From the NCBI RefSeq assembly GCF_013374115.1, contig NZ_AP022673.1, positions 3,896,456 through 3,960,455 of the forward strand: DNA of 64,000 nt. Direction: 5' to 3'. Below are positions 1-64,000 of this stretch, one piece after another (the stretch's first letter is position 1; the number at the start of each line of letters is the position of its first letter). The DNA comes from Sphingomonas sp. HMP9. GTDB lineage: Bacteria; Pseudomonadota; Alphaproteobacteria; Sphingomonadales; Sphingomonadaceae. A program made the position numbers and the translations under genes. A model generated the notes under the pieces. The model was given only the letters and a program-made list of their open reading frames with translations, was not told the DNA's origin and ran no database searches.

Positions 1-255
1 CTGGGCGGCGAGTATTTCCGCTTCGACGAGGTCGCGCGGACGCTGACCGGCGAGCATAGCGGCGACGTCTTCGCGCAGGGCCAGACGCTGGAACTGCGGC
101 TCGCGGAGGCGAACCCCGTGTCAGGGGCGCTGCGCTTCGAGATGCCCGAGGGGAAGGGGGCCGCTCCTCCGATGCGCGGCGGGCGCAAGCCGGTGCGCGA
201 GATCAAGCATCGCGGGCGACCCATGAACATCCGTCACAAGGGCAAGCGCCGTTAG
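1..255 (+). CDS. rnr: Ribonuclease R, C-terminal fragment
   Basis: This is the last 84 codons of an exoribonuclease of the RNase II/R family; the start lies outside the window. The reading frame is open from base 1 to a TAG stop. The visible part begins inside the S1 RNA-binding domain, with a GGEYFRFD-like segment and a stretch matching the usual end of this domain (LRLAEANPVSGALRFE). It ends in a basic tail rich in Arg, Lys and His, typical of RNase R C-termini that bind structured RNA. The enzyme degrades structured RNA 3' to 5'. Only the tail is seen, so the catalytic residues cannot be checked. Confidence 0.8.
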   Translation: MGGEYFRFDEVARTLTGEHSGDVFAQGQTLELRLAEANPVSGALRFEMPEGKGAAPPMRGGRKPVREIKHRGRPMNIRHKGKRR

Positions 256-306
256 GATTTGGACAAGCTCCCCGCGCTATGCGACCCTGGCGCAGGGGAG
301 ACTGGC

Positions 307-603
307 ATGCGGGGATATATTCTAGGCCGGTCGCGGCGGCGGATCGTCAGCGATTTCGTCGCGGCGAAGGCGACGGCGGCGGATCGTGCGATCGCCTATG
401 AGGCGGACGATGTCGGCACGTTCCGTCGTCTGTGCAGCTATGGCGCGATCGTCGAGGATGGCGCGGGTCGCTATCATCTCGATGCGCGCAAGCTCAGCGC
501 GTTTCGCGGGGCGGTGCGCCGGCGGGCGGCGGCGATCGCGGCCGCATCTGGCGTCGTGGCGAGTGCTGCGGCGGCAGCGACGGTGTTCGCGCTGGCGGAG
601 TGA
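307..603 (+). CDS. Hypothetical protein with C-terminal hydrophobic segment
   Basis: A 98-aa protein that I do not recognise. I chose the ATG at 307 because a GGGAG ribosome-binding sequence lies 7-8 bases upstream; the frame is also open from a TTG at 259. The body is rich in Arg, Asp and Ala. Its C-terminus, roughly residues 75-98, is an Ala/Val-rich hydrophobic stretch that could be a tail anchor. It follows RNase R by about 50 bases on the same strand, so it may be cotranscribed. No functional motif is visible. Confidence 0.6.
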   Translation: MRGYILGRSRRRIVSDFVAAKATAADRAIAYEADDVGTFRRLCSYGAIVEDGAGRYHLDARKLSAFRGAVRRRAAAIAAASGVVASAAAAATVFALAE

Positions 604-648
604 TCGGGTTTTCCGGTCGGGCCCGCCCGCCGGTATCCGTTGCGCGGA

Positions 649-1806
649 TCACCCGACCGTGAAAGTCAGTCCCGCCTTTGCCACGAGGCGATCGCGCAGT
701 TTCGTGCCCATCAGCGCACCTGGCGTCCAGATACCGCCATCGCCCTGCACATCCTGCACGAGACACAAGGCCGCCTCCGCGATCATCTTGCTTGTCGAGC
801 CATAGCCCGGATCGCGGTCCCCCGTGACGACCGCGTCGATCCGCGCGCCATCGGGCATGATGCCGACGAACAGCAGGTCGTAATGTCCCGCGTCACGGTC
901 TTCCTTCGACGGACCCTCACCGGGTTTGGGGCCCTTGTCGCCCGCGAACGGATTGAACTTTGCGATGGCTTCGGCCGCCATCTTGCCCATGTCGCCGAGC
1001 CCCGCGACCATCATCTCGTCATAGACGAAGTCCGCGCCATACGCCTCGCCGAGCAGGAAGTTTGTGCGGTGGACGTTCTTGGTGTTGATCGGCGCCATCA
1101 CGAACGGCGCGACCCACGTCGAGAGCGTTGTGTCATATTCGGGGAGCAGCCCGGTCGGCTGGTGCGGGCCCTGGAAGCCCGGGGTGAGCGCGAACGGGCT
1201 GGTCAGCAGCTTGACGATGCCGGGATCGCGCGCGGCGGCGGCGAGCGTCGCCTTGAGGCTGGCCGCGGTGCCGCCCGAGAACGTCCCCTGCATTTTTCGC
1301 ACGCGACCTTTCACGCGGGGCGCGGGGATGCCGTATTTGGCTTTTGCCGCGTCCTGCAGCGTCAGCACGCCGAGATCGAAGGGGATGCTGTCGAACCCGC
1401 AGGAGAAGACGATGCGCGCGCCGGTGCGCGTCGCCTCGCCTTCATGCGCGTCGATCATGTGGCGCATCCAGGCGGGCTCGCCGCACAGATCGACATATCC
1501 GGTGCCGGTCGCGGCGCAGGCGGCGACGAGCGCGCTGCCGTAGAGCTGGTAGGGGCCGACGGTCGAGATGACGACGGTGGCGCGCTCGGCCATCACGCGG
1601 AGGCTGGCGGGATCGTCCGAGTCGGCGGTGACGAGCGGCGTGTCGGCGGGTGCACCGATCAGGTCGCGCACTTCCTGAAGCTTCGCCAGGGAGCGGCCGG
1701 CCATCGCCCAGCGGACCCCGCTCGGATAGGTCTGCGTCAGATATTCGGCGACCAGCCGGCCGGTAAAGCCCGTCGCGCCATAGATGACGATGTCGAAGTC
1801 GCGCAT
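649..1806 (-). CDS. Saccharopine dehydrogenase-like NAD(P)-binding protein (trans-acting enoyl reductase family)
   Basis: A 385-aa protein with an N-terminal Rossmann fold: a GATGFTGR dinucleotide-binding loop at residues 10-17 directly after a beta strand. The rest matches the saccharopine dehydrogenase-like family that includes mycobacterial trans-acting enoyl reductases, with the conserved YVDLCGE segment and a CGFDSIPFD segment. Members act on lipid or polyketide intermediates or are uncharacterised oxidoreductases; the substrate here is unknown. An AGGAGG ribosome-binding site sits 5 bases before the ATG. It stands alone, divergent from the TfoX-like gene. Confidence 0.8.
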   Translation of the reverse strand: MRDFDIVIYGATGFTGRLVAEYLTQTYPSGVRWAMAGRSLAKLQEVRDLIGAPADTPLVTADSDDPASLRVMAERATVVISTVGPYQLYGSALVAACAATGTGYVDLCGEPAWMRHMIDAHEGEATRTGARIVFSCGFDSIPFDLGVLTLQDAAKAKYGIPAPRVKGRVRKMQGTFSGGTAASLKATLAAAARDPGIVKLLTSPFALTPGFQGPHQPTGLLPEYDTTLSTWVAPFVMAPINTKNVHRTNFLLGEAYGADFVYDEMMVAGLGDMGKMAAEAIAKFNPFAGDKGPKPGEGPSKEDRDAGHYDLLFVGIMPDGARIDAVVTGDRDPGYGSTSKMIAEAALCLVQDVQGDGGIWTPGALMGTKLRDRLVAKAGLTFTVG

Positions 1807-1906
1807 ATCCGCCTCCTGTTTGCGCCGGTTCTGCGCTCCCGCTCAGGGCATCGCAAGCGAAACGCAGTGACTCGCCAAGGCCGCATGGATCTGCGAGCAT
1901 CGCCCG

Positions 1907-2242
1907 ATGGCATCCGATCGCAAAACAGTCGCGTTCATCGTCGAGCAGCTCGCGGCGGCGGGCGACGTCTCGGCAAAGCCGATGTTCGGCGAATATGGCG
2001 TCTATTGCGACGGCAGGATGGTGGCGCTGGTCTGCGACGATCAGCTGTTCGTCAAGCCGACCCCCGGTGGCCGCGCATTCGCAGGGACGATCGACGAGGC
2101 GCCGCCCTATCCGGGCGCGAAACCCTGCCTGCTGGTCGATGCCGATCGCTGGGATGACGCGGACTGGCTTGCCGAACTTGTCCGGATCTCGGCGGCGGAA
2201 CTGCCGCTGCCCAAACCCAAAAAGGCTAAGCCGCCTCGTTGA
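1907..2242 (+). CDS. TfoX/Sxy N-terminal domain family protein
   Basis: A 111-aa protein consisting of a single TfoX N-terminal domain. The hallmark segment SAKPMFGEYGVYCDG at about residues 25-39 and the later VKPTPGG are visible. In gammaproteobacteria TfoX/Sxy controls competence, but short single-domain versions in alphaproteobacteria have no established role. The C-terminus is Lys/Pro-rich. Its end overlaps the convergent ABC transporter gene by 17 bases, so there is no room for a terminator between them. Confidence 0.8.
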   Translation: MASDRKTVAFIVEQLAAAGDVSAKPMFGEYGVYCDGRMVALVCDDQLFVKPTPGGRAFAGTIDEAPPYPGAKPCLLVDADRWDDADWLAELVRISAAELPLPKPKKAKPPR

Positions 2243-4001
2243 ACTGCAGGCTGGCGAGCCGCGCGTAGAGCCCGCTGTTCGTCATCAGCGAGCCGTGCGA
2301 GCCCTCCTCGACGATCTGCCCGTCGTTCATCACGATGATCCGTTCGGCGGCGCGGACGGTGGCGAGGCGGTGCGTGATGACCAGCGTGGTGCGGTTCGCC
2401 ATCAGCCGCTCGAGCGCCTCCTGCACCAGCCGCTCGCTCTCGGCGTCGAGCGCGCTGGTCGCCTCGTCGAGCAGCAGGATCGGCGCATCGCGGAGCAGCG
2501 CGCGCGCGATCGTCACGCGCTGGCGCTGGCCGCCCGACAGGCGCGCGCCGCCCTCGCCGAGGAAGGTGTCGAGCCCCTCGGGCAGCTTGCGCAGGAATTC
2601 GGCCGCGTTGGCGGCCTCGGCGGCGGCCCAGAGCTGGTCATCGGTCGCGGTCCAGTCGCCGTAGCGCAGATTGTCGCGCGCCGACGCGCCGAAGATGATC
2701 GTCTCCTGCGGGACCATCGCGATCCGCGCACGCACCGCGGCGGGATCGGCGTCGCGCAGGTCGACGCCGTCGAGCGTCACGCGGCCCGCATCGGGATCGT
2801 AGAAGCGCTGGACGAGCTGGAACAACGTCGTCTTGCCCGCACCCGAAGGCCCGACGACCGCGACCGTCTCGCCCGGCTTGATGTCGAGCGAGAAGCCGTT
2901 GAGCGCGGCGACGTCGCGGCGGGTCGGGTAATGGAACTGCACGTTTTCGAACGCGAGCGCGCCGCGCGGTGGCAGGGGGAGCGCGACCGGGATGGCCGGG
3001 GCGGCGATCTCGGGCGTCTCGCGCAGCAGTTCGGACAGTCGCCCGGCGGCACCCGCGCCGCGCAGCAGGTCGCCGTAAACTTCGGTCAGCGCGCCAAACG
3101 CGCCCGCGACGATCCCGCCGGTCAGCACGAACGCGGCGATCGCGCCACCGCTGATCCGCCCGGCCGCGACGTCGATCGCGCCTTCCCACAGGACGAGCGT
3201 GATCGATCCGAAGACCAGCCCGATGACGATCGCGGTCATCACCGCGCGCAGCAGGATCCGCGCGCGGGCCGCCGCGAAGGTCGCGCCGACCGCATCGGCG
3301 AACCGGATCGCCTCGCGGTCTTCCTGTCCGAACGCCTGCACGACCTTCATCGCGCCGAGCGTCTCGGTCGCGATCGAACCGACATCGGCTACCCGGTCCT
3401 GCGAGGTGCGCGAGTAATTGCGGACGCGTTTGCCGAGCAGCGCGATCGGCAGGATGATCAGCGGGATGCCGATCATTAGCAGCCCGGCGAGCTTCGGCGA
3501 GATCGCGAACAGATAAATCAGCCCGCCGATCCCGGTGAAGGTGTTGCGCAGCGCGATCGACACGGTGCTGCCGACGACTTGTTCGATCAGCGCGGTATCC
3601 GAGGTCAGCCGCGAGGCGATTTCGGACGGGCGATTCTCCTCGAAAAAGCGCGGCGTCAGGCGGAGCAGGTGGCGTTGCACGTTGGTGCGGATGTCCGCGA
3701 CGACGCGCTCGCCGAGCCACGAGACGTAATAGAAGCGCACCGCAGTCGCCAGCGCTAGCACGACGACGATCATCAGCAGATAGTGGAACGACGTGCCGAC
3801 CGACCCGATGGCGCCGGGGCCGAAGCCGCGATCGATCACGCGTTTGAAGCCGTAGGGGATGCCGATCGTTGCGGCTGACGTCATCATCAGCGCAAGGCCG
3901 GCGAACGCGATCTGGCGCGGATAGTTGGCGGCGTGACGCCACACCATCGCGAGATCGCCGATCCGGCGGGACGTCTTCTCTTCGGGGTTCGGCTTGGCCA
4001 T
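2226..4001 (-). CDS. ABC exporter, fused membrane and ATPase domains (MsbA-like)
   Basis: A 591-aa half-transporter of the lipid/multidrug exporter type. An N-terminal ABC transmembrane domain of about six helices spans residues 30-315. It is followed by an ATPase with Walker A GPSGAGKT near residue 384, signature LSGGQRQR near 488, Walker B LLLDEATSALD, and the H-loop in VITHRL. It should dimerise in the inner membrane. The substrate cannot be told; lipid, lipid A precursor and drug export are all possible. I start at 4001 (MAKPNPEE); the open frame continues 30 codons upstream but that part looks like non-coding shadow. Its 3' end overlaps the TfoX-like gene. Confidence 0.88.
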   Translation of the reverse strand: MAKPNPEEKTSRRIGDLAMVWRHAANYPRQIAFAGLALMMTSAATIGIPYGFKRVIDRGFGPGAIGSVGTSFHYLLMIVVVLALATAVRFYYVSWLGERVVADIRTNVQRHLLRLTPRFFEENRPSEIASRLTSDTALIEQVVGSTVSIALRNTFTGIGGLIYLFAISPKLAGLLMIGIPLIILPIALLGKRVRNYSRTSQDRVADVGSIATETLGAMKVVQAFGQEDREAIRFADAVGATFAAARARILLRAVMTAIVIGLVFGSITLVLWEGAIDVAAGRISGGAIAAFVLTGGIVAGAFGALTEVYGDLLRGAGAAGRLSELLRETPEIAAPAIPVALPLPPRGALAFENVQFHYPTRRDVAALNGFSLDIKPGETVAVVGPSGAGKTTLFQLVQRFYDPDAGRVTLDGVDLRDADPAAVRARIAMVPQETIIFGASARDNLRYGDWTATDDQLWAAAEAANAAEFLRKLPEGLDTFLGEGGARLSGGQRQRVTIARALLRDAPILLLDEATSALDAESERLVQEALERLMANRTTLVITHRLATVRAAERIIVMNDGQIVEEGSHGSLMTNSGLYARLASLQFNEAA

Positions 4002-4168
4002 GCGGCACCGCGTAGCAGCCGTGGGGGTGGCGCTCAACGACAACCGCCGATGCCATGTGCGGCGCCTGTGGGGATGGCTGGCCTTGCGCAATAGGGAGAG
4101 CCACGCGTTGCACTGCGGCGCTTTTGCGTTACGACCGTTATCGCCTATATAGAGGCGAAGGATACCGC

Positions 4169-5401
4169 ATGCTCTACGATGCTTACGAATTCCAACGGTC
4201 GATGATGTCAGGTGCCAGCAAACTGGCGAGTTTCGGCGCGGAAATGCTCAACAACCCGGCAAACCCATTCTCCTATTTAGGGGGCGGGGCGGTGATCGGA
4301 TCGGCGCTGGAGGTGTTCGCACACGCGAATGCGACTCGCGGAAAGCCGGCGTTCGGGCTCGACCGGACGGTGATCGACGGGCGTGACGTCGCGGTGTGCG
4401 AAGAGATCGTGCTGCGGAAGGATTTCGGCCAGCTGAAGCGGTTCGTGCGTGACGGCGTCGAGGGCGGCCCCAAGCTGCTGATCGTCGCGCCGATGTCGGG
4501 CCATTATGCCACGCTGCTGCGCGGGACGGTCGAGCGGATGCTCCCGTTCGCGGACGTCTACATCACCGACTGGCGCGATGCGCGCAGCGTGCCGCTGTCG
4601 GCGGGCCGTTTCGATCTCGACGATTATGTCGATTACCTCATCGCGTTCCTCGAGCAGGTTGGCGCGAACGAAGGGCAGGGCGGCACGCATATGCTCGCGG
4701 TCTGCCAGCCGTCGGTGCCCTGCTACGCCGCGGCGGCCCTGATGAGCGCGGACAAGAATCCGTGCCGGCCCAAGACGCTGACACTGATGGGCGGTCCCGT
4801 CGACACGCGTGAGGCGCCGACCGCGGTCAACACGCTGGCGACCGAGCGGCCGCACGCCTGGTTCGAGCAGAACGTGATCGCGACGGTGCCGGGCAATTAT
4901 CCCGGCGCTGGGCGCAAGGTGTATCCCGGGTTCCTGCAGCTCGCCGGGTTCATGTCGATGAATCTGGGCAACCACATGGTCTCGCATTGGGAGATGTATA
5001 AGCATCTCGTCCAGGGCGACGATGCGAGCGCGTCGCAGAGCCAGGATTTCTATGAGGAATATCGCTCGGTCTGCGACATGACTGCGGAATTCTATCTCCA
5101 GACGATCGATGTGGTCTTCCAGACCCACGCACTGCCGCGCGGCATCCTGACGCATCGGGGTCGGCTGGTGGATCCTGCAGCGATCACCGACATCGGGCTG
5201 CTGGCGATCGAAGGCGAGCGTGACGATATTTCAGGTCTGGGCCAGACCAAGGCTGCGTTGACGCTCGCGACGGCATTGCCGGATGCGAAGAAGCGGTATC
5301 TGATCGCGGAAGGCGCGGGGCACTACGGCATCTTCAACGGATCGCTCTGGCGCGACAAGATCGCGCCGGTAGTGGAAGAGTCCATCACCGCGAACGGGTG
5401 A
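4169..5401 (+). CDS. phaZ: Intracellular polyhydroxyalkanoate depolymerase
   Basis: A 410-aa alpha/beta hydrolase of the intracellular PHB depolymerase family, which mobilises stored polyhydroxyalkanoate granules. The N-terminus MLYDAYEFQRS is typical of the family. The nucleophile elbow reads AVCQPSV with Cys179 in place of the serine of ordinary lipase boxes, as in the Ralstonia PhaZa1 group. The C-terminal domain carries GAGHYGIFNGS with the catalytic His. I start at 4169 although the frame is open upstream. A thiolase and a MaoC hydratase lie nearby on the other strand, which fits PHA or fatty-acid metabolism. Confidence 0.9.
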   Translation: MLYDAYEFQRSMMSGASKLASFGAEMLNNPANPFSYLGGGAVIGSALEVFAHANATRGKPAFGLDRTVIDGRDVAVCEEIVLRKDFGQLKRFVRDGVEGGPKLLIVAPMSGHYATLLRGTVERMLPFADVYITDWRDARSVPLSAGRFDLDDYVDYLIAFLEQVGANEGQGGTHMLAVCQPSVPCYAAAALMSADKNPCRPKTLTLMGGPVDTREAPTAVNTLATERPHAWFEQNVIATVPGNYPGAGRKVYPGFLQLAGFMSMNLGNHMVSHWEMYKHLVQGDDASASQSQDFYEEYRSVCDMTAEFYLQTIDVVFQTHALPRGILTHRGRLVDPAAITDIGLLAIEGERDDISGLGQTKAALTLATALPDAKKRYLIAEGAGHYGIFNGSLWRDKIAPVVEESITANG

Positions 5402-5402
5402 T

Positions 5403-5440
5403 GATTATGGGCAGCCCCAATCGCGGGGCTGCCCATAATC
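5403..5440. terminator. Perfect palindrome between convergent genes, probable bidirectional terminator
   Basis: The 16-base arm GATTATGGGCAGCCCC at 5403-5418 is repeated exactly as its reverse complement at 5425-5440, with a 6-base loop. It fills the 42 bases between the stop codons of phaZ and the pyridoxamine-oxidase-like gene. There is no long U tract on either side, so termination is inferred from the stem and the convergent setting. Confidence 0.65.
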
Positions 5441-5443
5441 AGG

Positions 5444-5926
5444 TTAGGCGACCGAGTCGACGACTGCGTGGCTGCTCGACTCGTCCGAGCGGATCGTGCC
5501 GCCGAACAGCATCTTCAGGCGACCACCGATCGAGATGTCCGTCTCCCACAGCTCGGCGCTGTCGATGTCGAAGCGCAGCAGCGTGAGGTTGGGGTCTTCC
5601 TTACCGCCCGGAAACCATGCCTCGACCTGGTTGTTCCAGAGCTTGTCGATCTGCGTGCGGTCGTTCGACGTCGAAACGTCGCCCGACATGCAGGCGAAGA
5701 AATCATGGCCCTTGCCGACGAACTGCGCCATCGCCGTGCCACCCTTGGCGATGCGGTTGTCGCGACCGGCGAAGAAGAACAGCGTATTGGGCTGATCGTC
5801 GTCGATCTGCGCGGTCATCGGCTCGGAATGCTGACCATCCTCGAGGCCGATCATTACGAACGGGCTCGACTTCAGCTTGTCGATGAACTTCGCTGCGATT
5901 TCCTGCGGGGTATCCTTGTCGGCCAT
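5444..5926 (-). CDS. Pyridoxamine 5'-phosphate oxidase family protein (general stress protein 26-like)
   Basis: A 160-aa protein of the FMN-binding split-barrel superfamily. It matches the general stress protein 26 type: an N-terminal helix, then FVMIGLEDG, MTAQIDDD, LFFFAGRDN and a long segment around KLWNNQVEAWFPGGKEDPN. Members bind flavin or related cofactors and are stress-induced; the substrate is unknown. I chose the ATG at 5926 because the ribosome-binding site GGAG is 7 bases upstream; the in-frame ATG at 5932 would be too close. It converges with phaZ across a perfect palindrome. Confidence 0.82.
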   Translation of the reverse strand: MADKDTPQEIAAKFIDKLKSSPFVMIGLEDGQHSEPMTAQIDDDQPNTLFFFAGRDNRIAKGGTAMAQFVGKGHDFFACMSGDVSTSNDRTQIDKLWNNQVEAWFPGGKEDPNLTLLRFDIDSAELWETDISIGGRLKMLFGGTIRSDESSSHAVVDSVA

Positions 5927-6108
5927 CGTCATTCTCCTATGGGCTTGGATTGCCTGTGAGAACGGGTGGGGCGGGCGTTGGTTGCGCGCTCTCGGCCGAA
6001 CCGCGTCTTGTAGAGAGCCTCTCTGCACTACGGGCTCGTTGTCGATATCAGCTATGCCAGGAATACCGGCCTTGGCGGTAATCATGCCGTCAACCGAAGG
6101 GAGATAGC

Positions 6109-6201
6109 ATGACCTTTGCAGATACGTGTCTATTCCTCGGCGTGCTGATTGCCTTTGCGACGCTGGTCGTAAAGGTGATCGAAACGGCGCGTAAGAGGTA
6201 A
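6109..6201 (+). CDS. 30-aa single-span membrane peptide, possible type I toxin-like
   Basis: A very small reading frame with a strong GAAGGGAG ribosome-binding site 6 bases before the ATG. The peptide begins MTFADTCLFLGVLIAFATL, forms one hydrophobic helix over about residues 7-24, and ends with the basic tail ARKR. Size, MT start, single helix and Lys/Arg tail resemble the short holin-like toxins annotated in Firmicutes. Two stem-loops follow at 6212-6276, the second with CAGTCG/CGACTG arms around CTGCAA. This resemblance is by eye only. No partner is visible on the opposite strand except a possible antisense RNA. Confidence 0.45.
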   Translation: MTFADTCLFLGVLIAFATLVVKVIETARKR

Positions 6202-6211
6202 GCACGCGGGC

Positions 6212-6276
6212 GGGGCTCGGTCTGCAAGCCGAGCCCCAAACGATTAGAGCCCCAGTCGCTGCAACGACTGAGGCTC
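6212..6276. other. Two consecutive stem-loops after the 30-aa gene
   Basis: Stem 1 pairs GGGGCTCGG (6212-6220) with CCGAGCCCC (6229-6237). Stem 2 pairs GAGCC (6247-6251) and CAGTCG (6253-6258) with CGACTG (6265-6270) and GGCTC (6272-6276). Neither is followed by a clear U tract on the plus strand. They could be an mRNA 3' structure or an antisense RNA on the minus strand. Confidence 0.55.
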
Positions 6277-6338
6277 ATCGAAAGGAGTAGACAACCTTTG
6301 TAGCGTCTAATTACGCCTGCTTGAAGCGAATTTCAAGT

Positions 6339-7517
6339 TTACAGGACTTCGAACAACCCTGCCGCGCCCATGCCGCCGCCGACGCACATCGTAACCACGA
6401 CATACTTCGCGCCGCGGCGCTTGCCTTCGATCAGCGCGTGGCCGGTCGCACGGGCCCCGGTCATGCCGTAGGGGTGGCCGATCGAGATCGCGCCGCCGCT
6501 GACGTTGAGCCGCTCGTCGGGGATGCCGAGTTTGTCGCGGCAGTAGAGCACCTGTACCGCGAATGCCTCGTTCAGCTCCCACAGGCCGATATCGTCCATC
6601 TTGAGGCCGAAGCGCTTGAGCAGCTTGGGGATCGCGACGACCGGGCCGATCCCCATCTCGTCGGGCTCGGTGCCGCCGACCGCGATGCCGACATAGCGAC
6701 CGAGCGGCTGGAGACCGCGCTGCGAGGCGATCTTCTCCTCCATCAGCACCGACGACGACGAGCCGTCCGACAGCTGCGACGCGTTGCCCGCGGTGATCGT
6801 GAAATCGGGGCCCATCACGGGTTTCAGCGACTGGAGACCCTCGAGCGTGGTGTCGGCGCGATTGCCCTCGTCCTTGGCGATCGTCACGTCCTTGTAGGTG
6901 ACCTCCTTGGTCTCCTTGTTGACGATCGCCATGTTGGCCTCGACCGCGACGATCTCCGCGTCGAAATAGCCCGCGGCCTGCGCGGCGGCGGTGCGCTGCT
7001 GCGACTGGAGCGCATAAGCGTCCATCGCGTCGCGGCTGATGCCATAGCGCTTGGCGACGACCTCGGCGGTCTGCAGCATCGGCATGTAGACGTCCTTGTG
7101 CATCGCGATCAGCTGGGGATCGGGGGCAACGCGCATCTGCGGGGTCTGGACGAGGCTGATGCTCTCGACGCCGCCGCCGATCGTGATATCCATATTGTCG
7201 GTGATGATCTGCTTGGCAGCAGTGGCGATCGCCATCAGCCCGCTGGCGCACTGGCGGTCGACGGACATGCCCGACACGGTGACGGGAAGCCCCGCGCGGA
7301 GCAGCGAGGTGCGCGCGATGTTGCCGGCCTGGTGACCCTGCTGGAGCGCACAGCCAAAGACAACGTCGTCAACTTCGGCGCCATCGATGCCGGCGCGCTC
7401 GACTGCGGCCTTTATCGAATGCGCGGCGAGCGTGGGGGCGGGGGTGTTGTTGAAGCCGCCGCGATAGGCACGGCCGATGGCGGTGCGGGCGGTGGACACG
7501 ATGACGGCTGAACGCAT
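6339..7517 (-). CDS. Acetyl-CoA C-acyltransferase (thiolase)
   Basis: A complete 392-aa thiolase. The nucleophile Cys90 lies in DRQCASGL, the [16 protein letters not shown] segment carries the active-site His, and the second catalytic Cys sits in [11 protein letters not shown] near the C-terminus. It cleaves 3-ketoacyl-CoA or condenses acetyl-CoA; fatty-acid oxidation (FadA type) is more likely than PHB synthesis, but sequence alone does not decide. An AAGGA ribosome-binding site precedes the ATG. The MaoC-like gene lies just upstream on the same strand with a GC-rich hairpin between, so the two may form one unit. Confidence 0.9.
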
Positions 7518-7537
7518 GGGTATATCCTTTTCTGCTG

Positions 7538-7557
7538 CCCTCCCGCTCGCGGGAGGG
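7538..7557. repeat. GC-rich hairpin between MaoC-like and thiolase genes
   Basis: CCCTCCCGC (7538-7546) pairs with GCGGGAGGG (7549-7557) over a 2-base gap. It lies in the 51-base space between the two genes and has no U tract. It looks like one of the short palindromes scattered through sphingomonad genomes rather than a terminator. Confidence 0.5.
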
Positions 7558-7568
7558 GAATCGGTAAA

Positions 7569-8027
7569 TCAAACGAAGATCTGGCTGATCCATTCGGCGA
7601 TCAGGGCGGGTTTCTCCTGGCCCTCGATCTCGACGGAGAAGGCGTTGGTCTGCTGCCACTGGCCGGGGCGCTTTTCGTCGAACGACAACAGCTTGAACCG
7701 GCCGCGTACGTTGGAGCCCGATCGGACCGGGGATAGGAAGCGGACCGAGTTGCCGCCGTAATTGACGCCCATCTTGGCACCCTCGATCGTCGGCGCGTCC
7801 GGCACCTTCGACGAGAGCAACGGCATCAGCGACAGCGTCAGGAAGCCGTGCGCGATCGTGCCGCCGAACGGAGTCTGTGCCGCGCGAACCGGATCGATGT
7901 GGATGAACTGGTGGTCGCCGGTCGCGTCGGCGAATGTGTCGATCATCGCTTGCGTGACCTCGACCCAGTCGGAAACCGTCTCGGTGCCGATGCGCTGTTG
8001 CATCTGCGCGGTGGTGATCGTCGCCAC
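7569..8027 (-). CDS. MaoC family dehydratase
   Basis: A 152-aa single hot-dog-fold protein of the MaoC/R-specific enoyl-CoA hydratase family. The hydratase motif is visible: FADATGDHQFIHIDPVRA, with catalytic Asp and His, then FGGTIAHGFLTLSL. Such enzymes hydrate enoyl-CoA to 3-hydroxyacyl-CoA and can link beta-oxidation to PHA synthesis. I prefer the GTG at 8027 because GAGGGG lies 6 bases upstream; an in-frame ATG at 8048 has no such site. It precedes the thiolase on the same strand. Confidence 0.88.
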   Translation of the reverse strand: MATITTAQMQQRIGTETVSDWVEVTQAMIDTFADATGDHQFIHIDPVRAAQTPFGGTIAHGFLTLSLMPLLSSKVPDAPTIEGAKMGVNYGGNSVRFLSPVRSGSNVRGRFKLLSFDEKRPGQWQQTNAFSVEIEGQEKPALIAEWISQIFV

Positions 8028-8124
8028 GGCATTCCCCTCAAAGCTCATTTGGCGCTAAGCGCTGAAATGTCTCTAGGCGTACAGGCGAGCGGATCGCAAG
8101 CCTCACCCAACCGGAAGCTGGAAA

Positions 8125-11100
8125 ATGTCGACTGCCGTAACGTCCAATCCCCGTGATATCATGGCCAAGCTGTACCGCGCGAGCGAACCCGATGTTCTAA
8201 AACCGCTGCTGGACCGCGCCGCGCTCGATTCGGATTCGCGCGAGCGGGTGATGGGCCATGCGCTGGGGCTGCTCGCGGATCTGCGGGCGGCACAGAGCAA
8301 GGGCTGGGTGAACCAGTTCCTGCAGGAATACCGCCTGAATTCGTCGGAAGGCGTCGCTTTGCTGTCGCTCGCCGAGGCGTTCCTGCGCGTGCCCGATCCG
8401 GAAACGGCGGATCTGCTCATTGCCGACAAGCTTGGTGATGCGGACTGGCGTGCGCATGCGGGCAAGTCCAATTCGAAGCTCGTCAATTCGGCGACCTGGG
8501 GGCTGGTGGTCGGCCGGGTGCTGGTCGGCGAGGGATCGACCGGACCGCTGCGTCGCCTGATCAGCCGCGCGGGCGAGCCGTTCGTGCGGCAGGCAGTCGG
8601 CGCGGCGATGAAGATGATGGGCGAGATCTTCGTGATGGGCCGCACCATCGACGAGGCGATGAAGCGGATGCGGCGCCCGGAGAACAAGGGCTTCACCGCC
8701 AGCTTCGACATGCTCGGCGAGGCGGCGCGGACGCATGCCGACGCGCAGCGCTATTTCCAGGCCTATGTCGGGGCGGTCGATGCGGTCGGGCGCGATCCGG
8801 CGGCGGGGCATTCGATCTCGGTCAAGCTGTCGGCACTGCATCCGCGGTACGAGGTCGCGCGGTGGAGCGAGTGCGTGCCCGCGCTGACCGAGATGCTCGA
8901 GGCGCTCGCGGTGCAGGCGGCGTCGAAGGGCATCGCGCTGACCGTCGATGCGGAGGAATCCGAGCGGCTGGAGATGAGCCTCGACATCATCGGTGCGGTC
9001 GCGGGGCTCCCGTCGCTGAAGGGCTGGGACGGGTTCGGCATGGCGGTGCAGGCCTATGGCAAGCGCGCGCGGCCGGTGATCGCATGGGCGAACGGGCTCG
9101 ACCGCGTGATGAACGTGCGGCTGGTGAAGGGCGCCTATTGGGACAGCGAGATCAAGCGCACTCAGGTCGAGGGGCTGGCGGACTATCCGCTGTTCACGCG
9201 CAAGGCGGCGACCGACGTGTCGTATCTCGCGGTGGCGAAGGACATGCTGGCGGCGGAGAATATCCGGCCGGCGTTCGCGAGCCACAATGCGCTGACGGTC
9301 GCGACGATCATGGAATGGGCGGGCAACAGCCGCGAGTTCGAGTTCCAGCGGCTGCACGGCATGGGCGATGGGCTGTACGAGCGGCTGGTGCAGGAGAACG
9401 GCTATCATTGTCGCGTCTATGCGCCGGTTGGCGGGCACCGCGACCTGCTCGCCTATCTGGTTCGGCGGTTGCTGGAGAATGGCGCGAATTCCAGCTTCGT
9501 GCACCAGCTTGCGGACGAGCGACTGACCGAGGCCGAGATTCTCGCGGATCCGGTGGCGAAGATCGCGGCGGTCGGGGGGAAGCGGCATCCCAGCATTCCG
9601 TTGCCGGTGGATTTGTTCGGGGCCGGGGGGCACCGGAATTCGGCCGGACTGGATTTGAGTGATGTAGGGACGCTCGAGGCTAGCGTTGCGGCGGTGAATG
9701 CGCCGTTGCCGCATACCCCGGTCACTCCGTCAGGGCACCACCCCGGCGAAGGCCGGGGCCCAATTGGGCGCGGTGATTTGGCTGAGGACGGTGCGTCGTC
9801 ACGGCAGCCTGCCCCATTGGACCCCGGCCTTCGCCGGGGGGGAGCGGAAGGCGATGAAACGCGCAGCGTGGCGGCCGCCATTACACGGGCACATGCGGCG
9901 TTTCGGGGGTGGTCGACCACCCCGGTCGACGAGCGTGCGGCATGCCTCGAACGGCTCGCCGATCTGCTCGAGAAGCACCGCGACGAGCTGATGGCGATCT
10001 GTGTGCAGGAGGCGTTCAAGACGATTGCCGACGCGATCGGCGAGGTGCGCGAGGCGGCCGACTTCTGTCGCTATTATGCGCAACAGGCGCGGTTGAACCT
10101 GCACCCGATCGAGCTGCCGGGGCCGACGGGCGAGCGCAACACGCTGCATATCGAGGGCCGCGGTGTCTGGGCGACGATCGCGCCGTGGAACTTCCCGCTG
10201 GCGATCTTCCTCGGGCAGACGGTGGCAGCGCTGGTCACCGGCAACACCGTGGTCGCCAAGCCTGCACCGCAGACCCCGCGGATCGCGGCGCGTGCGGTGG
10301 AGCTTGCGCATGAGGCTGGCGTGCCGGGCGATGCGCTGATCCTCGTGACCGGCGGGCCGGAGGTCGGCGCAGCGCTGACGGCGGACGTGCGCATCCAGGG
10401 CGTCGCGTTCACCGGGTCGACCGCGACGTCGCGGAAGATCGCGCGCTCGTTGCTTGACGACGAGACGCGGCCGATCGTGCCGCTGATCGCCGAGACCGGC
10501 GGGATCAACGCGATGATCGTCGATTCGACCGCGCTGCCGGAGCAGGTGGTGGCCGACGTGATCGCATCGTCGTTCCGTTCGGCGGGACAGCGTTGCTCGG
10601 CGTTGCGCCTGCTGCTGGTGCAGGAGGATATTGCGGACGGCGTGATCGAGATGCTGTCGGGCGCGATGGAGACATTGCGGATCGGGCGGTCGGGCGATCC
10701 TGCGACCGACGTCGGGCCGGTGATCGATCAGGCCGCGTATGACCGGCTGATGGCGTACCGCGAGAGCGTGAAGGCGAAGATCGTCAAGACGCTCGATGCG
10801 CCCACGGACGGGCTGTTCGTGCCGCCGACCCTGGTGCGGATCGGCGCGATCGAGGAACTGAACCAGGAGTGGTTCGGGCCGATCTTGCATGTAGCGACGT
10901 GGGAGGCGGGCAAGCTCAGCGAGACGATCGCGCGGGTCAATGCGAAGGGCTACGGCCTGACGATGGGCCTTCACAGCCGCATCGCGCGCGCGGCCGAGGT
11001 GATCGAGGCCGAGGCCGCGGTGGGCAATCTGTACATCAACCGGTCGATGATCGGCGCGGTGGTCGGGTCGCAACCCTTCGGCGGCGAAGGGCTTTCGGGG

Positions 11101-11226
11101 ACCGGGCCGAAGGCTGGCGGGCCGCGGTACCTGTACCGCTTCTGTGCGGAGCGGGCGGTCTCGGTGGATACGACGAGCGCGGGCGGGAATGCCACGTTGC
11201 TGTCGTTGGACGAGGGCGGGATCTAG
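8125..11226 (+). CDS. putA: Bifunctional proline dehydrogenase / L-glutamate gamma-semialdehyde dehydrogenase
   Basis: A 1033-aa enzyme that oxidises proline to glutamate in two steps. The flavin-dependent proline dehydrogenase barrel covers about residues 100-500, with LVKGAYWDSEIK and the RLHGMGDGLYE segment. The NAD-dependent aldehyde dehydrogenase covers about 590-1015, with AETGGINAM and the nucleophile Cys824 in GQRCSALR. There is no N-terminal ribbon-helix-helix domain, so it is not expected to act as a DNA-binding repressor. Oddly, residues about 538-573 between the two enzymes are encoded by a palindromic repeat pair (9736-9842) whose intergenic relative lies just downstream. Confidence 0.95.
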   Translation: MSTAVTSNPRDIMAKLYRASEPDVLKPLLDRAALDSDSRERVMGHALGLLADLRAAQSKGWVNQFLQEYRLNSSEGVALLSLAEAFLRVPDPETADLLIADKLGDADWRAHAGKSNSKLVNSATWGLVVGRVLVGEGSTGPLRRLISRAGEPFVRQAVGAAMKMMGEIFVMGRTIDEAMKRMRRPENKGFTASFDMLGEAARTHADAQRYFQAYVGAVDAVGRDPAAGHSISVKLSALHPRYEVARWSECVPALTEMLEALAVQAASKGIALTVDAEESERLEMSLDIIGAVAGLPSLKGWDGFGMAVQAYGKRARPVIAWANGLDRVMNVRLVKGAYWDSEIKRTQVEGLADYPLFTRKAATDVSYLAVAKDMLAAENIRPAFASHNALTVATIMEWAGNSREFEFQRLHGMGDGLYERLVQENGYHCRVYAPVGGHRDLLAYLVRRLLENGANSSFVHQLADERLTEAEILADPVAKIAAVGGKRHPSIPLPVDLFGAGGHRNSAGLDLSDVGTLEASVAAVNAPLPHTPVTPSGHHPGEGRGPIGRGDLAEDGASSRQPAPLDPGLRRGGAEGDETRSVAAAITRAHAAFRGWSTTPVDERAACLERLADLLEKHRDELMAICVQEAFKTIADAIGEVREAADFCRYYAQQARLNLHPIELPGPTGERNTLHIEGRGVWATIAPWNFPLAIFLGQTVAALVTGNTVVAKPAPQTPRIAARAVELAHEAGVPGDALILVTGGPEVGAALTADVRIQGVAFTGSTATSRKIARSLLDDETRPIVPLIAETGGINAMIVDSTALPEQVVADVIASSFRSAGQRCSALRLLLVQEDIADGVIEMLSGAMETLRIGRSGDPATDVGPVIDQAAYDRLMAYRESVKAKIVKTLDAPTDGLFVPPTLVRIGAIEELNQEWFGPILHVATWEAGKLSETIARVNAKGYGLTMGLHSRIARAAEVIEAEAAVGNLYINRSMIGAVVGSQPFGGEGLSGTGPKAGGPRYLYRFCAERAVSVDTTSAGGNATLLSLDEGGI
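9736..9842. repeat. Palindromic repeat pair (REPIN-like) inside putA
   Basis: A left arm CACCACCCCGGCGAAGGCCG with a following CAATTGGG, and an inverted right arm ending CCTTCGCCGGGG, enclose about 45 bases. The same architecture occurs between genes at 11268-11372. Here the whole element is read through in frame and encodes a linker containing HHPGEGRGPIG and PLDPGLRRGG. It falls exactly between the two enzyme domains, where an insertion is most tolerable. Confidence 0.85.
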
Positions 11227-11267
11227 CCTCAGCTCGGCCTCAACTAGCGTTCGCGCGGCTCATAGAG

Positions 11268-11372
11268 CACCACCCCGGCGAAGGCCGGGGTCCAATTGGG
11301 GAACGGTGTTGACGGCTGTCGCGCTTCGTTATTGCGACCTTGCCAATTGGGCCCCGGACTTCGCCGGGGTGG
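11268..11372. repeat. Palindromic repeat pair, same family as in putA
   Basis: Left arm CACCACCCCGGCGAAGGCCG plus TCCAATTGGGG, and inverted right arm CCAATTGGG plus CGGACTTCGCCGGGGTGG, separated by about 40 bases. It lies in the space between putA and the convergent mechanosensitive-channel gene. The two arms can fold into one long hairpin, the arrangement known as a REPIN. Confidence 0.85.
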
Positions 11373-11394
11373 AGAATGAAAGAAAATACAGGCT

Positions 11395-11470
11395 GTTCTC
11401 CCGCGAAAGCGGGAGCCCAGGGTTTCGAGTGCAAGCGTTATGACCCTGGGCCCCTGCTTTCGCAGGGGAA
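11395..11470. repeat. Second-family palindromic repeat pair
   Basis: The left arm TCTCCCGCGAAAGCGGGAGC followed by CCAGGGT faces the right arm ACCCTGGGCCCCTGCTTTCG. Each arm is itself a small hairpin and the two arms also pair with each other. The element abuts the stop codon of the mechanosensitive-channel gene. Relatives are at 14414-14474 and 24148-24206. Confidence 0.8.
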
Positions 11471-11473
11471 CGG

Positions 11474-12652
11474 TCAGGCACCAGTCGTCGCTGGCTCGCG
11501 AGACGTCCCGATGTCTGGATACGGCATCACCACCGAGCCATCGGGCGCGGCCATCATGTTGACCTGAGTGGGGAAGGCGATCTCGATCTTCTCGTCGTTG
11601 AAGCGCTTCAGGATCGCGATGCCGACCGCGGTGCGGCCGTCGTAGAAGCTCGCATAATCCGGGCCCTTGCTGTCGAACTGCACCTCGAAATCGAGGCTCG
11701 ACGCGCCGAACCCCGTGAAGCCCGCGCGCGTGAAGATCTTGTCGTTGGCCTCGACGATCTCCTTGAGCATCGCGGGAATGCGCGAGCAGACTTCCGGCGG
11801 CGTCGAATAGGTGACGCCGATGACGAACTTGGCGCGGCGGTGATTGCGCTGCGTGTTGTTGAGGATCTCCTTGTTGAGGAGGTTCTTGTTCGAGATCACG
11901 CGCTCCTCGCCGTCGATGCCGCGGATGCGCGTCGATTTCAGGCCGATCGCCTCGACGCTGCCCGAGGCTGTGTCGTAGCTGATCGAGTCTCCACGGCGGA
12001 ACGGGCGGTCAAAGATGATCGCGAGCGCGGCGAACAGGTCGGCGAAGATGCCCTGCGCGGCCAGGCCGATCGCGATGCCGCCGACGCCGAGCCCTGCGAC
12101 GAGGCCGGTCACGTTCACGCCGAGATTGTCGAGCACGACGACCAGCGCGACGGCGAACACCACGAAGGTGACGAGCAGGCGGATCAGGCCCATCGCGGAG
12201 AGCAGCGCCTCGCCTGAGTAATGCTCGGACTGCGTGCGGTGTTCGATCGCGCCGAGGATGATCTCGCGCACCCACACGGCCGCCTGCAACACCGCGGCAA
12301 CGGTGAAGAGGAAGTTGATCGTCGTCGCGACTTCGCCGGGGGCGGCGGAATAGCCGGCGACTAGCTTGGCGGCGAGCATCACGATGAAGAAATTACCAGT
12401 CCGCGCGATCGCCTTCCCGACGACGATGCCCCAGCCGTTCATTGCGCGCGGGCGTTCGCACAGCTTGCTGCCGAACCGGCGCGCGGTGTGGAGCACGATG
12501 ACGATCACCGCGCCGATCCCGAACGCGATCAGGATCTGGAGCCAATATGCCTGGACCCAGGCGATGCTGGCCGTGACGAAATCCTGGGCCTGGTTGCCGA
12601 CGTCGCCCGCGTCGAAGATCGGTTGCTTGGCGGCGGTAGTGGAATTGGACAT
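11474..12652 (-). CDS. Mechanosensitive ion channel, MscS family
   Basis: A 392-aa MscS-type channel that releases solutes on hypo-osmotic shock. Four hydrophobic spans lie near residues 36-54, 85-103, 113-133 and 153-175. They are followed by the pore helix (about 182-211) with the Gly/Ala pattern VAGLGVGGIAIGLAAQG and then the MscS beta domain start FDRPFRRGDSI. I start at 12652 (MSNSTTAAK); the frame is open upstream only as a shadow of the topoisomerase gene. The start lies 11 bases after the topoisomerase stop, so the two are probably cotranscribed. Confidence 0.9.
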   Translation of the reverse strand: MSNSTTAAKQPIFDAGDVGNQAQDFVTASIAWVQAYWLQILIAFGIGAVIVIVLHTARRFGSKLCERPRAMNGWGIVVGKAIARTGNFFIVMLAAKLVAGYSAAPGEVATTINFLFTVAAVLQAAVWVREIILGAIEHRTQSEHYSGEALLSAMGLIRLLVTFVVFAVALVVVLDNLGVNVTGLVAGLGVGGIAIGLAAQGIFADLFAALAIIFDRPFRRGDSISYDTASGSVEAIGLKSTRIRGIDGEERVISNKNLLNKEILNNTQRNHRRAKFVIGVTYSTPPEVCSRIPAMLKEIVEANDKIFTRAGFTGFGASSLDFEVQFDSKGPDYASFYDGRTAVGIAILKRFNDEKIEIAFPTQVNMMAAPDGSVVMPYPDIGTSREPATTGA

Positions 12653-12663
12653 GAAAATACTCG

Positions 12664-13689
12664 TCAGGCCGCTTGGGCGCGAGGGGGTGCGATGATCGCG
12701 GTCTGGCACGCGCCGGCTTCGAGGAAAGTGATCAGGCCACATTCCTCCCGGCTCAGATAGCGCTTGGCGCGCGGGAGGCGGAGTGCCTTGCGGAAGGTGG
12801 ATTGGCCGGTCTTCACCAGCGCGATCAGCGACGGGTGGACATAGCTTTTCCGTGCGATCGCGTGCGTGTTGCCCAGGCGAGCGACGACGGGCTCTAGCAT
12901 CGTCTTGAGGCTCAGGTCGCGTTCGGCCGACGCAAGCGCTTCGAACGCAGCGACGCTGGCCGCCCAGGTGCGGAAGTTCTTCGCGGTGAAATCGGTGCCC
13001 GTGACGTCGCGAATGTAGCAGTTGACGTCGGTGGAGGTAACGGGGTGCGCTACGCCCGCGTCGTCGAGCCACGCGAACAAATGCTGTTCGTCGAGGTCCT
13101 GGCATTTCTTGACGAAGCTGCTGAGCGACCGATCCGTGATCTTGAGCGTCCGCATCTTGCCGGACTTGCCCTTATACTGGAGCTTGAGCGTCGCGCCCTT
13201 CACTTCACCGTGGCGCTTGCGCAGCGTGGTCGCGCCAAAGCTCTCGTTCGCCTCTGCATAGGCTTCGTTGCCGATACGGATATGGCCGCCGTCGAGCAGG
13301 CGGATGACGGCAGCGACCGCGCGTTCGCGGGTCAGTGAGCGTTTGCGCAGGTCCGCCTCGACCGCCTTGCGGATCTTGGGGAGCGCATGGCCGAAGTCGG
13401 CACAGCGCTCGTATTTGGCGGCCTCCTGCGCTTCGCGGAAGCCCAGGTGATAGCGATATTGTTTGCGCCCCTTCTCGTCCCAGCCGACCGCCTGGATATG
13501 GCCGTTGGGCTTGGGGCAGAACCACGCGTCTCGATAGGCGGGGGGCAGGCCGACCGCGTTCAGCCGGTCGATCTCGTCGCGGTCGGTGATGCGATCGCCC
13601 TTCGGATCCCAATAGCCCCAGCCGTTCCGCATCTTCTTGCGGGTGATGCCGGGCTTGGAGTCATCGGAATACACAATCTTGATGGGCAA
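12664..13689 (-). CDS. DNA topoisomerase IB (poxvirus-like)
   Basis: A 341-aa type IB topoisomerase of the bacterial group related to the vaccinia enzyme; it relaxes supercoils through a 3'-phosphotyrosyl bond. Visible are the N-terminal GWGYWDPKGDRI, the catalytic Arg130 in AAVIRLLDGG, Arg240 in AKNFRTWAA and the nucleophile Tyr283 in ARKSYVHP. I use a TTG start at 13689 because GAGGGA lies 8 bases upstream and the next in-frame ATG (residue 20) cuts into the conserved domain. The MscS gene follows 11 bases after the stop. Confidence 0.88.
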   Translation of the reverse strand: MPIKIVYSDDSKPGITRKKMRNGWGYWDPKGDRITDRDEIDRLNAVGLPPAYRDAWFCPKPNGHIQAVGWDEKGRKQYRYHLGFREAQEAAKYERCADFGHALPKIRKAVEADLRKRSLTRERAVAAVIRLLDGGHIRIGNEAYAEANESFGATTLRKRHGEVKGATLKLQYKGKSGKMRTLKITDRSLSSFVKKCQDLDEQHLFAWLDDAGVAHPVTSTDVNCYIRDVTGTDFTAKNFRTWAASVAAFEALASAERDLSLKTMLEPVVARLGNTHAIARKSYVHPSLIALVKTGQSTFRKALRLPRAKRYLSREECGLITFLEAGACQTAIIAPPRAQAA

Positions 13690-13826
13690 TGCGGTGGTCC
13701 CTCGGGGGCGCCGTTGAAACGGGCGATTTCTGGCTGTCTTTGGAAATGTTCGGGAAGGCGCATCGTTCCGGAACGACGGGCGCGGCGCGGTGTTGAGGGG
13801 GCACGGGATTTCACTGGAGACATGAC

Positions 13827-14390
13827 ATGGCCGATCTTTCCCAAGCTCGCGTATTGATGCTCGCTGCCGACGGTTTCGAGACCGTCGAACTGTTCGAACC
13901 GCGCAAGGCACTGGAGGCGGCGGGCGCGAAGGTGACGCTCGCCTCGATCAAGACCGATCCCATCCAGGGCATGAAGGGCGACATTAACAAGGCCGAGACG
14001 GCGACGCCCGACCTGACGCTCGACGAGGTCGATACCGACGATTACGACGCGCTGGTGCTGCCGGGCGGCGTCGCCAACCCGGACACGATGCGCCAGGAAG
14101 AGCGCGCGATCGAGATCATCACCGAGTTCATGGAAGACGGCAAGATCGTCGCCGCGATCTGCCATGCGCCGTGGTTGCTGGCCGAGGCGGACGTGATCGA
14201 CGGGCGTCGGCTCACGAGCTTCCCGTCGATCCGCACGGATCTCGAGAATGCGGGCGCGGACGTGGTGGACAAGGAGGTCGTGGTCGACGGCAACCTGATC
14301 ACCAGCCGCAAGCCGGACGATATCCCGGCGTTCAACAAGGCGATCATCGAGGCGCTGGAGGAAGAGCTCGCCGACGAACCGGTCGACTGA
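13827..14390 (+). CDS. DJ-1/PfpI family protein (type 1 glutamine amidotransferase fold)
   Basis: A 187-aa protein of the DJ-1/PfpI family. The nucleophile Cys112 sits in the elbow AAICHAPWLL, and the N-terminal ADGFETVELFEPRKALE segment is typical of the PfpI/YhbO branch. Members have been described as stress-protective proteins, deglycases or peptidases; which applies here is unknown. The C-terminus is acidic. It is divergent from the topoisomerase gene and is followed by a palindromic repeat pair. Confidence 0.88.
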   Translation: MADLSQARVLMLAADGFETVELFEPRKALEAAGAKVTLASIKTDPIQGMKGDINKAETATPDLTLDEVDTDDYDALVLPGGVANPDTMRQEERAIEIITEFMEDGKIVAAICHAPWLLAEADVIDGRRLTSFPSIRTDLENAGADVVDKEVVVDGNLITSRKPDDIPAFNKAIIEALEEELADEPVD

Positions 14391-14413
14391 TTGAAAGAGT
14401 GAAGCACGCTCTT

Positions 14414-14474
14414 CCTTGTTCTCCCGCGAAGGCGGGAGCCCAGACTGGGTCCCCGCCTTCGCGGGGAAACAAGG
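14414..14474. repeat. Palindromic repeat pair, second family
   Basis: CCTTGTTCTCCCGCGAAGGC and the following GGGAGCCCAG pair with CTGGGTCCCCGCC and TTCGCGGGGAAACAAGG. The result is one 61-base, nearly complete hairpin. It lies between the convergent PfpI-like and acyltransferase genes and may also act as a transcription barrier. Confidence 0.8.
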
Positions 14475-14484
14475 AGGCGGTGGG

Positions 14485-15528
14485 CTAGCGCCTGTTGAGC
14501 CAGCGTTGGGCCGGGCGTTCGACCAGGTGATACAGGGCGATCGAAGCGGCCAAAACTATTGCGAGATACAGCGCGATCGTCGTCGGCAAGACTGCGTTAG
14601 CGTTGCTGACGAACACGAGTTTGAACGCCTTCCACAGGATGAAGTGGCTGAGATACGTCGCGTAGCTGATCTCGCCGAGATAGTGGATCGTGCTGGTCTC
14701 GAACGGGTTGTGCGATCGGCCCGTGGTGAGGGCCAGCAGCAGGAGCAGCGTGGCGAACAGCGCCGGGACCACGAGCGTTTCGGGCAGGCCTGCGATCCAT
14801 ATGATGATGAGCGCTATGGCGATGAATGTGGCCGCTTCAATCGCCGCACGCGCGGTGCGCCAGCGTAGCCAGAGCGCGCAGACGATACTGCCGGTGGTGA
14901 ACTCGACCAGGCAGCGGAGCAGGCCGTAGCGCGGGATGTCGGTGCCGAGCGTCGGCGAGCCGATCGCGAGGTGCAGCGCCAGCAACAGCAGGCCCGCCAG
15001 CGCCAGCAGTACCGCGCTCGGCAGACGTCGCCAGTCCACCGCCATCACCAGCAGCGGAAACAGCAGATACGCCCCCAGTTCCGCGCTGATCGACCAGGCC
15101 GGGTCGTTCCAGGCGAGATGATGCGTGAAGCCCCAGTTCTGGAGCAGCAGGACGTGCAGCGGCAATTCGGGAAACGCGAACTGCGGATCGCTGCGGCCGG
15201 TCGCGCGGAACAGCAGGGCGAGCGCCACAGCGCCCCCCAGGGTGACCAGATGCAGCGGCCAGATACGGGCGATGCGTTTTTGCAGGAAGCGGGGGATGCT
15301 CGCCCTGCCGCCGGAACGGATGCGGTCGGACCAGGTCAGCCAGATCACGAAGCCGGACAGCAGGAAGAAGAAGTCGACCGCCAGATACCCCTTGGCGAAG
15401 ACCTCACGCAGCACGGTCGGCAACCCCGCGATCGACAGGCGGATGTGGTAGAAGACGACGAACCACGCGGCGATCCCCCGAACGCCGGTCAGCGCGCGCA
15501 GTTCGTGGACCGGGGCCCGGTCGATCAC
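14485..15528 (-). CDS. Acyltransferase family 3 (OafA-like) membrane protein
   Basis: A 347-aa integral membrane acyltransferase, the kind that O-acetylates surface polysaccharides. The N-terminal RALTGVRGIAAWFVVFYH, with its conserved Arg and His, and FFFLLSGFVI are family hallmarks; about ten hydrophobic spans follow. The start is a GTG at 15528 fused to the stop of the O-ligase gene (GTGA), so the two are translationally coupled. The longer open frame upstream is a shadow of the O-ligase. Context suggests it decorates the polymer handled by that ligase. Confidence 0.88.
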   Translation of the reverse strand: MIDRAPVHELRALTGVRGIAAWFVVFYHIRLSIAGLPTVLREVFAKGYLAVDFFFLLSGFVIWLTWSDRIRSGGRASIPRFLQKRIARIWPLHLVTLGGAVALALLFRATGRSDPQFAFPELPLHVLLLQNWGFTHHLAWNDPAWSISAELGAYLLFPLLVMAVDWRRLPSAVLLALAGLLLLALHLAIGSPTLGTDIPRYGLLRCLVEFTTGSIVCALWLRWRTARAAIEAATFIAIALIIIWIAGLPETLVVPALFATLLLLLALTTGRSHNPFETSTIHYLGEISYATYLSHFILWKAFKLVFVSNANAVLPTTIALYLAIVLAASIALYHLVERPAQRWLNRR

Positions 15529-16907
15529 GCCGAGAGCGCACCGGGCGCCGCAGGCTCGGTGCCCGCGGCGGCACGGTGCATGGGCCGGAACGCCTGCTCG
15601 TCCCGCTTGCGCGCGAGATAGGTGTCGAGGCCGATCTGCGCGCCGATCAGCATGTAGATGAACGGCTGGAACGCGATTGCGATGAAACCCGCACCGAGCA
15701 GGTAGACGATATGCCCGCTCTGGAGCGCGGCTGCGAGCGGTCCGGCCCACGCGAAGTCGCCGTCCGGATCGCGGTAGCGGCGGCGGATGAATTCCATGCG
15801 GACGATGCCGATCAGGTTGATCGCAAGCCACAGGGCAAGCCCGGGATACCCCTGCTCGCCCAGCATCTCGAAATAGGCACTGTGATAGGCACGCGCCTTA
15901 TCAACCTCGACCTTAGGCGTTGCTGCGGCAGTAGGCCCGCTCGTTCCGGGCGCGGTCTTCAGGTCATAGCGGATGTGGTTCCCCAGATACGCGTTGAAGC
16001 CCCCGCCGAACGGATGCGCCTTTGCGTATTCGATCGTCCATTTCCACACCGCAAGCCGCGTCGAGGCGGATTCGTCCGCGTCGTACGTCTTGATCGTGTT
16101 CATGCGGTTGGTGAAGGTCGACGGCAGGAACGGGATCGCCGCCACGCCGAGCACGCCGAGCATCGCCAGATACGCGACCTTGCGCTTCACGTTGCGGATC
16201 GACAGCAGCGCGAGCAGGCCGATGCAGAGCAGCCCGGTGCGCGTCGACGTGCCGACCGGGATCAGCAGGCACGCGAAGACGAGCGCCAGGCAATAGGCCT
16301 TCACGCGCCAGTCCGGCCTGAAGATCGTGCCGTGGTGCATGAACCAGATGATGATCGGGACGATCGCGATCGCCACCGCGCTGATCGTGCTGCCCTCGTA
16401 CAGGCCGGAATTATTGTCGACCATCAGGTTCAGCTGGCCGTAGCCGCCGCCGCCGCTGGCGATCGTCTTGATCCCGCCGACGACGATGATCGACGACGCA
16501 GCGAGGATCATGAACAGCAGCAGCGCCTCGATCCGGACGCGCGTCCGCAGCGTAAGCGGCAGGAACGCCGCGAAGGCAAGCGCCTTCCAAACCCAGTCCC
16601 ATTTCTCCTTGGCCTCGGCGGGGAAGTCCGCGGCAATCGTCGTGCCCCAGCAATACAGGAGCAGCAGCACGATCAACACCTGGCGTCCGCCGACCCGCGT
16701 GTCGCGCTTGTCGTCGGCCATGATCCACCCGCCGACCGCCAGCGCGACCGCGATCAGCGAGATCGGCACGCTGTTGAGCAGGATATATGTCAGCCGCTGC
16801 GGCGAAACGATATCGATATAGACATACACGAGCACGAGCAGGAACGGCCGCTTGAACCCCATCGCGAAGAACGCGAGCAGGAAGGCGATGAAGGCGAGAT
16901 CACGCAC
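15525..16907 (-). CDS. O-antigen ligase-like protein, exosortase A-associated type
   Basis: A 460-aa polytopic membrane protein with about ten spans. The N-terminus (VRDLAFIAFLLAFFAMGF, then YVYIDIVSPQRL) matches the family named probable O-glycosylation ligase, exosortase A-associated. The Wzy_C/WaaL-type periplasmic loop includes HPFGGGFNAYLG and AHSAYFEMLGEQGYPGL-like residues. It should join a polysaccharide or glycan to an acceptor at the outer face of the inner membrane. I use the GTG at 16907, which overlaps the last codons of the 50-aa gene upstream. It is coupled to the acyltransferase downstream by GTGA. Confidence 0.88.
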   Translation of the reverse strand: MRDLAFIAFLLAFFAMGFKRPFLLVLVYVYIDIVSPQRLTYILLNSVPISLIAVALAVGGWIMADDKRDTRVGGRQVLIVLLLLYCWGTTIAADFPAEAKEKWDWVWKALAFAAFLPLTLRTRVRIEALLLFMILAASSIIVVGGIKTIASGGGGYGQLNLMVDNNSGLYEGSTISAVAIAIVPIIIWFMHHGTIFRPDWRVKAYCLALVFACLLIPVGTSTRTGLLCIGLLALLSIRNVKRKVAYLAMLGVLGVAAIPFLPSTFTNRMNTIKTYDADESASTRLAVWKWTIEYAKAHPFGGGFNAYLGNHIRYDLKTAPGTSGPTAAATPKVEVDKARAYHSAYFEMLGEQGYPGLALWLAINLIGIVRMEFIRRRYRDPDGDFAWAGPLAAALQSGHIVYLLGAGFIAIAFQPFIYMLIGAQIGLDTYLARKRDEQAFRPMHRAAAGTEPAAPGALSA

Positions 16908-17052
16908 CGAAGCGGGGTTTCTTGACGACAGGCTTCGCGTCCCCCGCGTCGTGCGGGCCAACCTCGCGATCCAGATCCGGACGCTTGAGCAGCAGGAACG
17001 CGGCGAGCATCATCAGCCCGTGGCTGAGGCCGAGCGCGAGATTGTCGATCAT
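16900..17052 (-). CDS. Small (50 aa) membrane protein gene overlapping the O-ligase
   Basis: A 50-codon frame starting with ATG at 17052, 7 bases after a strong AGGAGG site. It encodes MIDNLALGLSHGLMMLAAFL followed by a basic and acidic tail ending KKPRFGA. One hydrophobic helix spans about residues 4-22. Its stop overlaps the O-ligase GTG start by 8 bases. The good ribosome-binding site and the overlap argue that it is translated, perhaps as a small partner of the ligase or as a coupling leader. I do not recognise a family. Confidence 0.7.
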   Translation of the reverse strand: MIDNLALGLSHGLMMLAAFLLLKRPDLDREVGPHDAGDAKPVVKKPRFGA

Positions 17053-17150
17053 GGTTCGGCCTCCTTTCGATATGACGAACTAACGGCATTCGTCTGTAGG
17101 TATAGTCAGTTGACGCGCCGTTAAGCGATCTGTGGCAGACGACGTCCACG

Positions 17151-18359
17151 ATGCGTATCCTTCATATTCTCGATCACGGCCTGCCGCTGCAAAGTGGCTA
17201 CACGTTTCGCACGCGGGCGATCCTCAAGGCGCAGGAGGCGCTCGGCTGGACTGTCGCGGCAGTCACCGGTCCGCGACACGGTGTCGCGCCTGCCTCTGTG
17301 GAGGCAGTCGACGGGCTGACCTTCCATCGTACGGATGCGAGCTTGAAGCCGGGGCCGGTCGGTGAGGTCATCGGGATTGCGGCATTCGCCAAGCGGATCG
17401 AGGCGGCGGTCGATGCCTTCAAGCCAGACGTCCTCCACGCGCATTCGCCGGTGATCGATGCGCTCGCTGCGCTGATCGTCGCGCGAAAACGCAAGCTGCC
17501 TTTGGTCTACGAGATTCGCGCGTTCTGGGAGGATGCCGCAGTCGGCAACGGGACGGGGACGGCAACGTCGCTGCGGTATCGTGCGACGCGCGCGCTTGAA
17601 ACCTGGGCGGTGCGGCGGGCGGATGCGGTGGCAGTGATCTGCGAAGGCCTTCGCGGCGATCTGGTCGCGCGAGGAATCGACGCGGACAAGATCATGGTGT
17701 CGCCCAATGGCGTCGACCTCGACCTGTTCGGCAGCGCGCCGCCGCGCGACGATGCCTTGGGTGCGGACCTCGGCCTCGATGGCGCGGACGTCGTCGGGTT
17801 CATTGGCAGCTTCTACGATTACGAAGGGCTCGACGACCTGATCGCGGCGATGCCGGCGCTGGTGGCGGTGCGGCCAAGGGCCCGGCTGCTGATGGTCGGC
17901 GGCGGCCCGATGGAAGCCGCATTGCGCGCGCAGGCGGAAGCGTCGCCGGTGGCGGACGCGATACGCTTCGTCGGGCGTGTGCCGCACCAGCAGGTCGAGC
18001 GCTATTACGGGTTGGTCGACATTCTGGCTTATCCGCGCAAGCGCATGCGGCTGACCGATCTGGTCACGCCGCTGAAGCCGCTCGAGGCAATGGCGCAGGG
18101 TCGGCTGGTCGCGGCATCGGACGTCGGCGGGCACCGCGAGTTGATCCGCGACGGCGACACTGGCACGTTGTTTCCGCCCGACGATCCGGGAGCGATCGCG
18201 AGCGCGCTCGCTGGAATGTTCGCGGATCGCTCGCGCTGGGACGAGCGGCGCGCGCGGGGGCGTGCATTCGTCCAGGAAGAGCGTAACTGGTCATCAAACA
18301 TTCGTCGCTATGCGCCAGTCTATGAGCGGCTGATCGCAGCCGCGGTACGGGAAGAGTGA
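17151..18359 (+). CDS. Glycosyltransferase, exosortase A-associated (GT4 type)
   Basis: A 402-aa GT-B fold glycosyltransferase. The N-terminus MRILHILDHGLPLQSGYTFR is characteristic of the PEP-CTERM/exosortase A-associated family first named after Daro_2409. The C-terminal half carries a GT4-like region: IGSFYDYEGLDDLI, LMVGGGP, and TPLKPLEAMAQGRLVAASDVGG with the nucleotide-sugar-binding acidic residue. It should add a sugar to a lipid-linked surface polysaccharide. It is divergent from the O-ligase operon, with about 100 bases between, and its stop overlaps the next gene by one base. Confidence 0.9.
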   Translation: MRILHILDHGLPLQSGYTFRTRAILKAQEALGWTVAAVTGPRHGVAPASVEAVDGLTFHRTDASLKPGPVGEVIGIAAFAKRIEAAVDAFKPDVLHAHSPVIDALAALIVARKRKLPLVYEIRAFWEDAAVGNGTGTATSLRYRATRALETWAVRRADAVAVICEGLRGDLVARGIDADKIMVSPNGVDLDLFGSAPPRDDALGADLGLDGADVVGFIGSFYDYEGLDDLIAAMPALVAVRPRARLLMVGGGPMEAALRAQAEASPVADAIRFVGRVPHQQVERYYGLVDILAYPRKRMRLTDLVTPLKPLEAMAQGRLVAASDVGGHRELIRDGDTGTLFPPDDPGAIASALAGMFADRSRWDERRARGRAFVQEERNWSSNIRRYAPVYERLIAAAVREE

Positions 18360-19171
18360 TGGCTGCGTTTGATCTCCAGACTTTGCGGCGTCCGAGCCTG
18401 ACGCGCGCGCTTCCGATCATCGGCGGGGTTGCCGGGGGGGTGATTGCGGCGGCTGGCGTGATGCTGTTGTCGAGTGATGCGCTGGAGGCGTTCGTATCCG
18501 ACACGGGGATCGCGACGCTGATACCGATGGCGGCACCGCCGCTCGGGGCGACCGCGCGTGCGATGATCGCGCTGGGCGCGGGGGCGTTGGTTGCCGCGAT
18601 CCTCTGGTCGTCGCTCTACCTGGTGTTCGGGCCGGGCGGAATGTTCGCCGGCGCGGGACGGCGGGAGGACGGCGTGCCGATGATCCGTCGTGCCGATGCT
18701 CACCCCGATGCTCCGCCGCGCAAGCCGATGTCGGCGGCCGATCTCGGCACGCCTTTGATGGAGGTCGGCGTCGCGGGCGCGGGATCGATCGATAGCGCGT
18801 CGCGCGCCGAGCGGACCATTCCTGCCGACCTCGACTTGCCGCTTGCCGCGTATGATCCGAAGGCGATGCGGCCCGTGCCAATGGAGCCGACTCGACCGGT
18901 TGCGCCGCTCGCACAGCCGACGATGGTCGCGCCGGTGATCGCGATGTCGCCGACCGCCGAGCCGGAAACGTTCGTGACCGCGCCCGCGCCAAAGCCTGTC
19001 GAGCCGCCGATCGCCGTCACGCCTGTACCGGCCGAGGATGTCCACGCGTCGGCGCCAATCGCGCGGCCTCTGCGCGCGCCAGCCGAACCGACCACGCCGC
19101 CGACGATCGAGACGCTGTTGCAGCGGCTGGAGCAGGGGGCGCTACGCCGGGGGCGGATCGGCTCGCACTGA
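18359..19171 (+). CDS. Proline-rich membrane protein of unknown function
   Basis: A 270-aa protein I do not recognise. Two hydrophobic helices lie near residues 17-37 and 62-90. The rest is a long, probably disordered region rich in Pro, Ala, Val and Thr. Its ATG shares the A of the preceding glycosyltransferase TGA stop, so it is translationally coupled to a polysaccharide gene. It may be a membrane anchor or a scaffold for that pathway, but nothing in the sequence proves this. Confidence 0.7.
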   Translation: MAAFDLQTLRRPSLTRALPIIGGVAGGVIAAAGVMLLSSDALEAFVSDTGIATLIPMAAPPLGATARAMIALGAGALVAAILWSSLYLVFGPGGMFAGAGRREDGVPMIRRADAHPDAPPRKPMSAADLGTPLMEVGVAGAGSIDSASRAERTIPADLDLPLAAYDPKAMRPVPMEPTRPVAPLAQPTMVAPVIAMSPTAEPETFVTAPAPKPVEPPIAVTPVPAEDVHASAPIARPLRAPAEPTTPPTIETLLQRLEQGALRRGRIGSH

Positions 19172-19271
19172 GGGAAGGGCGCCGTTGCGGACGTACCCGC
19201 TTTATCTGAAAGCGCTTTTTCTCTCTCGTTCGCTCTGATACCCATAACTCGAAAATCATCGGGGAGGGGTC

Positions 19272-20852
19272 ATGGCAGAGGCAGAAATCATCGCTGGCGA
19301 GGCGGGGGCGGCGGTCGAGCGGGGGGCGTCGAAATACGCTTGGTATGTGCTGTCGATCCTGTTCCTCGTCTATGTTCTGAACTTCGTCGATCGGCAGATC
19401 ATCTCGATCCTGGCGGAGGATATCAAACGCGACCTGGGGCTGAAGGACCAGGATCTCGGCTTCCTGTACGGCACGGCGTTCGGCGTGTTCTATTCGCTGT
19501 TCGGTATCCCCTTGGGGAGGTTGGCGGACAATTGGCACCGTGTCAGGCTGATGACGATCGGACTGTCGCTCTGGTCGGTGATGACCGCACTCTCGGGATT
19601 GTCGAAGACCGGCGGGCATCTTGCCGCCGCACGGATCGGCGTGGGAATCGGCGAGGCGACGGCGAGTCCGTCGGCCTATTCGATCATCTCCGATTATTTC
19701 CCGAAACGCCTTCGCGCGACGGCTTTGTCCATTTATTCGGCTGGACTGTACGTCGGCGGCGGCTGTTCGTTGTTCATCGGCGGGATGATCGTGCAGGGCT
19801 GGAACACGGCCTATCCCGGTGGCGGGCCGCTCGGGCTGGTCGGCTGGCAAGCGGCGTTCATGGCGGTCGGCGTGCCCGGACTGCTGCTCGCGCTCTGGAT
19901 CGCAACGCTGAAGGAGCCGATCCGCGGGCTCGTCGAGGGCTTGCCCGAGCCGGAGAAGCATCCGGCGCCGTTCCGCGCCTTCGGTGCCGAACTCGTGACG
20001 ATCGTGCCGCCGCTGACCTTGATCGGTGCCGCCATGGGGGGTGCGCGGGCGCTCGGGTATAATCTCGTCGCGCTCGCAATCGTGTCCGCCGCCGTGACGG
20101 GCCTGATCGAAGCGGGCGAGCCCTGGCCGCAATGGGTCGCGGTCGGGATCGGCGTGTATGCGGTGTTCTCATGGGCGTCCGCGCTGAAGCGGCGCGATCC
20201 GCCGACCTATGCGCTGATCGTCGGCACGCCGGCGTTCCTGTGTACGGTGGTGGCGTATGGGCTGAACGCGTTCCTGAGCTATGCGGCGAGCTTTTGGGCG
20301 GCGCCCTATGCGTTGCGCGAGCTTGGCGCGACACCGTCCTCGGCAGGGTTCATGATCGGCAGCCTCGGCGCGACCGCGGGGTTCCTTGGGCTGACGATCG
20401 GCGGCGTCGTGTCGGACCGGTTGCGCAAGGGCAATCCGGCGGGGCGGCTGTGGGTGGTGATCTTCGGTGCTGTGGTGCCGGTGCCGTTCCTGATCCTCGC
20501 CTTCACCGCGTCGTCGCCGGCCGCATTCTATACGGGCATCTTCCTTGCGCAGCTGACCGCGTCGTGTGCGCTGGGCGCGGCGGCGGCTACCACGCAGGAC
20601 ATGGTCCTACCGCGGATGCGCGGCACTGCGACGGCGACGTTCTTCATCGGGACGACGCTGATCGGGTTGGCGCTCGGGCCGTATATGGCAGGGCGGGTGT
20701 CGACGCTGACCGGGAGCCTGTCGACGGGCATGCTGTCGTTGCTGGTGGTGACGCCGATCACGCTGGTTTGTGCGGTGATGGCGTACCGGTTGGCGCCCGG
20801 GGCCGAAGCGACGCGGGAGGCCAGGGCGCGGGCGGCGGGGGAGGCGGTCTGA
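19272..20852 (+). CDS. Major facilitator superfamily transporter (spinster-type)
   Basis: A 526-aa transporter with about twelve membrane spans. The N-terminal FVDRQIISILAEDIKRDLGL, then GTAFGVFYSLFGIPLGRLAD, and GIGEATASPSAYSIISDYFP in helix 4-5 are typical of the spinster-like MFS group abundant in sphingomonads. An extended middle region of about 60 residues (around 240-300) contains extra hydrophobic segments. The substrate is unknown. GGGGAGGGG lies a few bases before the ATG. It stands alone. Confidence 0.85.
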   Translation: MAEAEIIAGEAGAAVERGASKYAWYVLSILFLVYVLNFVDRQIISILAEDIKRDLGLKDQDLGFLYGTAFGVFYSLFGIPLGRLADNWHRVRLMTIGLSLWSVMTALSGLSKTGGHLAAARIGVGIGEATASPSAYSIISDYFPKRLRATALSIYSAGLYVGGGCSLFIGGMIVQGWNTAYPGGGPLGLVGWQAAFMAVGVPGLLLALWIATLKEPIRGLVEGLPEPEKHPAPFRAFGAELVTIVPPLTLIGAAMGGARALGYNLVALAIVSAAVTGLIEAGEPWPQWVAVGIGVYAVFSWASALKRRDPPTYALIVGTPAFLCTVVAYGLNAFLSYAASFWAAPYALRELGATPSSAGFMIGSLGATAGFLGLTIGGVVSDRLRKGNPAGRLWVVIFGAVVPVPFLILAFTASSPAAFYTGIFLAQLTASCALGAAAATTQDMVLPRMRGTATATFFIGTTLIGLALGPYMAGRVSTLTGSLSTGMLSLLVVTPITLVCAVMAYRLAPGAEATREARARAAGEAV

Positions 20853-21170
20853 GCGGTGTCTTCCGGAACGGGGCGTTCGGCGGCGTAGGGGACACGGAAG
20901 AGGCTTGATCGCTTACTTCCCCCTCCGTCTGGCAAGTACCAGCCGCCGCGCTGGTGGGGGAGGGGCGTACGGTTGGTTGGGGGTTATGGGCCGTTGTGGG
21001 CCGATTCGCTGCTCCTGAGCGCTGGCCGTACCCGGCGGTTACGGTCGCTACTCGGCACGAACTGAGGAAGGGCGGGCTCTGCTCGCGCGTCCGAACTCGC
21101 CCATCTTCAGCTAGCCCTTTACTCTGAACCTGTTCCGTGGATGTCGGAACGAGCCCGGCACCACGGAGCG
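20853..21170. other. Intergenic region with an imperfect palindrome
   Basis: About 350 bases separate the MFS gene from sodC and I see no credible gene. Near 20917-20966 a C-rich segment (CTTCCCCCTCCGTCTGGC) faces CTGGTGGGGGAGGGG, giving an imperfect palindrome of the type common between sphingomonad genes. The remainder has no recognisable feature. Confidence 0.5.
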
Positions 21171-21201
21171 GCGTGCGGGCGGGGCTTAATCGCCCGCACG
21201 C
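21171..21201. terminator. Stem-loop after sodC
   Basis: GCGTGCGGGC (21171-21180) pairs exactly with GCCCGCACGC (21192-21201) over an 11-base loop, 6 bases past the sodC stop. No U tract follows on the minus strand, so a terminator role is likely only from position. Confidence 0.5.
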
Positions 21202-21207
21202 CTACGG

Positions 21208-21744
21208 TTACCCCGCCTGGAACACGCCGCAGGCGATGCGCCCGCCGCTGTTGCCGGCGGGATCGGTCATCAGGTCGTCCGGACCTGCGTGAACCACGAA
21301 TGCCGAGCCGTCGGTATCCATCAGGCCAGCCATCGTCGCGCCCGGGATCGTGATGCCGATCGTGCCGCGACCATCTGTGCCGATCACGAGGTTGGGTAGA
21401 TCGCCCTCATGCGGTCCCTGCGGGTTCATGCTGCCGTGCTTCATGCCCGTCGGGTTCCAGTGGCCGCCCGCGGTCGTGAAGTCGGGGGCGTCGCAACGGC
21501 CGACCATGTGGATGTGCGCGCCGTGCGTGCCGGGGGGCATCGCCTTGGCATCGAGCGTGAAGCGGAGGCCACCCGCGACTTCGGTGGCGGTGGCGCGGCC
21601 GACGTCCCCGCCGGTCGCGGTCTGGAGCGTCGCGGTGGCGCGCTGGCCACCCGCCATCGGCGTGCCGGTCTCCATGCCGCCCTTTTCGCAGGCGGTCAGC
21701 CCGATCGTCGCCGCGCCGAGCAGCGCCAGTGTCGCAATCCGCAT
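21208..21744 (-). CDS. sodC: Superoxide dismutase [Cu-Zn], predicted lipoprotein
   Basis: A 178-aa copper-zinc superoxide dismutase for the periplasm. The signal peptide ends in a lipobox, GLTAC with Cys19, so it should be lipid-anchored. Metal-binding segments are all present: GAHIHMVGRC, GGHWNPTGMKHG, GPHEGDLPN and VVHAGPDD. The second disulfide cysteine is in GGRIACGVFQ at the end. GGGAG precedes the ATG. Two copies of a 15-base direct repeat lie just upstream (21759-21802), which may be regulatory. Confidence 0.93.
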   Translation of the reverse strand: MRIATLALLGAATIGLTACEKGGMETGTPMAGGQRATATLQTATGGDVGRATATEVAGGLRFTLDAKAMPPGTHGAHIHMVGRCDAPDFTTAGGHWNPTGMKHGSMNPQGPHEGDLPNLVIGTDGRGTIGITIPGATMAGLMDTDGSAFVVHAGPDDLMTDPAGNSGGRIACGVFQAG

Positions 21745-21758
21745 TTCGTTTCTCCCTG

Positions 21759-21802
21759 TTGATACCGTCGCGTCGATGCCGTGGTGTTTGATACCGTCGC
21801 GT
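21759..21802. promoter_or_regulatory. 15-base direct repeat upstream of sodC
   Basis: TTGATACCGTCGCGT occurs at 21759-21773 and again, identical, at 21788-21802, a 29-base period. It lies 15-58 bases before the sodC start codon on its non-template side. It could be a pair of operator half-sites, or a simple duplication. Confidence 0.35.
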
Positions 21803-21831
21803 TGATCTCTTGGCGAACCCTCCGCCGCCGC

Positions 21832-22389
21832 TCAGGTTCCACCCGCGACGCCCAGCGCCGAGCGTGCCACCGGTTCGTACGTTGCGCCGTCGCGGCCGAT
21901 ATGGCTCTGGTACAGCACGAGATGGGGTAGCGGGAAGGGCGCGCTCGACAGTGCGGCATGGGTGGCGAGCCATTCGTCGATCGCGAACCCGACACCGGCC
22001 GATCGCGCCAGTCGTGCGACCGTGATGTGCGGGAGGTAGGCACGGTGTTCGGGCGCAAGGCCGGCACGGACGCACGCCTGGTCGACCTTGCGGTGCAGCG
22101 CCGCGAGCGCACCGTGCGGCGTCACGCCGGCCCAGAGCGTATCGGTCCGCCCGCGCTTCTCGAACCGGCCGACTCCGGTCAACGACACGCTCGGTACCGG
22201 CGCGCCGACCTGGCTCAGCGCCACGGCGATATCCTCCGCGACGGGGCGTTCGACCTCGCCGATGAACCGCAGCGTCACATGCAGGTCGTCATCGTCCTGC
22301 CACCGGGCGGCCGGAACGCCTTCCATTATGTCGAGCAGGCTCTGACGGATAGCCGGCGGCGGGCGGAGGGCGACGAAAAGGCGGATCAT
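21832..22389 (-). CDS. thpR: RNA 2',3'-cyclic phosphodiesterase
   Basis: A 185-aa protein of the 2H phosphoesterase (LigT/ThpR) family, which opens 2',3'-cyclic phosphates on RNA. The two catalytic HxTx motifs are LHVTLRF and PHITVARL, the usual distance apart. It starts MIRLFVALRPP at 22389; the 15 extra codons upstream lack a ribosome-binding site. It lies upstream of sodC on the same strand with 87 bases between, and is divergent from the Bax-inhibitor family gene. Confidence 0.88.
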   Translation of the reverse strand: MIRLFVALRPPPAIRQSLLDIMEGVPAARWQDDDDLHVTLRFIGEVERPVAEDIAVALSQVGAPVPSVSLTGVGRFEKRGRTDTLWAGVTPHGALAALHRKVDQACVRAGLAPEHRAYLPHITVARLARSAGVGFAIDEWLATHAALSSAPFPLPHLVLYQSHIGRDGATYEPVARSALGVAGGT

Positions 22390-22511
22390 GGATTGCAGCA
22401 GGTTAACCGCGAACCACCGGGCCGATGCAACCACTCTGCTTGAAAAACGTCCTGTAAGGGACGATATTCACCGTAACCGGCACCATGCCGGGCAAAGGAG
22501 CTAATTTCACA

Positions 22512-23261
22512 ATGGCTAATTGGTCTGACCCCCGGCCCAGCGCCACGCCGTTCGGCACGACGGCGACGGGCCAGCGTACCGAGGCCTATGACGCTGGTCT
22601 TCGGTCGTACATGCTGTCCGTGTATAACTACATGGGCTCGGCTGTCCTGCTGACCGGCATCGTCGCGATGCTGTTCGCATGGGGTGGCGCATCCTCGCCC
22701 GCCGCACAGGTGTTCATGAGCGGCGGCATCCTGAAGTATGTCATCATGTTCTCGCCACTCGCGATCGTGTTCGGCATGAGCTTCGGCCAGAACAAGATGT
22801 CGACCGGCACGATGCAGATACTCTTCTGGGGCTTCGCCGTCCTGATGGGCCTGTCGATGTCGACGATCTTCCTGGTCTATAGCGGCACGTCGATCGCAGG
22901 TGCGTTCTTCGCCACCGCCGCCGGTTTCGCCGGGCTGAGCCTGTTCGGCTACACCACCAAGCGCGATCTCTCGGCGTTCGGGACGTTCCTGATCATCGGC
23001 GTCGTCGGCCTGCTGGTCGCGAGCCTGATCAACATGTTCCTGCAGTCGGGCGTGATGCAGCTGGTCATCACCGGCGTCGGCGTGCTGCTGTTCGCAGGCC
23101 TCACCGCCTACGACACGCAGCGTACCAAGAGCCTGTATGCGCAGGTCGCGGGCACCGACATGGTCGGCAAGGTCGTGATCATGTCGTCACTCAGCCTGTA
23201 CCTCGACTTTATCAACATGTTCATGTTCGTGCTGCGTCTGTTCGGTAGCAGCCGCAACTAA
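22512..23261 (+). CDS. Bax inhibitor-1/YccA family membrane protein
   Basis: A 249-aa protein with about seven membrane helices, matching the BI-1/YccA/YbhL family. Typical pieces are the N-terminal YDAGLRSYMLSVYNYMGSA, GLSLFGYTTKRDLSAFGTFL, and the late GLTAYDTQRTKSLYAQ with its conserved Asp in helix 6. Members modulate ion flux or the FtsH protease; the bacterial role is not settled. I use the ATG at 22512, preceded by AAAGGAG. A clear terminator follows. Confidence 0.9.
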   Translation: MANWSDPRPSATPFGTTATGQRTEAYDAGLRSYMLSVYNYMGSAVLLTGIVAMLFAWGGASSPAAQVFMSGGILKYVIMFSPLAIVFGMSFGQNKMSTGTMQILFWGFAVLMGLSMSTIFLVYSGTSIAGAFFATAAGFAGLSLFGYTTKRDLSAFGTFLIIGVVGLLVASLINMFLQSGVMQLVITGVGVLLFAGLTAYDTQRTKSLYAQVAGTDMVGKVVIMSSLSLYLDFINMFMFVLRLFGSSRN

Positions 23262-23287
23262 CTCCCGCTAAGGGTGTGACGAACGCA

Positions 23288-23320
23288 GGGCTCGGCGGGA
23301 CACCGCCGGGCCCTTTTCTT
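23288..23320 (+). terminator. Rho-independent terminator after the BI-1 family gene
   Basis: GGGCTCGGCGG (23288-23298) pairs with CCGCCGGGCCC (23303-23313), one G-U pair, 4-base loop, followed by TTTTCTTTT. It lies about 27 bases past the stop codon. Confidence 0.85.
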
Positions 23321-23349
23321 TTGGCTTTAGAACAGGAATGGGACGCGCG

Positions 23350-24129
23350 ATGCGGCTCTCGATCGACGTGCGTCTGGATTACGGGATCGGCGGAGATGCC
23401 GATGTGCTGCTCCAGATCGAAGCCGCGGCGATGGCCGACCAGACGATCGAGTCGGAATCGCTGACGATCTGGTCCGACAGCCCGATCCGGGCTGTCCGCG
23501 GCGAGGACGGAATCGGCCAGCGCTGCTGGTCGCGCGGGCATGGACGGTTCACCGCGGAGTATAAGTCGATCGTCGCGGTGTCGCGCGAGCGCGTCCAGCT
23601 CGAGCTGTATCCGGCGACTCCGCCGCGGATGCTCGATGGTGAGCTGACGCCGTATCTGATGCCGAGCCGCTATTGCCCGTCGGATCGCTTCGAGGGCTTT
23701 GTCGCGCGCGAGTTCGGGGGGCTGGAAGGCGGGCCGCTCGCCGCCGCGCTGACCGAGTGGGTGTACCAGTCGCTCGACTATCGCTGCGGATCGAGCAGCG
23801 GCGAGACGACCGCGCTAGATACGTTCGCGTCGCGATCGGGGGTGTGCCGCGATTATTCGCATCTGCTGGTGTCTCTGGCGCGCGCGGGCGGGATCCCGGC
23901 GCGGTGCGTGTCCGCCTATGCGCCGGGCGTCGATCCGCCGGATTTCCACGCGGTCGCGGAGCTGTGGCTGGCGGGCGACTGGCGGCTGATCGACGCGACC
24001 AAGATGGCGACGTGCAGCGATATCGCACGCGTCTGCGTCGGGCGCGATGCGACCGATATCGCGTTCATGACGGTGTTCGGCCAGGCGTATCTCTGGGAGC
24101 AGACGGTGAAGGTCACGCCGCTGGATTGA
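23350..24129 (+). CDS. Transglutaminase-like family protein
   Basis: A 259-aa protein with an N-terminal beta-rich domain and a transglutaminase-like cysteine-protease fold. The triad is visible: Cys in SGVCRDYSHL, His in DFHAVAELWL, Asp in WRLIDATK. Family members act as peptidases or amidases; no substrate is known. I chose the ATG at 23350 (MRLSIDVRLDY) over the one at 23338, which has no spaced ribosome-binding site. It is followed by a palindromic repeat pair. Confidence 0.85.
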   Translation: MRLSIDVRLDYGIGGDADVLLQIEAAAMADQTIESESLTIWSDSPIRAVRGEDGIGQRCWSRGHGRFTAEYKSIVAVSRERVQLELYPATPPRMLDGELTPYLMPSRYCPSDRFEGFVAREFGGLEGGPLAAALTEWVYQSLDYRCGSSSGETTALDTFASRSGVCRDYSHLLVSLARAGGIPARCVSAYAPGVDPPDFHAVAELWLAGDWRLIDATKMATCSDIARVCVGRDATDIAFMTVFGQAYLWEQTVKVTPLD

Positions 24130-24147
24130 GGCGCTCGCCCCCGCGGA

Positions 24148-24206
24148 CTTGTTCTCCGGCGAAGGCGGCAGTCCAGTCCGGATCGCCGCCTTCGCGGGGA
24201 AACAAA
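24148..24206. repeat. Palindromic repeat pair, second family (diverged)
   Basis: CTTGTTCTCCGGCGAAGGCG faces CGCCTTCGCGGGGAAACAA about 15 bases later. It is the same kind of element as at 14414-14474, with several mismatches in the arms, placed between two plus-strand genes. Confidence 0.75.
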
Positions 24207-24254
24207 ACTCACTTCGACCGTTAGTCATCGCCAAGACTAAAAAGGGACGTCGCA

Positions 24255-24554
24255 ATGACCGACATAGACAAGAGCGCGCTGGATAGCCTGTCCGTAGCGC
24301 CCGACGACAAGGATGCCGAGGGCAAGAGCTCAGGTCGCGATCCGCGCCAGGAAGCAGGCCAGGACAAGTCGATCGCTAAGCGCCTGCAGAAGAACCCCGA
24401 CAGTGCGGACGCGCGTCTCGACAACGGGCTCGACGAGTCGATGGACGGCAGTGACCCGATTTCCGCAACCCAGCCTGGGTCCGGCAGCGAGCCTGCGAAA
24501 TCGTCGGGCTATGACGAGGATGCTGAGCAGGCACTGCGTGAAAAACAGGCGTAA
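24255..24554 (+). CDS. Hypothetical acidic, probably disordered protein
   Basis: A 99-aa protein rich in Asp, Ser, Gly, Lys and Gln with no hydrophobic segment. Its low complexity suggests a disordered chain. It begins MTDIDKSALDSLSVAPDD after an AAAGGGACG ribosome-binding region, and a good terminator follows directly. Sphingomonads carry similar short acidic proteins of unknown role. Nothing indicates a function. Confidence 0.65.
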   Translation: MTDIDKSALDSLSVAPDDKDAEGKSSGRDPRQEAGQDKSIAKRLQKNPDSADARLDNGLDESMDGSDPISATQPGSGSEPAKSSGYDEDAEQALREKQA

Positions 24555-24578
24555 CTCTCCTTTCTGCTGAACGAACAG

Positions 24579-24608
24579 GCGTCGGTCGGCAACGACCGGC
24601 GCTTTTTT
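24579..24608 (+). terminator. Rho-independent terminator
   Basis: GCGTCGGTCG (24579-24588) pairs with CGACCGGCGC (24593-24602) around GCAA, with one G-U pair, followed by six T. It ends the transcript of the acidic protein gene. Confidence 0.9.
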
Positions 24609-24790
24609 GTTGCCTAAACGCCGCGCAAGACGATCAAATCGCATAGTTTCGTTCGGTTCGTCGCAGCCTTGTTGCAGCGCAGCAGCTTTCATGGTGGCTT
24701 GGTGTTACGGAAAGATGACGCGCGATAGGGTCGTTGTTAACCATCCGAGCGCATAGTCTGCCGGTTCCTTGACGAGAGCGGGGTGACGAC

Positions 24791-25345
24791 ATGGCTTCCA
24801 GAATGAAACCGGCACAGGGATCGATGACCCTCGCCGAGATGAAGGAATTCGCGGCTTTTCCGAGTTCGACGCAGCGGTATATCCGGCGTTCGCTCGATGT
24901 AGGCTTGGACCGCGAGGACGCAATGCAGCGCTGGTCGCGCGACGTGGTCGAGTCGGCCAGCATCCGGGCGCAGGCGCGGCTGTACAATACCCTTCCCGAT
25001 CTTCGCGCGATGGTCCCCGACGACAGCGGTCTCGACGCGATCGAGCCGTTCCTGGCGCCGCTGATGACGCTTGTCGCGTTCGATCTGGGGCAGGGGCGGC
25101 TGACGAGTTTCTCGGCGTTGCGGTTCCTGTACGAGCGGTTGCTGGGTGCGGAAGTCCGGCCCTGGTTGCCGTCGGCATTCTGTGCCGCGGCTGCGCTGCC
25201 GCATCTGCATCCGGAATTGCGCCGCAAACTGCTCCAGTCGATCAGCGAGGCGGCGGCGACCGCGTCGGGCTGGTCGAACCGTCAGCCGGCATTCTTTCCG
25301 TATTGGGTGGAGAAGGTGGATTCGGGGACGACGCTGGCGAGTTGA
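24791..25345 (+). CDS. Hypothetical protein, mostly helical
   Basis: A 184-aa soluble protein I do not recognise. A GGGGTGA sequence precedes the ATG. The sequence is amphipathic and helix-rich, with no signal peptide, no cysteine motif and no nucleotide-binding loop. A segment near residues 85-115 (SFSALRFLYERLLGAE and following) looks like a helical repeat. It converges with the extensin-like gene with only 18 bases between. Codon use looks like that of its neighbours, so it is probably a real gene. Confidence 0.65.
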   Translation: MASRMKPAQGSMTLAEMKEFAAFPSSTQRYIRRSLDVGLDREDAMQRWSRDVVESASIRAQARLYNTLPDLRAMVPDDSGLDAIEPFLAPLMTLVAFDLGQGRLTSFSALRFLYERLLGAEVRPWLPSAFCAAAALPHLHPELRRKLLQSISEAAATASGWSNRQPAFFPYWVEKVDSGTTLAS

Positions 25346-25363
25346 GTCGATCGGCCGACAGCA

Positions 25364-26092
25364 TCACCGACAGGCGCGCCACCCCATCGACCCGCGGTTC
25401 GCCTGGTCGAGGTGCAGGTGATCAGCATGTGCCGCATTATAGTCGGGGGACAGCGTCGTGGCGAACACCGTACACGCGCCATCGCGGACTTCGCGCAGGA
25501 AGGCCGACTTCGCGTCGCCGCCCTTCCAGTCCCGCGCAACCGTGATGCGCGTGCCGTCGGTCAAGCGGAAGCCCGCGACGTCGACCGCGTCGGCGGTGGA
25601 GTGTTCGCTCCAGGTCCCGGCATCGCGACCGTAGATCCGTCGGCAACTATAGCTGCCGAAATGATCAATGCTGGCGACGCGCGCGCCGAAGTGCTTGAGC
25701 GCAGCGGGCTGCACCACGTCCCATTCCCACATCGACAGCGCCGCCGCGACGGGGCAGGCGACGCCTAACCCGGCAGGTGCAAAGGCGATCTTGCGCGCAC
25801 CGCCGGTCAGGCGCACGCCGTCGGCATAGCCGCATTGGCCCTCGCCCTTGCGCGGCGGCAACAACGTGTAGCGAACCCCGGCGCGGTCGAGCAGCGCACG
25901 GCACTGCGGGAAATCCTCGGTCAGCGCGGTGAGCTTGCGGCCGGTGAACAAGCCGATCGGCTGGCCGAGGTCGAGCGGTGGCCAGGGCAGGTCCTGCGGT
26001 CGCCCGCGCGCCATGGACCAGAGCATCAGCGCGAGCGTCGCAACGATCGACAGCCCGACCAGCCAGCCCAGGGTCCGCCGCACGGCCCCCAC
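25364..26092 (-). CDS. Extensin-like C-terminal domain protein
   Basis: A 242-aa protein with an N-terminal membrane anchor (about residues 9-27) and an extensin-like C domain. Typical features are CRALLDRAGVRYTLLPP, CGYADGVRLTGG, the central HFGSYSCRRIYGR and WSEHSTADAVDVAGF with conserved His and Asp, and a late HADHLHLD. The fold is related to D,D-carboxypeptidase-like metallopeptidases, so a cell-wall role in the periplasm is likely. The GTG start lies one base after the stop of the NUDIX gene, so the two are cotranscribed. Confidence 0.85.
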   Translation of the reverse strand: MGAVRRTLGWLVGLSIVATLALMLWSMARGRPQDLPWPPLDLGQPIGLFTGRKLTALTEDFPQCRALLDRAGVRYTLLPPRKGEGQCGYADGVRLTGGARKIAFAPAGLGVACPVAAALSMWEWDVVQPAALKHFGARVASIDHFGSYSCRRIYGRDAGTWSEHSTADAVDVAGFRLTDGTRITVARDWKGGDAKSAFLREVRDGACTVFATTLSPDYNAAHADHLHLDQANRGSMGWRACR

Positions 26093-26093
26093 G

Positions 26094-26864
26094 TCAGCCG
26101 CGCACGGCTTCGGTCATCGGCTCCGACGTGATCGGGTAACCCAAGTCGTCCGGGATGCAGAGGTGTTCGACACCATCGCGGATTTCGGTCCACGGCGTCA
26201 CGGTGCGGATCGGATGCGCGCGCGCGTCGGCGATCGCGGCGTCGACATCGGCAAAGCGGGCCAGCCGCTCGAGATTGCGCCGGGTCGGGAAGATGATTGT
26301 CGCGCGTCCCGCATCGGCATCCGCCAGGACCTGCGTCGCCGTCGCCCAGAACAGCCGCACGTTCTCGGTCGCGTCGACCCGCGGCGCGGGGGCATTCGCC
26401 GGCAACCGCGCAAGATAGAAGCGCGTGTCGAAGATCCGCGCATGCGCATGCGCCGGCCGCCAGCGGGCAAAATACGCGAGCGCGGCAAGGTCGAGATCCG
26501 TGTCGGCTGCAGCCAGCGCTTCGCCGAGTGCGGTGCCCGCATGGAGTGCCGCGCGCAGTGCCTCGAACGCGGCGGGGGACGGCATTGGTGACAGGCCGAT
26601 GGGAAGGCCGGCCTCCTCGATCGTCTCGCGGATCGCGGCGATGCGCGCGGCGGTTTCGTCGTCGGGCGCGCCGAGCACTGCCGCCAGCGCATGATCGCCG
26701 GGATCGACCCGACCGCCGGGAAACACCAGCGCACCGCCCGCGAACGCCATGGCCTTGGCGCGCTCGACCATCAGCAGTTCGGGCTTGCCGCCGTCCGTCT
26801 CGCGAAAAATCACGAGCGTCGCGGCGGGTATCGCAGGGGTCAGGGGAGGCGCGTCGTCGTCCAT
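26094..26864 (-). CDS. NUDIX hydrolase
   Basis: A 256-aa NUDIX-fold protein. The NUDIX box is split by a longer loop than usual: GALVFPGGRVDPGD, then about 20 residues, then RETIEEAGLPIG with the metal-binding glutamates. The size and the C-terminal half resemble the NUDT19/acyl-CoA-type hydrolases. It should cleave a nucleoside diphosphate linked to another group; the substrate is not predictable. It lies 43 bases downstream of apbE and one base upstream of the extensin-like gene, on the same strand. Confidence 0.85.
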   Translation of the reverse strand: MDDDAPPLTPAIPAATLVIFRETDGGKPELLMVERAKAMAFAGGALVFPGGRVDPGDHALAAVLGAPDDETAARIAAIRETIEEAGLPIGLSPMPSPAAFEALRAALHAGTALGEALAAADTDLDLAALAYFARWRPAHAHARIFDTRFYLARLPANAPAPRVDATENVRLFWATATQVLADADAGRATIIFPTRRNLERLARFADVDAAIADARAHPIRTVTPWTEIRDGVEHLCIPDDLGYPITSEPMTEAVRG

Positions 26865-26907
26865 GGCTTTGGGGTAACGCGCGACGCGGCGATCGGGTAG
26901 CGGCGTT

Positions 26908-27882
26908 CTAGTCGACCAGCATCGCCGTGAGGGCAGGGGTCAGATACTCGCGCACGTCGCCGTCGATCAGGGTGACGATCCGCGCGGCGATCCGGCGATT
27001 CTCGGCCAGGGACAAGCCTTCGTCCGGGCCGAGCACCGTGAGCGCGGTCGCCCAGGCGTCGGCGTCCAGTGCAGTGGCGTGGATGACGCTGACCGAGACC
27101 ACGCCGGTGTCGATCGGACAGCCGGTGCGCGGATCGAGCGTGTGCGCGCCGCGGCGGTAGTCGCCGGAGGTCGCCACCGCGAGGCCGTGTAGTGCGACGC
27201 GAAGCGGCGGTAGCGTCAGGCCGGGCGGGCTTTCGAGATGGACCCACCAGGGATCGCCGTCCGGCCCGATCCCGCGCCCGACAAGCTCGCCGCCGATCTC
27301 GACCAGCGCGTTCCGGATGCCCGCGTCGTGCAGCAAGTCGGCGATCACGTCGACAGCATGGCCTTTCGCGATCCCGGACAGGTCTAGCGCTACGCCGCCG
27401 GGCTGGTGAAGATGCCCACCGGTGGTCGAAAGTGTCAGCCGCGAGCAGCCGGATGAGGCGCGTGCGGTTCCGCCCGCCCCCGCGTTCGGCGGCGCGGATA
27501 CGGTGAAGGGACCGAAACCCCAGGCATTGACGAGCGTGCCGATCGCCGGATCGAATGCGCCGTTGGTCGCCTCCGCGATCGCCAGGCCACGCGCCATGAC
27601 CCAAGCGAAATCGGGTGGGAGCGTCGTCCAGGTGCCGCGCGGCGACCGGTTGAAGCGCGAGAGCAGCGAATCCGGTGCCCAATGGCTCATCTCTGCAACC
27701 AGCCCGGCGAGTCGCGCGACGATGGCGGCGCGGACCGGCGTCGGATCGGTGCCGGCGGGGGCGGCGAAGCGTAGGCTCCACGACGTCCCCATCGTCTCGC
27801 CGTGCAGGTCGAGCAGCACTGCCGACGGATCGCGCGCCGCGAACGCCGCGGCGTCGATCGTCGGCGGCAGCGCGATCCTCAC
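26908..27882 (-). CDS. apbE: FAD:protein FMN transferase
   Basis: A 324-aa ApbE-family enzyme, which splits FAD and attaches FMN through a phosphoester to Thr/Ser of target proteins. Signature pieces are MGTSWSLRF (31-39), PDSLLSRFNRSP (71-82), DLSGIAKGHAVD (168-179), ATSGDYRR (238-245), DPRTG and the metal-binding DADAWATAL (274-282). The start is a GTG at 27882, 10 bases after the DUF4198 stop. Unlike many ApbE proteins it shows no signal peptide or lipobox at this start. It is the last of four closely spaced genes, and the DUF2271 gene in the unit carries a matching FMN-attachment motif. Confidence 0.92.
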   Translation of the reverse strand: MRIALPPTIDAAAFAARDPSAVLLDLHGETMGTSWSLRFAAPAGTDPTPVRAAIVARLAGLVAEMSHWAPDSLLSRFNRSPRGTWTTLPPDFAWVMARGLAIAEATNGAFDPAIGTLVNAWGFGPFTVSAPPNAGAGGTARASSGCSRLTLSTTGGHLHQPGGVALDLSGIAKGHAVDVIADLLHDAGIRNALVEIGGELVGRGIGPDGDPWWVHLESPPGLTLPPLRVALHGLAVATSGDYRRGAHTLDPRTGCPIDTGVVSVSVIHATALDADAWATALTVLGPDEGLSLAENRRIAARIVTLIDGDVREYLTPALTAMLVD

Positions 27883-27892
27883 GCCGGACGCA

Positions 27893-28747
27893 TCAGGGCG
27901 TGAGGACTTCGAGCGTCGTGACGTAGCTCATCCGGCGTTCGGTCGCACGCGGCGCGGTCGCCTTGGCGTCGGTCAGCGTGGCGTTGAGCCAGTACATCCC
28001 CGCAGTAGGCCATGAGACGCTCAGCACGCCATCCGCGCCGGTGGTCAGCTCGCGCGCGCCCTCGTCGTTGCGATACCGCTTGCCGCCTGGGATCACCGTG
28101 ACCTTCAGGCCGGACGCGGGCTTGCCGTCGACCAGGAAGCGGAACTTCGCGGTTTCGCCCGCCACCAGCTCGTCGGGGTGCGTGATCGGTGCGAACTCCA
28201 GGCCTTTGCCGGTCGTCTTGAAGACGGTGGTGGTCGGCGCGCCCGCGGTCACGAAGATCTCGTTGCGGCCCGAGACCTCGGTCACCTTCACGTCGGTCGC
28301 GTTGGCGGGGATATCCGCGACCGTCAGCGGAGCGGGCGCATTCGGCTGGGGCGGGCCGCGACGACCGCCGAGACGCTTCTCGACGCCATCGACCTTGAAG
28401 CTGCCCATGACGGCAGACATCTGCGTGCCGATCTTCCACGTGCCGGGCTTGTCGAGCTTCACGTCGAACACCGACCGATAGCGGCCCGTCGCGCCGTTCT
28501 GGAGAATGCCCTCGCTGCCGTCCGGCTGCCACACCTTCATGCCGTCGAGCCGGAGCGGCTGGTGATCGAAGAAGAACAGGTCGTTCGAGACCGCGGCGTC
28601 GACCGTCACCCAGCCGTCGGTCCCCGAGAACACGGTGGCGGACGGCAACAGCCACATACGGTGTGCCGACAGCCCGGCGGGAACCGACAACAGCGCCGCA
28701 GCGGTCATCAGGCGTGCCGAAAACGACTTCATGGCGAATGGCTTCAT
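27893..28747 (-). CDS. DUF4198 domain periplasmic protein
   Basis: A 284-aa exported protein. A signal peptide (residues 1-28, ending AGLSA) is followed by the DUF4198 start HRMWLLPSATVFSG and VTVDAAVSNDLFFFDHQPL. The C-terminal part is a beta-sandwich-like region with PDELVAGETAKFRFLVDGKP. Relatives are linked to metal, often iron or nickel/cobalt, handling in the periplasm; the exact role is unknown. An AAGGA site lies 7 bases before the ATG. It sits between the DUF2271 and ApbE genes with 11- and 10-base gaps. Confidence 0.85.
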   Translation of the reverse strand: MKPFAMKSFSARLMTAAALLSVPAGLSAHRMWLLPSATVFSGTDGWVTVDAAVSNDLFFFDHQPLRLDGMKVWQPDGSEGILQNGATGRYRSVFDVKLDKPGTWKIGTQMSAVMGSFKVDGVEKRLGGRRGPPQPNAPAPLTVADIPANATDVKVTEVSGRNEIFVTAGAPTTTVFKTTGKGLEFAPITHPDELVAGETAKFRFLVDGKPASGLKVTVIPGGKRYRNDEGARELTTGADGVLSVSWPTAGMYWLNATLTDAKATAPRATERRMSYVTTLEVLTP

Positions 28748-28758
28748 GACGTGATCCT

Positions 28759-29268
28759 TCAGCGGGCGGAAAGCGAGATGGCGCCGAGCTCGGTCTTGCC
28801 CGAGGTTCGGGCCCCGGCGGCGAGCGGTACGGAGACGAGTTCGCGACCGCCGGTTTCGCGGGCGGCCTCGACGTTGAGGACATACTGACCGGGCTTGAGG
28901 TCGGCGGGCAGGGGGATGGTGTATTGTCCCGGCGTCCGCGTCGCGCCGCTGATGCCGTCTGCGGGCATCGTCATGCTGCGGCCGCCCTTGCGCCACCATG
29001 CGCGAAGGTCCGCCAGCCATTTGGTGCCGGGGTCGTTCCCGCGCTTCTTCAGGTCGTACCAGACCGCGAGCGTCCGCGGCGTACCGCCACTGACCGGCTC
29101 CAGCCACACCGCGACATAGGGGCGATGATATTCGGCAACGTCGAGCCGCGGGATCGTGATCGTCACGGCGCCCGGCGGCGCGGCGTCGGCCGGCGACAGG
29201 AGGGCCGGCGAGAACAGGGCGGGTGCGGTGATCGCCCCGCCGAGCAACAGGAACGCGGTAGGACGCAT
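28759..29268 (-). CDS. DUF2271 protein with ApbE-type flavinylation motif
   Basis: A 169-aa exported protein. A signal peptide covers about residues 1-30 (ending SPADAA). The DUF2271 body includes RPYVAVWLEPVSGG and LAVWYDLKKRGNDPGTKWLADLRAWW. Residues 104-110 read DGISGAT, which fits the D-x-x-S-G-A-T consensus where ApbE links FMN to the Thr, here Thr110. I infer that this protein carries covalent FMN in the periplasm and passes electrons with the PepSY membrane protein encoded 11 bases upstream. Confidence 0.85.
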   Translation of the reverse strand: MRPTAFLLLGGAITAPALFSPALLSPADAAPPGAVTITIPRLDVAEYHRPYVAVWLEPVSGGTPRTLAVWYDLKKRGNDPGTKWLADLRAWWRKGGRSMTMPADGISGATRTPGQYTIPLPADLKPGQYVLNVEAARETGGRELVSVPLAAGARTSGKTELGAISLSAR

Positions 29269-29279
29269 GGCGAAACCCC

Positions 29280-29942
29280 TCAATGGACGAACAGGATGGC
29301 GAGCAAGACCGGCAGCGCGAGTCCGGCGGCGACGATCGGCCAGGTCGACGGCCGGTGCCGCGCGTGAAGCTGAAGCAGCAGGAGCCCAGTCAGCGTGAAC
29401 AGGATGCACGCGCCCGCGAAGACGTCGATGAACCAGAACCACGCCGCACCCGCGTTGCGCCCCTTGTGCAGGTCGTTCAGGTACGAGATCCAGCCGCGGT
29501 CGGTGGTCTCCGCCGTGATCGCCCCGGTCGCGCGCGCGATGCTGACCCAGCCATCGCCGCCAGGGCGGGGCAGCGCGACATAGGCGTCGCTGTCGGACCA
29601 TTCGACGGGCTTGCCGGCAGGATCGAGCCCGACCGCCGCTGCGACCGCCTTGGCGACGGGAATTGGGAGCGGCGCATCGGCACTATGCGGCGCACTGAGC
29701 ATCTGGAGAAGCGGCCGTGGCAATGTGCCGCTCTTTTCCACGACGATCGGTTTGGCGCCGATCGACGCGGCGTGATTGAGCGTGATCCCGGTGATCGCGA
29801 ACAGCAGCATCGCGGCCAGCGACAGTGCCGCGCTGATCCAGTGCCAGCTGTGCAATTGCTTGAGCCACCACCCCCGCCACTTGCGTTTGCGCCGGGTATT
29901 CGTCGCGGGCGACACGGAGATTTGGGACGAGTTCACACTCAA
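29280..29942 (-). CDS. PepSY-associated transmembrane protein
   Basis: A 220-aa membrane protein with one span near residues 35-57 and two at the C-terminus (about 165-187 and 198-218), enclosing a periplasmic PepSY-like loop. The N-terminal KQLHSWHWISAALSLAAM with its His residues is typical of PepSY-TM proteins thought to move electrons across the membrane. It is the first gene of the unit with DUF2271, DUF4198 and ApbE. A Fur-box-like site lies 36-50 bases before the start codon. Confidence 0.85.
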   Translation of the reverse strand: MSVNSSQISVSPATNTRRKRKWRGWWLKQLHSWHWISAALSLAAMLLFAITGITLNHAASIGAKPIVVEKSGTLPRPLLQMLSAPHSADAPLPIPVAKAVAAAVGLDPAGKPVEWSDSDAYVALPRPGGDGWVSIARATGAITAETTDRGWISYLNDLHKGRNAGAAWFWFIDVFAGACILFTLTGLLLLQLHARHRPSTWPIVAAGLALPVLLAILFVH

Positions 29943-29977
29943 CCGCTATCCGCTACCAACGGCCAGATCAAGGCTAT

Positions 29978-29992
29978 TGAGAATAGTTAGCA
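29978..29992 (-). promoter_or_regulatory. Candidate Fur box before the PepSY-DUF2271-DUF4198-apbE unit
   Basis: TGAGAATAGTTAGCA matches 11 of the 14 defined positions of the 7-1-7 Fur consensus TGATAATnATTATCA. It sits 36-50 bases upstream of the PepSY start, where binding would block a promoter. This is a by-eye match in one place only, so iron regulation remains an inference. Confidence 0.5.
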
Positions 29993-30042
29993 AAAAAGAG
30001 CTGGCACTCGACGGTGTTAGGAAACCGTCGAAGCGTCAGCGA

Positions 30043-30810
30043 TCAGTCGCCGCGGCGCGCGCGCTCGGCCATCTCGTTCAACTGCACCACGGCTTCCGGA
30101 AAGCGATGATCGGCTTCGGCGTTGCGCAAGGGGCGAACGCGTTCGACGAGGATCTCGTTCGGCGTCGGCTGCTGCGTCCAGAGCGCCATGACCTCGTCCG
30201 CAAATGCTTCCAGCGGCATGTAACCCGGGCGCGTCTCCTGCCCGGGGGTAAGCGCGGTCTGCACGCCGGGAGGCGCGATCTCTAGGACCTCGACCTTGCC
30301 GTCCAGGACTCGCCGCAGGCTGACGGTGTAGGAGTGTATGGCCGCCTTGGTCGCCGAATAGGTCGGCGCCGCGGTGAGTGGCACATAGGCCAGGCCCGAA
30401 GTCAGGTTGACGATCGTGCCGCCGGACTGGGCCGAGAGGTGGTCGACCAGCGCATTGGTCAACCGGATTGGCCCCAGCAGGTTCGTGACGATCGTCGCCT
30501 CGGCATCGGCGAGATCGCGGCGAGTCGAGGCATCCTCCAGCTTCATAATGCCGGCATTGTTGACCAGCACGTTGAGCGACGGATGCTCGGCGACCAGCCT
30601 CTGCGCGAAGTCTTCGATCGCGGCGGAATCGTCGATGTCGAGCGTCATCGCGGTCATGTTCTCGCGCCCGGCGATAGCCTCTTCGAGCGCCTCTCGACGC
30701 CGGCCGGCAACGATCACCGTGTTGCCCGCGTCGTGGAGGCGCTGCGCCAGCGCGGCGCCGATACCCGACCCGCCGCCGGTGATGAGGATGGTGTTGCCGG
30801 TCGGGTTCAT
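30043..30810 (-). CDS. Short-chain dehydrogenase/reductase (DltE-like)
   Basis: A 255-aa classical SDR. The cofactor loop is TGGGSGIG near residue 12, NNAG is in LNVLVNNAGIMK, and the catalytic YxxxK is in PTYSATKAAIHSY, preceded by a Ser-rich strand. The overall pattern resembles the DltE/YciK-like group acting on small or cell-envelope substrates; the substrate is unknown. GGAG precedes the ATG at 30810 by 7 bases. A stem-loop lies just past its stop at about 30008-30031, before the PepSY promoter. Confidence 0.88.
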   Translation of the reverse strand: MNPTGNTILITGGGSGIGAALAQRLHDAGNTVIVAGRRREALEEAIAGRENMTAMTLDIDDSAAIEDFAQRLVAEHPSLNVLVNNAGIMKLEDASTRRDLADAEATIVTNLLGPIRLTNALVDHLSAQSGGTIVNLTSGLAYVPLTAAPTYSATKAAIHSYTVSLRRVLDGKVEVLEIAPPGVQTALTPGQETRPGYMPLEAFADEVMALWTQQPTPNEILVERVRPLRNAEADHRFPEAVVQLNEMAERARRGD

Positions 30811-31006
30811 GCCGCGTCTCCTGGTGATAGCGGCCGTATAACGCAGCGACGCGTGTTCGGTGCCGTCCTGCATCACCGCTCGTCCTCGGTTGCCGCGCCT
30901 GTGGTCAAGCGATCATCGTCCCATCGGCTCGGACGACGACCCTCTCAGCTCGAGTGATAATGCGACGCTTGTGACGCGGGGCCGCCCCCGGTAGGTCGAA
31001 AGCATC

Positions 31007-32329
31007 ATGTCCAGCGTTCAGCGTCCTCCGATCCAGCGATCCCGCGGCCATGTGCTACGCTCGATCGGGCACAATCTCGGTTGGCTCGTCGGCAGCCGGG
31101 GCGTCGTTGCCGTCCTGTCGCTCTTGTATCTCGGCATCGCGGCGCGCACGCTGGGCGTGACCGGTTTTGGTCGATTTTCGTTGATCACCGGGGCGGCGCA
31201 GGCACTCGCGACGCTGGTCGCCTTCCAGAGCTGGCAAGTGATCGTCCAGTTCGGCGTCGGCCTTTCGCATGGCGAGGACGAGCCCAAGCTCGCGCGCCTG
31301 TTTCGCGGCAGCTTCGTCCTGGACCTGGGAAGCGCGTTGATCGGCGCCGCGCTGGCGATCGCCATCCTCGAACTCTGGAGCGATGCCTTCGGGATCGGCG
31401 CAACGCTCAAGCGGGCCGCGCTCATCTTCACCGTCGTCCAGCTCGTGACGATCCGGTCCGCCGCCGTCGGCATACTGCGGCTGAGGGACAAGTTCAGGCT
31501 GGCAGCGATCGCCGACAGCATAACGCCCATTGCGCGCGCGATCGGCGCCATACTCGTCATGATCGTTCATCCGACCGTTCAGGCGTTCCTGGCGGTCTGG
31601 GCCGTCGCCGAGGTGCTCACATCGGCCACCTATTGGGGCATGGTGGCGCATATCGGCGACCTGAAGCTCTTGTGGAACGGCATCGGCTTCAAGCGGATGA
31701 TCCGGGAGAATGACGGCATATTGAACTTCGCGCTCAGCACGAACGCCAGTTCGACGCTGGCGCTGGCGAGCAAGCAATTGCCGCTGTTGGCGGTAGGCAA
31801 CGAACTCGGCGTCGCGGCGGCCGGTACGTTTCGCCTTGCCGCCCAGCTGGCGCAGTCGCTCGGGAAGATCGGCCAGCTCATCTCGCGGGCGGCGTTCCCC
31901 GAAATCGTGCGCGCGCTGCAGGAGGCGAAGGATCATGCGGTGCAACGGATCGTCCTGCGAACCGTGGTGATGAGCACGGTCGCGGGGGCGGCCATCATGC
32001 TGATCGCGCTGCTGTTCGGGAAATCGGTGCTCAAGCTGGTGGGCGGGCACGTGTTCGGTCAAGGCCATCTGGTGCTGGTGTGGATGGCGGCGGCGGGCGC
32101 GATCGACCTGGTCGCGGTCGGTCTGGATACCGTGTTGACCGCGCGCGGCTATGCCGGACGCATCTTCCTGATCCGGATCGTCAGCGTCGCGGTCATGCTG
32201 GCGACGGCGCTGGTCACGTTGCCGCTGTGGGGGGAAGTCGGGATGGCGATCGCCGTCGTCGCCGGTTCGGTCACGGTGACGAGCCTGCTGTTCGCCATAA
32301 CCTATGCCAAGAAGAGCCAGTCGGTTTAA
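31007..32329 (+). CDS. Lipopolysaccharide/exopolysaccharide flippase (oligosaccharide flippase family)
   Basis: A 440-aa protein with about twelve to fourteen hydrophobic spans, matching the Wzx/MATE-like polysaccharide flippase superfamily. The N-terminal LGWLVGSRGVVAVLSLLYLGIAARTLG and GFGRFSLITGAAQAL are typical. It should carry lipid-linked sugar repeat units across the inner membrane. It is adjacent to and convergent with a GT2 glycosyltransferase, but no polymerase is next to it. The related precursor genes lie near 51,000-55,000. Confidence 0.82.
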   Translation: MSSVQRPPIQRSRGHVLRSIGHNLGWLVGSRGVVAVLSLLYLGIAARTLGVTGFGRFSLITGAAQALATLVAFQSWQVIVQFGVGLSHGEDEPKLARLFRGSFVLDLGSALIGAALAIAILELWSDAFGIGATLKRAALIFTVVQLVTIRSAAVGILRLRDKFRLAAIADSITPIARAIGAILVMIVHPTVQAFLAVWAVAEVLTSATYWGMVAHIGDLKLLWNGIGFKRMIRENDGILNFALSTNASSTLALASKQLPLLAVGNELGVAAAGTFRLAAQLAQSLGKIGQLISRAAFPEIVRALQEAKDHAVQRIVLRTVVMSTVAGAAIMLIALLFGKSVLKLVGGHVFGQGHLVLVWMAAAGAIDLVAVGLDTVLTARGYAGRIFLIRIVSVAVMLATALVTLPLWGEVGMAIAVVAGSVTVTSLLFAITYAKKSQSV

Positions 32330-32342
32330 GGCGCGTGCAGTG

Positions 32343-33395
32343 TCAGGCCGCGCGGCGTCGATTGGCAGCACCGGGCAGGTAGGTCGACCATGCACTGCCG
32401 ATCCATTGCCGGGCGCTGGGGCCCAGCAGGTTGGTCGGCAATCGCGTCAGGAACGCCTTGATCGCCTTGGCGCGGCCGATCTTCGGGATCATGGCGCGGC
32501 AGGCGAGGAGCCAGAAATAGTCGCTCGCCGTCGCAAGCGCGTCCTGGTCGAACACCTGCGTGGCGTCGTTCGCCTGGCGTAGCCGCGCCAGCCATTGCCG
32601 GGCCCAGACCAGGAAATCCTCATCGACATCGGCATCGCGCAGATCGGCAAAGCCGAGCAGGACGTGTCGTTCGATATCTTGGCGGGTGGCATCGATCCGC
32701 AGCGATTCCAGCATCGGCTGGATCAGGGTTTGCCGGCTGGTCAGGATTTCGCCGCGAAACTGGCGGACGGTCTGCTCCGGGTGCAGGCGACGGTCGATCA
32801 GCGTCTCGGGCAGGTTCGCAAGATCATGGTCCCGCTGTAGGCGGACGAACATGTCGACGTCCTCGCAGACGCGGTAGCGGGGGTCGTATCGATACGCCTG
32901 CAAGATGTCGGCGCGCCCGGTGACGGAGGATTGCTGGAAGGCGGACCGGAACACCAGCCAGGCAGCGATCATCGGCGGGCTGAGCGGCGGCATGCGAGTG
33001 CCGCGCTTGTGCGATCCGTCGCTGTTCATCTTGCCGGCGGCCGATCCGACCATGGCGATAGCAGGATTGTCGCGCAGGAAATCGACCTGATGCTGCAATC
33101 GGGTCGGTCTTGCCGTGTCATCGCTGTCCAGCCAGGCGATGTAGTCTCCGCGTGCGGCGGCAAGGGCGGTGTTCCGCGTTTCCGGGATGCCGCGATTGGC
33201 GTCGTGGCGCAGGTATCGCAGGCGCGTATCGGCAAAGCCCGCGATCAGGTCTGGCGTGGCATCGGTCGATCCGTCGTCGACGACGATCACCTCGGTATCG
33301 GGCAGCGTCTGCGCAAGCGCGCTGGCGATCGCATCGCCGACATACTGGGCGCGATTGAACGTCGGGATGAGAATGGATACCGTTGGTTTGCGCAT
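32343..33395 (-). CDS. Family 2 glycosyltransferase
   Basis: A 350-aa GT-A fold glycosyltransferase of family GT2. Nucleotide-sugar binding is shown by SILIPTFNRAQYVGDAI and EVIVVDDGSTDATPDL. The DxD-type metal site is WLDSDDTARP, and DVDMFVRLQ matches the acceptor side. The C-terminal 120 residues are helical and unassigned. The start is the ATG at 33395 or the GTG two codons upstream; neither has a strong ribosome-binding site. It faces the flippase gene with 13 bases between, so both probably serve one surface polysaccharide. Confidence 0.86.
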   Translation of the reverse strand: MRKPTVSILIPTFNRAQYVGDAIASALAQTLPDTEVIVVDDGSTDATPDLIAGFADTRLRYLRHDANRGIPETRNTALAAARGDYIAWLDSDDTARPTRLQHQVDFLRDNPAIAMVGSAAGKMNSDGSHKRGTRMPPLSPPMIAAWLVFRSAFQQSSVTGRADILQAYRYDPRYRVCEDVDMFVRLQRDHDLANLPETLIDRRLHPEQTVRQFRGEILTSRQTLIQPMLESLRIDATRQDIERHVLLGFADLRDADVDEDFLVWARQWLARLRQANDATQVFDQDALATASDYFWLLACRAMIPKIGRAKAIKAFLTRLPTNLLGPSARQWIGSAWSTYLPGAANRRRAA

Positions 33396-33635
33396 CCCCA
33401 CGGCTTAAGCGAATGCCTTGCCAAACGCCAACGCCGCCCCGGCTCTGCGTCGGCGGCGACCCGGTCACGGCTGGACTAGACAGCCAGGTGGCGCTGCATA
33501 ACCGCGGGAGCGGCGTGCGGCATCCTGCCACCTGCTATCCCTTAAACGCCCAGTTTCACTAAGAAGATTGCGTCGTCCCGGTTGTCCGCTAGGCTCGAAC
33601 GGGATTGGTTGGATCGTTTTGAATCCGGGGGAACT

Positions 33636-35201
33636 ATGGCAATTCAAGCCCGGAGGGGCATTGTCGAACGGATGTTCGCGCGCAAATCCATCGCGCAGGT
33701 GCAACGGGAAACCGCGTCAAGCGAACTGAAGCGGACGCTGGGCAAATGGAACCTGCTGATGCTGGGCATCGGCTGCATCATCGGCGCGGGGATCTTCGTG
33801 CGGACCGGGTCCGCCGCTGCGCTGCATGCCGGGCCGGCGGTGCTGTTGTCGTTCGTGGTGGCAGGCATCGTCTGCGCGTTCGCCGGGCTGTGCTATGCCG
33901 AGCTGTCGTCGACATTGCCCGTGTCGGGATCGGCCTACACCTACGGCTACACCACGCTCGGCGAGTTCGTCGCGTGGATGATGGGCGCGCTGCTGCTGCT
34001 CGAATACGGGCTGGCGGCGTCGGTCGTGGCGGTCGGCTGGTCGGGCTATGTCGTCAGCCTGCTGGCGGATTTCGGGCTGCACATTCCGCCGCAGTTCACG
34101 GGGCCGGCGGGGTACCCGCTGATCCGCGGCGGCGTGCCGGTGCTCGTCGACGGACAGCCGGTGACGACGATCTTCAACCTGCCAGCGTTCCTGATCTGCC
34201 TCGCGCTCGCCGCTCTGCTGGTCCGCGGCGTATCGGAATCGGCCAAGGTCAACACGATCATCGTCGCGATCAAGGTCGGCGTGCTGGTCGCCTTCATCGC
34301 GGTCGGCGGCACGATCGTGCTGACCCACCTGAACGAACTGGTCGCGCGCAACTGGACGCCGTTCATCCCCGCCAACCAGGGCGAGGGCAAGTTCGGCGTC
34401 GACGGCGTCATGCGCGCCGCCTCGATCGTATTCTTCGCCTATGTCGGTTTCGAGGCGATATCGACGGCGGGGCAGGAGGCCAAGGATCCCAAGAAGGACA
34501 TGCCGTTCGGGATCATCGGCGCGCTGATCGTCTGTACCCTGATCTACATGCTGGTCGCCGCGATCATGACGCTGCTGGTGCCCTATACCGCGCTCAACGT
34601 GCCCGATCCGGTCGCGGTGGTGGTCGACAGTTTCGGCCCGACCTGGAGCTGGCTCGCCAAGATCATCAAGATCGGCGCGATCATCGGCCTGACGTCGGTG
34701 GTGCTGGTGCTGATGTACGGCCAGACCCGGATCTTCTACACTATGGCGCGCGACGGCCTGTTGCCGCGCGTGTTCGCGACCGTGCATCCGGCGTTCAAGA
34801 CACCCTATGTCAACACGGTGCTGGTCGGCGTCATCACCGCAGTGGCGGCAGGGTTCTTCGACATCAACGTGCTGGGCGACATGACCTCGGTCGGCACGCT
34901 GTCGGCGTTCTCGATCGTCTGCCTGTCGGTCATATATCTGCGCCGCGCAGCACCCGACCTGCCGCGCGGCTTCACCGTACCGCTCTATCCGGTCGTGCCC
35001 CTGCTGGGCATCGCGTCGTGCGTCTACCTGATCACCACGGTGCCGATGAAGGTGCTGGTGTTCTTCCTCTGGTACATGGCGGGCGGGGTGGTGCTGTATT
35101 TCGCGTACGGCATCCGCCACTCGAATCTGCAGCGCGGCGAATTGCAGGAGGATGCGCCCGACATGGGCGAGTATGTCGCCCCGGTCGGGGAGCAGCCCTG
35201 A
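33636..35201 (+). CDS. APC family amino acid permease
   Basis: A 521-aa transporter with about twelve to fourteen helices. The substrate-binding motif of helix 1, LGIGCIIGAGIFVRTG, and VLLSFVVAGIVCAFAGLCYAELSS-like helix 2 are clear. SIVFFAYVGFEAISTAGQEAKDP is the helix 6 hallmark of cationic-type amino acid transporters. The substrate amino acid cannot be told. I use the ATG at 33636 (MAIQARRG); an ATG at 33672 is also possible. Confidence 0.87.
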   Translation: MAIQARRGIVERMFARKSIAQVQRETASSELKRTLGKWNLLMLGIGCIIGAGIFVRTGSAAALHAGPAVLLSFVVAGIVCAFAGLCYAELSSTLPVSGSAYTYGYTTLGEFVAWMMGALLLLEYGLAASVVAVGWSGYVVSLLADFGLHIPPQFTGPAGYPLIRGGVPVLVDGQPVTTIFNLPAFLICLALAALLVRGVSESAKVNTIIVAIKVGVLVAFIAVGGTIVLTHLNELVARNWTPFIPANQGEGKFGVDGVMRAASIVFFAYVGFEAISTAGQEAKDPKKDMPFGIIGALIVCTLIYMLVAAIMTLLVPYTALNVPDPVAVVVDSFGPTWSWLAKIIKIGAIIGLTSVVLVLMYGQTRIFYTMARDGLLPRVFATVHPAFKTPYVNTVLVGVITAVAAGFFDINVLGDMTSVGTLSAFSIVCLSVIYLRRAAPDLPRGFTVPLYPVVPLLGIASCVYLITTVPMKVLVFFLWYMAGGVVLYFAYGIRHSNLQRGELQEDAPDMGEYVAPVGEQP

Positions 35202-35228
35202 GCCACTCCCCGCGACCCGCCGCGCGCG

Positions 35229-35975
35229 TCAGGCGAAGATCGTTTCCAGATCGCTTGGCGCGGCGCCTTCCTTCACGTCGCGCAACTCGACGTAGATCGC
35301 GGCCTGGACGGTGCACAGGACCATCGTCGTGACGACACCGACAGCGGTCGTGATCAGGACGCTAAGCGTGGTTGGAGTCTGCGCCGCTGCGTTCAGCAGG
35401 CCGGCCGGCGCCTGGAGGACCAGGATGACGATCCAGCAGACCAGCAACAGCCCGAAGATCTTCCACCGCGATCCCTTGGTCAGCGCACGGCTGCGACCGA
35501 AGCTCTCGACGACGCCGACGCGTTCCTGGACATAGGCGGGGACGGCGACCGACCAAGCCACGTAGAGCATGACCCCCGGCACGAACAGCAGCATGAAGCC
35601 CAGGCCGATGCCGAGGCCCATGAGGATCGTCAGTCCGATCATCGGCAGCAGCATCGCGAAGCCGGCCTTCAGGCAGCCGGCGAACCCGGGGCGCTCGCCG
35701 ACCAGATCGCTGATCGTCGCGCGGGTGATCGCGACCTGGAGAACCGCCGATCCGACCCAGGCGAGAAGACCGCCAACGACCGCCGCGATCACGGACGGGC
35801 CGGCGAACCCCGGTCCGCCGACATCGACGCGCCAAAGTCCCGCGATCAGTTGCGGTATGCCCGACAGGATCGCGGCCAAGCCAATGAAGAGCGCCGCGTT
35901 GCGCCCGATCGCGCCGAAGGCGCGGCTCAGGACGCGTCCCATGTCGAAGGTTTCGGCGATCGCAGTACTGGCCAT
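35229..35975 (-). CDS. Integral membrane protein, glycerophosphodiester phosphodiesterase membrane-domain-like
   Basis: A 248-aa protein with about six hydrophobic segments. The pattern FGAIGRNAALFIGLAAILSGIP, the loop GERPGFAGCLKAGFAMLLP, and SFGRSRALTKGSRWKIFGLLL resembles the YciC/GDPD-membrane-domain family (internal duplication, six helices). The function is unknown. It starts MASTAIAETFDMG at 35975 after a GGGGGAAAG site. It is divergent from the DUF4129-RDD operon and may share its promoter region; its type also occurs near such operons. Confidence 0.7.
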   Translation of the reverse strand: MASTAIAETFDMGRVLSRAFGAIGRNAALFIGLAAILSGIPQLIAGLWRVDVGGPGFAGPSVIAAVVGGLLAWVGSAVLQVAITRATISDLVGERPGFAGCLKAGFAMLLPMIGLTILMGLGIGLGFMLLFVPGVMLYVAWSVAVPAYVQERVGVVESFGRSRALTKGSRWKIFGLLLVCWIVILVLQAPAGLLNAAAQTPTTLSVLITTAVGVVTTMVLCTVQAAIYVELRDVKEGAAPSDLETIFA

Positions 35976-36104
35976 GTGTCTTTCCCCCCGGAACGGCATT
36001 CGCGCCGCAAGTCGCAAGTCGCAAGACGTAACGCGACAGCGATCCTTGTCCAGCCTGTTCCGCGCGCTTCCCACCGCCGCCGGACATGCTAAGAATGCCC
36101 GTCG

Positions 36105-36731
36105 ATGGGGCAGGTCACACCACAGCAGGGGCAGCCGCCGGTCGACGGCGACATCGCATCGGCATGGGCGCGGACCCGCGCGGATACGTCAATTCAGTTC
36201 GACCTGCCTGCGTTCACGCCGCCCGAACCACCGCAGTGGCTGCGATGGTTGCTGGAGCATCTCGACGGGATCGGGGCCGTCGGCAAGGTCCTCTTCTGGA
36301 TCGCGCTGGTCGCGGCGGGGGTCGCGCTGGTCGCGTTGATCGTCCGGCTCGTCCGACGCTTCACGTTCCGTGGGTCGGCATCGCAGGATACGAGTGCACC
36401 CTGGCAGCCGGAGGCAAGCGCCGCGCGCGCGTTGCTCGCCGAGGCCGATGCGATGGCCGACGCGGGACAGTATGATGCGGCGGCACGGCTGTTGCTGCAT
36501 CGCAGCCTGGAGGACGTCGCGCGGCATCGCCCGGCGCTGGTCCGCCCCGCTGCGACGACGCGCGAGATCGGCGGCGCCGACGCGTTTCCCGTCGCCGCGC
36601 GCGGCGCCTTCACGCCGATCGCCACGGCGGTCGAGCGAAGCCTGTTCGGTGGTCGCGCGCTCGCCCGCGAGGACTGGGACGCGGCGCGTACCGCCTATCG
36701 CGACTTCGCCTTGCCGGGGGCGTGGGCATGA
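36105..36731 (+). CDS. DUF4129 domain membrane protein
   Basis: A 208-aa protein, first in a six-gene overlapping operon. The N-terminal part is soluble, one helix spans about residues 61-83, and the C-terminal domain carries the DUF4129 pattern (EADAMADAGQYDAAARLLLHRSLED, then REIG and a terminal WDAARTAYRDF). DUF4129 proteins are regularly found with MoxR ATPases and DUF58 proteins. Its function is not known; a role in assembling an envelope complex is inferred from context. Its stop overlaps the next ATG (ATGA). Confidence 0.82.
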   Translation: MGQVTPQQGQPPVDGDIASAWARTRADTSIQFDLPAFTPPEPPQWLRWLLEHLDGIGAVGKVLFWIALVAAGVALVALIVRLVRRFTFRGSASQDTSAPWQPEASAARALLAEADAMADAGQYDAAARLLLHRSLEDVARHRPALVRPAATTREIGGADAFPVAARGAFTPIATAVERSLFGGRALAREDWDAARTAYRDFALPGAWA

Positions 36732-37852
36732 GCGCCACGCCGTTTGCGACGTTCGGCACGGGGCGGACGATGGGCATCGTCGTCGCCGTCGCGGTCATCG
36801 GCTTTGCCGCGTTCCTGCTGCTGACGGCCTATGCGCCCGATCTCCGGCCTGGGCGCGATGGTGGTGGCCACGCGCTGTCGACCTCGGCTGTCGGGTTCAA
36901 GGGCGTGGTCGACCTGATGCGCGATACCGGCACGCCCGTCGCGCTGATCCGCGATCCCGCGGCGTTGCGGGGGCAGGCGCTGGTGATCGCCACGCCCGGA
37001 GCGGAGGTCACGCCAAAGGCCATGCGCGAGTTCCTGACCGCGCGGGGTGGCCGGCCGACGCTGATCGTCCTGCCGAAATGGGCGGTGCGACGGCAGACGA
37101 CCAATCCCGCCTGGGTCGAGCAGTCGGGCATGCTGCCCGAGACCGCCGCGATCGCACCTGTCCGCGGTCTTGGCGGGATTGCAGCCTGCCGGACGGGAAC
37201 GCGCCAGTTCCTGTGCGGGCCGGGTGCCAAGCCGGTTCTGGGAACGGCGGACGGCGTCATGTTGGCGCGGATCGGCGTTCGCCCGCTCTGGGTTCTGGCG
37301 GATCCCGATATTCTCGATAATCACGCGCTTGCGACACTGGCCGGCGCACGGCGGGCAGTTACGGTTCTGGGCGCCGTCTCGACCGAGCCCGAACGTCCGA
37401 TCGCGTTCGACCTTACGCTCAACGGGTTCGCGCGCCGGCCCAATCTGCTGAAGCTCGCGTTCGAGCCGCCCTTCTTTTCGCTGACGCTGTGCCTATTGGC
37501 GGCGGCCGCGCTCGCCGCCTTTCATGCGTCGGTGCGCTTCGGCGTGCCCGAACGCGAGGATCGCGCGCTGGCCCTCGGCAAGCTTGCGCTGGCGGACAAC
37601 GTCGCTGCACTGCTGCGCCTGGCGAAGCGGTCGCATCGCACGGGCGCCGCCTATGCGACGCTGGTCGCGGACGATGTCGCACGCGCGACCGGGACGCGGC
37701 TGGGGGGCGATGCGCTGGTCGCGTATCTCGACGGGCTGGGCTCGACACCGACCTACTCATCGCTCGCCCGCACCGCCGCCGAGGCGCGCGACGATGCCGA
37801 ACTGCTCGCCGCCGCGCAGGCGCTCCACCGCTGGAAGGAAACGATCAATTGA
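36728..37852 (+). CDS. DUF4350 domain membrane protein
   Basis: A 374-aa protein with an N-terminal helix (about residues 15-38), a long extracytoplasmic part and a C-terminal helix near residues 255-275, then a cytoplasmic tail. The first domain ([32 protein letters not shown]) matches DUF4350, related to glutamine amidotransferase-like folds. It starts ATGA at the previous stop and ends in TTGA, the start of the MoxR gene. A structural part in the MoxR/DUF58 system is inferred. Confidence 0.82.
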
Positions 37853-38805
37853 CTATCGATGAGGTCCGGCAGCTTGCCGACGCGATCCGCCGCGAGATTG
37901 CCCACGGCGTCGTGGGGCAGGAGGATGCGATCGAACTGATGCTGATCGCGCTGTTCGCGTCGGGTCACATCCTGCTCGAAGGGCCGCCCGGCACCGCCAA
38001 GACGTTTCTCGCGCAGTGTTTCGCGCGCGCGGTCGGGCTGGAATATGGCCGGATCCAGTTCACGCCCGACCTGATGCCGGGCGATATCATCGGCTCGAAC
38101 CTGTTCAATTTCCAGACTTCGACGTTCAGCCTGACACGCGGGCCGATCTTTACCGAATTGCTGCTGGCCGACGAGATTAACCGGACGCCGCCCAAGACTC
38201 AGGCGGCGCTGCTCGAGGCGATGCAGGAACGGACCGTGACGATCGACGGCACCTCGCACCCGCTCGCGCGGCGCTTCATGGTCGTCGCGACGCAGAATCC
38301 CATCGAGAACCAGGGGGTCTATCCGCTTCCCGAGGCGCAGCTCGACCGGTTCCTCTTCAAGCATGAGGTCCGCTATCCCGACCTTGCCGAGGAACGTCGG
38401 ATCGTCGCGGCGCACGGCAACCGCTTCGGCACGCCGCGCGCCGCCGACTGGGGCGTGTCGACGGTCGCCGACCGCGCTGCGATCGACGCCGCCTGCGATA
38501 CGGTCGCGGCGATCCGCGTCGCGGACGAGGTTGTGGACTATGTCGTAGCCCTCGTCCGCGCAACGCGCGACGCCGGCGACCTGCAGACCGGCGCGTCGCC
38601 CCGTGCCGCGGCGATGCTGGCGGCAGCGGCGCGGGCGAAGGCCGCGATCGACGGGCGCGATTTCGTGCTGCCCGACGATGTGAAGGCGCTTGCTCCTGCG
38701 GCGCTGCGCCACCGGGTCACGCTGGCGCCGATCGCCGAGATCGACGGGCGATCGGCGGATGCAGTGATCGCGGCGCTGGTGGAGCAGGTCGAGGCGCCGC
38801 GTTGA
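37849..38805 (+). CDS. MoxR family AAA+ ATPase
   Basis: A 318-aa AAA+ ATPase of the MoxR branch. Walker A is EGPPGTAKT (44-52), Walker B is LLLADEI (104-110), followed by [17 protein letters not shown] and sensor 1 [22 protein letters not shown]. MoxR proteins act as chaperones for assembly or metal insertion of partner complexes. The start is TTG at 37849, whose last two bases plus the following A form the stop of the DUF4350 gene (TTGA). The longer open frame upstream is a shadow. It ends with a second TTGA fusion into the DUF58 gene. Confidence 0.92.
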
Positions 38806-40088
38806 TCTATCCGACCAGACGGGCGGTGCTGGCGACGGCAAGCGGCGCGCCGGTCGCGCTGCTGCTGTCGGTCGCCGTGCCCTCCGCCTGGGTCGCCGCG
38901 CCATTGTGGGTCGCGGTCGTGCTGGCGCTGGTCGCGATCGATGCGGTCCGCGCGCCCGCGCCGCCGGTGTTGCACGTTACCGCGGCTGGCGCGGTCGGCG
39001 TGGGTGCGCCGGTGTCGGTAACGCTCGCGCTGGATCGAGCGACGCCGGGGGCGGAGGTCGCGCTGGAGACAGGGCCCAAACTGGTCGCCGCTGATGTCCG
39101 GCCGATCGTTTTCGACGACGGGCTCGCCACGACGCGCATCTACCGGACGATCCGGCGTGGCACCGACGGCGTGTCGCGCGCGTGGCTGCGCTGGAGCGGG
39201 CCGATGGGGCTGGCGTGGCAACAGCGGACGCTGGCGATCGACCACCGGATCGTGATCACCCCCGATATCCGCCCGGTCCGCGACGAGGGCGCGCTGTTGC
39301 TGCGCAGCGCGCAGGCCGGCCAACTGGCGCGGATCGATCGTGGCGAGGGGAGCGAGTTCGAGGCGTTGACCGAATGGCGATCGGGCATGGATCGGCGCGC
39401 GATCGACTGGAAACAGTCCGCGCGCCACCATGTGCTGCTCGCCAAGGACATGCATGTCGAGCGCAACAACCAGATCGTCTTCGCGGTCGATGCGGGGCGG
39501 GCGATGGCGGATCCGGTCGACGGCGTTCCCCGCGTCGACCGGGCCGTCACCGCGGCGTTGCTGGCCGCCTATGTTGCGCTGAAGCTCGGCGATCGGGTAT
39601 CACTGTTCGGGTTCGACGCGCGCCCGCGGATCGCATCGGGGGCAGTGACGGGCGTGCGCGCGTTCCCGGCGTTGCAACGCCTCGCGGGCGACCTCGACTA
39701 CAGCACCGCGGAAACCAACCACACGCTGGGCTTGTCGACACTCGCCGCGGGGCTGTCTCGCCGCGCACTGGTCGTCCTCTTCACCGAGATCACCGACCAG
39801 ACCGGTGCCGAACTGATGATCCAGGCGGTGGATCACCTGCTCGCCAGCCACCTGGTGCTGTTCGTCCTGATCGATGATGCCGAACTCGACGCGCTGGCCG
39901 CTGCGGCACCCGTGGATGTCGACGCGGTGTCGCGCGCGGTCACGGCCGCCGCGCTGCTCCGCGAGCGGCGGCTCGTCATGACCCGGCTGCGCCATCTCGG
40001 TATCCACGTCATCGAGGCACGGCACGATCGCATCGGCCCGGCGCTGGTGCGTGCCTATCTCGATTTCAAACGGAGGAACCTCCTGTGA
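38802..40088 (+). CDS. DUF58 domain protein
   Basis: A 428-aa protein with two N-terminal membrane helices (about residues 8-48) and a cytoplasmic or periplasmic DUF58 domain. Its signature is [19 protein letters not shown] and [10 protein letters not shown], followed by a von Willebrand A-like fold ([13 protein letters not shown]) holding a metal-binding site. Such proteins are the usual MoxR partners. It starts with TTG fused to the MoxR stop and ends GTGA into the SpoIIM-like gene, with a GGAGG site ahead of that. Confidence 0.9.
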
Positions 40089-41086
40089 GCACTCGCCTTG
40101 CGACCGGCCTCACCGAGACCCGCTTCCGATCCGCGCGCGAGGGCGACTGGGTGCGGCTGGAGGCACTGCTCGACCGGATCGAGCGCGGCAAGCTGAAGGC
40201 GCTGTCGGACGACGACCTGTTCGCGTTGCCGGTGCTGTACCGCGCGGCGCTGTCGTCGCTGTCGGTCGCGCGCGAGACCTCGCTTGACCGCGAGCTGGTC
40301 CGCTATCTCGAAGCGCTGGCGATGCGCGCCTATTTCGTGACCTACGCCGTGCGCGCGCCCTTGCGGGGCCGGATCTTGCAGTTTTTTGCACGCGACTGGC
40401 CAGCCGCCGTAATGGCGCTGCGCCGCGAACTTGCGGTATCGGTGCTGCTGATGGTCGCGGGCGCGATCGTGGCATGGATCCTGGTCGCGCAGGATCCGGC
40501 ATGGTTCTATGCGGTCATCCCGCAGGACCTAGCGGGAGGGCGCGATCCTACCGCCTCGACCGCCACGCTGCAACGTGCGTTGGGCGGCAACGAGAACGGG
40601 TTCCTCGGCCTGTTTGCGACGTTCCTGTTCACACACAATGCGCAGATCGCGATCATGTCGTTCGCGCTCGGCGCTGCGCTCGGGCTGCCGACGTTGCTGT
40701 TGATCGTCTATAATGGCTGCATGGTCGGCGCGTTCATGGCGCTCTACGCGAGCCGCGGGCTGGGGCTCGAGATGGCCGGCTGGTTGTCGATCCACGGGAC
40801 CACGGAGCTGTTCGCGATCGCCATCGCTGGCGCGGCCGGCTTGCGGATCGGCATGGCGGTGGCGTTCCCCGGTCGGCTCGACCGGTTGACCGCGGCGACG
40901 CGGGCCGGGCGTGTCGCCGGTCTCGCGATGATCGGCGTCGTGCTGATGCTGTTCGTCGCGGGCGGGCTGGAAGGGATCGGGCGGCAGGTGGTCACCGCGA
41001 CCGCGGGCCGGTTCGCGATCGGTGGCGCGGCACTGGTCGGATGGCTCGCCTATTTCTTCGGCGCCGGGCGCGCGCGACATGGCTGA
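40085..41086 (+). CDS. Stage II sporulation protein M-like membrane protein
   Basis: A 333-aa protein of the SpoIIM family found widely in non-sporulating bacteria. A soluble N-terminal part of about 110 residues is followed by five hydrophobic spans. The family motif FLFTHNAQIAIMSFALGAALG and IVYNGCMVGAFMALYASRGL, then WLSIHGTTELFAIAIAGAAG with a conserved His, is clear. In Bacillus SpoIIM links peptidoglycan hydrolases to the membrane; the role here is unknown. It starts GTGA on the DUF58 stop, 7-8 bases after GGAGG, and overlaps the RDD gene by 8 bases. Confidence 0.9.
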   Translation: MSTRLATGLTETRFRSAREGDWVRLEALLDRIERGKLKALSDDDLFALPVLYRAALSSLSVARETSLDRELVRYLEALAMRAYFVTYAVRAPLRGRILQFFARDWPAAVMALRRELAVSVLLMVAGAIVAWILVAQDPAWFYAVIPQDLAGGRDPTASTATLQRALGGNENGFLGLFATFLFTHNAQIAIMSFALGAALGLPTLLLIVYNGCMVGAFMALYASRGLGLEMAGWLSIHGTTELFAIAIAGAAGLRIGMAVAFPGRLDRLTAATRAGRVAGLAMIGVVLMLFVAGGLEGIGRQVVTATAGRFAIGGAALVGWLAYFFGAGRARHG

Positions 41087-41951
41087 GCGACCCGCGGATC
41101 CGCGCTTCGTGCGCAGCTTCGTGACGCCCGAGGGCGTCGACCTCCGGCTGGTGCTGGGGCAGGGGAGCGAACGGCTTAGCGCCTTCATTCTCGACATCGT
41201 GATTATGGGTGGGGGCATGATCGTATTGAGCATCGTCGTCGCGCTCGTCTTCCTCGGCATGGGCGCGATCATCGGGCAGATCCTGGGCATGATCTGGCTG
41301 CTCGGGTTCTTCCTGCTGCGGACGGGGTATTTCATCGGTTTCGAACTCGGTGGCCGTGCAGCGACGCCGGGCAAGCGGATGCTCGGCCTGCGCGTCGTCG
41401 CGCGTGATGGCGGCCCGCTGACGGGCGCGGCGATTGTCACCCGCAACGCGTTGCGCGAACTCGAGATCTTCGTGCCGCTGTCGTTTCTCGCCTATCGTGC
41501 CGCCGACAGCCAGGCGGACCTGTGGACCGGCGTCGCCGGCCTCGCCTGGGCGGGCGTGTTTACCGCCTTCCCGCTGTTCAATCGCGATCGGATGCGCGTG
41601 GGGGACCTGATCGCCGGGACGTGGGTGGTCCGTACGCCACGCCGCCGGCTCGCCCCGCCGGTCGCGACCGAGATCGCGACGCCGGTTGGGCCCCAGTTCG
41701 ACTTCACCCCGCAGCAGATCGATGCGTATGGCGAGTTCGAGTTGCAGACGCTCGCCGATGTGCTGCGCCGGGGCGACGTCGATGCGATGACAATCGTCGC
41801 TGGCAGCATACGGCGCAAGATCGGCTGGACCGGCGACCAGCGCAACGACGCGGCGTTCCTCGGCGCCTATTACGCAGCGCTCTGCGCCAAGCTCGAACGC
41901 GGCCTGCTGTTCGGCCGGCGACGCGTCGACAAGACCCACGCGGGGGGTTGA
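41079..41951 (+). CDS. RDD family membrane protein
   Basis: A 290-aa protein with the RDD domain: RLSAFILDIVIMGGG in the first helix, GGRAATPGKRMLGLRVV after the second, and FNRDRMRVGDLIAGTWVV in the third. The C-terminal 90 residues are soluble. RDD proteins are putative transporters or subunits and are often encoded with SpoIIM-like proteins. It is the last gene of the operon and overlaps its predecessor by 8 bases. No terminator is obvious after it. Confidence 0.88.
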   Translation: MAERPADPRFVRSFVTPEGVDLRLVLGQGSERLSAFILDIVIMGGGMIVLSIVVALVFLGMGAIIGQILGMIWLLGFFLLRTGYFIGFELGGRAATPGKRMLGLRVVARDGGPLTGAAIVTRNALRELEIFVPLSFLAYRAADSQADLWTGVAGLAWAGVFTAFPLFNRDRMRVGDLIAGTWVVRTPRRRLAPPVATEIATPVGPQFDFTPQQIDAYGEFELQTLADVLRRGDVDAMTIVAGSIRRKIGWTGDQRNDAAFLGAYYAALCAKLERGLLFGRRRVDKTHAGG

Positions 41952-42385
41952 CGATTCCGCACTGGCCGCGACATCAGCCGGGGCAAGGGCGGCAGGGTTC
42001 TGATAAACTGAGTGCGCATAGAAACGGCTGCCGGGCATCGGCGTTGAATCGGCAGGCTACGGTACCGGGTCCAATCTGGACGGTAATAGCGTGCTATTAG
42101 ATCGTGACTTGAAACCACACCAAGGCTTGACCGCGGCGATTGACGGTCAGGTCGGCGCAGTGGAGCCGGGTATCGCCATTTGTGCCAACTTCCCCTGTAT
42201 TCTTAGAAAGCGCGCCGGAGGATTTTATGCCTTGATATACGTCGTGCTGCAGCGGGACTGTTCGGGTTTGCTCGTTCCAAGAAAGCGGTTGACGCAGCAG
42301 AACCGCACGGCCGCGATCGACCACAGACAAACCATCAGGCCGAACCAAAGAACTGGTGAACTGTGCAGTCCAGCGGCTGTACGGC
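41952..42385. other. Intergenic region before tRNA-Glu, weak ORF only
   Basis: About 430 bases with lower G+C than the neighbours. A minus-strand frame of 83 codons at 42097-42348 starts only with TTG and reads without a recognised domain; its C-terminal half has a plausible protein-like composition. A plus-strand frame running into the tRNA is certainly not a gene. I see no promoter or repeat I can defend. It could hold a decayed gene or an integration scar beside the tRNA. Confidence 0.35.
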
Positions 42386-42460
42386 TGGTGACCCCTACGA
42401 GAATCGAACTCGTGCTTACGCCGTGAGAGGGCGTCGTCCTAACCGCTAGACGAAGGGGCC
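42386..42460 (-). tRNA. tRNA-Glu (anticodon CTC)
   Basis: The minus strand reads GGCCCCTTCGTCTAGCGGTT and folds into a cloverleaf: acceptor GGCCCCT with AGGGGTC (one G-U pair), D-arm with GGTTAGGA, anticodon loop CTCTCAC giving CTC, and T-arm CACGAGTTCGATTCTCGT. The 3' CCA is encoded at 42388-42386. It reads GAG codons, which are frequent in this G+C-rich genome. Confidence 0.92.
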
Positions 42461-42543
42461 GTTAGCAGATGCGGGCGTGTACGGAATGGGGTGGCGGCCG
42501 TCAAGACGGTTGCCGCACATTCCGTAAACGCCTGCGCATTTTA

Positions 42544-43917
42544 TCAGGCCGCGACCTTCTTGCGCTCGGCCATTTCCTCGTTGAGCATCTCGGCTAGCAG
42601 GAAGGCGAGCTCGAGGCTCTGGCTAGCGTTGAGGCGCGGGTCGCAGTGCGTGTGGTAGCGATCCGCCAGCGATTGCTCAGTCACGTCGATCGCGCCGCCG
42701 GTGCATTCGGTCACGTTCTGGCCGGTCATCTCGGCGTGGATGCCGCCGGCATGCGTGCCCTCTGCGCGGTGGACCGCGAAGAAGCCGCGGACTTCGGCGA
42801 GGATCCGGTCGAACGGGCGCGTCTTGTAGCCGTTGGCTGCCTTGACGACGTTGCCGTGCATCGGATCGCAGCTCCAGACCACCGGATGGCCCTCTCGCGT
42901 CACGACACGGACCAGGCGGGGCAGGTTCGCCTCGATCTTATCATAGCCATAGCGCGTGATCAGCGTCATCCGACCGGGCACGCGGCCGGGGTTCAACGTG
43001 TCGAGCATCCGCAGCAGCGCGTCAGGCTCCAGGCTCGGGCCGCATTTGATGCCGATCGGGTTGCCGATCCCGCGGAGATATTCAACATGCGACGATCCTT
43101 CGAAGCGCGTGCGATCGCCGATCCACAGGAAGTGCGCGCTGGTGTCGTACCAGTCGCCGGTCAGCGAATCCTGCCGCGTCAGCGCCTGCTCGTACTGGAG
43201 CAGCAGCGCCTCGTGGCTCGTGTAGAAATGCGTCTGGGCGAGCTGCGGCACGGTCTCGGGATCTATCCCGCACGCCGCCATGAACTCGAGCGCCTCGCCG
43301 ATCCGGTCCGCGGTCTCGGCATATTTCCTCGACCAGGGGCTGCGACCCATGAAATCGTGCGTCCAGCGGTGGACCTGGTGGAGGTTGGCATAGCCGCCCT
43401 GTGCGAACGCGCGCAGTAGGTTAAGCGTGGCGGCCGACTGCGAATAGGCGCGGATCATGCGCTGCGGATCGGGCGCGCGCGCTTCGGGCGTGAAGGCGAT
43501 GTCGTTGACGTTGTCGCCGCGGTAGGACGGCAGCTCGACGCCGCCGATCGTCTCGGTGTCGGTCGAGCGCGGCTTGGCGAACTGGCCGGCCATGCGGCCG
43601 AGCTTCACGACCGGCAGCTTCGACGCGAAGGTCAGCACGACCGCCATCTGCAGGATGACGCGGAAAGTGTCGCGGATGTTGTTCGCGCTATGCTCGGCGA
43701 AGGACTCGGCGCAATCGCCGCCCTGGAGCAGGAACGCCTTGCCGGCGGCGACTTCGGCGAGGCTCGCGGTCAAGTTGCGCGCTTCGCCGGCGAAGACGAG
43801 CGGGGGAAACGTGGCCAGCTGGTCGGTCGCCGCGGTCAGCGCGGCGGCGTCAGGATAGGTGGGGAGCTGTCGTGCTTCGTGACGCGTCCAGCTGTCGGGG
43901 GCCCAGTTCGCGGCCAT
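42544..43917 (-). CDS. 3-deoxy-7-phosphoheptulonate synthase, class II
   Basis: A 457-aa plant-type (class II) DAHP synthase, the first enzyme of the shikimate pathway, joining phosphoenolpyruvate and erythrose 4-phosphate. The chain begins [30 protein letters not shown], the [11 protein letters not shown] segment, GRSPWSRKY, and the late [10 protein letters not shown] and [17 protein letters not shown] are all family hallmarks. I start at 43917, dropping 45 upstream codons that look like shadow. It stands next to tRNA-Glu and is not in an aro operon. Confidence 0.94.
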
Positions 43918-44120
43918 ATCATGTCGTCCGATTGGTGAATTGTGACGCCAGCCATGCGCGAAATCACCTTTTTGCGCAACGAAGTAAAGCTTGGGACGCC
44001 GCGGCGAAATGCTGCTTGGGTGCGGTCGACTGGATGGGGTGGATAACTCCATTCATATTAGATTAAATATACATGTCGTCTTCGCTGTCCAATTGGCATT
44101 GTCCCCGCATGGGCATGCCA

Positions 44121-44285
44121 ATGCGTATCATCATCGCGCTTTCGATCATCGGCGGAGGCATCTTGGCCGGCGTACCGATCCTGATCATCTACTCACGTCG
44201 CCGCCGTGCCGACAAACTGCGCCGCCGGCGCATAAAGAGCTATGATCGCAGCCGACGCCCGGCAACGACCCAGATCGGTCAGTAA
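44121..44285 (+). CDS. Possible small single-span membrane protein
   Basis: A frame of 54 codons from the ATG at 44121 (the frame is open from 44073). It begins MRIIIALSIIGGGILAGVPI and continues into an Arg-rich tail. One hydrophobic helix followed by basic residues suggests an inner-membrane protein. No convincing ribosome-binding site is present, and its end overlaps the convergent dehydrogenase by 7 bases. I am not sure it is translated. Confidence 0.4.
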   Translation: MRIIIALSIIGGGILAGVPILIIYSRRRRADKLRRRRIKSYDRSRRPATTQIGQ

Positions 44286-45217
44286 CCCGCGTCGAGATCG
44301 GCGACGTTCTTCATCGGGCAACCCGCGAGGAACGCGGCGAGGTTTTCGAGGAACAACGCCGCTCCTCGCGCGAACATCGTCGTCTGGCTACGGCCCGACA
44401 GGTGCATCGTGACGATCGCGTTGGGCGTCGACCAAAGCGGATGATCCGCGGGCAGGGGCTCCGGATTGGTCGGGTCGAGCACCGCGCCGGCAATCGTCCC
44501 GTCAGTGAGCGCGGCGATCAACGCGTCGTCGTCAATCATGTCTCCGCGCGCGATGTTGATCAGCCACGCGGTCGGCTTCATCCGCTGTAGTTCTTCAGGG
44601 CCGATCATCGCCTGCGTCGCGTCGGTCGAGGGTGCGGCCAGGATCACCCAGTCGAAGTCGCCGAGCCGAGCACGCCAGGCATCCGGCGTGATCGTGCCAT
44701 CGCGGCCGGTGCGCGTCACGCCGGTCACGTCGACCCCGAACGCGACCAGCCGGTCGCCGATCATTTTGCCGATCGTGCCATAGCCGATGACCAATGCGCT
44801 AGTGCCGGCTAGTTCGATCTTGCCCGGTGCGTCCTTTAACCAGTCGTGGCGGTCCTGCGCGCGCAGCACGGTGTCGAAGCGCTTGGCGGCGACGAGGACG
44901 GCCATCGCCGCATATTCCGCGACGGCGACCGCGTTGATGCCGGCACCGTTGGTCAGCGTGACGCCGTTGTCGCGCAGGGTGTCGAGCGGGAACGCGTCGA
45001 GCCCGGCGTAGATCGTGGAGACCCATTTGAGGGTCGGCCCGGCATGGCGGATCGCGTCGGCGACGAGCTCGGTCGGCTGCATATCGACCCAGGCGATGTC
45101 GGCGTCGGCGATCATCGCGTTGGCTTCCGCGGGCTTGGCGAACCAGGCGGTTTCGAGCTCTGCGGGCAGATGCGGTTCGAGGAGCGGGCGGGCGGCGGCT
45201 GGGAGAACGGCTTTCAT
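44279..45217 (-). CDS. D-2-hydroxyacid dehydrogenase family protein
   Basis: A 312-aa NAD(P)-dependent dehydrogenase of the D-isomer 2-hydroxyacid type. The nucleotide-binding loop is VIGYGTIGKMIGDRL, the conserved Arg/Asp segment is NIARGDMIDDDALI, and the catalytic His would be in the LPADHPLW region. It probably reduces a glyoxylate- or hydroxypyruvate-like 2-keto acid; the substrate is unknown. The start codon is ATG at 45217. It converges with the small frame at 44121. Confidence 0.87.
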   Translation of the reverse strand: MKAVLPAAARPLLEPHLPAELETAWFAKPAEANAMIADADIAWVDMQPTELVADAIRHAGPTLKWVSTIYAGLDAFPLDTLRDNGVTLTNGAGINAVAVAEYAAMAVLVAAKRFDTVLRAQDRHDWLKDAPGKIELAGTSALVIGYGTIGKMIGDRLVAFGVDVTGVTRTGRDGTITPDAWRARLGDFDWVILAAPSTDATQAMIGPEELQRMKPTAWLINIARGDMIDDDALIAALTDGTIAGAVLDPTNPEPLPADHPLWSTPNAIVTMHLSGRSQTTMFARGAALFLENLAAFLAGCPMKNVADLDAGY

Positions 45218-45367
45218 TGGATGAGCATCGGCGTGCGGCGGGGCAAGTCAAGGTGTGTCGGATTAGAAGGGCAGCGAGGATGCGTACCCCTGATCACTTG
45301 CTTTATCTCCCCTGGCGGGGAAGGATGTGATGATGTCCGTGTCGCTGCCTATGCTTGTCAGCAAATC

Positions 45368-46798
45368 CTAAAGCGCGATCTTCCAGTCCCAGCCTAGCGA
45401 ATCGCCGTCCATTACCTCGACGCCTGCGACGGCGAGGTCGTCGCGGATCGCATCCGACCGCCGAAAATCCTTCGCGGCGCGCGCATCGCGGCGCTCCGCC
45501 AACCGCGCGGCGATCATGTCCTCGTCGATCGTCGCCGTTACCGGGCGGATACGCAGATCCTCGCGTCGGATTGTTGCTAGGTTCAACCCGAGCACTGCGT
45601 CGAAATCTTCGAGCGCTGCGATGCGATCGGCTGGTGCGACGCGCTTGTCCGCGAGCAGTTCGTCGAGAATCGGCAGCGCGCGCGGCGTCGCAAGATCGTC
45701 CGAGACCGCCTCCTCCAGTCGGTCGGCATAGCCCATGGCGCTGCCGGAGGGGCCGCCTGGCTGACGTGCCCGCAACGTCTCGACCGCCTGTACCATGCGC
45801 TTCAGGCGGATCGCTGCCGCCGCGAGGTTCTCCCATGAGAATTCCAGTTCGCTGCGATAATGCGCCTGAATGCACATCAGGCGGTAGGCGAGGGGGTGGA
45901 AACCTCGGTCGACGATCGTTTGCATGGTCGTGAACTGGCCGGTCGATTTCGACATCTTGCCGGCGCGCTCGACGAGGAAATTGTTGTGCATCCAGACGCT
46001 CGCGCCGGTATCCGCGCAATCGCAATGCGCCTGGTTCTGCGCGATCTCATTGGGATGGTGGATCTCGCGGTGGTCGATCCCGCCGGTGTGGATGTCGAAA
46101 TGGGCGCCGAGATAGTGCTTACTCATCACCGAGCATTCGAGATGCCAGCCCGGCGCACCGCGCCCCCAGGGTGAATCCCATTCCATCTGACGGTTCTCAC
46201 CGGGTGCGGACGTGCGCCAGATCGCAAAGTCCTGCGGGTTGCGCTTGCCAGCGACGGGTTCGATCCGGCCTTCGACATCGTCGTTGCCGGCGCGGGCGAG
46301 GCGGCCGTAGTCCGGTACAGTGGCCACATCGAAATACAGCCCGCTGTCGAGTGCGTAGCAATGCTTCGGCGCAATCTGTTCGGCGAACGCGATCATCTCG
46401 GCGATATGATCGGTCGCGACGGCCCAGCGGGCCGGTGATACGATGTTGAGGCGCGCCACGTCGCGCTTGAACACGTCGGTATAATAGGCCGCGATATCCC
46501 AGATCGAGCGACCTTGCGCGGCGGCGGCCTTCTCCATCTTGTCGTCGCCGACATCGGCGTCGGACGTCAGGTGACCGACATCGGTGATGTTGATGATGTG
46601 GGTCGTCGGCCACCCCTTCCACCGCAGCACCCGGCCCAGCGTGTCGGCAAACAGGAAGGCACGCATGTTGCCGATATGCTGGTAATTATAGACGGTCGGG
46701 CCGCAGGTGTAGAGTCCGACATCGGTCGGATCGATCGGCCGGAACGTCTCGAGCTGGCGCGAGAGGCTGTTATACAGGGTCAGTGGGATGCGGGTCAT
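45368..46798 (-). CDS. cysS: Cysteinyl-tRNA synthetase
   Basis: A complete 476-aa class Ia synthetase charging tRNA-Cys. The zinc-binding and HIGH region is YTCGPTVYNYQHIGNMR near residue 30, and the KMSKS loop is AGKMSKSTGQF near 270. The conserved WHLECSVMSKHYLG segment lies between them. The anticodon-binding end is normal in length. It is divergent from rpsU. Confidence 0.95.
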   Translation of the reverse strand: MTRIPLTLYNSLSRQLETFRPIDPTDVGLYTCGPTVYNYQHIGNMRAFLFADTLGRVLRWKGWPTTHIINITDVGHLTSDADVGDDKMEKAAAAQGRSIWDIAAYYTDVFKRDVARLNIVSPARWAVATDHIAEMIAFAEQIAPKHCYALDSGLYFDVATVPDYGRLARAGNDDVEGRIEPVAGKRNPQDFAIWRTSAPGENRQMEWDSPWGRGAPGWHLECSVMSKHYLGAHFDIHTGGIDHREIHHPNEIAQNQAHCDCADTGASVWMHNNFLVERAGKMSKSTGQFTTMQTIVDRGFHPLAYRLMCIQAHYRSELEFSWENLAAAAIRLKRMVQAVETLRARQPGGPSGSAMGYADRLEEAVSDDLATPRALPILDELLADKRVAPADRIAALEDFDAVLGLNLATIRREDLRIRPVTATIDEDMIAARLAERRDARAAKDFRRSDAIRDDLAVAGVEVMDGDSLGWDWKIAL

Positions 46799-46974
46799 GG
46801 GCCGCTCTTAGCGTCGCATGGGCCCTCCCGCAAAGGCGCTGGCGTCTTGTACGGGCTCGCTGGAAAAGCTGTCTGGGTTGAAACGAGGGCGCTACGCTGA
46901 TAGGGGCCCCGGTTCATGCGGCGCGGACCTGTTCGCGACGGCAAAAATCTATTCGACCGGAGCTTAACGGGTTT

Positions 46975-47181
46975 ATGCAGATCATCGTACGCGACAACAA
47001 CGTCGACCAGGCCCTTCGCGCGCTTAAGAAGAAGCTGCAGCGCGAGGGCGTGTATCGCGAGATGAAGCTGCGCCGGCATTACGAAAAGCCGTCCGAGAAG
47101 CGCGCACGCGAGCGTGCAGCAGCGATCCGTCGCTCGCGCAAGCTCGACCGCAAGCGCGCAGAGCGCGACGGCGCACGGTAA
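46975..47181 (+). CDS. rpsU: 30S ribosomal protein S21
   Basis: A 68-aa basic protein, the S21 family: [20 protein letters not shown], then [20 protein letters not shown]. It stabilises the small subunit and helps initiation. The chain is rich in Arg/Lys as expected. Two hairpins follow within 70 bases, the second (47226-47247) probably ending its transcript. The FKBP gene lies 128 bases downstream on the same strand. Confidence 0.95.
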
Positions 47182-47225
47182 GATTTGGTCGGCCACACCC
47201 GGTGGATGGGTGGGCCGATAGACGG

Positions 47226-47247
47226 GGGGTGTCGTGATCGACACCCC
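47226..47247 (+). terminator. Hairpin after rpsU
   Basis: GGGGTGTCG (47226-47234) pairs exactly with CGACACCCC (47239-47247) over a TGAT loop, followed by AATTTGCTTT. It is preceded by a weaker G+C-rich inverted repeat at about 47189-47219. Probable terminator, although the U tract is broken. Confidence 0.6.
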
Positions 47248-47309
47248 AATTTGCTTTCCTACGGCACGCGCGGCGCTCCGGCGTGACCAGATGACCGGGG
47301 CCTGATCCG

Positions 47310-47906
47310 ATGTCGACCGTCACCGCAGTGCCGCTGCAGCCAACCAAGCGCAGCTACCTTGTCTACCTTTGGATCGGTATCGCGCTTGCGCTGATCGCCG
47401 CAGTAGCGCTCGCGCGTCAGGGTGATGATCCCCTGGCTCGCAATGCGCGCGCGCGGGGCGTGGTGGTTACCGCATCCGGCCTTCAGTATAAGGTGATCGC
47501 GCCCGGTAAGCCTGGTGCGGCAAAGCCGACCGACGCGGACGTCGCGCTGGTCAACTACGAAGGCAAACTGCTCAACGGCACGACCTTCGACAAGTCGCAG
47601 CAGCCGACGCCGATGCCCGTCACCGGTGTGGTCCCGGGGTTCTCGGAAGCGCTGAAGCTAATGCCAAAGGGCTCGAAGTATCGCTTCTGGATGAAGCCGG
47701 CGCTTGGCTATGGCGACAAGGCTACCGGGCCGATCCCGGCGAATTCGACGCTGGTGTTCGACGTCGAGCTACTCGACTTCCTGCCGCAGAGCGTGGTGCA
47801 GCAGATGCAGGCACAGGCCCAGATGGGTCGCGGTGCGCCTGGTGGCATGCCCGGCGGCGCGCCGGGCGGCGTGCCGGGTGGTGCGCAGACGCCGCCTGCG
47901 CAGTAA
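47310..47906 (+). CDS. FKBP-type peptidyl-prolyl cis-trans isomerase, membrane-anchored
   Basis: A 198-aa protein with a helix at about residues 16-36 that should anchor it in the inner membrane, then an FKBP domain. Visible hallmarks are VALVNYEGKLLNGTTFDKS, PGFSEALKLMPKGSKYRFWM, LGYGDKATGPIPANSTLVFDVELLDF split across two strands. It helps fold exported proteins. The last 30 residues are a Gly/Pro/Met-rich tail of repeated GAPGG and GVPGG units, unusual for the family and probably flexible. Confidence 0.9.
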   Translation: MSTVTAVPLQPTKRSYLVYLWIGIALALIAAVALARQGDDPLARNARARGVVVTASGLQYKVIAPGKPGAAKPTDADVALVNYEGKLLNGTTFDKSQQPTPMPVTGVVPGFSEALKLMPKGSKYRFWMKPALGYGDKATGPIPANSTLVFDVELLDFLPQSVVQQMQAQAQMGRGAPGGMPGGAPGGVPGGAQTPPAQ

Positions 47907-47961
47907 GCGGGACCCTAGCGGTATGGGGTGACCCCGTACCGCGCCTGACTATCGGATTTGC

Positions 47962-47994
47962 AACGCGTCTCGCTTCACTGCGGGGCGCGTTTTG
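47962..47994 (+). terminator. Terminator after the FKBP gene
   Basis: AACGCGTCTCG (47962-47972) pairs with CGGGGCGCGTT (47981-47991) with two G-U pairs, 8-base loop, followed by TTTG. A second inverted repeat, GCGGTATGGGG/CCCCGTACCGC, lies just before it at about 47918-47942. Confidence 0.7.
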
Positions 47995-48333
47995 CATATG
48001 GAACGCGAGATTTGCCGAGGATGGGCGAAGGAGGCTCGCGCATCTGGCGGGCGGCTAAGCGAGTTACCTAGCTAGGCCCGAGGCTTCCTCCCGTTGTATT
48101 CCGAGAAAGCACGGCATTCGCACGCTCTTCACGGTTCCGTGCGGTTCGATGTGTTCGTTGCTCGCCGACGAACCTTGCGAGGCGCCGGCTTAGTCAGCCG
48201 CGTGGTGTCGGCTACCGAACGGTACGGCCATCGATGGTATCGCACTGATCGGCACAGGGTTGCGGTTCACGTGCGGCACGGTGGTGCCTCGTGGTAGTCT
48301 TGCCCTGGCTCGGTCATCTCACGGACAGCAGGC
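47995..48333. other. Unassigned intergenic region
   Basis: About 340 bases between two terminators that face each other. I see no credible gene on either strand, no tRNA, and no repeat other than the 10-base palindrome CCTAGCTAGG near 48066. A small RNA cannot be excluded but nothing supports one. Confidence 0.4.
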
Positions 48334-48361
48334 AAAAAAATAGCGGCCCGAAGGCCGCTAT
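48334..48361 (-). terminator. Rho-independent terminator of the 77-aa gene
   Basis: On the minus strand ATAGCGGCC (48361-48353) and GGCCGCTAT (48348-48340) pair exactly around TTCG, followed by a run of seven T (48340-48334). It lies 24 bases after the stop of the small exported protein gene. Confidence 0.92.
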
Positions 48362-48384
48362 TTCTCGAACTAAAGTCGTAAGAC

Positions 48385-48618
48385 TTAGTTGCTGTCCGAA
48401 TCGTCGTCGTTGTCTGCAACGATAACGATACCGGCGATAACTGCAGCTGCTGCGAGAACCGCAACGATGATGCCGCCGCCAGCGAGCTCGTTCTTGTCAG
48501 CCGAAACCGAACCCGAGCGAACCGAATGTGCAACCGACAGGTTTGCCGGTGCTGCCATGGCCGGAGCAACTGCCATCGTGGCTGCTGCTGCGGTCAGGAG
48601 ATACTTCCCAAGACGCAT
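48385..48618 (-). CDS. Small exported or membrane protein with acidic tail
   Basis: A 77-aa protein. A signal peptide covers residues 1-22 (cleavage after AMA), a polar stretch follows, then a hydrophobic helix at about 47-68 (GGGIIVAVLAAAAVIAGIVI), and the chain ends in DNDDDSDSN. GGGAG lies 6 bases before the ATG and a textbook terminator follows, so it is a free-standing transcript. The family is unknown to me; similar short peptides are common in sphingomonads. Upstream at 48710-48727 an inverted repeat GCACTG/CAGTGC could be an operator. Confidence 0.8.
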   Translation of the reverse strand: MRLGKYLLTAAAATMAVAPAMAAPANLSVAHSVRSGSVSADKNELAGGGIIVAVLAAAAVIAGIVIVADNDDDSDSN

Positions 48619-48817
48619 GATGAACTCCCTTTGTGCTCGTCGCGGCAGGCAATGGCATAAAACCTTACCCAACGCAACTAAGGCCCTTTGTAACAATGCG
48701 AAGTAGATCGCACTGTTGCGGCAGTGCAACACACACTTCCGCTGTTTCTCTATAGCGGAGGCGCGCAACGAAGAAAGCGTGCGCGTGCGAACTGCATGAT
48801 ATTCGCGGTGAGATGCC

Positions 48818-49603
48818 TCAGTTCGTCTTCGGTCCGACGGCAGTGCCGGTTTGCAACGACCAGGTTTCCGTGCCTTCCATGCCGAGTGCGGTCAGGCGGC
48901 CGGAGGCATAGGCACCGGTATCGATGCCGATTCGGTGCCCGCGCCGCTCGATCTCGTCGGTCATGGTGTGGCCGTGGACGATGGTCTTTTCCAACGTCGA
49001 ACGATGATCGAGGAACGGATCGCGAATCCATCGCAGGTCCGACGTGCGTTGCAGGTTGAGCGGCGTATCGGGACGCACGCCGGCATGGACGAACGCATAA
49101 TCGCCGATGACGATCATGTCCTCGAACGCCCGAAGAAATTCGCGGTGCTCGTCGGGCACGAGCGTTTCGAGGCGTTGCACCAGCTCTTCATAGTCGAGCC
49201 GCTCGTATTCCGCGGCTTCCATGCCGTAGCTCAGCACGGTCTCGCGTCCGCCGATGCGACAGAACAGCCTGAGCGCCTTGGGTTCGCCGTCGAGCGCCCC
49301 GAGGAAGATCTCCTCATGGTTGCCGAGCAGAAAGCGTACGTCGGAGCGAGCGTGCGCCAGATCGCGCAACCGATCGATCACGGCCGCCGAGGCGGGTCCG
49401 CGATCGACGATGTCGCCGAGGAAAATCACGGTCGAGTCCGCTGCACCGCGCTCGCGCTCGTCCGCCTCGATCAGCCCGATCAGCTCGTCGAGCAGATCGG
49501 CGCGGCCGTGAATATCGCCGACGGCGTAAACGCGGCGACCGGGGGGAACCTGCGATTGAGTCGGCTTGGCAACGCTACGGGACTTGAAAAGCTTTGAAAT
49601 CAT
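48818..49603 (-). CDS. PPP-type metallophosphoesterase (serine/threonine phosphatase or Ap4A hydrolase-like)
   Basis: A 261-aa calcineurin-like phosphoesterase. The metal motifs are in order: VGDIHGRADLLD, LGDIVDRGP, LLGNHEEI, AFVHAGVRP and IVHGHTM. This arrangement fits the PPP family that includes bacterial protein phosphatases and symmetrical Ap4A hydrolases; which substrate is used is not clear. It begins with a basic segment MISKLFKSRSVAKPTQ. It stands alone. Confidence 0.88.
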   Translation of the reverse strand: MISKLFKSRSVAKPTQSQVPPGRRVYAVGDIHGRADLLDELIGLIEADERERGAADSTVIFLGDIVDRGPASAAVIDRLRDLAHARSDVRFLLGNHEEIFLGALDGEPKALRLFCRIGGRETVLSYGMEAAEYERLDYEELVQRLETLVPDEHREFLRAFEDMIVIGDYAFVHAGVRPDTPLNLQRTSDLRWIRDPFLDHRSTLEKTIVHGHTMTDEIERRGHRIGIDTGAYASGRLTALGMEGTETWSLQTGTAVGPKTN

Positions 49604-49813
49604 GCTGCAATCGATGTGGGGAGGAGGATGTATGAGACCTGATCGAACGCGTCATTCGACCGCGCGGGTGCACGGGATCGCATAGGATGTTCCGGCAGGC
49701 GTCGCAACGCATCGCCACGACGCCCTGCCGCGACGCGCCCTGCCGCGACGGGGCGCGCTGGGCATGCGGTCATGTAGCATGACGCGCAGGCGCGCGACGG
49801 CTAAGGGAGCACG

Positions 49814-50833
49814 ATGTCGATGACCTCCCGCCTCGCGCCATTCCTCATCCTCACGGCCGCCGCGCCCACGGCCCTGCCTGCTGCACCGGTGCCCGTGGCG
49901 GATGCGGCGCCTTCGGCGGCGTTCTTCGACACGTTGCGCGCCGCCGATCTCCGGCTAGCGACGATCGCCTATCGGTTGACCACGGCGAATGCCGCATTGT
50001 GCGACCGCGTCCAGCCGCAAATCGGCATGCCGATCCATGCGCTGACGCAATATGCACCGGCCGCGCGCAAGGCTGCGACGGCGACATTCGGGTTCGAGTC
50101 GACGATCGGTGTCGAGGCGGTCGTCGCCGGCGGCCCCGCGGATCGCGCCGGGGTCCGTCCCAACGATTCGATCGTGGCGATCGACGATCGTCCGCAACCT
50201 GGCCTGCCATCCGCCGATGCCCCCGAAAGCGCGGCGGCACGCGATGCGGCGGAGGCGATCATCACCCAGGCGCCGGCCGGAAAGCCGCTACGGCTGACCG
50301 TGCTGCGCGACGGCAAGCGCCTGCCGATCACGATCAGCCCGGTAACCGGATGCCGGTCGCGGTTCGAGATCCTGTTGGGCAGTGGCCTGGACGCAAGCGC
50401 GGACGGGGCGATCGTGCAGCTCGGCGAACGGTTCTTCGAAGGCTATACCGACGAGGAGATCGCCGTCGTCGTCGCGCACGAACTTTCGCACAATATCCTG
50501 CGTCACCGTGCCCGGCTCGATGCGGCGAAGATCAATCGCGGCTTGCTCGCCGAACTCGGGCGGAACGGCAGGTTGATCCGCGAGACCGAGGACCAGGCCG
50601 ATCTGCTCGGCATCTATCTGCTCGCCAACGCCGGCTACGATCCGATGTCGGCGCCCAGATTCTGGCGGGATAAGGGTGGCGCGATCGACGGCGGGCTGTT
50701 CCGCAGCCGGACCCACGCATCGTCCAAGGCACGCGCCGCAACGCTGGAAGTCGCCGCGCGCGATATCGCGGCGACCCAGACCCGGCCAATCATCCCGCCA
50801 GTCGTTGCGACTCGAAACGTGCCGCTGCGCTGA
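49814..50833 (+). CDS. Exported M48-type metallopeptidase with PDZ-like domain
   Basis: A 339-aa protein with a signal peptide (about residues 1-24), a PDZ-like domain at about 90-178 (VVAGGPADRAGVRPNDSIVAI), and an M48 zinc-peptidase domain. Its HELSH motif lies at 222-226, with the third metal ligand Glu259 in ETEDQADLLG. It likely degrades or trims misfolded periplasmic proteins. It overlaps the 3' end of the convergent wecC gene by 44 bases, encoding its own last 15 residues there. Confidence 0.87.
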   Translation: MSMTSRLAPFLILTAAAPTALPAAPVPVADAAPSAAFFDTLRAADLRLATIAYRLTTANAALCDRVQPQIGMPIHALTQYAPAARKAATATFGFESTIGVEAVVAGGPADRAGVRPNDSIVAIDDRPQPGLPSADAPESAAARDAAEAIITQAPAGKPLRLTVLRDGKRLPITISPVTGCRSRFEILLGSGLDASADGAIVQLGERFFEGYTDEEIAVVVAHELSHNILRHRARLDAAKINRGLLAELGRNGRLIRETEDQADLLGIYLLANAGYDPMSAPRFWRDKGGAIDGGLFRSRTHASSKARAATLEVAARDIAATQTRPIIPPVVATRNVPLR

Positions 50834-52109
50834 CCGCGGGCAGAGTCGCGCGCGGCTGGTCCGGCCAGATGCCGCGCGTATCTAGCACGGCCTTGTCGAT
50901 GCGCTCCTCGAGCGGGATCGACTTGAAGACGTCGTGGTCGACCAGCACGATCATGATCGAACACGTCTCGATCGCGGTATCGACGTCGATCAGCGTCGCG
51001 CCGGTGTCCGCCAGCACGGCCGGCAGCGTCTGCGCATAGGGCTCGACGATTCGCACGCGGTCGCCGAACTGCCGCGCGACGGCTTCGGCGACCTTGAGGG
51101 CAGGGCTCTCGCGGAAGTCGTCGATGTTCGCCTTGAACGCCAGGCCCAGGCACGCGACCGTCGCGTCAGGCGTGGCTTCGACAAGGGCTGCGACCTGCGC
51201 GATGACGTGATCGGTCTTGCCGTCGTTGACCTCGCGCGCGGTGCGGATCAGCGGCGTCTGGTCGGGGGCGGCGTGGACCAGGAACCACGGATCGACCGCG
51301 ATGCAATGCCCGCCGACGCCCGGGCCGGGCTGCAGGATGTTGACGCGCGGGTGACGGTTGGCGAGGCGGATCACCTCCCACACGTCGACGCCCATCGTGT
51401 CGGCAATCAGCGACAATTCATTGGCGAACGCGATGTTCACGTCGCGGAATGCGTTCTCGGTGAGCTTGGTCATTTCCGCCGCCCGCGCGGTGGTCGTCAC
51501 GCAGGCGCCGCGGACGAAGCGACGGTAGAAGGTCAACGCCTTGCGTGCGCATCGTGGCGTGATCCCGCCGATGACTCGGTCGTTGTCGATCAGCTCGACC
51601 AGGATGCGGCCTGGCAGGACTCGCTCCGGGCAATAGGCGATCGCGATATCCGCCTGGTCGCCGGTCTTGCCCGGTACGCGCAGATCGGGGCGCAAGGTCG
51701 CCAGAAGATCGCGGACCTTCTCGGTCGTGCCGACCGGCGAGGTTGATTCGAGAATGATCGTATCGCCCGCCTTCAGCACGCTGGCGATGGTCGTCGCGGC
51801 GTCGAGGACGTAGCGGATGTTGGGCGCGTGATCGGCGTCGAACGGGGTCGGCACCGCGATCACGAACACATCCGCAGGCTCGATCGCGGTCGAGGCGCGC
51901 AACGTGCCGCGCGCGACGACGCCCGAGACGAGGCCGTCGAGATCGACCTCCTCGATATGCACGCGGCCGGAGTTGACGGTATCGACGACCGATTCGGTGA
52001 CGTCGACGCCGAGCACTTGCGCGCCCGTCCGCGCGATGATCGCGGCGGTGGGCAGGCCGATATAGCCGAGCCCGAGGACGACGACGGCGAGGTTAGAGTC
52101 CGACAGCAT
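50790..52109 (-). CDS. wecC: UDP-N-acetyl-D-mannosamine dehydrogenase
   Basis: A 439-aa UDP-sugar 6-dehydrogenase. The cofactor loop is VLGLGYIGLPTAAI near residue 12, ESTSPVGTTEKVRDL and YCPERVLPG follow, and the catalytic Cys is in GPGVGGHCIAVDPWF. The N-terminal and central parts fit WecC/WbpA-type enzymes; with the WecB gene directly upstream, UDP-ManNAc is the likely substrate, giving UDP-ManNAcA. It starts ATG at 52109, overlapping wecB by 17 bases. Its 3' end runs 44 bases into the convergent M48 peptidase gene. Confidence 0.88.
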   Translation of the reverse strand: MLSDSNLAVVVLGLGYIGLPTAAIIARTGAQVLGVDVTESVVDTVNSGRVHIEEVDLDGLVSGVVARGTLRASTAIEPADVFVIAVPTPFDADHAPNIRYVLDAATTIASVLKAGDTIILESTSPVGTTEKVRDLLATLRPDLRVPGKTGDQADIAIAYCPERVLPGRILVELIDNDRVIGGITPRCARKALTFYRRFVRGACVTTTARAAEMTKLTENAFRDVNIAFANELSLIADTMGVDVWEVIRLANRHPRVNILQPGPGVGGHCIAVDPWFLVHAAPDQTPLIRTAREVNDGKTDHVIAQVAALVEATPDATVACLGLAFKANIDDFRESPALKVAEAVARQFGDRVRIVEPYAQTLPAVLADTGATLIDVDTAIETCSIMIVLVDHDVFKSIPLEERIDKAVLDTRGIWPDQPRATLPAVSAAARFESQRLAG

Positions 52110-53217
52110 GCGCAACGACCTTTGCGATTTTGGCGGCGGCATGGCCATCCCCGAACGGGTTATGGGCGCGGGCCATCGCGGAATAGCGCGACGTGTCGTC
52201 GAGCAGGGTGAAGATTTCGGAAACGATGCGGTCCTCGTCCGTGCCGATCAGCCTGGCGGTGCCGGCCGCGACGCCTTCCGGTCGCTCGGTGGTCTCTCGC
52301 ATCACGAGCACCGGCTTGCCGAGCGCAGGCGCCTCCTCCTGTACGCCGCCGGAGTCGGTCAGGACGATGTCGGCCATGCCGAGCGCGCGGACGAAATGCG
52401 GATAATCGAGCGGTTCGATCCGCGCGACGTTGGCGCGGTCGCCGAGGATGTCGTCCATCACCGACACGACGTTCGGGTTCGGATGGACCGGGAACAGCAC
52501 CGCGACGTCGTCACGCCCTGCAATCCGGCCGATCGCCCGCGCGATCGCGGCCATGCCGTCGCCGAAATTCTCGCGGCGATGCGTCGTGACGAGGATGATC
52601 CGCTTGCCGGCGAAGCGCGCCGCGATCACGTCGAGCCCCACGGCGAGCGCCGGGTCCGCCGCGACGCGGTCCGCGGTCCAGTGCAGCGCGTCGATCACCG
52701 TGTTGCCGGTGACGTGGATCCTGTCCTCGGCGATCGTCTCGCGCCGCAGCGCCTCCGCGGCGGTCTCGGTCGGTGCGAAATGCAGCGCGGCGATCGGCGC
52801 GACGATGCGGCGGTTCACCTCTTCGGGCCAAGGCTGGTAGATATCGCCGGACCGCAGCCCCGCCTCGACATGCGCGACCGGCACCTTGCGATAATAGGCG
52901 GCGAGCGCACCCGTCATCGCGGTCGCGGTGTCGCCCTGCACGATGACGAGGTCGGGCTGCTCGGCATCCATGACGTCGCCGAGCCCGACCAGCAGCCGGG
53001 CGGTGAGACGATCGAGCGTCTGCCCGGGCTCCATCAGGTCGAGATCGATGTCCGGCACGAGATCGGCGATCGCGAGCACCTGATCGAGCAGTCCGCGGTG
53101 CTGCGCAGTGACGCAGGTGCGGACGGTCAGGCCGGGGATCGCGCCCAGCGCCCGGACCACCGGGAAGAGTTTGATCGCTTCGGGCCGCGTGCCGAATATG
53201 ACGAGAACTTTGGGCAT
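52093..53217 (-). CDS. wecB: UDP-N-acetylglucosamine 2-epimerase (non-hydrolysing)
   Basis: A 374-aa epimerase converting UDP-GlcNAc to UDP-ManNAc. Family marks are VIFGTRPEAIKLFPV at the start, VQGDTATAM, HVEAGLRSGD, HVTGNTVIDAL, TTHRRENFGDG and LTDSGGVQEEAPALGKPVLVMR-like loop at the end. It is the first gene of a two-gene unit with wecC and is divergent from galU, with 109 bases between them. Confidence 0.93.
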   Translation of the reverse strand: MPKVLVIFGTRPEAIKLFPVVRALGAIPGLTVRTCVTAQHRGLLDQVLAIADLVPDIDLDLMEPGQTLDRLTARLLVGLGDVMDAEQPDLVIVQGDTATAMTGALAAYYRKVPVAHVEAGLRSGDIYQPWPEEVNRRIVAPIAALHFAPTETAAEALRRETIAEDRIHVTGNTVIDALHWTADRVAADPALAVGLDVIAARFAGKRIILVTTHRRENFGDGMAAIARAIGRIAGRDDVAVLFPVHPNPNVVSVMDDILGDRANVARIEPLDYPHFVRALGMADIVLTDSGGVQEEAPALGKPVLVMRETTERPEGVAAGTARLIGTDEDRIVSEIFTLLDDTSRYSAMARAHNPFGDGHAAAKIAKVVAHAVGL

Positions 53218-53326
53218 GATGCATTCCCTAGACCAACGTCTTTAACGACGCGCTAATTCACTGCGCCGATTTGCGCGCGGGCGTACCGACCGGTAGACGA
53301 TCCCGCGAGATCAAAGGGAGCATCGA

Positions 53327-54199
53327 ATGACCATAAAGCCGCTGCGCAAAGCCGTATTTCCGGTTGCCGGACTGGGTACGCGCTTCCTCCCGGCCACCAA
53401 GGCCATGCCGAAGGAAATGCTTACCGTCGTCGACAAGCCGCTGATCCAATATGCCGTCGAGGAAGCGCTCGAGGCGGGGATCGAGCAGATCATCTTCGTG
53501 ACCGGGCGCGGCAAGGGCGCGCTCGAGGATCATTTCGATATCTCGTACGAGCTCGAGGATACGATGCGATCGCGCGGCAAGTCGCTGGACGCGATCAGCA
53601 ATATCCGGATGAAGCCCGGTTCGCCGGTCTATGTCCGCCAGCAGGAGCCGCTTGGTTTGGGCCATGCGGTCTGGTGCGCGCGCGAGATCGTCGGCGACGA
53701 ACCGTTCGCGGTGCTGCTGCCCGACGAGCTGATGGTCGGCAAGCCAGGCTTCATGAAGCAGATGGTCGAAGCCTATAACCAAGTCGGCGGCAACGTGATC
53801 GGCGCACTCGAAGTGCCCGATTCGGAAACCGACAAATACGGCATCATCTCGCCGGGCGCGATCGACGGTCGGCTGACCGAAGTGACCGCATTGGTCGAAA
53901 AACCCAAGCGCGGCACCGCGCCGTCGAACCTGATGATCCCGGGGCGCTACATCCTCCAGCCCGAGGTTATGCGGATCCTGGAGACGCAGGAAAAGGGGGC
54001 CGGCGGCGAGATCCAGCTGACCGACGCGATGGCGCAGCTGATCGGCAACCAGCCGTTCCACGGCTTCACCTTCGACGGCCAGCGTTACGACTGCGGCGAC
54101 AAGGGCGGTTACATCCAGGCCAATCTGGCGATCGCTCTGGCCCGCGACGACATCGGTCCGGGCATCCGCGAATTCGCGACGAACCTGCTGGCGCGCTGA
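53327..54199 (+). CDS. galU: UTP-glucose-1-phosphate uridylyltransferase
   Basis: A 290-aa nucleotidyltransferase that makes UDP-glucose. The N-terminal signature KAVFPVAGLGTRFLPATKAM, then PKEMLTVVDKPLIQYAVEEA, with catalytic Arg and Lys, is complete. VLLPDELM and GYIQANLAIA close to the end are as expected. It supplies the nucleotide sugar for the exopolysaccharide genes on both sides. An AAAGGGAG site lies just before the ATG. Confidence 0.95.
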   Translation: MTIKPLRKAVFPVAGLGTRFLPATKAMPKEMLTVVDKPLIQYAVEEALEAGIEQIIFVTGRGKGALEDHFDISYELEDTMRSRGKSLDAISNIRMKPGSPVYVRQQEPLGLGHAVWCAREIVGDEPFAVLLPDELMVGKPGFMKQMVEAYNQVGGNVIGALEVPDSETDKYGIISPGAIDGRLTEVTALVEKPKRGTAPSNLMIPGRYILQPEVMRILETQEKGAGGEIQLTDAMAQLIGNQPFHGFTFDGQRYDCGDKGGYIQANLAIALARDDIGPGIREFATNLLAR

Positions 54200-54223
54200 A
54201 TTAGCAGCGCGCGCACCGGAACG

Positions 54224-55630
54224 TCAGAAGGCGTTCCGGTGCAGCAGGACGCGGAAGGTAAGGACGATGATCTTGATATCGCGCCAGATCGACCAATGCT
54301 CGAGATACTCCAGATCCGCCTGGAGCCGGTTGCGCAAGTCGTCCTCGTACAGCGTCGCGCCGCGATAGCCGCGCACCTGGGCAAGGCCTGTCAAGCCGGG
54401 CTTGGCGGCATGACGATGCCAGTATCGCTGGTCGACTTCCCAGAATAACTTGTCCGCCGCGCGCGATCCGAGGGCGTGCGGGCGCGGGCCGACGATGCTC
54501 ATGTCCCCCTTGAGGACGTTCAGCAGCTGCGGCAGTTCGTCGATGCTGGTGCGGCGGATGAACTTGCCGACGCGCGTGATCCGATCGTCGTCGCGCGATG
54601 TCGAGCGCGCACCTGCGCCGTCGCTATGATCGACGCGCATGCTGCGGAACTTCATCAGGCGGAACATCTGGTTGCTGCGACCGATCCGGATCTGGCTGAA
54701 GAAGATCGGTCCGGGCGAATCAAGCTTCACCGATAGCGCGATCAGGATCCAGATCGGCATCAGCGTCACGAGCGCACCGCTAGCCAGCATCACGTCGAAG
54801 CTGCGCTTCACGAAGCGGTCGAACAGGACCAGTGGGCCGTTGGCGATGATCACCGTCGGCGTGTCGCCGTGCGCGCTGATGCCGAGCGGCGCGAGCACGT
54901 TGAGCTCGGGCATGAAGATCTCGCTCTGGATGTTCGCACCCTTCAACGCCTGTGCCCAGGCAAGTCGACGCTCGGGACTGCACGCGACGATCACCCGGTC
55001 CGCACCCGACAGCGATTGCGCGAGGCGGTCGTACATGACGGGATCATGGTGATCGGGGTCGAAATACGAGTCCGCGGCGATGACCGCCGAGAAGTCCCCG
55101 CGGGGGATCTGCTGACCGGAATCGTACAGCAGGACGATGCTGAACGGGTTCCCGCCAATGATCGCCGGCATGTGCCGGACGAACAGGAACCGCCCTAACG
55201 CAAGGGAAACAATGGCGAATGCCGACCCAGTGGCGACAACAAGACGCGGGAACGTATCGCTGGCCTTCAGGCAGAAGGCGATGAAGATGACCGCGGAAAT
55301 CGCGAGTGCATAAGCCTGCAATCCGCGCGCGACGGACCGGAAAGGATCGCGTAGATTTGTGGCTGCATAGCTGTCGTTATTGAGCGTCGTAATAACGAAG
55401 ACCGGAATCAGCATCGCAAGGATTACGATCCAGGCGGTGTCGTTCTCGAATACCCCACGCAACGCGGCAGCCGCCAGATAACTGACAATAATGCAAGTGG
55501 TATCCACGATCAGCATACCGAGGATCAGGCGAACCCGCAGCGACGATGCGCTCGGTCGCCAAGTCCGCCCGGCCTTCTTGCCGCGCGATGGGACCATAGC
55601 GCGCCTCAAGACACCGCTTTCCATATTCAT
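54224..55630 (-). CDS. Polyprenyl-phosphate sugar-1-phosphate transferase (exopolysaccharide initiation)
   Basis: A 468-aa protein with four to five N-terminal helices, a middle soluble CoA-binding-like domain, and a C-terminal bacterial sugar transferase domain after the last helix (about residues 275-468). The hallmarks [62 protein letters not shown] and [16 protein letters not shown] are in place. It should load the first sugar phosphate, likely glucose or a similar hexose, onto the lipid carrier. The start is ATG at 55630; no strong ribosome-binding site is visible. Confidence 0.9.
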
Positions 55631-55778
55631 GAACTTGTCGGACGCACGCGAAGTCCCTCCTACGCAAACCGATACCGCGAAATGCCGCAATGCAAAAGAA
55701 TTACTGTTCGCCGTTCACAAGACTTTAGTTTTTATTTTTCCAATTCTGTCCGCGGCGAAACAGAAACCCGCCGCTAAC

Positions 55779-56546
55779 TCACCGCGAAGTCCCGCTTTTG
55801 GCGCAAGCTGTACACCCCGGATCCTTGGGTAGACGAATCGTGCGAAAACGGAGCGCAAGCAGGTCGATCAGCAGCAATTTGCCGGCAGGATCGTCACCGA
55901 ACGGTGCGATCCCCCGCAATACCTCGAGCGCGGCGAGGCTGCCGATCACGCCGGTGACCGGGCCGAGCACGCCGTCCTCTGCGCAACTGGTCTCGGCGCG
56001 CTCGGGATCTTCGCCAACGAAGCATCGGTAACACGGTTTGTCCGCCTCCCAGCCGCGATAGGTGGCAAGCTGTCCCTCGAACTGGCCGACTGCCGCCGAG
56101 ACAAGCGGGATCTTCGCGGCATGGGCGGCATCGGCGACGCAGAAGCGCGTCGCGAAATTGTCGCACCCGTCGAGCACGACGTCCGCACGCGCCAGCAGCG
56201 CGGCGACGTTGCCGGCATCGATGCGTACGGCGTGCGTCTCGACCGCAACGTGCGGATTGAGGCGGTTTACGGCGGCCGCTGCGGCGTCGACCTTGGCTAT
56301 GCCGGTATCCGCAGTCGTGAAGATCGTCTGGCGCTGAAGATTGGAGGGTTCGACTCGGTCGTCGTCGATCAGGATCAGGCGACCGACCCCGGCGGCACCC
56401 AGATACTGAATCGCGGGCGAGCCGATACCGCCTGCGCCGACGACCGCAACGGTCGCCGCTTTCAGCCGCGCCTGACCGGTGCCGCCGAATTCCTTGAGGA
56501 CGATATGGCGCGCATACCGGGTGAGTTCGTCATCGGAGAGGATCAT
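55779..56546 (-). CDS. Molybdopterin/thiamine-synthesis adenylyltransferase (MoeB/ThiF/HesA family)
   Basis: A 255-aa E1-like activating enzyme. ATP binding is shown by VVGAGGIGSPAIQYL and the DDDRVEPSNLQRQ loop. A catalytic Cys lies in AETSCAEDGVLGP, and the zinc pairs are KPCYRCF and GCTACA. It adenylates a small ubiquitin-like sulfur carrier such as MoaD or ThiS. It begins [16 protein letters not shown], as MoeB does. Its ATG is fused to the stop of the 141-aa gene (ATGA); the longer open frame upstream is a shadow. Confidence 0.9.
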   Translation of the reverse strand: MILSDDELTRYARHIVLKEFGGTGQARLKAATVAVVGAGGIGSPAIQYLGAAGVGRLILIDDDRVEPSNLQRQTIFTTADTGIAKVDAAAAAVNRLNPHVAVETHAVRIDAGNVAALLARADVVLDGCDNFATRFCVADAAHAAKIPLVSAAVGQFEGQLATYRGWEADKPCYRCFVGEDPERAETSCAEDGVLGPVTGVIGSLAALEVLRGIAPFGDDPAGKLLLIDLLALRFRTIRLPKDPGCTACAKSGTSR

Positions 56547-56968
56547 GCGCCCCAGGCGAACTTCAGGCTGGTGCGGTACCAGGTGTCGGTGTCGACATCG
56601 ACGACATCGATCGAATCGCGCGCGCCCAGGATCACGCCGGCGGCATATTGTTCGACCGTCGGGCAGTCGATCGCGCGCGGCGTCACGCGCCGGACTCGGC
56701 CGTCGGGGGTGAGAAGCACGGCAAGGTCGACGGTCAGCGTCCAGCCTTGCGGCATGCGGACGACACGGGCGCAGCGACCGGCGACCACTTCGCCGTGCAC
56801 GTAAGCAGAGGTGTTGGCGAGCGTCGTCGCCAGCCCGCGAATGCGCAGGGCCGGCAGAATACTCCAGTCCTGTGGCGGCAGCGTGGTGCTTACCGGCGCG
56901 GTCGGCGCGGCGGGAACCAGAGCCGGCGGCGCCATCGTCTGGAGCATCAGGAACAGTGCGGCGATCAT
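56543..56968 (-). CDS. Hypothetical exported protein
   Basis: A 141-aa protein. Its N-terminus, about residues 1-20, is hydrophobic and Ala/Pro-rich and probably a signal peptide. The rest contains a region with [21 protein letters not shown] and a Cys near [15 protein letters not shown]. It resembles small TonB-C-like or energy-transduction-adjacent domains only vaguely. Both ends overlap neighbours by ATGA (dut before, MoeB-like after), so it is part of the operon. I do not assign a function. Confidence 0.7.
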
Positions 56969-57402
56969 CGGCCGGTCGATCCGAACCCGCCTGTGCCGCG
57001 GGCGGTGTCGTCGAGCGTCGCGACGTCGTCGAGCGTGGCGCGGAGGACGATCGCGGGGACGAGTTGCGCAATGCGGTCGCCGCGCGCGATCGCGAACGGC
57101 TCCTGGCCGAGGTTGGCCAGGATCACCCTCACTTCGCCGCGATAGTCGCTGTCGATCGTGCCGGGCGTATTGAGGCAGGTGACGCCGTGCTTCAGCGCGA
57201 GACCGGAGCGGGGGCGGACCTGCACCTCGTGACCGGCGGGAATGGCGATCGCAAAGCCGGTCGCGACGGCGGCGCGTGCGCCGGGGGCAAGCGTCAAGGC
57301 TTCGGCAGAGACGATGTCCATTCCCGCGGCACCCTCAGTCGCATAGGCAGGCAGCGGCAGGCCCTCGCCGTGCGGCAGGCGCTTCAGTTCGATACGGATC
57401 AT
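56965..57402 (-). CDS. dut: Deoxyuridine 5'-triphosphate nucleotidohydrolase
   Basis: A 145-aa trimeric dUTPase removing dUTP and supplying dUMP for dTMP synthesis. The five conserved motifs are visible, including [43 protein letters not shown], and the C-terminal [11 protein letters not shown]. It starts ATGA at the coaBC stop and ends ATGA into the next gene. The order coaBC-dut is conserved in alphaproteobacteria. Confidence 0.95.
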
Positions 57403-58586
57403 GACGCGGCTTCTAGCGCATCCGCGATGCGGTCCGCCAGTCGTGCGGCGACGGCGTCTTTCGGCAGGCGCTCCCAGCTCTCCACGCCGGCCTCGGTAAC
57501 GAGGTGGACGGTGTTGTCCGCGCCGCCCATCACGTCGCCCGATACGTCGTTGGCGACGATCCAGTCCGCGGTCTTGCGCACGCGTTTGGCCATCGCGTGC
57601 TCGATGACGCGCTCGGTCTCGGCGGCGAACCCGATCAACAGGTGCGGGCGGCGCGGGCTACGGGCTAGGGTCGCAAGGATGTCGGGGTTTTCCACGAGGG
57701 TCAGTGTGGGCGTGACGTCGCCCTTCTTGATCTTCTGCTGCGTGGATTCGACATGCCAGTCCGCGACCGCGGCCACCATGATTGCGGCATCGGCGGGCAG
57801 GGCGTGGTCGACCGCGTCCGCCATCTCCCGTGCCGTCTCCACATCGATCCGGTCGACGCCGTGCGGCGTAGCCAGCGTCACGGGGCCGGCGACGAGCGTC
57901 ACGCGCGCGCCAAGCCGTGCCAGCGCCGCGGCGATCGCAAAGCCCTGTTTGCCCGACGACCGGTTGGCGATGTAGCGCACCGGGTCGATCGGCTCATGCG
58001 TCGGCCCGGCGGTGACAAGGACATGGCGTCCTGCCAGGCGCTTTGGCGGGGCAGGGGCGAGCATCGCCTCGATCGCGGCTACGATCGCGGGTGGCTCTGG
58101 CAGGCGCCCGGGTCCGTACTCGCCGCACGCCATGATCCCCTCGTCCGGCATCATCACCGTTACGCCGTCGGCGCGCAGTTGGGCGACGTTGCGGACGGTC
58201 GCCGCATGGCTCCACATGCGCACGTTCATCGCCGGCGCCACAAGGACCGGCGTGTCGGTTGCAAGCAGCAGCGTCGTCGCGAGATCGTTCGCTAGCCCCG
58301 CCGCCATTCGCGCCATCAGGTCGGCGGTGCCGGGCGCGACAACGATCAGGTCTGCCTCGCGGCTGAGCTGGATATGACCCATCTCGGCCTCGTCCTTGAG
58401 ATCCCAGAGCGTGGTATAGACCTTGTCCTCGCTAAGTGCGGCGAGCGTCATAGGGGTGACGAAATGATGCGCGGCCTCGGTCATCACGCACCGGACTGCG
58501 TATCCGCGCGTCTTGAGCAGGCGGATCAGTTCGGCCGCCTTGTAGGCGGCGATCCCGCCACCGACGATCAGGAGGATGCGTTTCAT
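57399..58586 (-). CDS. coaBC: Bifunctional phosphopantothenoylcysteine decarboxylase/phosphopantothenate-cysteine ligase
   Basis: A 395-aa enzyme of coenzyme A synthesis. The CoaC flavoprotein half has [16 protein letters not shown], the active-site His in [10 protein letters not shown], and PAMNVRMW. The CoaB half begins near residue 190 with [19 protein letters not shown] and the lysine loop QQKIKKGD. It lies between the membrane protein gene and dut on the same strand and overlaps dut by 4 bases. Confidence 0.95.
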
Positions 58587-58595
58587 GCCGCCGCT

Positions 58596-59741
58596 CTAGC
58601 GGATAACGCGCGTCACCGTAATGCGCCGCGTATCGCGCGCGGCGGCGATCATGTCGCGCAGGCCGTCGACCGCGAACACCAGCCCGACGAGCAGCACTGG
58701 CGTGGTCATCAGCGCCCAGTAGAAATTGTCGCTCCGTGCGAACAGCGAGATCAGCGCGGCATAGGCGGCGAATACGACCAGCGCGCGTGGTGCGACCGCA
58801 TCGCGCCATGCTAGCCAACCGAACAGCGCCATGCCGAGGACGAGCGAGGCGAGCCATTGCGGCAGGATGTCGAGACCTGACGAGATCGTCGCGAGCCTTA
58901 CGTAGAAGCCGAATCCTTCGAGCCCGCTCCACCCCTGCGACACGCGGTCGAGGGGGCCAGTGACGAGGGACACCGCGTGCGCATGCGCGGCAAGGACCGC
59001 GGCGAAGATCGCGATTCCCGCGAGCCAGCCCAGCGTCTCACGGCGCTCGCCCTCTAGCCATGCGAACACCGTCATGATCGCGACGTACAGCAGCGCGGTC
59101 TCGCGGATCAGCATCGCCGATAGCCCGACCGCGACCGCGGGCAGCCAATGGCCGGGGCGGCGTAGCGCGAGCGACAGCGCGATCAGCGGACCCGCCCAGA
59201 CCTCGTGGAACACCACGAAACTCGCGTCCAGGTTCACGTAGAGGCCCGCGATCACCAGCAGGCCTGCTGCGCCGAGCGGAACCAGGCCCGTCATCGCCGG
59301 ACGAAGTCGCGCGACCCAGGCGAGGATCGTACCGACGCACAGCGCCAGTAACAGCAGCTTGACCACTAGCGGGGGCAAGTTTGCCTCGACGACCGCCAGC
59401 GTCGGCAGGCGAACCGTGAAAAACGGTTTCAGCGGGTAATGGCCGCTGCGCTGCGTCTCGGCGGCGACAGCGTAATAGGGGGATCCGCCACGGACTCCGG
59501 CGACGATCGTCTCGTACAGCAGCAGGTCGGTCTGTCCTGGTGGCGGGGCGTCGGGTGCGACCGCGGTCGATGCGGCCCCTCCGTCGACGCTCGGCCGCGG
59601 GCCCGGCGAAACGATCGCGCTGAGGCAGGCGACCAGGAATACCAGGACCAGCACAAGGCCGATCCGCGCCTGCGCCGACGGCATCCCCGCGAACCGGGTT
59701 CCGCCGGTGACCCATAGCGGAGCGCCGCGGCGCGTCTTCAT
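58596..59741 (-). CDS. Integral membrane protein, possible GT-C-like glycosyltransferase
   Basis: A 381-aa protein with about ten membrane spans. An acidic extracytoplasmic loop after the first helix (TDLLLYETIVAGVRGGSPYY and following) resembles loops of GT-C type glycosyltransferases and mannosyltransferases, but no firm motif is seen. I use the ATG at 59741, with GGATGAG upstream; a TTG at 59753 is also possible. It sits inside the ubiB-coaBC order, which is usually uninterrupted, with 4 bases to the ubiB stop. The function is unknown. Confidence 0.7.
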   Translation of the reverse strand: MKTRRGAPLWVTGGTRFAGMPSAQARIGLVLVLVFLVACLSAIVSPGPRPSVDGGAASTAVAPDAPPPGQTDLLLYETIVAGVRGGSPYYAVAAETQRSGHYPLKPFFTVRLPTLAVVEANLPPLVVKLLLLALCVGTILAWVARLRPAMTGLVPLGAAGLLVIAGLYVNLDASFVVFHEVWAGPLIALSLALRRPGHWLPAVAVGLSAMLIRETALLYVAIMTVFAWLEGERRETLGWLAGIAIFAAVLAAHAHAVSLVTGPLDRVSQGWSGLEGFGFYVRLATISSGLDILPQWLASLVLGMALFGWLAWRDAVAPRALVVFAAYAALISLFARSDNFYWALMTTPVLLVGLVFAVDGLRDMIAAARDTRRITVTRVIR

Positions 59742-59745
59742 GTTC

Positions 59746-61278
59746 TCATCCAAACAGCAGCGTCGTCACGACCCCGGCGGCGGCGGCGAGCACCGCGACC
59801 AGACCGTAGCGCCAGCCGCCGCCGATCCGGATGACCTCGATCTCGCGCAGCGGCATCGTCGGCGGCGCGCCACCGGGGGCGGGGTAATGCGCCTCGATCC
59901 GGCGGACCAGTTCGGGGAGGCGAGTGAGCGTGCGGAAATCCTCGATCAACCGGTCGGCGATCATCGCCTCGGGGCCGAGCTCGCCGCGAATCCAGTCGCG
60001 GACGAACGGCTCGGCGGCTTCCCACAGGTTGATGTCGGGGTTGAGGCTGGTCGCGACGCCCTCGACCATCACCATCGTCTTTTGCAACAGGAGCAGATGC
60101 GGCTGCGTCACCATGTCGAAATCGCGCGTGATCGAGAACAGGCTGTCGAGCATCATGCCGATCGACATGTCCTTGACCGGCAGCCCGCGCATCGGCTCGC
60201 CGACTGCGCGCAGAGCGGTCGCGAACTCGGCGACGTCATGGTGCGCGGGGACGTAGCCCGCCTCGAAATGGATCTCGGCGACGCGCTTATAATTGCCGGT
60301 GATCAGGCCGTAGAGGATTTCGGCAAGCCAGACGCGCGCGCGACGGTCAATCCGGCCCATGATGCCGAAATCGATCGCCGCGATGCGGTTGCCGGGCAGT
60401 GCGAACAGGTTTCCCTGGTGCATGTCGGCGTGGAAGAACCCGTCGGCGATCGCTTGCCGCAGGAACGCGCGGACCAGCGTGTTGGCGAGGCCGGGCAGAT
60501 CGTAGCCGGCGGCGACGAGCGCCGGGCGGTCGGACAGCTTGATGCCGTCGATCCACTCGATCGTCATGACCTTGTTGGTCGATCGCGCCCAGTCGATCGC
60601 GGGGATCACGAAATCGGGCTCGGCGGTCATGCCCTCCGCGAGTTCGGAGGCGGAGGCGGCTTCACGACGGAAGTTGAGCTCTCGCATCGTCCAGCGCTTG
60701 AATGTCTCGATCGTCAGGCGCGGGCGCAGGCGCATCGCCTCGGGGCTGAGCGCCTCGAGCTGCGCCGCAGCCCAGCCATAGGTGTCGATCGCGCGCGCGA
60801 AGTCGTCCTCGACACCGGGGCGCAGGACCTTCACCGCGACCTGGCGGCCGTCGGTGGTCGTCGCGCGGTGGACCTGCGCGATCGACGCGGCGCCGACCGG
60901 GACCTGCTCGATGCGGGAGAACAGCGTATCCAGCGGCTTGCCGAAGCTCGCGAGCATCGCCGCCTCGATCGTCGCGTAGGGGACTGGGGAGAGCTGGTCC
61001 TGCAACCTGAGCAGGTCGTGTGCCGCGTCCTCGCCGACGAGATCGGGGCGCGTTGCGAGCGTCTGGCCGAGCTTGATCGCGGCGGGGCCGATCGCCTGAA
61101 ACGCATCGGCATAGCGCGGCACCACCGGCACGCGCGCGCCGAACCGCGCAATCCGCGCAAGGCGACGGACCGGGGCGGGCGTGTTCGGGTCGCGCTCGAT
61201 CCCGCGCAACGCGCCGTGGCGAGCGAGGATGCGACCCCATTTCAGGAGGCGCCAGACGTGGGTGGTCGAGGCGGTCAC
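59746..61278 (-). CDS. ubiB: Ubiquinone biosynthesis protein UbiB (ABC1 family kinase-like)
   Basis: A 510-aa member of the ABC1/UbiB atypical kinase family needed for ubiquinone synthesis. The KxGQ motif is AAIKLGQTLATRPDL, the ATP-site lysine lies in VAVKVLRPGVE, the catalytic loop is FFHADMHQGNLF and the metal site IDFGIMGR. Two C-terminal hydrophobic segments anchor it. The start is GTG at 61278. It is downstream of ubiE on the same strand, separated by a repeat-rich 265-base stretch. Confidence 0.93.
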   Translation of the reverse strand: MTASTTHVWRLLKWGRILARHGALRGIERDPNTPAPVRRLARIARFGARVPVVPRYADAFQAIGPAAIKLGQTLATRPDLVGEDAAHDLLRLQDQLSPVPYATIEAAMLASFGKPLDTLFSRIEQVPVGAASIAQVHRATTTDGRQVAVKVLRPGVEDDFARAIDTYGWAAAQLEALSPEAMRLRPRLTIETFKRWTMRELNFRREAASASELAEGMTAEPDFVIPAIDWARSTNKVMTIEWIDGIKLSDRPALVAAGYDLPGLANTLVRAFLRQAIADGFFHADMHQGNLFALPGNRIAAIDFGIMGRIDRRARVWLAEILYGLITGNYKRVAEIHFEAGYVPAHHDVAEFATALRAVGEPMRGLPVKDMSIGMMLDSLFSITRDFDMVTQPHLLLLQKTMVMVEGVATSLNPDINLWEAAEPFVRDWIRGELGPEAMIADRLIEDFRTLTRLPELVRRIEAHYPAPGGAPPTMPLREIEVIRIGGGWRYGLVAVLAAAAGVVTTLLFG

Positions 61279-61308
61279 TGGCCGCGTGCGCCGGATAAAG
61301 AGATTAGC

Positions 61309-61540
61309 TCACGCGAAGGCGCGAAGGCGCGAAGATAAGGGAGAATGGGTTCGCGCGGAGGCGCGGAGGAGCGGAGGGCGCGCGCCCCGCCGCGGCTGCG
61401 GCTTTTCATCATCACCGATGAGGGAGCAAAGCGCTGTCGCGCGGACTCCACCCTTACCCTCCGCGTCTCCGCGTCTCCGCGTGAACCACTCTTCGCGCCC
61501 CTTCGGCGCAGCTCAGGACAGGCTCCGCGCCTTCGCGTGA
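61309..61540. repeat. Nested inverted repeats between ubiE and ubiB
   Basis: An outer arm CTCACGCGAAGGCGCGAAGG at 61309 and following is mirrored by CGCGCCTTCGCGTGA (61526-61540). An inner arm made of repeated GCGCGGAGG units (61348-61377) is mirrored by repeated CTCCGCGT units (61458-61487). The middle is unassigned. The element can fold into a long, imperfect double hairpin. Confidence 0.75.
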
Positions 61541-61543
61541 TCA

Positions 61544-62308
61544 CTAGATCTTCCAGCCCGAGTGAATCGCGACCAGACCGCCCAACAGCGGTTCGACCTT
61601 GGTCTGCACGAAGCCCGCATCCGCGATCATGCCCTTGAACTTGGGCATGTCCGGGAAACGCCGGATCGACTCGATCAGGTAGCGATAGCTGTCGGCATCC
61701 TGTGCAAGCAGCTGCCCGAGCTTCGGGACCATCTTGTGCGAATAGGCGTCGTAGACCTCTGCAAAACCGGGCCATACCGTCGTCGAGAATTCGAGGCAGT
61801 AGAACCGCCCGCCCCGCCGCAAGACGCGGTGCGCCTCGCGCAGCGCCTTCGGGATATCGGTCACGTTCCGGATGCCGAAAGCGATCGTGTAGGCGTCGAA
61901 GAACTTGTCGGGGAAGCTCAGCGTCTCGGCATTGGCTTCGGTCCAGACCAGGCCGTCGAGGCCGCGCTTCTGCGCGCGTTCCATGCCGACTTCGAGCATC
62001 TGCGGGTTGATGTCGGCGACCGTGATCGATGCGCCCGACGGCTCCATGCGGAACGCGATGTCGCCCGTGCCGCCCGCCATGTCGAGGATATGCTCGCCCT
62101 CGCGCGGTTTCACGCGGCGCACGAAGCGGTCCTTCCACAGCCGGTGCATGCCGCCCGACATCGCATCGTTCATCAAATCATATTTGCCCGCGACGTTCGA
62201 GAAGACGCCGCCGACGCGGGCGGTTTTCTCGGTGGCGGGAATGTCTTCGTAGCCGAAGGAGACGGTATCGGGCGTTGAAGCAGGCGCGGGCGCGATCAAG
62301 TCGTTCAT
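61544..62308 (-). CDS. ubiE: Demethylmenaquinone/2-methoxy-6-polyprenyl-benzoquinol methyltransferase
   Basis: A 254-aa SAM-dependent C-methyltransferase of ubiquinone synthesis. SAM motifs are HILDMAGGTGDIAFRM near residue 80 and VADINPQMLEVG. UbiE signatures KYDLMNDAMSGGMHRLWKD and AFGIRNVTDIPKALREAHRVL are present. It starts MNDLIAP at 62308 and is divergent from mutM with 56 bases between. It is the first gene of the minus-strand run to the MoeB-like gene. Confidence 0.94.
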   Translation of the reverse strand: MNDLIAPAPASTPDTVSFGYEDIPATEKTARVGGVFSNVAGKYDLMNDAMSGGMHRLWKDRFVRRVKPREGEHILDMAGGTGDIAFRMEPSGASITVADINPQMLEVGMERAQKRGLDGLVWTEANAETLSFPDKFFDAYTIAFGIRNVTDIPKALREAHRVLRRGGRFYCLEFSTTVWPGFAEVYDAYSHKMVPKLGQLLAQDADSYRYLIESIRRFPDMPKFKGMIADAGFVQTKVEPLLGGLVAIHSGWKI

Positions 62309-62364
62309 ATCCTGTGCTCTAGCCGCGCCTTGTGGCGCGAGCAAACGCAACCTAGCTGCAAACC

Positions 62365-63180
62365 GTGCCAGAATTACCCGAAGTCGAAACCACCGTGCGT
62401 GGGCTGGAGCCCGTGCTCAAGGGCCAGCGCCTGACCTCGGTCGAGCCGCGGCGTGCCGACCTGCGCAAGGCGATCCCGGTCGACCTGCGCCAGCGGATGA
62501 CAGGCGCGACCGTTACGACGCTTGGGCGACGCGCGAAATACGGGCTGATCGATACCGATCGCGGCGATACTCTGGTGTTTCACCTCGGCATGTCAGGACG
62601 CTGGCGAGTCGATCCGAGCGAGCTGCTCGCGCATGATCACCTGCTGATCGGCACCGAGGCCGGGCGGACAGTCGTGCTCAACGATCCGCGGCGATTCGGC
62701 TTTCTCGATCTCTGGGCGACCGACGATATCGCCAATTACCCGCCGTTCCTCAGCATGGGACCTGAGCCGCTCGGGCCCGACCTGACCGCGGCGTATCTGC
62801 TGGAAGCGCTCGAAGGGCGGGGTGCGTCGATCAAGGCAATGCTGCTCGACCAGCGAATCGTCGCCGGGCTCGGCAACATCTACGTGTGCGAGGCGCTGCA
62901 CATGGCGAAAATCGCGCCGAGCCGGGCGGCGGGGCGGATCTCGCTGTTTCGCCTCGAGCGGCTCGTCGATGCGATTCGCACGGTACTGACCGCCGCCATT
63001 CTGGCAGGCGGCTCCTCACTTCGCGACTATGTCAGACCGGACGGCGAGCTCGGCTATTTCTCCAAGCAATGGCGAGTCTATGGACGTGAGGGCGAGCCAT
63101 GCGAATGCGGTGCTACGGTCAAGCGGCGTACCGAGGGCGGTCGCTCAACGTTCTGGTGCGCGAAGTGCCAACGCGGTTGA
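62365..63180 (+). CDS. mutM: Formamidopyrimidine-DNA glycosylase
   Basis: A 271-aa Fpg/Nei glycosylase-lyase that removes 8-oxoguanine. It starts with GTG reading as MPELPEVETTVRGLEP, giving the catalytic Pro2 and Glu3 after Met removal. The helix-two-turn-helix has DQRIVAGLGNIYVCEAL. The C-terminal zinc finger cysteines are CECGATVKRRTEGGRSTFWCAKC, cut here into CxC and CxxC pairs. A hairpin follows before rpsT. Confidence 0.95.
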   Translation: MPELPEVETTVRGLEPVLKGQRLTSVEPRRADLRKAIPVDLRQRMTGATVTTLGRRAKYGLIDTDRGDTLVFHLGMSGRWRVDPSELLAHDHLLIGTEAGRTVVLNDPRRFGFLDLWATDDIANYPPFLSMGPEPLGPDLTAAYLLEALEGRGASIKAMLLDQRIVAGLGNIYVCEALHMAKIAPSRAAGRISLFRLERLVDAIRTVLTAAILAGGSSLRDYVRPDGELGYFSKQWRVYGREGEPCECGATVKRRTEGGRSTFWCAKCQRG

Positions 63181-63231
63181 GCGTTTTGGTTGACGCACAA
63201 GAGCAAAGTGGGTAGGGCCGCGGCTTCGAGA

Positions 63232-63260
63232 GGGCGTAGGAGCAATCCGGCGCCCCTTTT
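63232..63260 (+). terminator. Hairpin with U tract between mutM and rpsT
   Basis: GGGCGTAGGA (63232-63241) pairs with TCCGGCGCCC (63246-63255) around GCAA, with a mismatch, followed by CTTTTTATT. It could end the mutM transcript. A candidate -35 TTGACG at 63190 would instead place it in the rpsT leader, 30 bases before the start codon. Confidence 0.6.
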
Positions 63261-63287
63261 TATTCATTCGAACATCCAGAGGGCTTC

Positions 63288-63551
63288 ATGGCGAACACGC
63301 CGCAGGCGAAAAAGCGTATCCGTCGCAACGACCGTCGCGCGGAAGTGAACGGCAACCGCGTTGGCCGTATCCGTACCTTCATCAAGAAGGTCGAGGCTGC
63401 ATTGGCTTCGGGCGACAAGGGCGCAGCGACCACCGCACTCGCGGCCGCACAGCCTGAGTTGCAGCGTGGCGTCGCCAAGGGCGTGCTGCACAAGAACACC
63501 GCGAGCCGCAAGTTCGCGCGTCTGACCAAGGCCGTGACCGGGCTCGCATAA
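63288..63551 (+). CDS. rpsT: 30S ribosomal protein S20
   Basis: An 87-aa basic helical protein: [37 protein letters not shown], then [16 protein letters not shown]. It binds 16S rRNA early in assembly. Upstream is a stem-loop with a U tract (63232-63260), downstream a strong terminator. In alphaproteobacteria rpsT commonly stands just before dnaA. Confidence 0.96.
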
Positions 63552-63577
63552 GCGCTCCGGCATTGCTGCGTAGATCA

Positions 63578-63607
63578 CCCGCCGGGGGCTTCCCCGGCGG
63601 GTTTTTT
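63578..63607 (+). terminator. Rho-independent terminator of rpsT
   Basis: CCCGCCGGGG (63578-63587) pairs exactly with CCCCGGCGGG (63592-63601) around GCTT, followed by six T. It lies 26 bases after the rpsT stop and separates it from the dnaA leader. Confidence 0.95.
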
Positions 63608-63973
63608 GCGTGTGCGAACGAAACCTAGGATAAGTCCGCATAACCCGAGGATTCTCCACGATTCGAGTGATGTGCGATTACGTCATGGCAAGTCCAAATT
63701 CACAAAAAATACGTAAACACAGCAACTTATAAAAATATCGACGCATTTCCGCGGCTTGATCAAGTCAACCCGCTTTATTTCGAAAATGTGACGTATCCAG
63801 CCCTTGCTCGGATCGCCGATCGCTTCATAACAGGGCTCACAGCGACGGTGGTTTCCACCGCTGCATCAAACAAACAGGGCGAAGATGCCGGATGACCCTT
63901 GGGTTGTTTCGGGGGTCCATTTTCTGTCGGAACTATATCACCCGCGCGAGCAATTTCGCGGGGTCGGAGAAGT
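63608..63973 (+). promoter_or_regulatory. Leader region of the probable dnaA gene
   Basis: About 365 bases with an A+T-rich middle (63690-63790), unusual for this segment. Two GATTC sites (GANTC, the CcrM methylation target) lie at 63650-63654 and 63660-63664, 10 bases apart. A 10-base palindrome CTTGATCAAG is at 63755-63764 and a hairpin CGGTGG/CCACCG at 63846-63860. I find no consensus DnaA box (TTATNCACA). In Caulobacter the dnaA promoter is regulated by GANTC methylation, so the sites are suggestive. Confidence 0.5.
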
Positions 63974-64000
63974 GTGCGCGTGACGAAGTGGCAAGGATCG
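63974..64000 (+). CDS. dnaA: Probable start of dnaA (partial)
   Basis: Only nine codons are visible, from GTG at 63974 (VRVTKWQGS) or GTG at 63980. A GGAG lies 4 or 10 bases before them. The identity rests only on position: in alphaproteobacteria, rpsT is usually followed by dnaA. The few residues cannot confirm it, and the true start may differ. Confidence 0.4.

Follow-up and report, generated by a model that had tools for sequence, protein, structure and literature searches.

Described systems and the Sphingomonas locus

Gene clusters that combine flavinylation with a PepSY-like membrane protein were described by Meheust et al. (2021, eLife, PMC8238504); this and the other papers given here by PMC number are represented by excerpts. 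A system was called PepSY-like when a PF03929 or PF16357 protein was in the cluster, and 3220 such clusters were counted, 2833 with DUF2271 and 1500 with DUF4198. Transmembrane electron transfer for iron reduction and assimilation was proposed for them, iron-transport genes being among their neighbors. In the same paper, the DUF2271 protein of Amantichitinum ursilacus was flavinylated by its ApbE, and changing the motif Thr to Ala abolished flavinylation. In Caulobacter crescentus, CC3059–CC3063 are repressed by Fur and induced by iron limitation, as seen by a Fur EMSA and by lacZ on the promoter (PMC3751524), and transposon insertions in CCNA_03155–03159 lower fitness in EDTA, an effect linked by the authors to iron (PMC11870441).

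The locus analyzed here lies in a 64-kb stretch, hereafter the window, of the Sphingomonas sp. HMP9 genome (4.0 Mb, two contigs). It consists of four genes on the minus strand. The first encodes a PepSY_TM_like_2 membrane protein of 220 aa (29280–29942; PF16357, 252.6 bits, with PF03929 also over its cut-off), whose start codon is TTG or, alternatively, GTG at 29936. It is followed by an exported DUF2271 protein of 169 aa, the predicted covalent FMN carrier (28759–29268; PF10029, 132.3 bits for a cut-off of 27.3), by a secreted DUF4198 protein of 284 aa with its ATG at 28747 (27893–28747; PF10670, 182.6 bits), and by an ApbE FAD:protein FMN transferase of 324 aa with a GTG start (26908–27882; PF02424, 241.4 bits). 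All four Pfam assignments are well above cut-off. The intergenic gaps, taken from the sequence, are 11 bases between PepSY and DUF2271, 11 between DUF2271 and DUF4198, and 10 between DUF4198 and ApbE; the coordinates and the Pfam matches thus agree with the tight four-gene unit with gaps of 10–11 bases that the initial annotation had described. A short-chain dehydrogenase (30043–30876, minus strand) is the upstream neighbor of the unit, and a NUDIX protein (26094–26864) the downstream one.

With both PF16357 and PF03929, and a secreted DUF4198 protein besides, the window cluster falls within the published definition of a PepSY-like system, and it has in common with the Meheust clusters the four families, a DUF2271 protein with [S/T]GA[S/T], and a neighboring ApbE. 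The order transporter (PepSY), DUF2271, DUF4198, ApbE is also that of CC3059–CC3063; the fifth Caulobacter gene, the flavoprotein reductase CC3063, is not adjoining in Sphingomonas. The idea of the flavin chain as a new system was dropped, since the same cluster and its flavinylation are already published (PMC8238504). Sequence alone was enough to recover the published system here in a genome of the Sphingomonas type, and the remaining interest lies in the compartment of flavinylation and in a variant of the motif with Pro. Relative to the excerpted literature, a signal-less operon ApbE with an exported target and the Pro variant are new; neither is mentioned in the excerpts of PMC8238504.

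Conservation of the four-gene unit

Relatives were taken from two sets: the best 80 of 287 confirmed DUF2271 matches (named loci), and the best 30 of the matches in the window's own family, in which they occur in 91 of 298 genomes. Together these are the best 110 loci, and the DUF2271 alignment has 111 rows including the window protein. Neighboring gene clusters were named from one Pfam-scanned representative each. Among the best 80 of 287, the closest named relatives were mostly Sphingomonas, with 81%–91% identity for the first 14 loci.

All four genes were present in 101 of the best 110 loci, and in every one of these (101/101) their order and strand were the same. Of the nine incomplete loci, four (L020, L032, L077, and L110) had contig ends beside the operon and one (L018) had broken genes. 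The other four (L058, L060, L067, and L076), from Zhongshania, Agitococcus, and Pseudoalteromonas, had PepSY-DUF2271-DUF4198 with no ApbE within the flank, so that their ApbE, if any, is encoded elsewhere; a diflavin reductase was downstream in three of them. At L018 (5941–8034, Sphingomonas sp. PP-F2F-A104-K0414), PepSY had no match, and the DUF4198 and ApbE genes were fragmented; this operon is a decaying or misassembled copy.

The DUF2271 protein and its flavinylation motif

Translation of 29268–28759 (minus strand) confirmed exactly that residues 104–110 of DUF2271 read DGISGAT (28939–28959, minus strand), with Thr110 as the predicted FMN acceptor. The loose pattern D.[ILVMTSA][STPA][GS]A[TS] had five matches in the six frames of the window, among which DGISGAT was the sole one with [ST]GA[ST]. 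By a rough estimate, about one in 1000 proteins of the size of DUF2271 would contain the strict pattern D-x-x-[ST]-G-A-[ST] by chance. The initial annotation had held that its proposal would fall if the motif were not conserved in DUF2271 homologs beside ApbE; the residue aligned with Thr110 was Thr in 111 of 111 rows (window plus best 110 loci), and [ST]GA[ST] was kept in 91 of them. The covalent flavoprotein of the neighboring ApbE that had been proposed also matches the published model and the biochemistry of a homolog (PMC8238504). The Sphingomonas DUF2271 protein is predicted to be a covalent FMN carrier.

Of the 20 rows outside [ST]GA[ST], two had SSAT, and 18 had Pro where the motif has Ala (SGPT, TQPT, and similar). 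The latter were L055, L071, L077, L084, L086–L088, L092, L093, L095–L097, L101, L102, L106, L107, L110, and L111, and 14 of the 18 belong to a single clade within the window's family. On a tree built by a quick method from 110 rows without the motif columns, the Ala/Pro state changed at least four times by parsimony. Because 20 of 111 rows fail the motif, scans with strict [ST]GA[ST] would miss members of DUF2271.

The protein has an N-terminal hydrophobic signal peptide, predicted to be of the Sec type. Tat export as a rule was rejected, as RR or KR stood near the n-region in at most seven of 110 signal peptides, and in two of those seven (L093 and L106) the RR lies N-terminal to the probable Met. 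No FMN_bind or DUF3570 protein was found in the Sphingomonas sp. HMP9 genome, so that, of these three families of exported substrates, DUF2271 alone was seen there. The structure model of DUF2271 was poor (mean pLDDT 68), and a search of solved structures by sequence gave no significant relative (best E 1.1).

PepSY protein, electron donor, and DUF4198

Five His residues of the PepSY protein are highly conserved: His34, 57, 159, 193, and 220 were kept in 108, 104, 109, 108, and 108 of 109 rows, respectively (best 110 loci). In the topology that the sequence suggests, two helices would have His34 and His193 at their cytosolic ends and His57 and His159 at their periplasmic ends, a placement that fits two bis-His hemes as described for Pseudomonas FoxB (7ABW; PMC11334425), a PepSY-type protein that likewise has paired conserved His for two hemes. 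FoxB differs in that the operon PepSY is paired with a separate flavoprotein, and the kinship rests on the family name and the histidines, with no sequence match; solved structures searched by sequence gave no significant relative of PepSY either (best E 0.2). The PepSY protein is likely a di-heme transmembrane electron carrier, and the role across the membrane that it had been given from the sequence agrees with the published model (PMC8238504).

No NAD-binding domain or donor reductase is encoded in the window unit; only some PepSY-like systems have one, and it is not a required feature. Among the best 80 of 287 loci, a diflavin reductase was downstream in 24, in 21 behind ApbE and in three behind DUF4198 without ApbE. 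None was beside the operon in the 42 loci L004–L045, of which L020, L030, and L032 are on contigs that end too early to tell, and the window's lineage differs in this from the Meheust clusters. A diflavin reductase elsewhere in the genome was considered as donor and not found: a genome search with one diflavin reductase as query, run with no positive control, gave no match, and the single flavodoxin-type match of the genome is in an open frame of 264 codons, too short for a diflavin reductase.

The signal peptide of DUF4198 ends in ...LSA, and the predicted mature N-terminus is His29, a putative metal ligand. This residue was kept in 102 of 111 rows (window plus best 110 loci; it is number 30 in the alignment, where the row of this protein has one extra leading residue). 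The mature N-terminal His is shared with IsDUF4198, a member of the family that binds Ni(II) with a Kd of 18 nM (PMC12537917). DUF4198 had been proposed as a partner in electron transfer; rather than as a proven partner, we see it as a secreted protein that binds metal and has His at its N-terminus. The solved chains that a profile of 18 operon DUF4198 proteins matched were 9mhk and 9mhi (E 7e-9 and 1e-8; window span 27893–28663), a match that is firm with the profile only. The chains 9mhi–9mho are labeled phosphoribosylglycinamide formyltransferase, which is at odds with the DUF4198 family.

Fur-box-like site and electron acceptor

A Fur-box-like 7-1-7 palindrome, TGAGAATAGTTAGCA, lies at 29978–29992 (no strand assigned), 35 bases 5' of the PepSY start codon. 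With three mismatches in 14 positions, it is the only match to TGATAATNATTATCA with three or fewer mismatches in the 64 kb, where 0.28 would be expected. Among the best 110 loci, a Fur-box-like site with up to four mismatches was found 5' of PepSY in 51 of 106, compared with 4.7% of 2120 control regions of the same length from the same loci; since the loci are related, these are not 106 independent tests. The Sphingomonas sp. HMP9 genome encodes a clear Fur family protein and FeoB. Co-occurrence with FeoB was also tried as a test of the iron acceptor. FeoB was present in 87 of 91 family genomes with DUF2271 and in 182 of 207 without (p = 0.054), and the test is uninformative because 269 of the 298 family genomes have it.

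In the best 80 of 287 loci, TonB-receptor-like genes were near the operon in 31, and genes for PKHD-type 2OG-Fe(II) oxygenases and TonB were near it in other loci. No TonB receptor was found among the eight scanned of the 27 window ORFs of at least 420 aa; the only one above 621 aa is a proline dehydrogenase.

Iron as the acceptor is supported by the Fur-box-like site and, by analogy, by the published Caulobacter data. Very probably, the locus represents the published PepSY/DUF2271/DUF4198/ApbE system in a Sphingomonas-type form, and its most likely function is to reduce ferric iron or ferric chelates in the periplasm, under repression by Fur. The motif, the gene order, their conservation, the Fur-like site, the catalytic residues of ApbE, and its lack of a signal-like segment are observed here; the flavinylation of DUF2271, the control by Fur, and the EDTA phenotype were demonstrated by others in homologs. 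With FAD as the source, ApbE would place FMN on Thr110 of DUF2271. A cytosolic or quinol donor would supply electrons, which would cross the inner membrane via the two PepSY hemes, reduce the FMN on periplasmic DUF2271, and then pass to Fe(III), while DUF4198 may bind or hand over metal through its N-terminal His, and the FeoB encoded in the genome could take up the Fe(II); here we infer the heme wiring, the acceptor, and the role of DUF4198, as well as the compartment of flavinylation treated below.

The same flavinylated DUF2271 could instead serve another periplasmic acceptor, such as nickel or another metal complex, an oxidized thiol, or a quinone, with Fur reflecting a co-regulated need. 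The binding of Ni(II) at 18 nM by a DUF4198 family member (PMC12537917) fits this, as do the weak association with FeoB and the appearance of Caulobacter CC3060 and CC3061, with values of 0.50 and 0.41, in an expression table for a zur mutant (PMC4176598). It is, however, quite unlikely in view of the Fur-box-like sites 5' of the operon in about half of the loci (51/106, best 110 loci), of the EDTA phenotype tied by its authors to iron (PMC11870441), and of the iron-transport neighbors of the published clusters (PMC8238504).

The operon ApbE has no recognizable signal peptide

By alignment and spacing, Ser239, His247, and Asp275 are the catalytic Ser-His-Asp of the window ApbE, and they were invariant in 66 rows; in the V. 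cholerae enzyme the catalytic residues are 241/257/285 (PMC12052999). The model of the protein had a pLDDT of 95.8, and its closest fold was Vibrio cholerae ApbE (6nxi, TM 0.86). The window ApbE starts MRIALPPTIDAAAFAARDPSAVLLDLHGETMGTSW, and, whichever start codon is taken, its open frame shows no signal-like segment ahead of the fold. Most ApbEs, though not all, have an export signal or lipobox.

Two tests were applied to the N-termini. The first asked for a 12-residue segment with a mean hydropathy of at least 2.0 within the 45 residues before the fold. In the best 110 loci this value was reached by none of 102 operon ApbEs, by 90 of 110 DUF4198 proteins, and by 49 of 110 DUF2271 proteins, the last count meaning that the cut misses weak signals; the maximum was 1.28 for the window ApbE (locus L002) versus 2.68 for E. 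coli Ftp. The second test required a stretch of 14 or more residues free of D, E, K, R, H, N, and Q; it was passed by 11 of 103 ApbEs, 95 of 110 DUF4198 proteins (eight of the 15 misses being badly anchored rows), and 102 of 110 DUF2271 proteins. The 11 ApbEs that passed were Pro- and Ala-rich, and none reached a hydropathy of 2.0. As a control, 28 ApbE loci from 40 genomes of the phylum were used, five of them without a score. A hydropathy of 2.0 was reached by 18 of the 21 scored ApbEs without DUF2271 or DUF4198 neighbors and by neither of the two with such neighbors. Of the three failures, two (L160 and L166) had their anchor within the domain, and the third (L148) had a short N-terminus and no signal.

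The N-terminus of the operon ApbEs mostly reads [RHQE]-[IVL]-x-[IVL]-Pro, with Pro6 in 99 of 104 rows (best 110 loci). Because it is conserved and modeled as a strand (residues 1–20 at pLDDT 91–93), it seems to belong to the enzyme itself. In a census of 20 of the 91 DUF2271-bearing family genomes, chosen mostly for few contigs, there were 21 ApbE matches, and 19 genomes had a single ApbE. The N-terminus was readable in 18 of the 21, none of which reached a hydropathy of 2.0. Thus, no exported ApbE for flavinylation outside is visible in these genomes.

In one DUF2271-bearing genome, G071, the single ApbE is about 0.4 Mb from DUF2271 and has the same kind of signal-less N-terminus. A second and distant ApbE-like gene is present in the Sphingomonas sp. 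HMP9 genome (L003 1198–2052; match C1:516885–517352). It encodes 284 aa with no signal-like segment and sits between frames that resemble, by eye, Gfo/Idh-type oxidoreductases.

Compartment of flavinylation

FMN is probably attached to DUF2271 in the cytosol, before export, since the operon ApbE lacks a signal peptide, DUF2271 has a predicted Sec-type one, and these genomes show no exported ApbE. In full, the operon ApbE would be a cytosolic enzyme in which a RIALP-type strand replaces the signal peptide, and it would use cytosolic FAD to flavinylate the linear heptapeptide of the unfolded DUF2271 precursor, which would then pass through Sec; we put the chances of this full account at about even. 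Sizable rigid adducts pass SecYEG. Going by its title, a 2011 study by Bonardi reportedly deals with the passage of conjugated preproteins through SecYEG.

As a flavinylation tag, the heptapeptide is enough by itself, and signal-less ApbEs exist, for a cytosolic substrate (PMC12052999). ApbEs without a signal peptide include the cytoplasmic ApbE of Klebsiella, whose soluble fumarate reductase stays in the cytosol (PMC12052999), whereas DUF2271 has a signal peptide, and the ApbE homolog Pden_3291 of Paracoccus, likewise signal-less and predicted to be cytoplasmic (PMC7660919). As is predicted for DUF2271, NqrC and RnfG (FMN_bind) are exported proteins to whose motif Thr ApbE attaches FMN; they belong to a different carrier family, and their ApbE is a periplasmic lipoprotein (PMC12052999), unlike the operon ApbE without a signal peptide. 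A signal-less ApbE with an exported substrate is not described in the excerpts of PMC12052999, PMC11334425, PMC7921117, and PMC7660919 from the open-license PMC literature.

Alternatively, ApbE could reach the periplasm by a route without a recognizable signal peptide and flavinylate there, as for NqrC. This would be in line with the export of the other ApbEs of the phylum (hydrophobic N-terminus in 18 of 21 scored without DUF2271/DUF4198 neighbors), with the existence of ApbE-DUF2271 fusions (PMC8238504), and with the A. ursilacus ApbE of the published proof, which is termed signal peptide-truncated in the methods of that paper (PMC8238504), so that the signal-less rule may fail elsewhere. 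We nevertheless regard a periplasmic ApbE as unlikely at this locus, because a hydropathy of 2.0 was reached by none of the 102 operon ApbEs in the 45 residues before the fold, and because the RIALP-type N-terminal strand is conserved (Pro6 in 99 of 104) and modeled within the fold at pLDDT 91–93. It could also be argued that the operon ApbE modifies some cytosolic protein and that exported DUF2271 is not flavinylated in vivo, given that the enzyme is predicted to be cytosolic with DUF2271 outside, and that in the published flavinylation the two proteins, each lacking its signal peptide, were expressed together in E. coli (PMC8238504). Against this, all 111 DUF2271 rows (window plus best 110 loci) have the acceptor Thr, the gene order is fixed in 101 of 101 complete loci, and Thr110 comes last in the heptapeptide that a review gives for ApbE (PMC12052999), which together make a purely cytosolic target highly improbable.

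If flavinylation in the cytosol is correct, a periplasmic electron carrier would receive its covalent flavin before export, with no need for export of FAD, and this would be a kind of cofactor loading of Sec substrates absent from the excerpted literature. Exported ApbE and exported FAD would no longer be required for extracytosolic flavinylation in PepSY clusters, a change whose scope would be the class of 3220 published clusters (PMC8238504) or at least the part sampled here, and searches that demand a signal peptide in ApbE would miss members.

Start codons of the operon ApbEs

In 16 of 103 operon ApbE frames, there was no ATG, GTG, or TTG 18–60 codons before the conserved Gly28. With the exception of the broken L018, all of these frames (L023, L030, L040, L044, L086, L090, L091, L093, L099, L103, L108, L109, L110, L112, and L113) hold CTGA, in which a CTG overlaps the TGA that apparently ends DUF4198. 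This overlap suggests a CTG start of ApbE coupled to the upstream stop.
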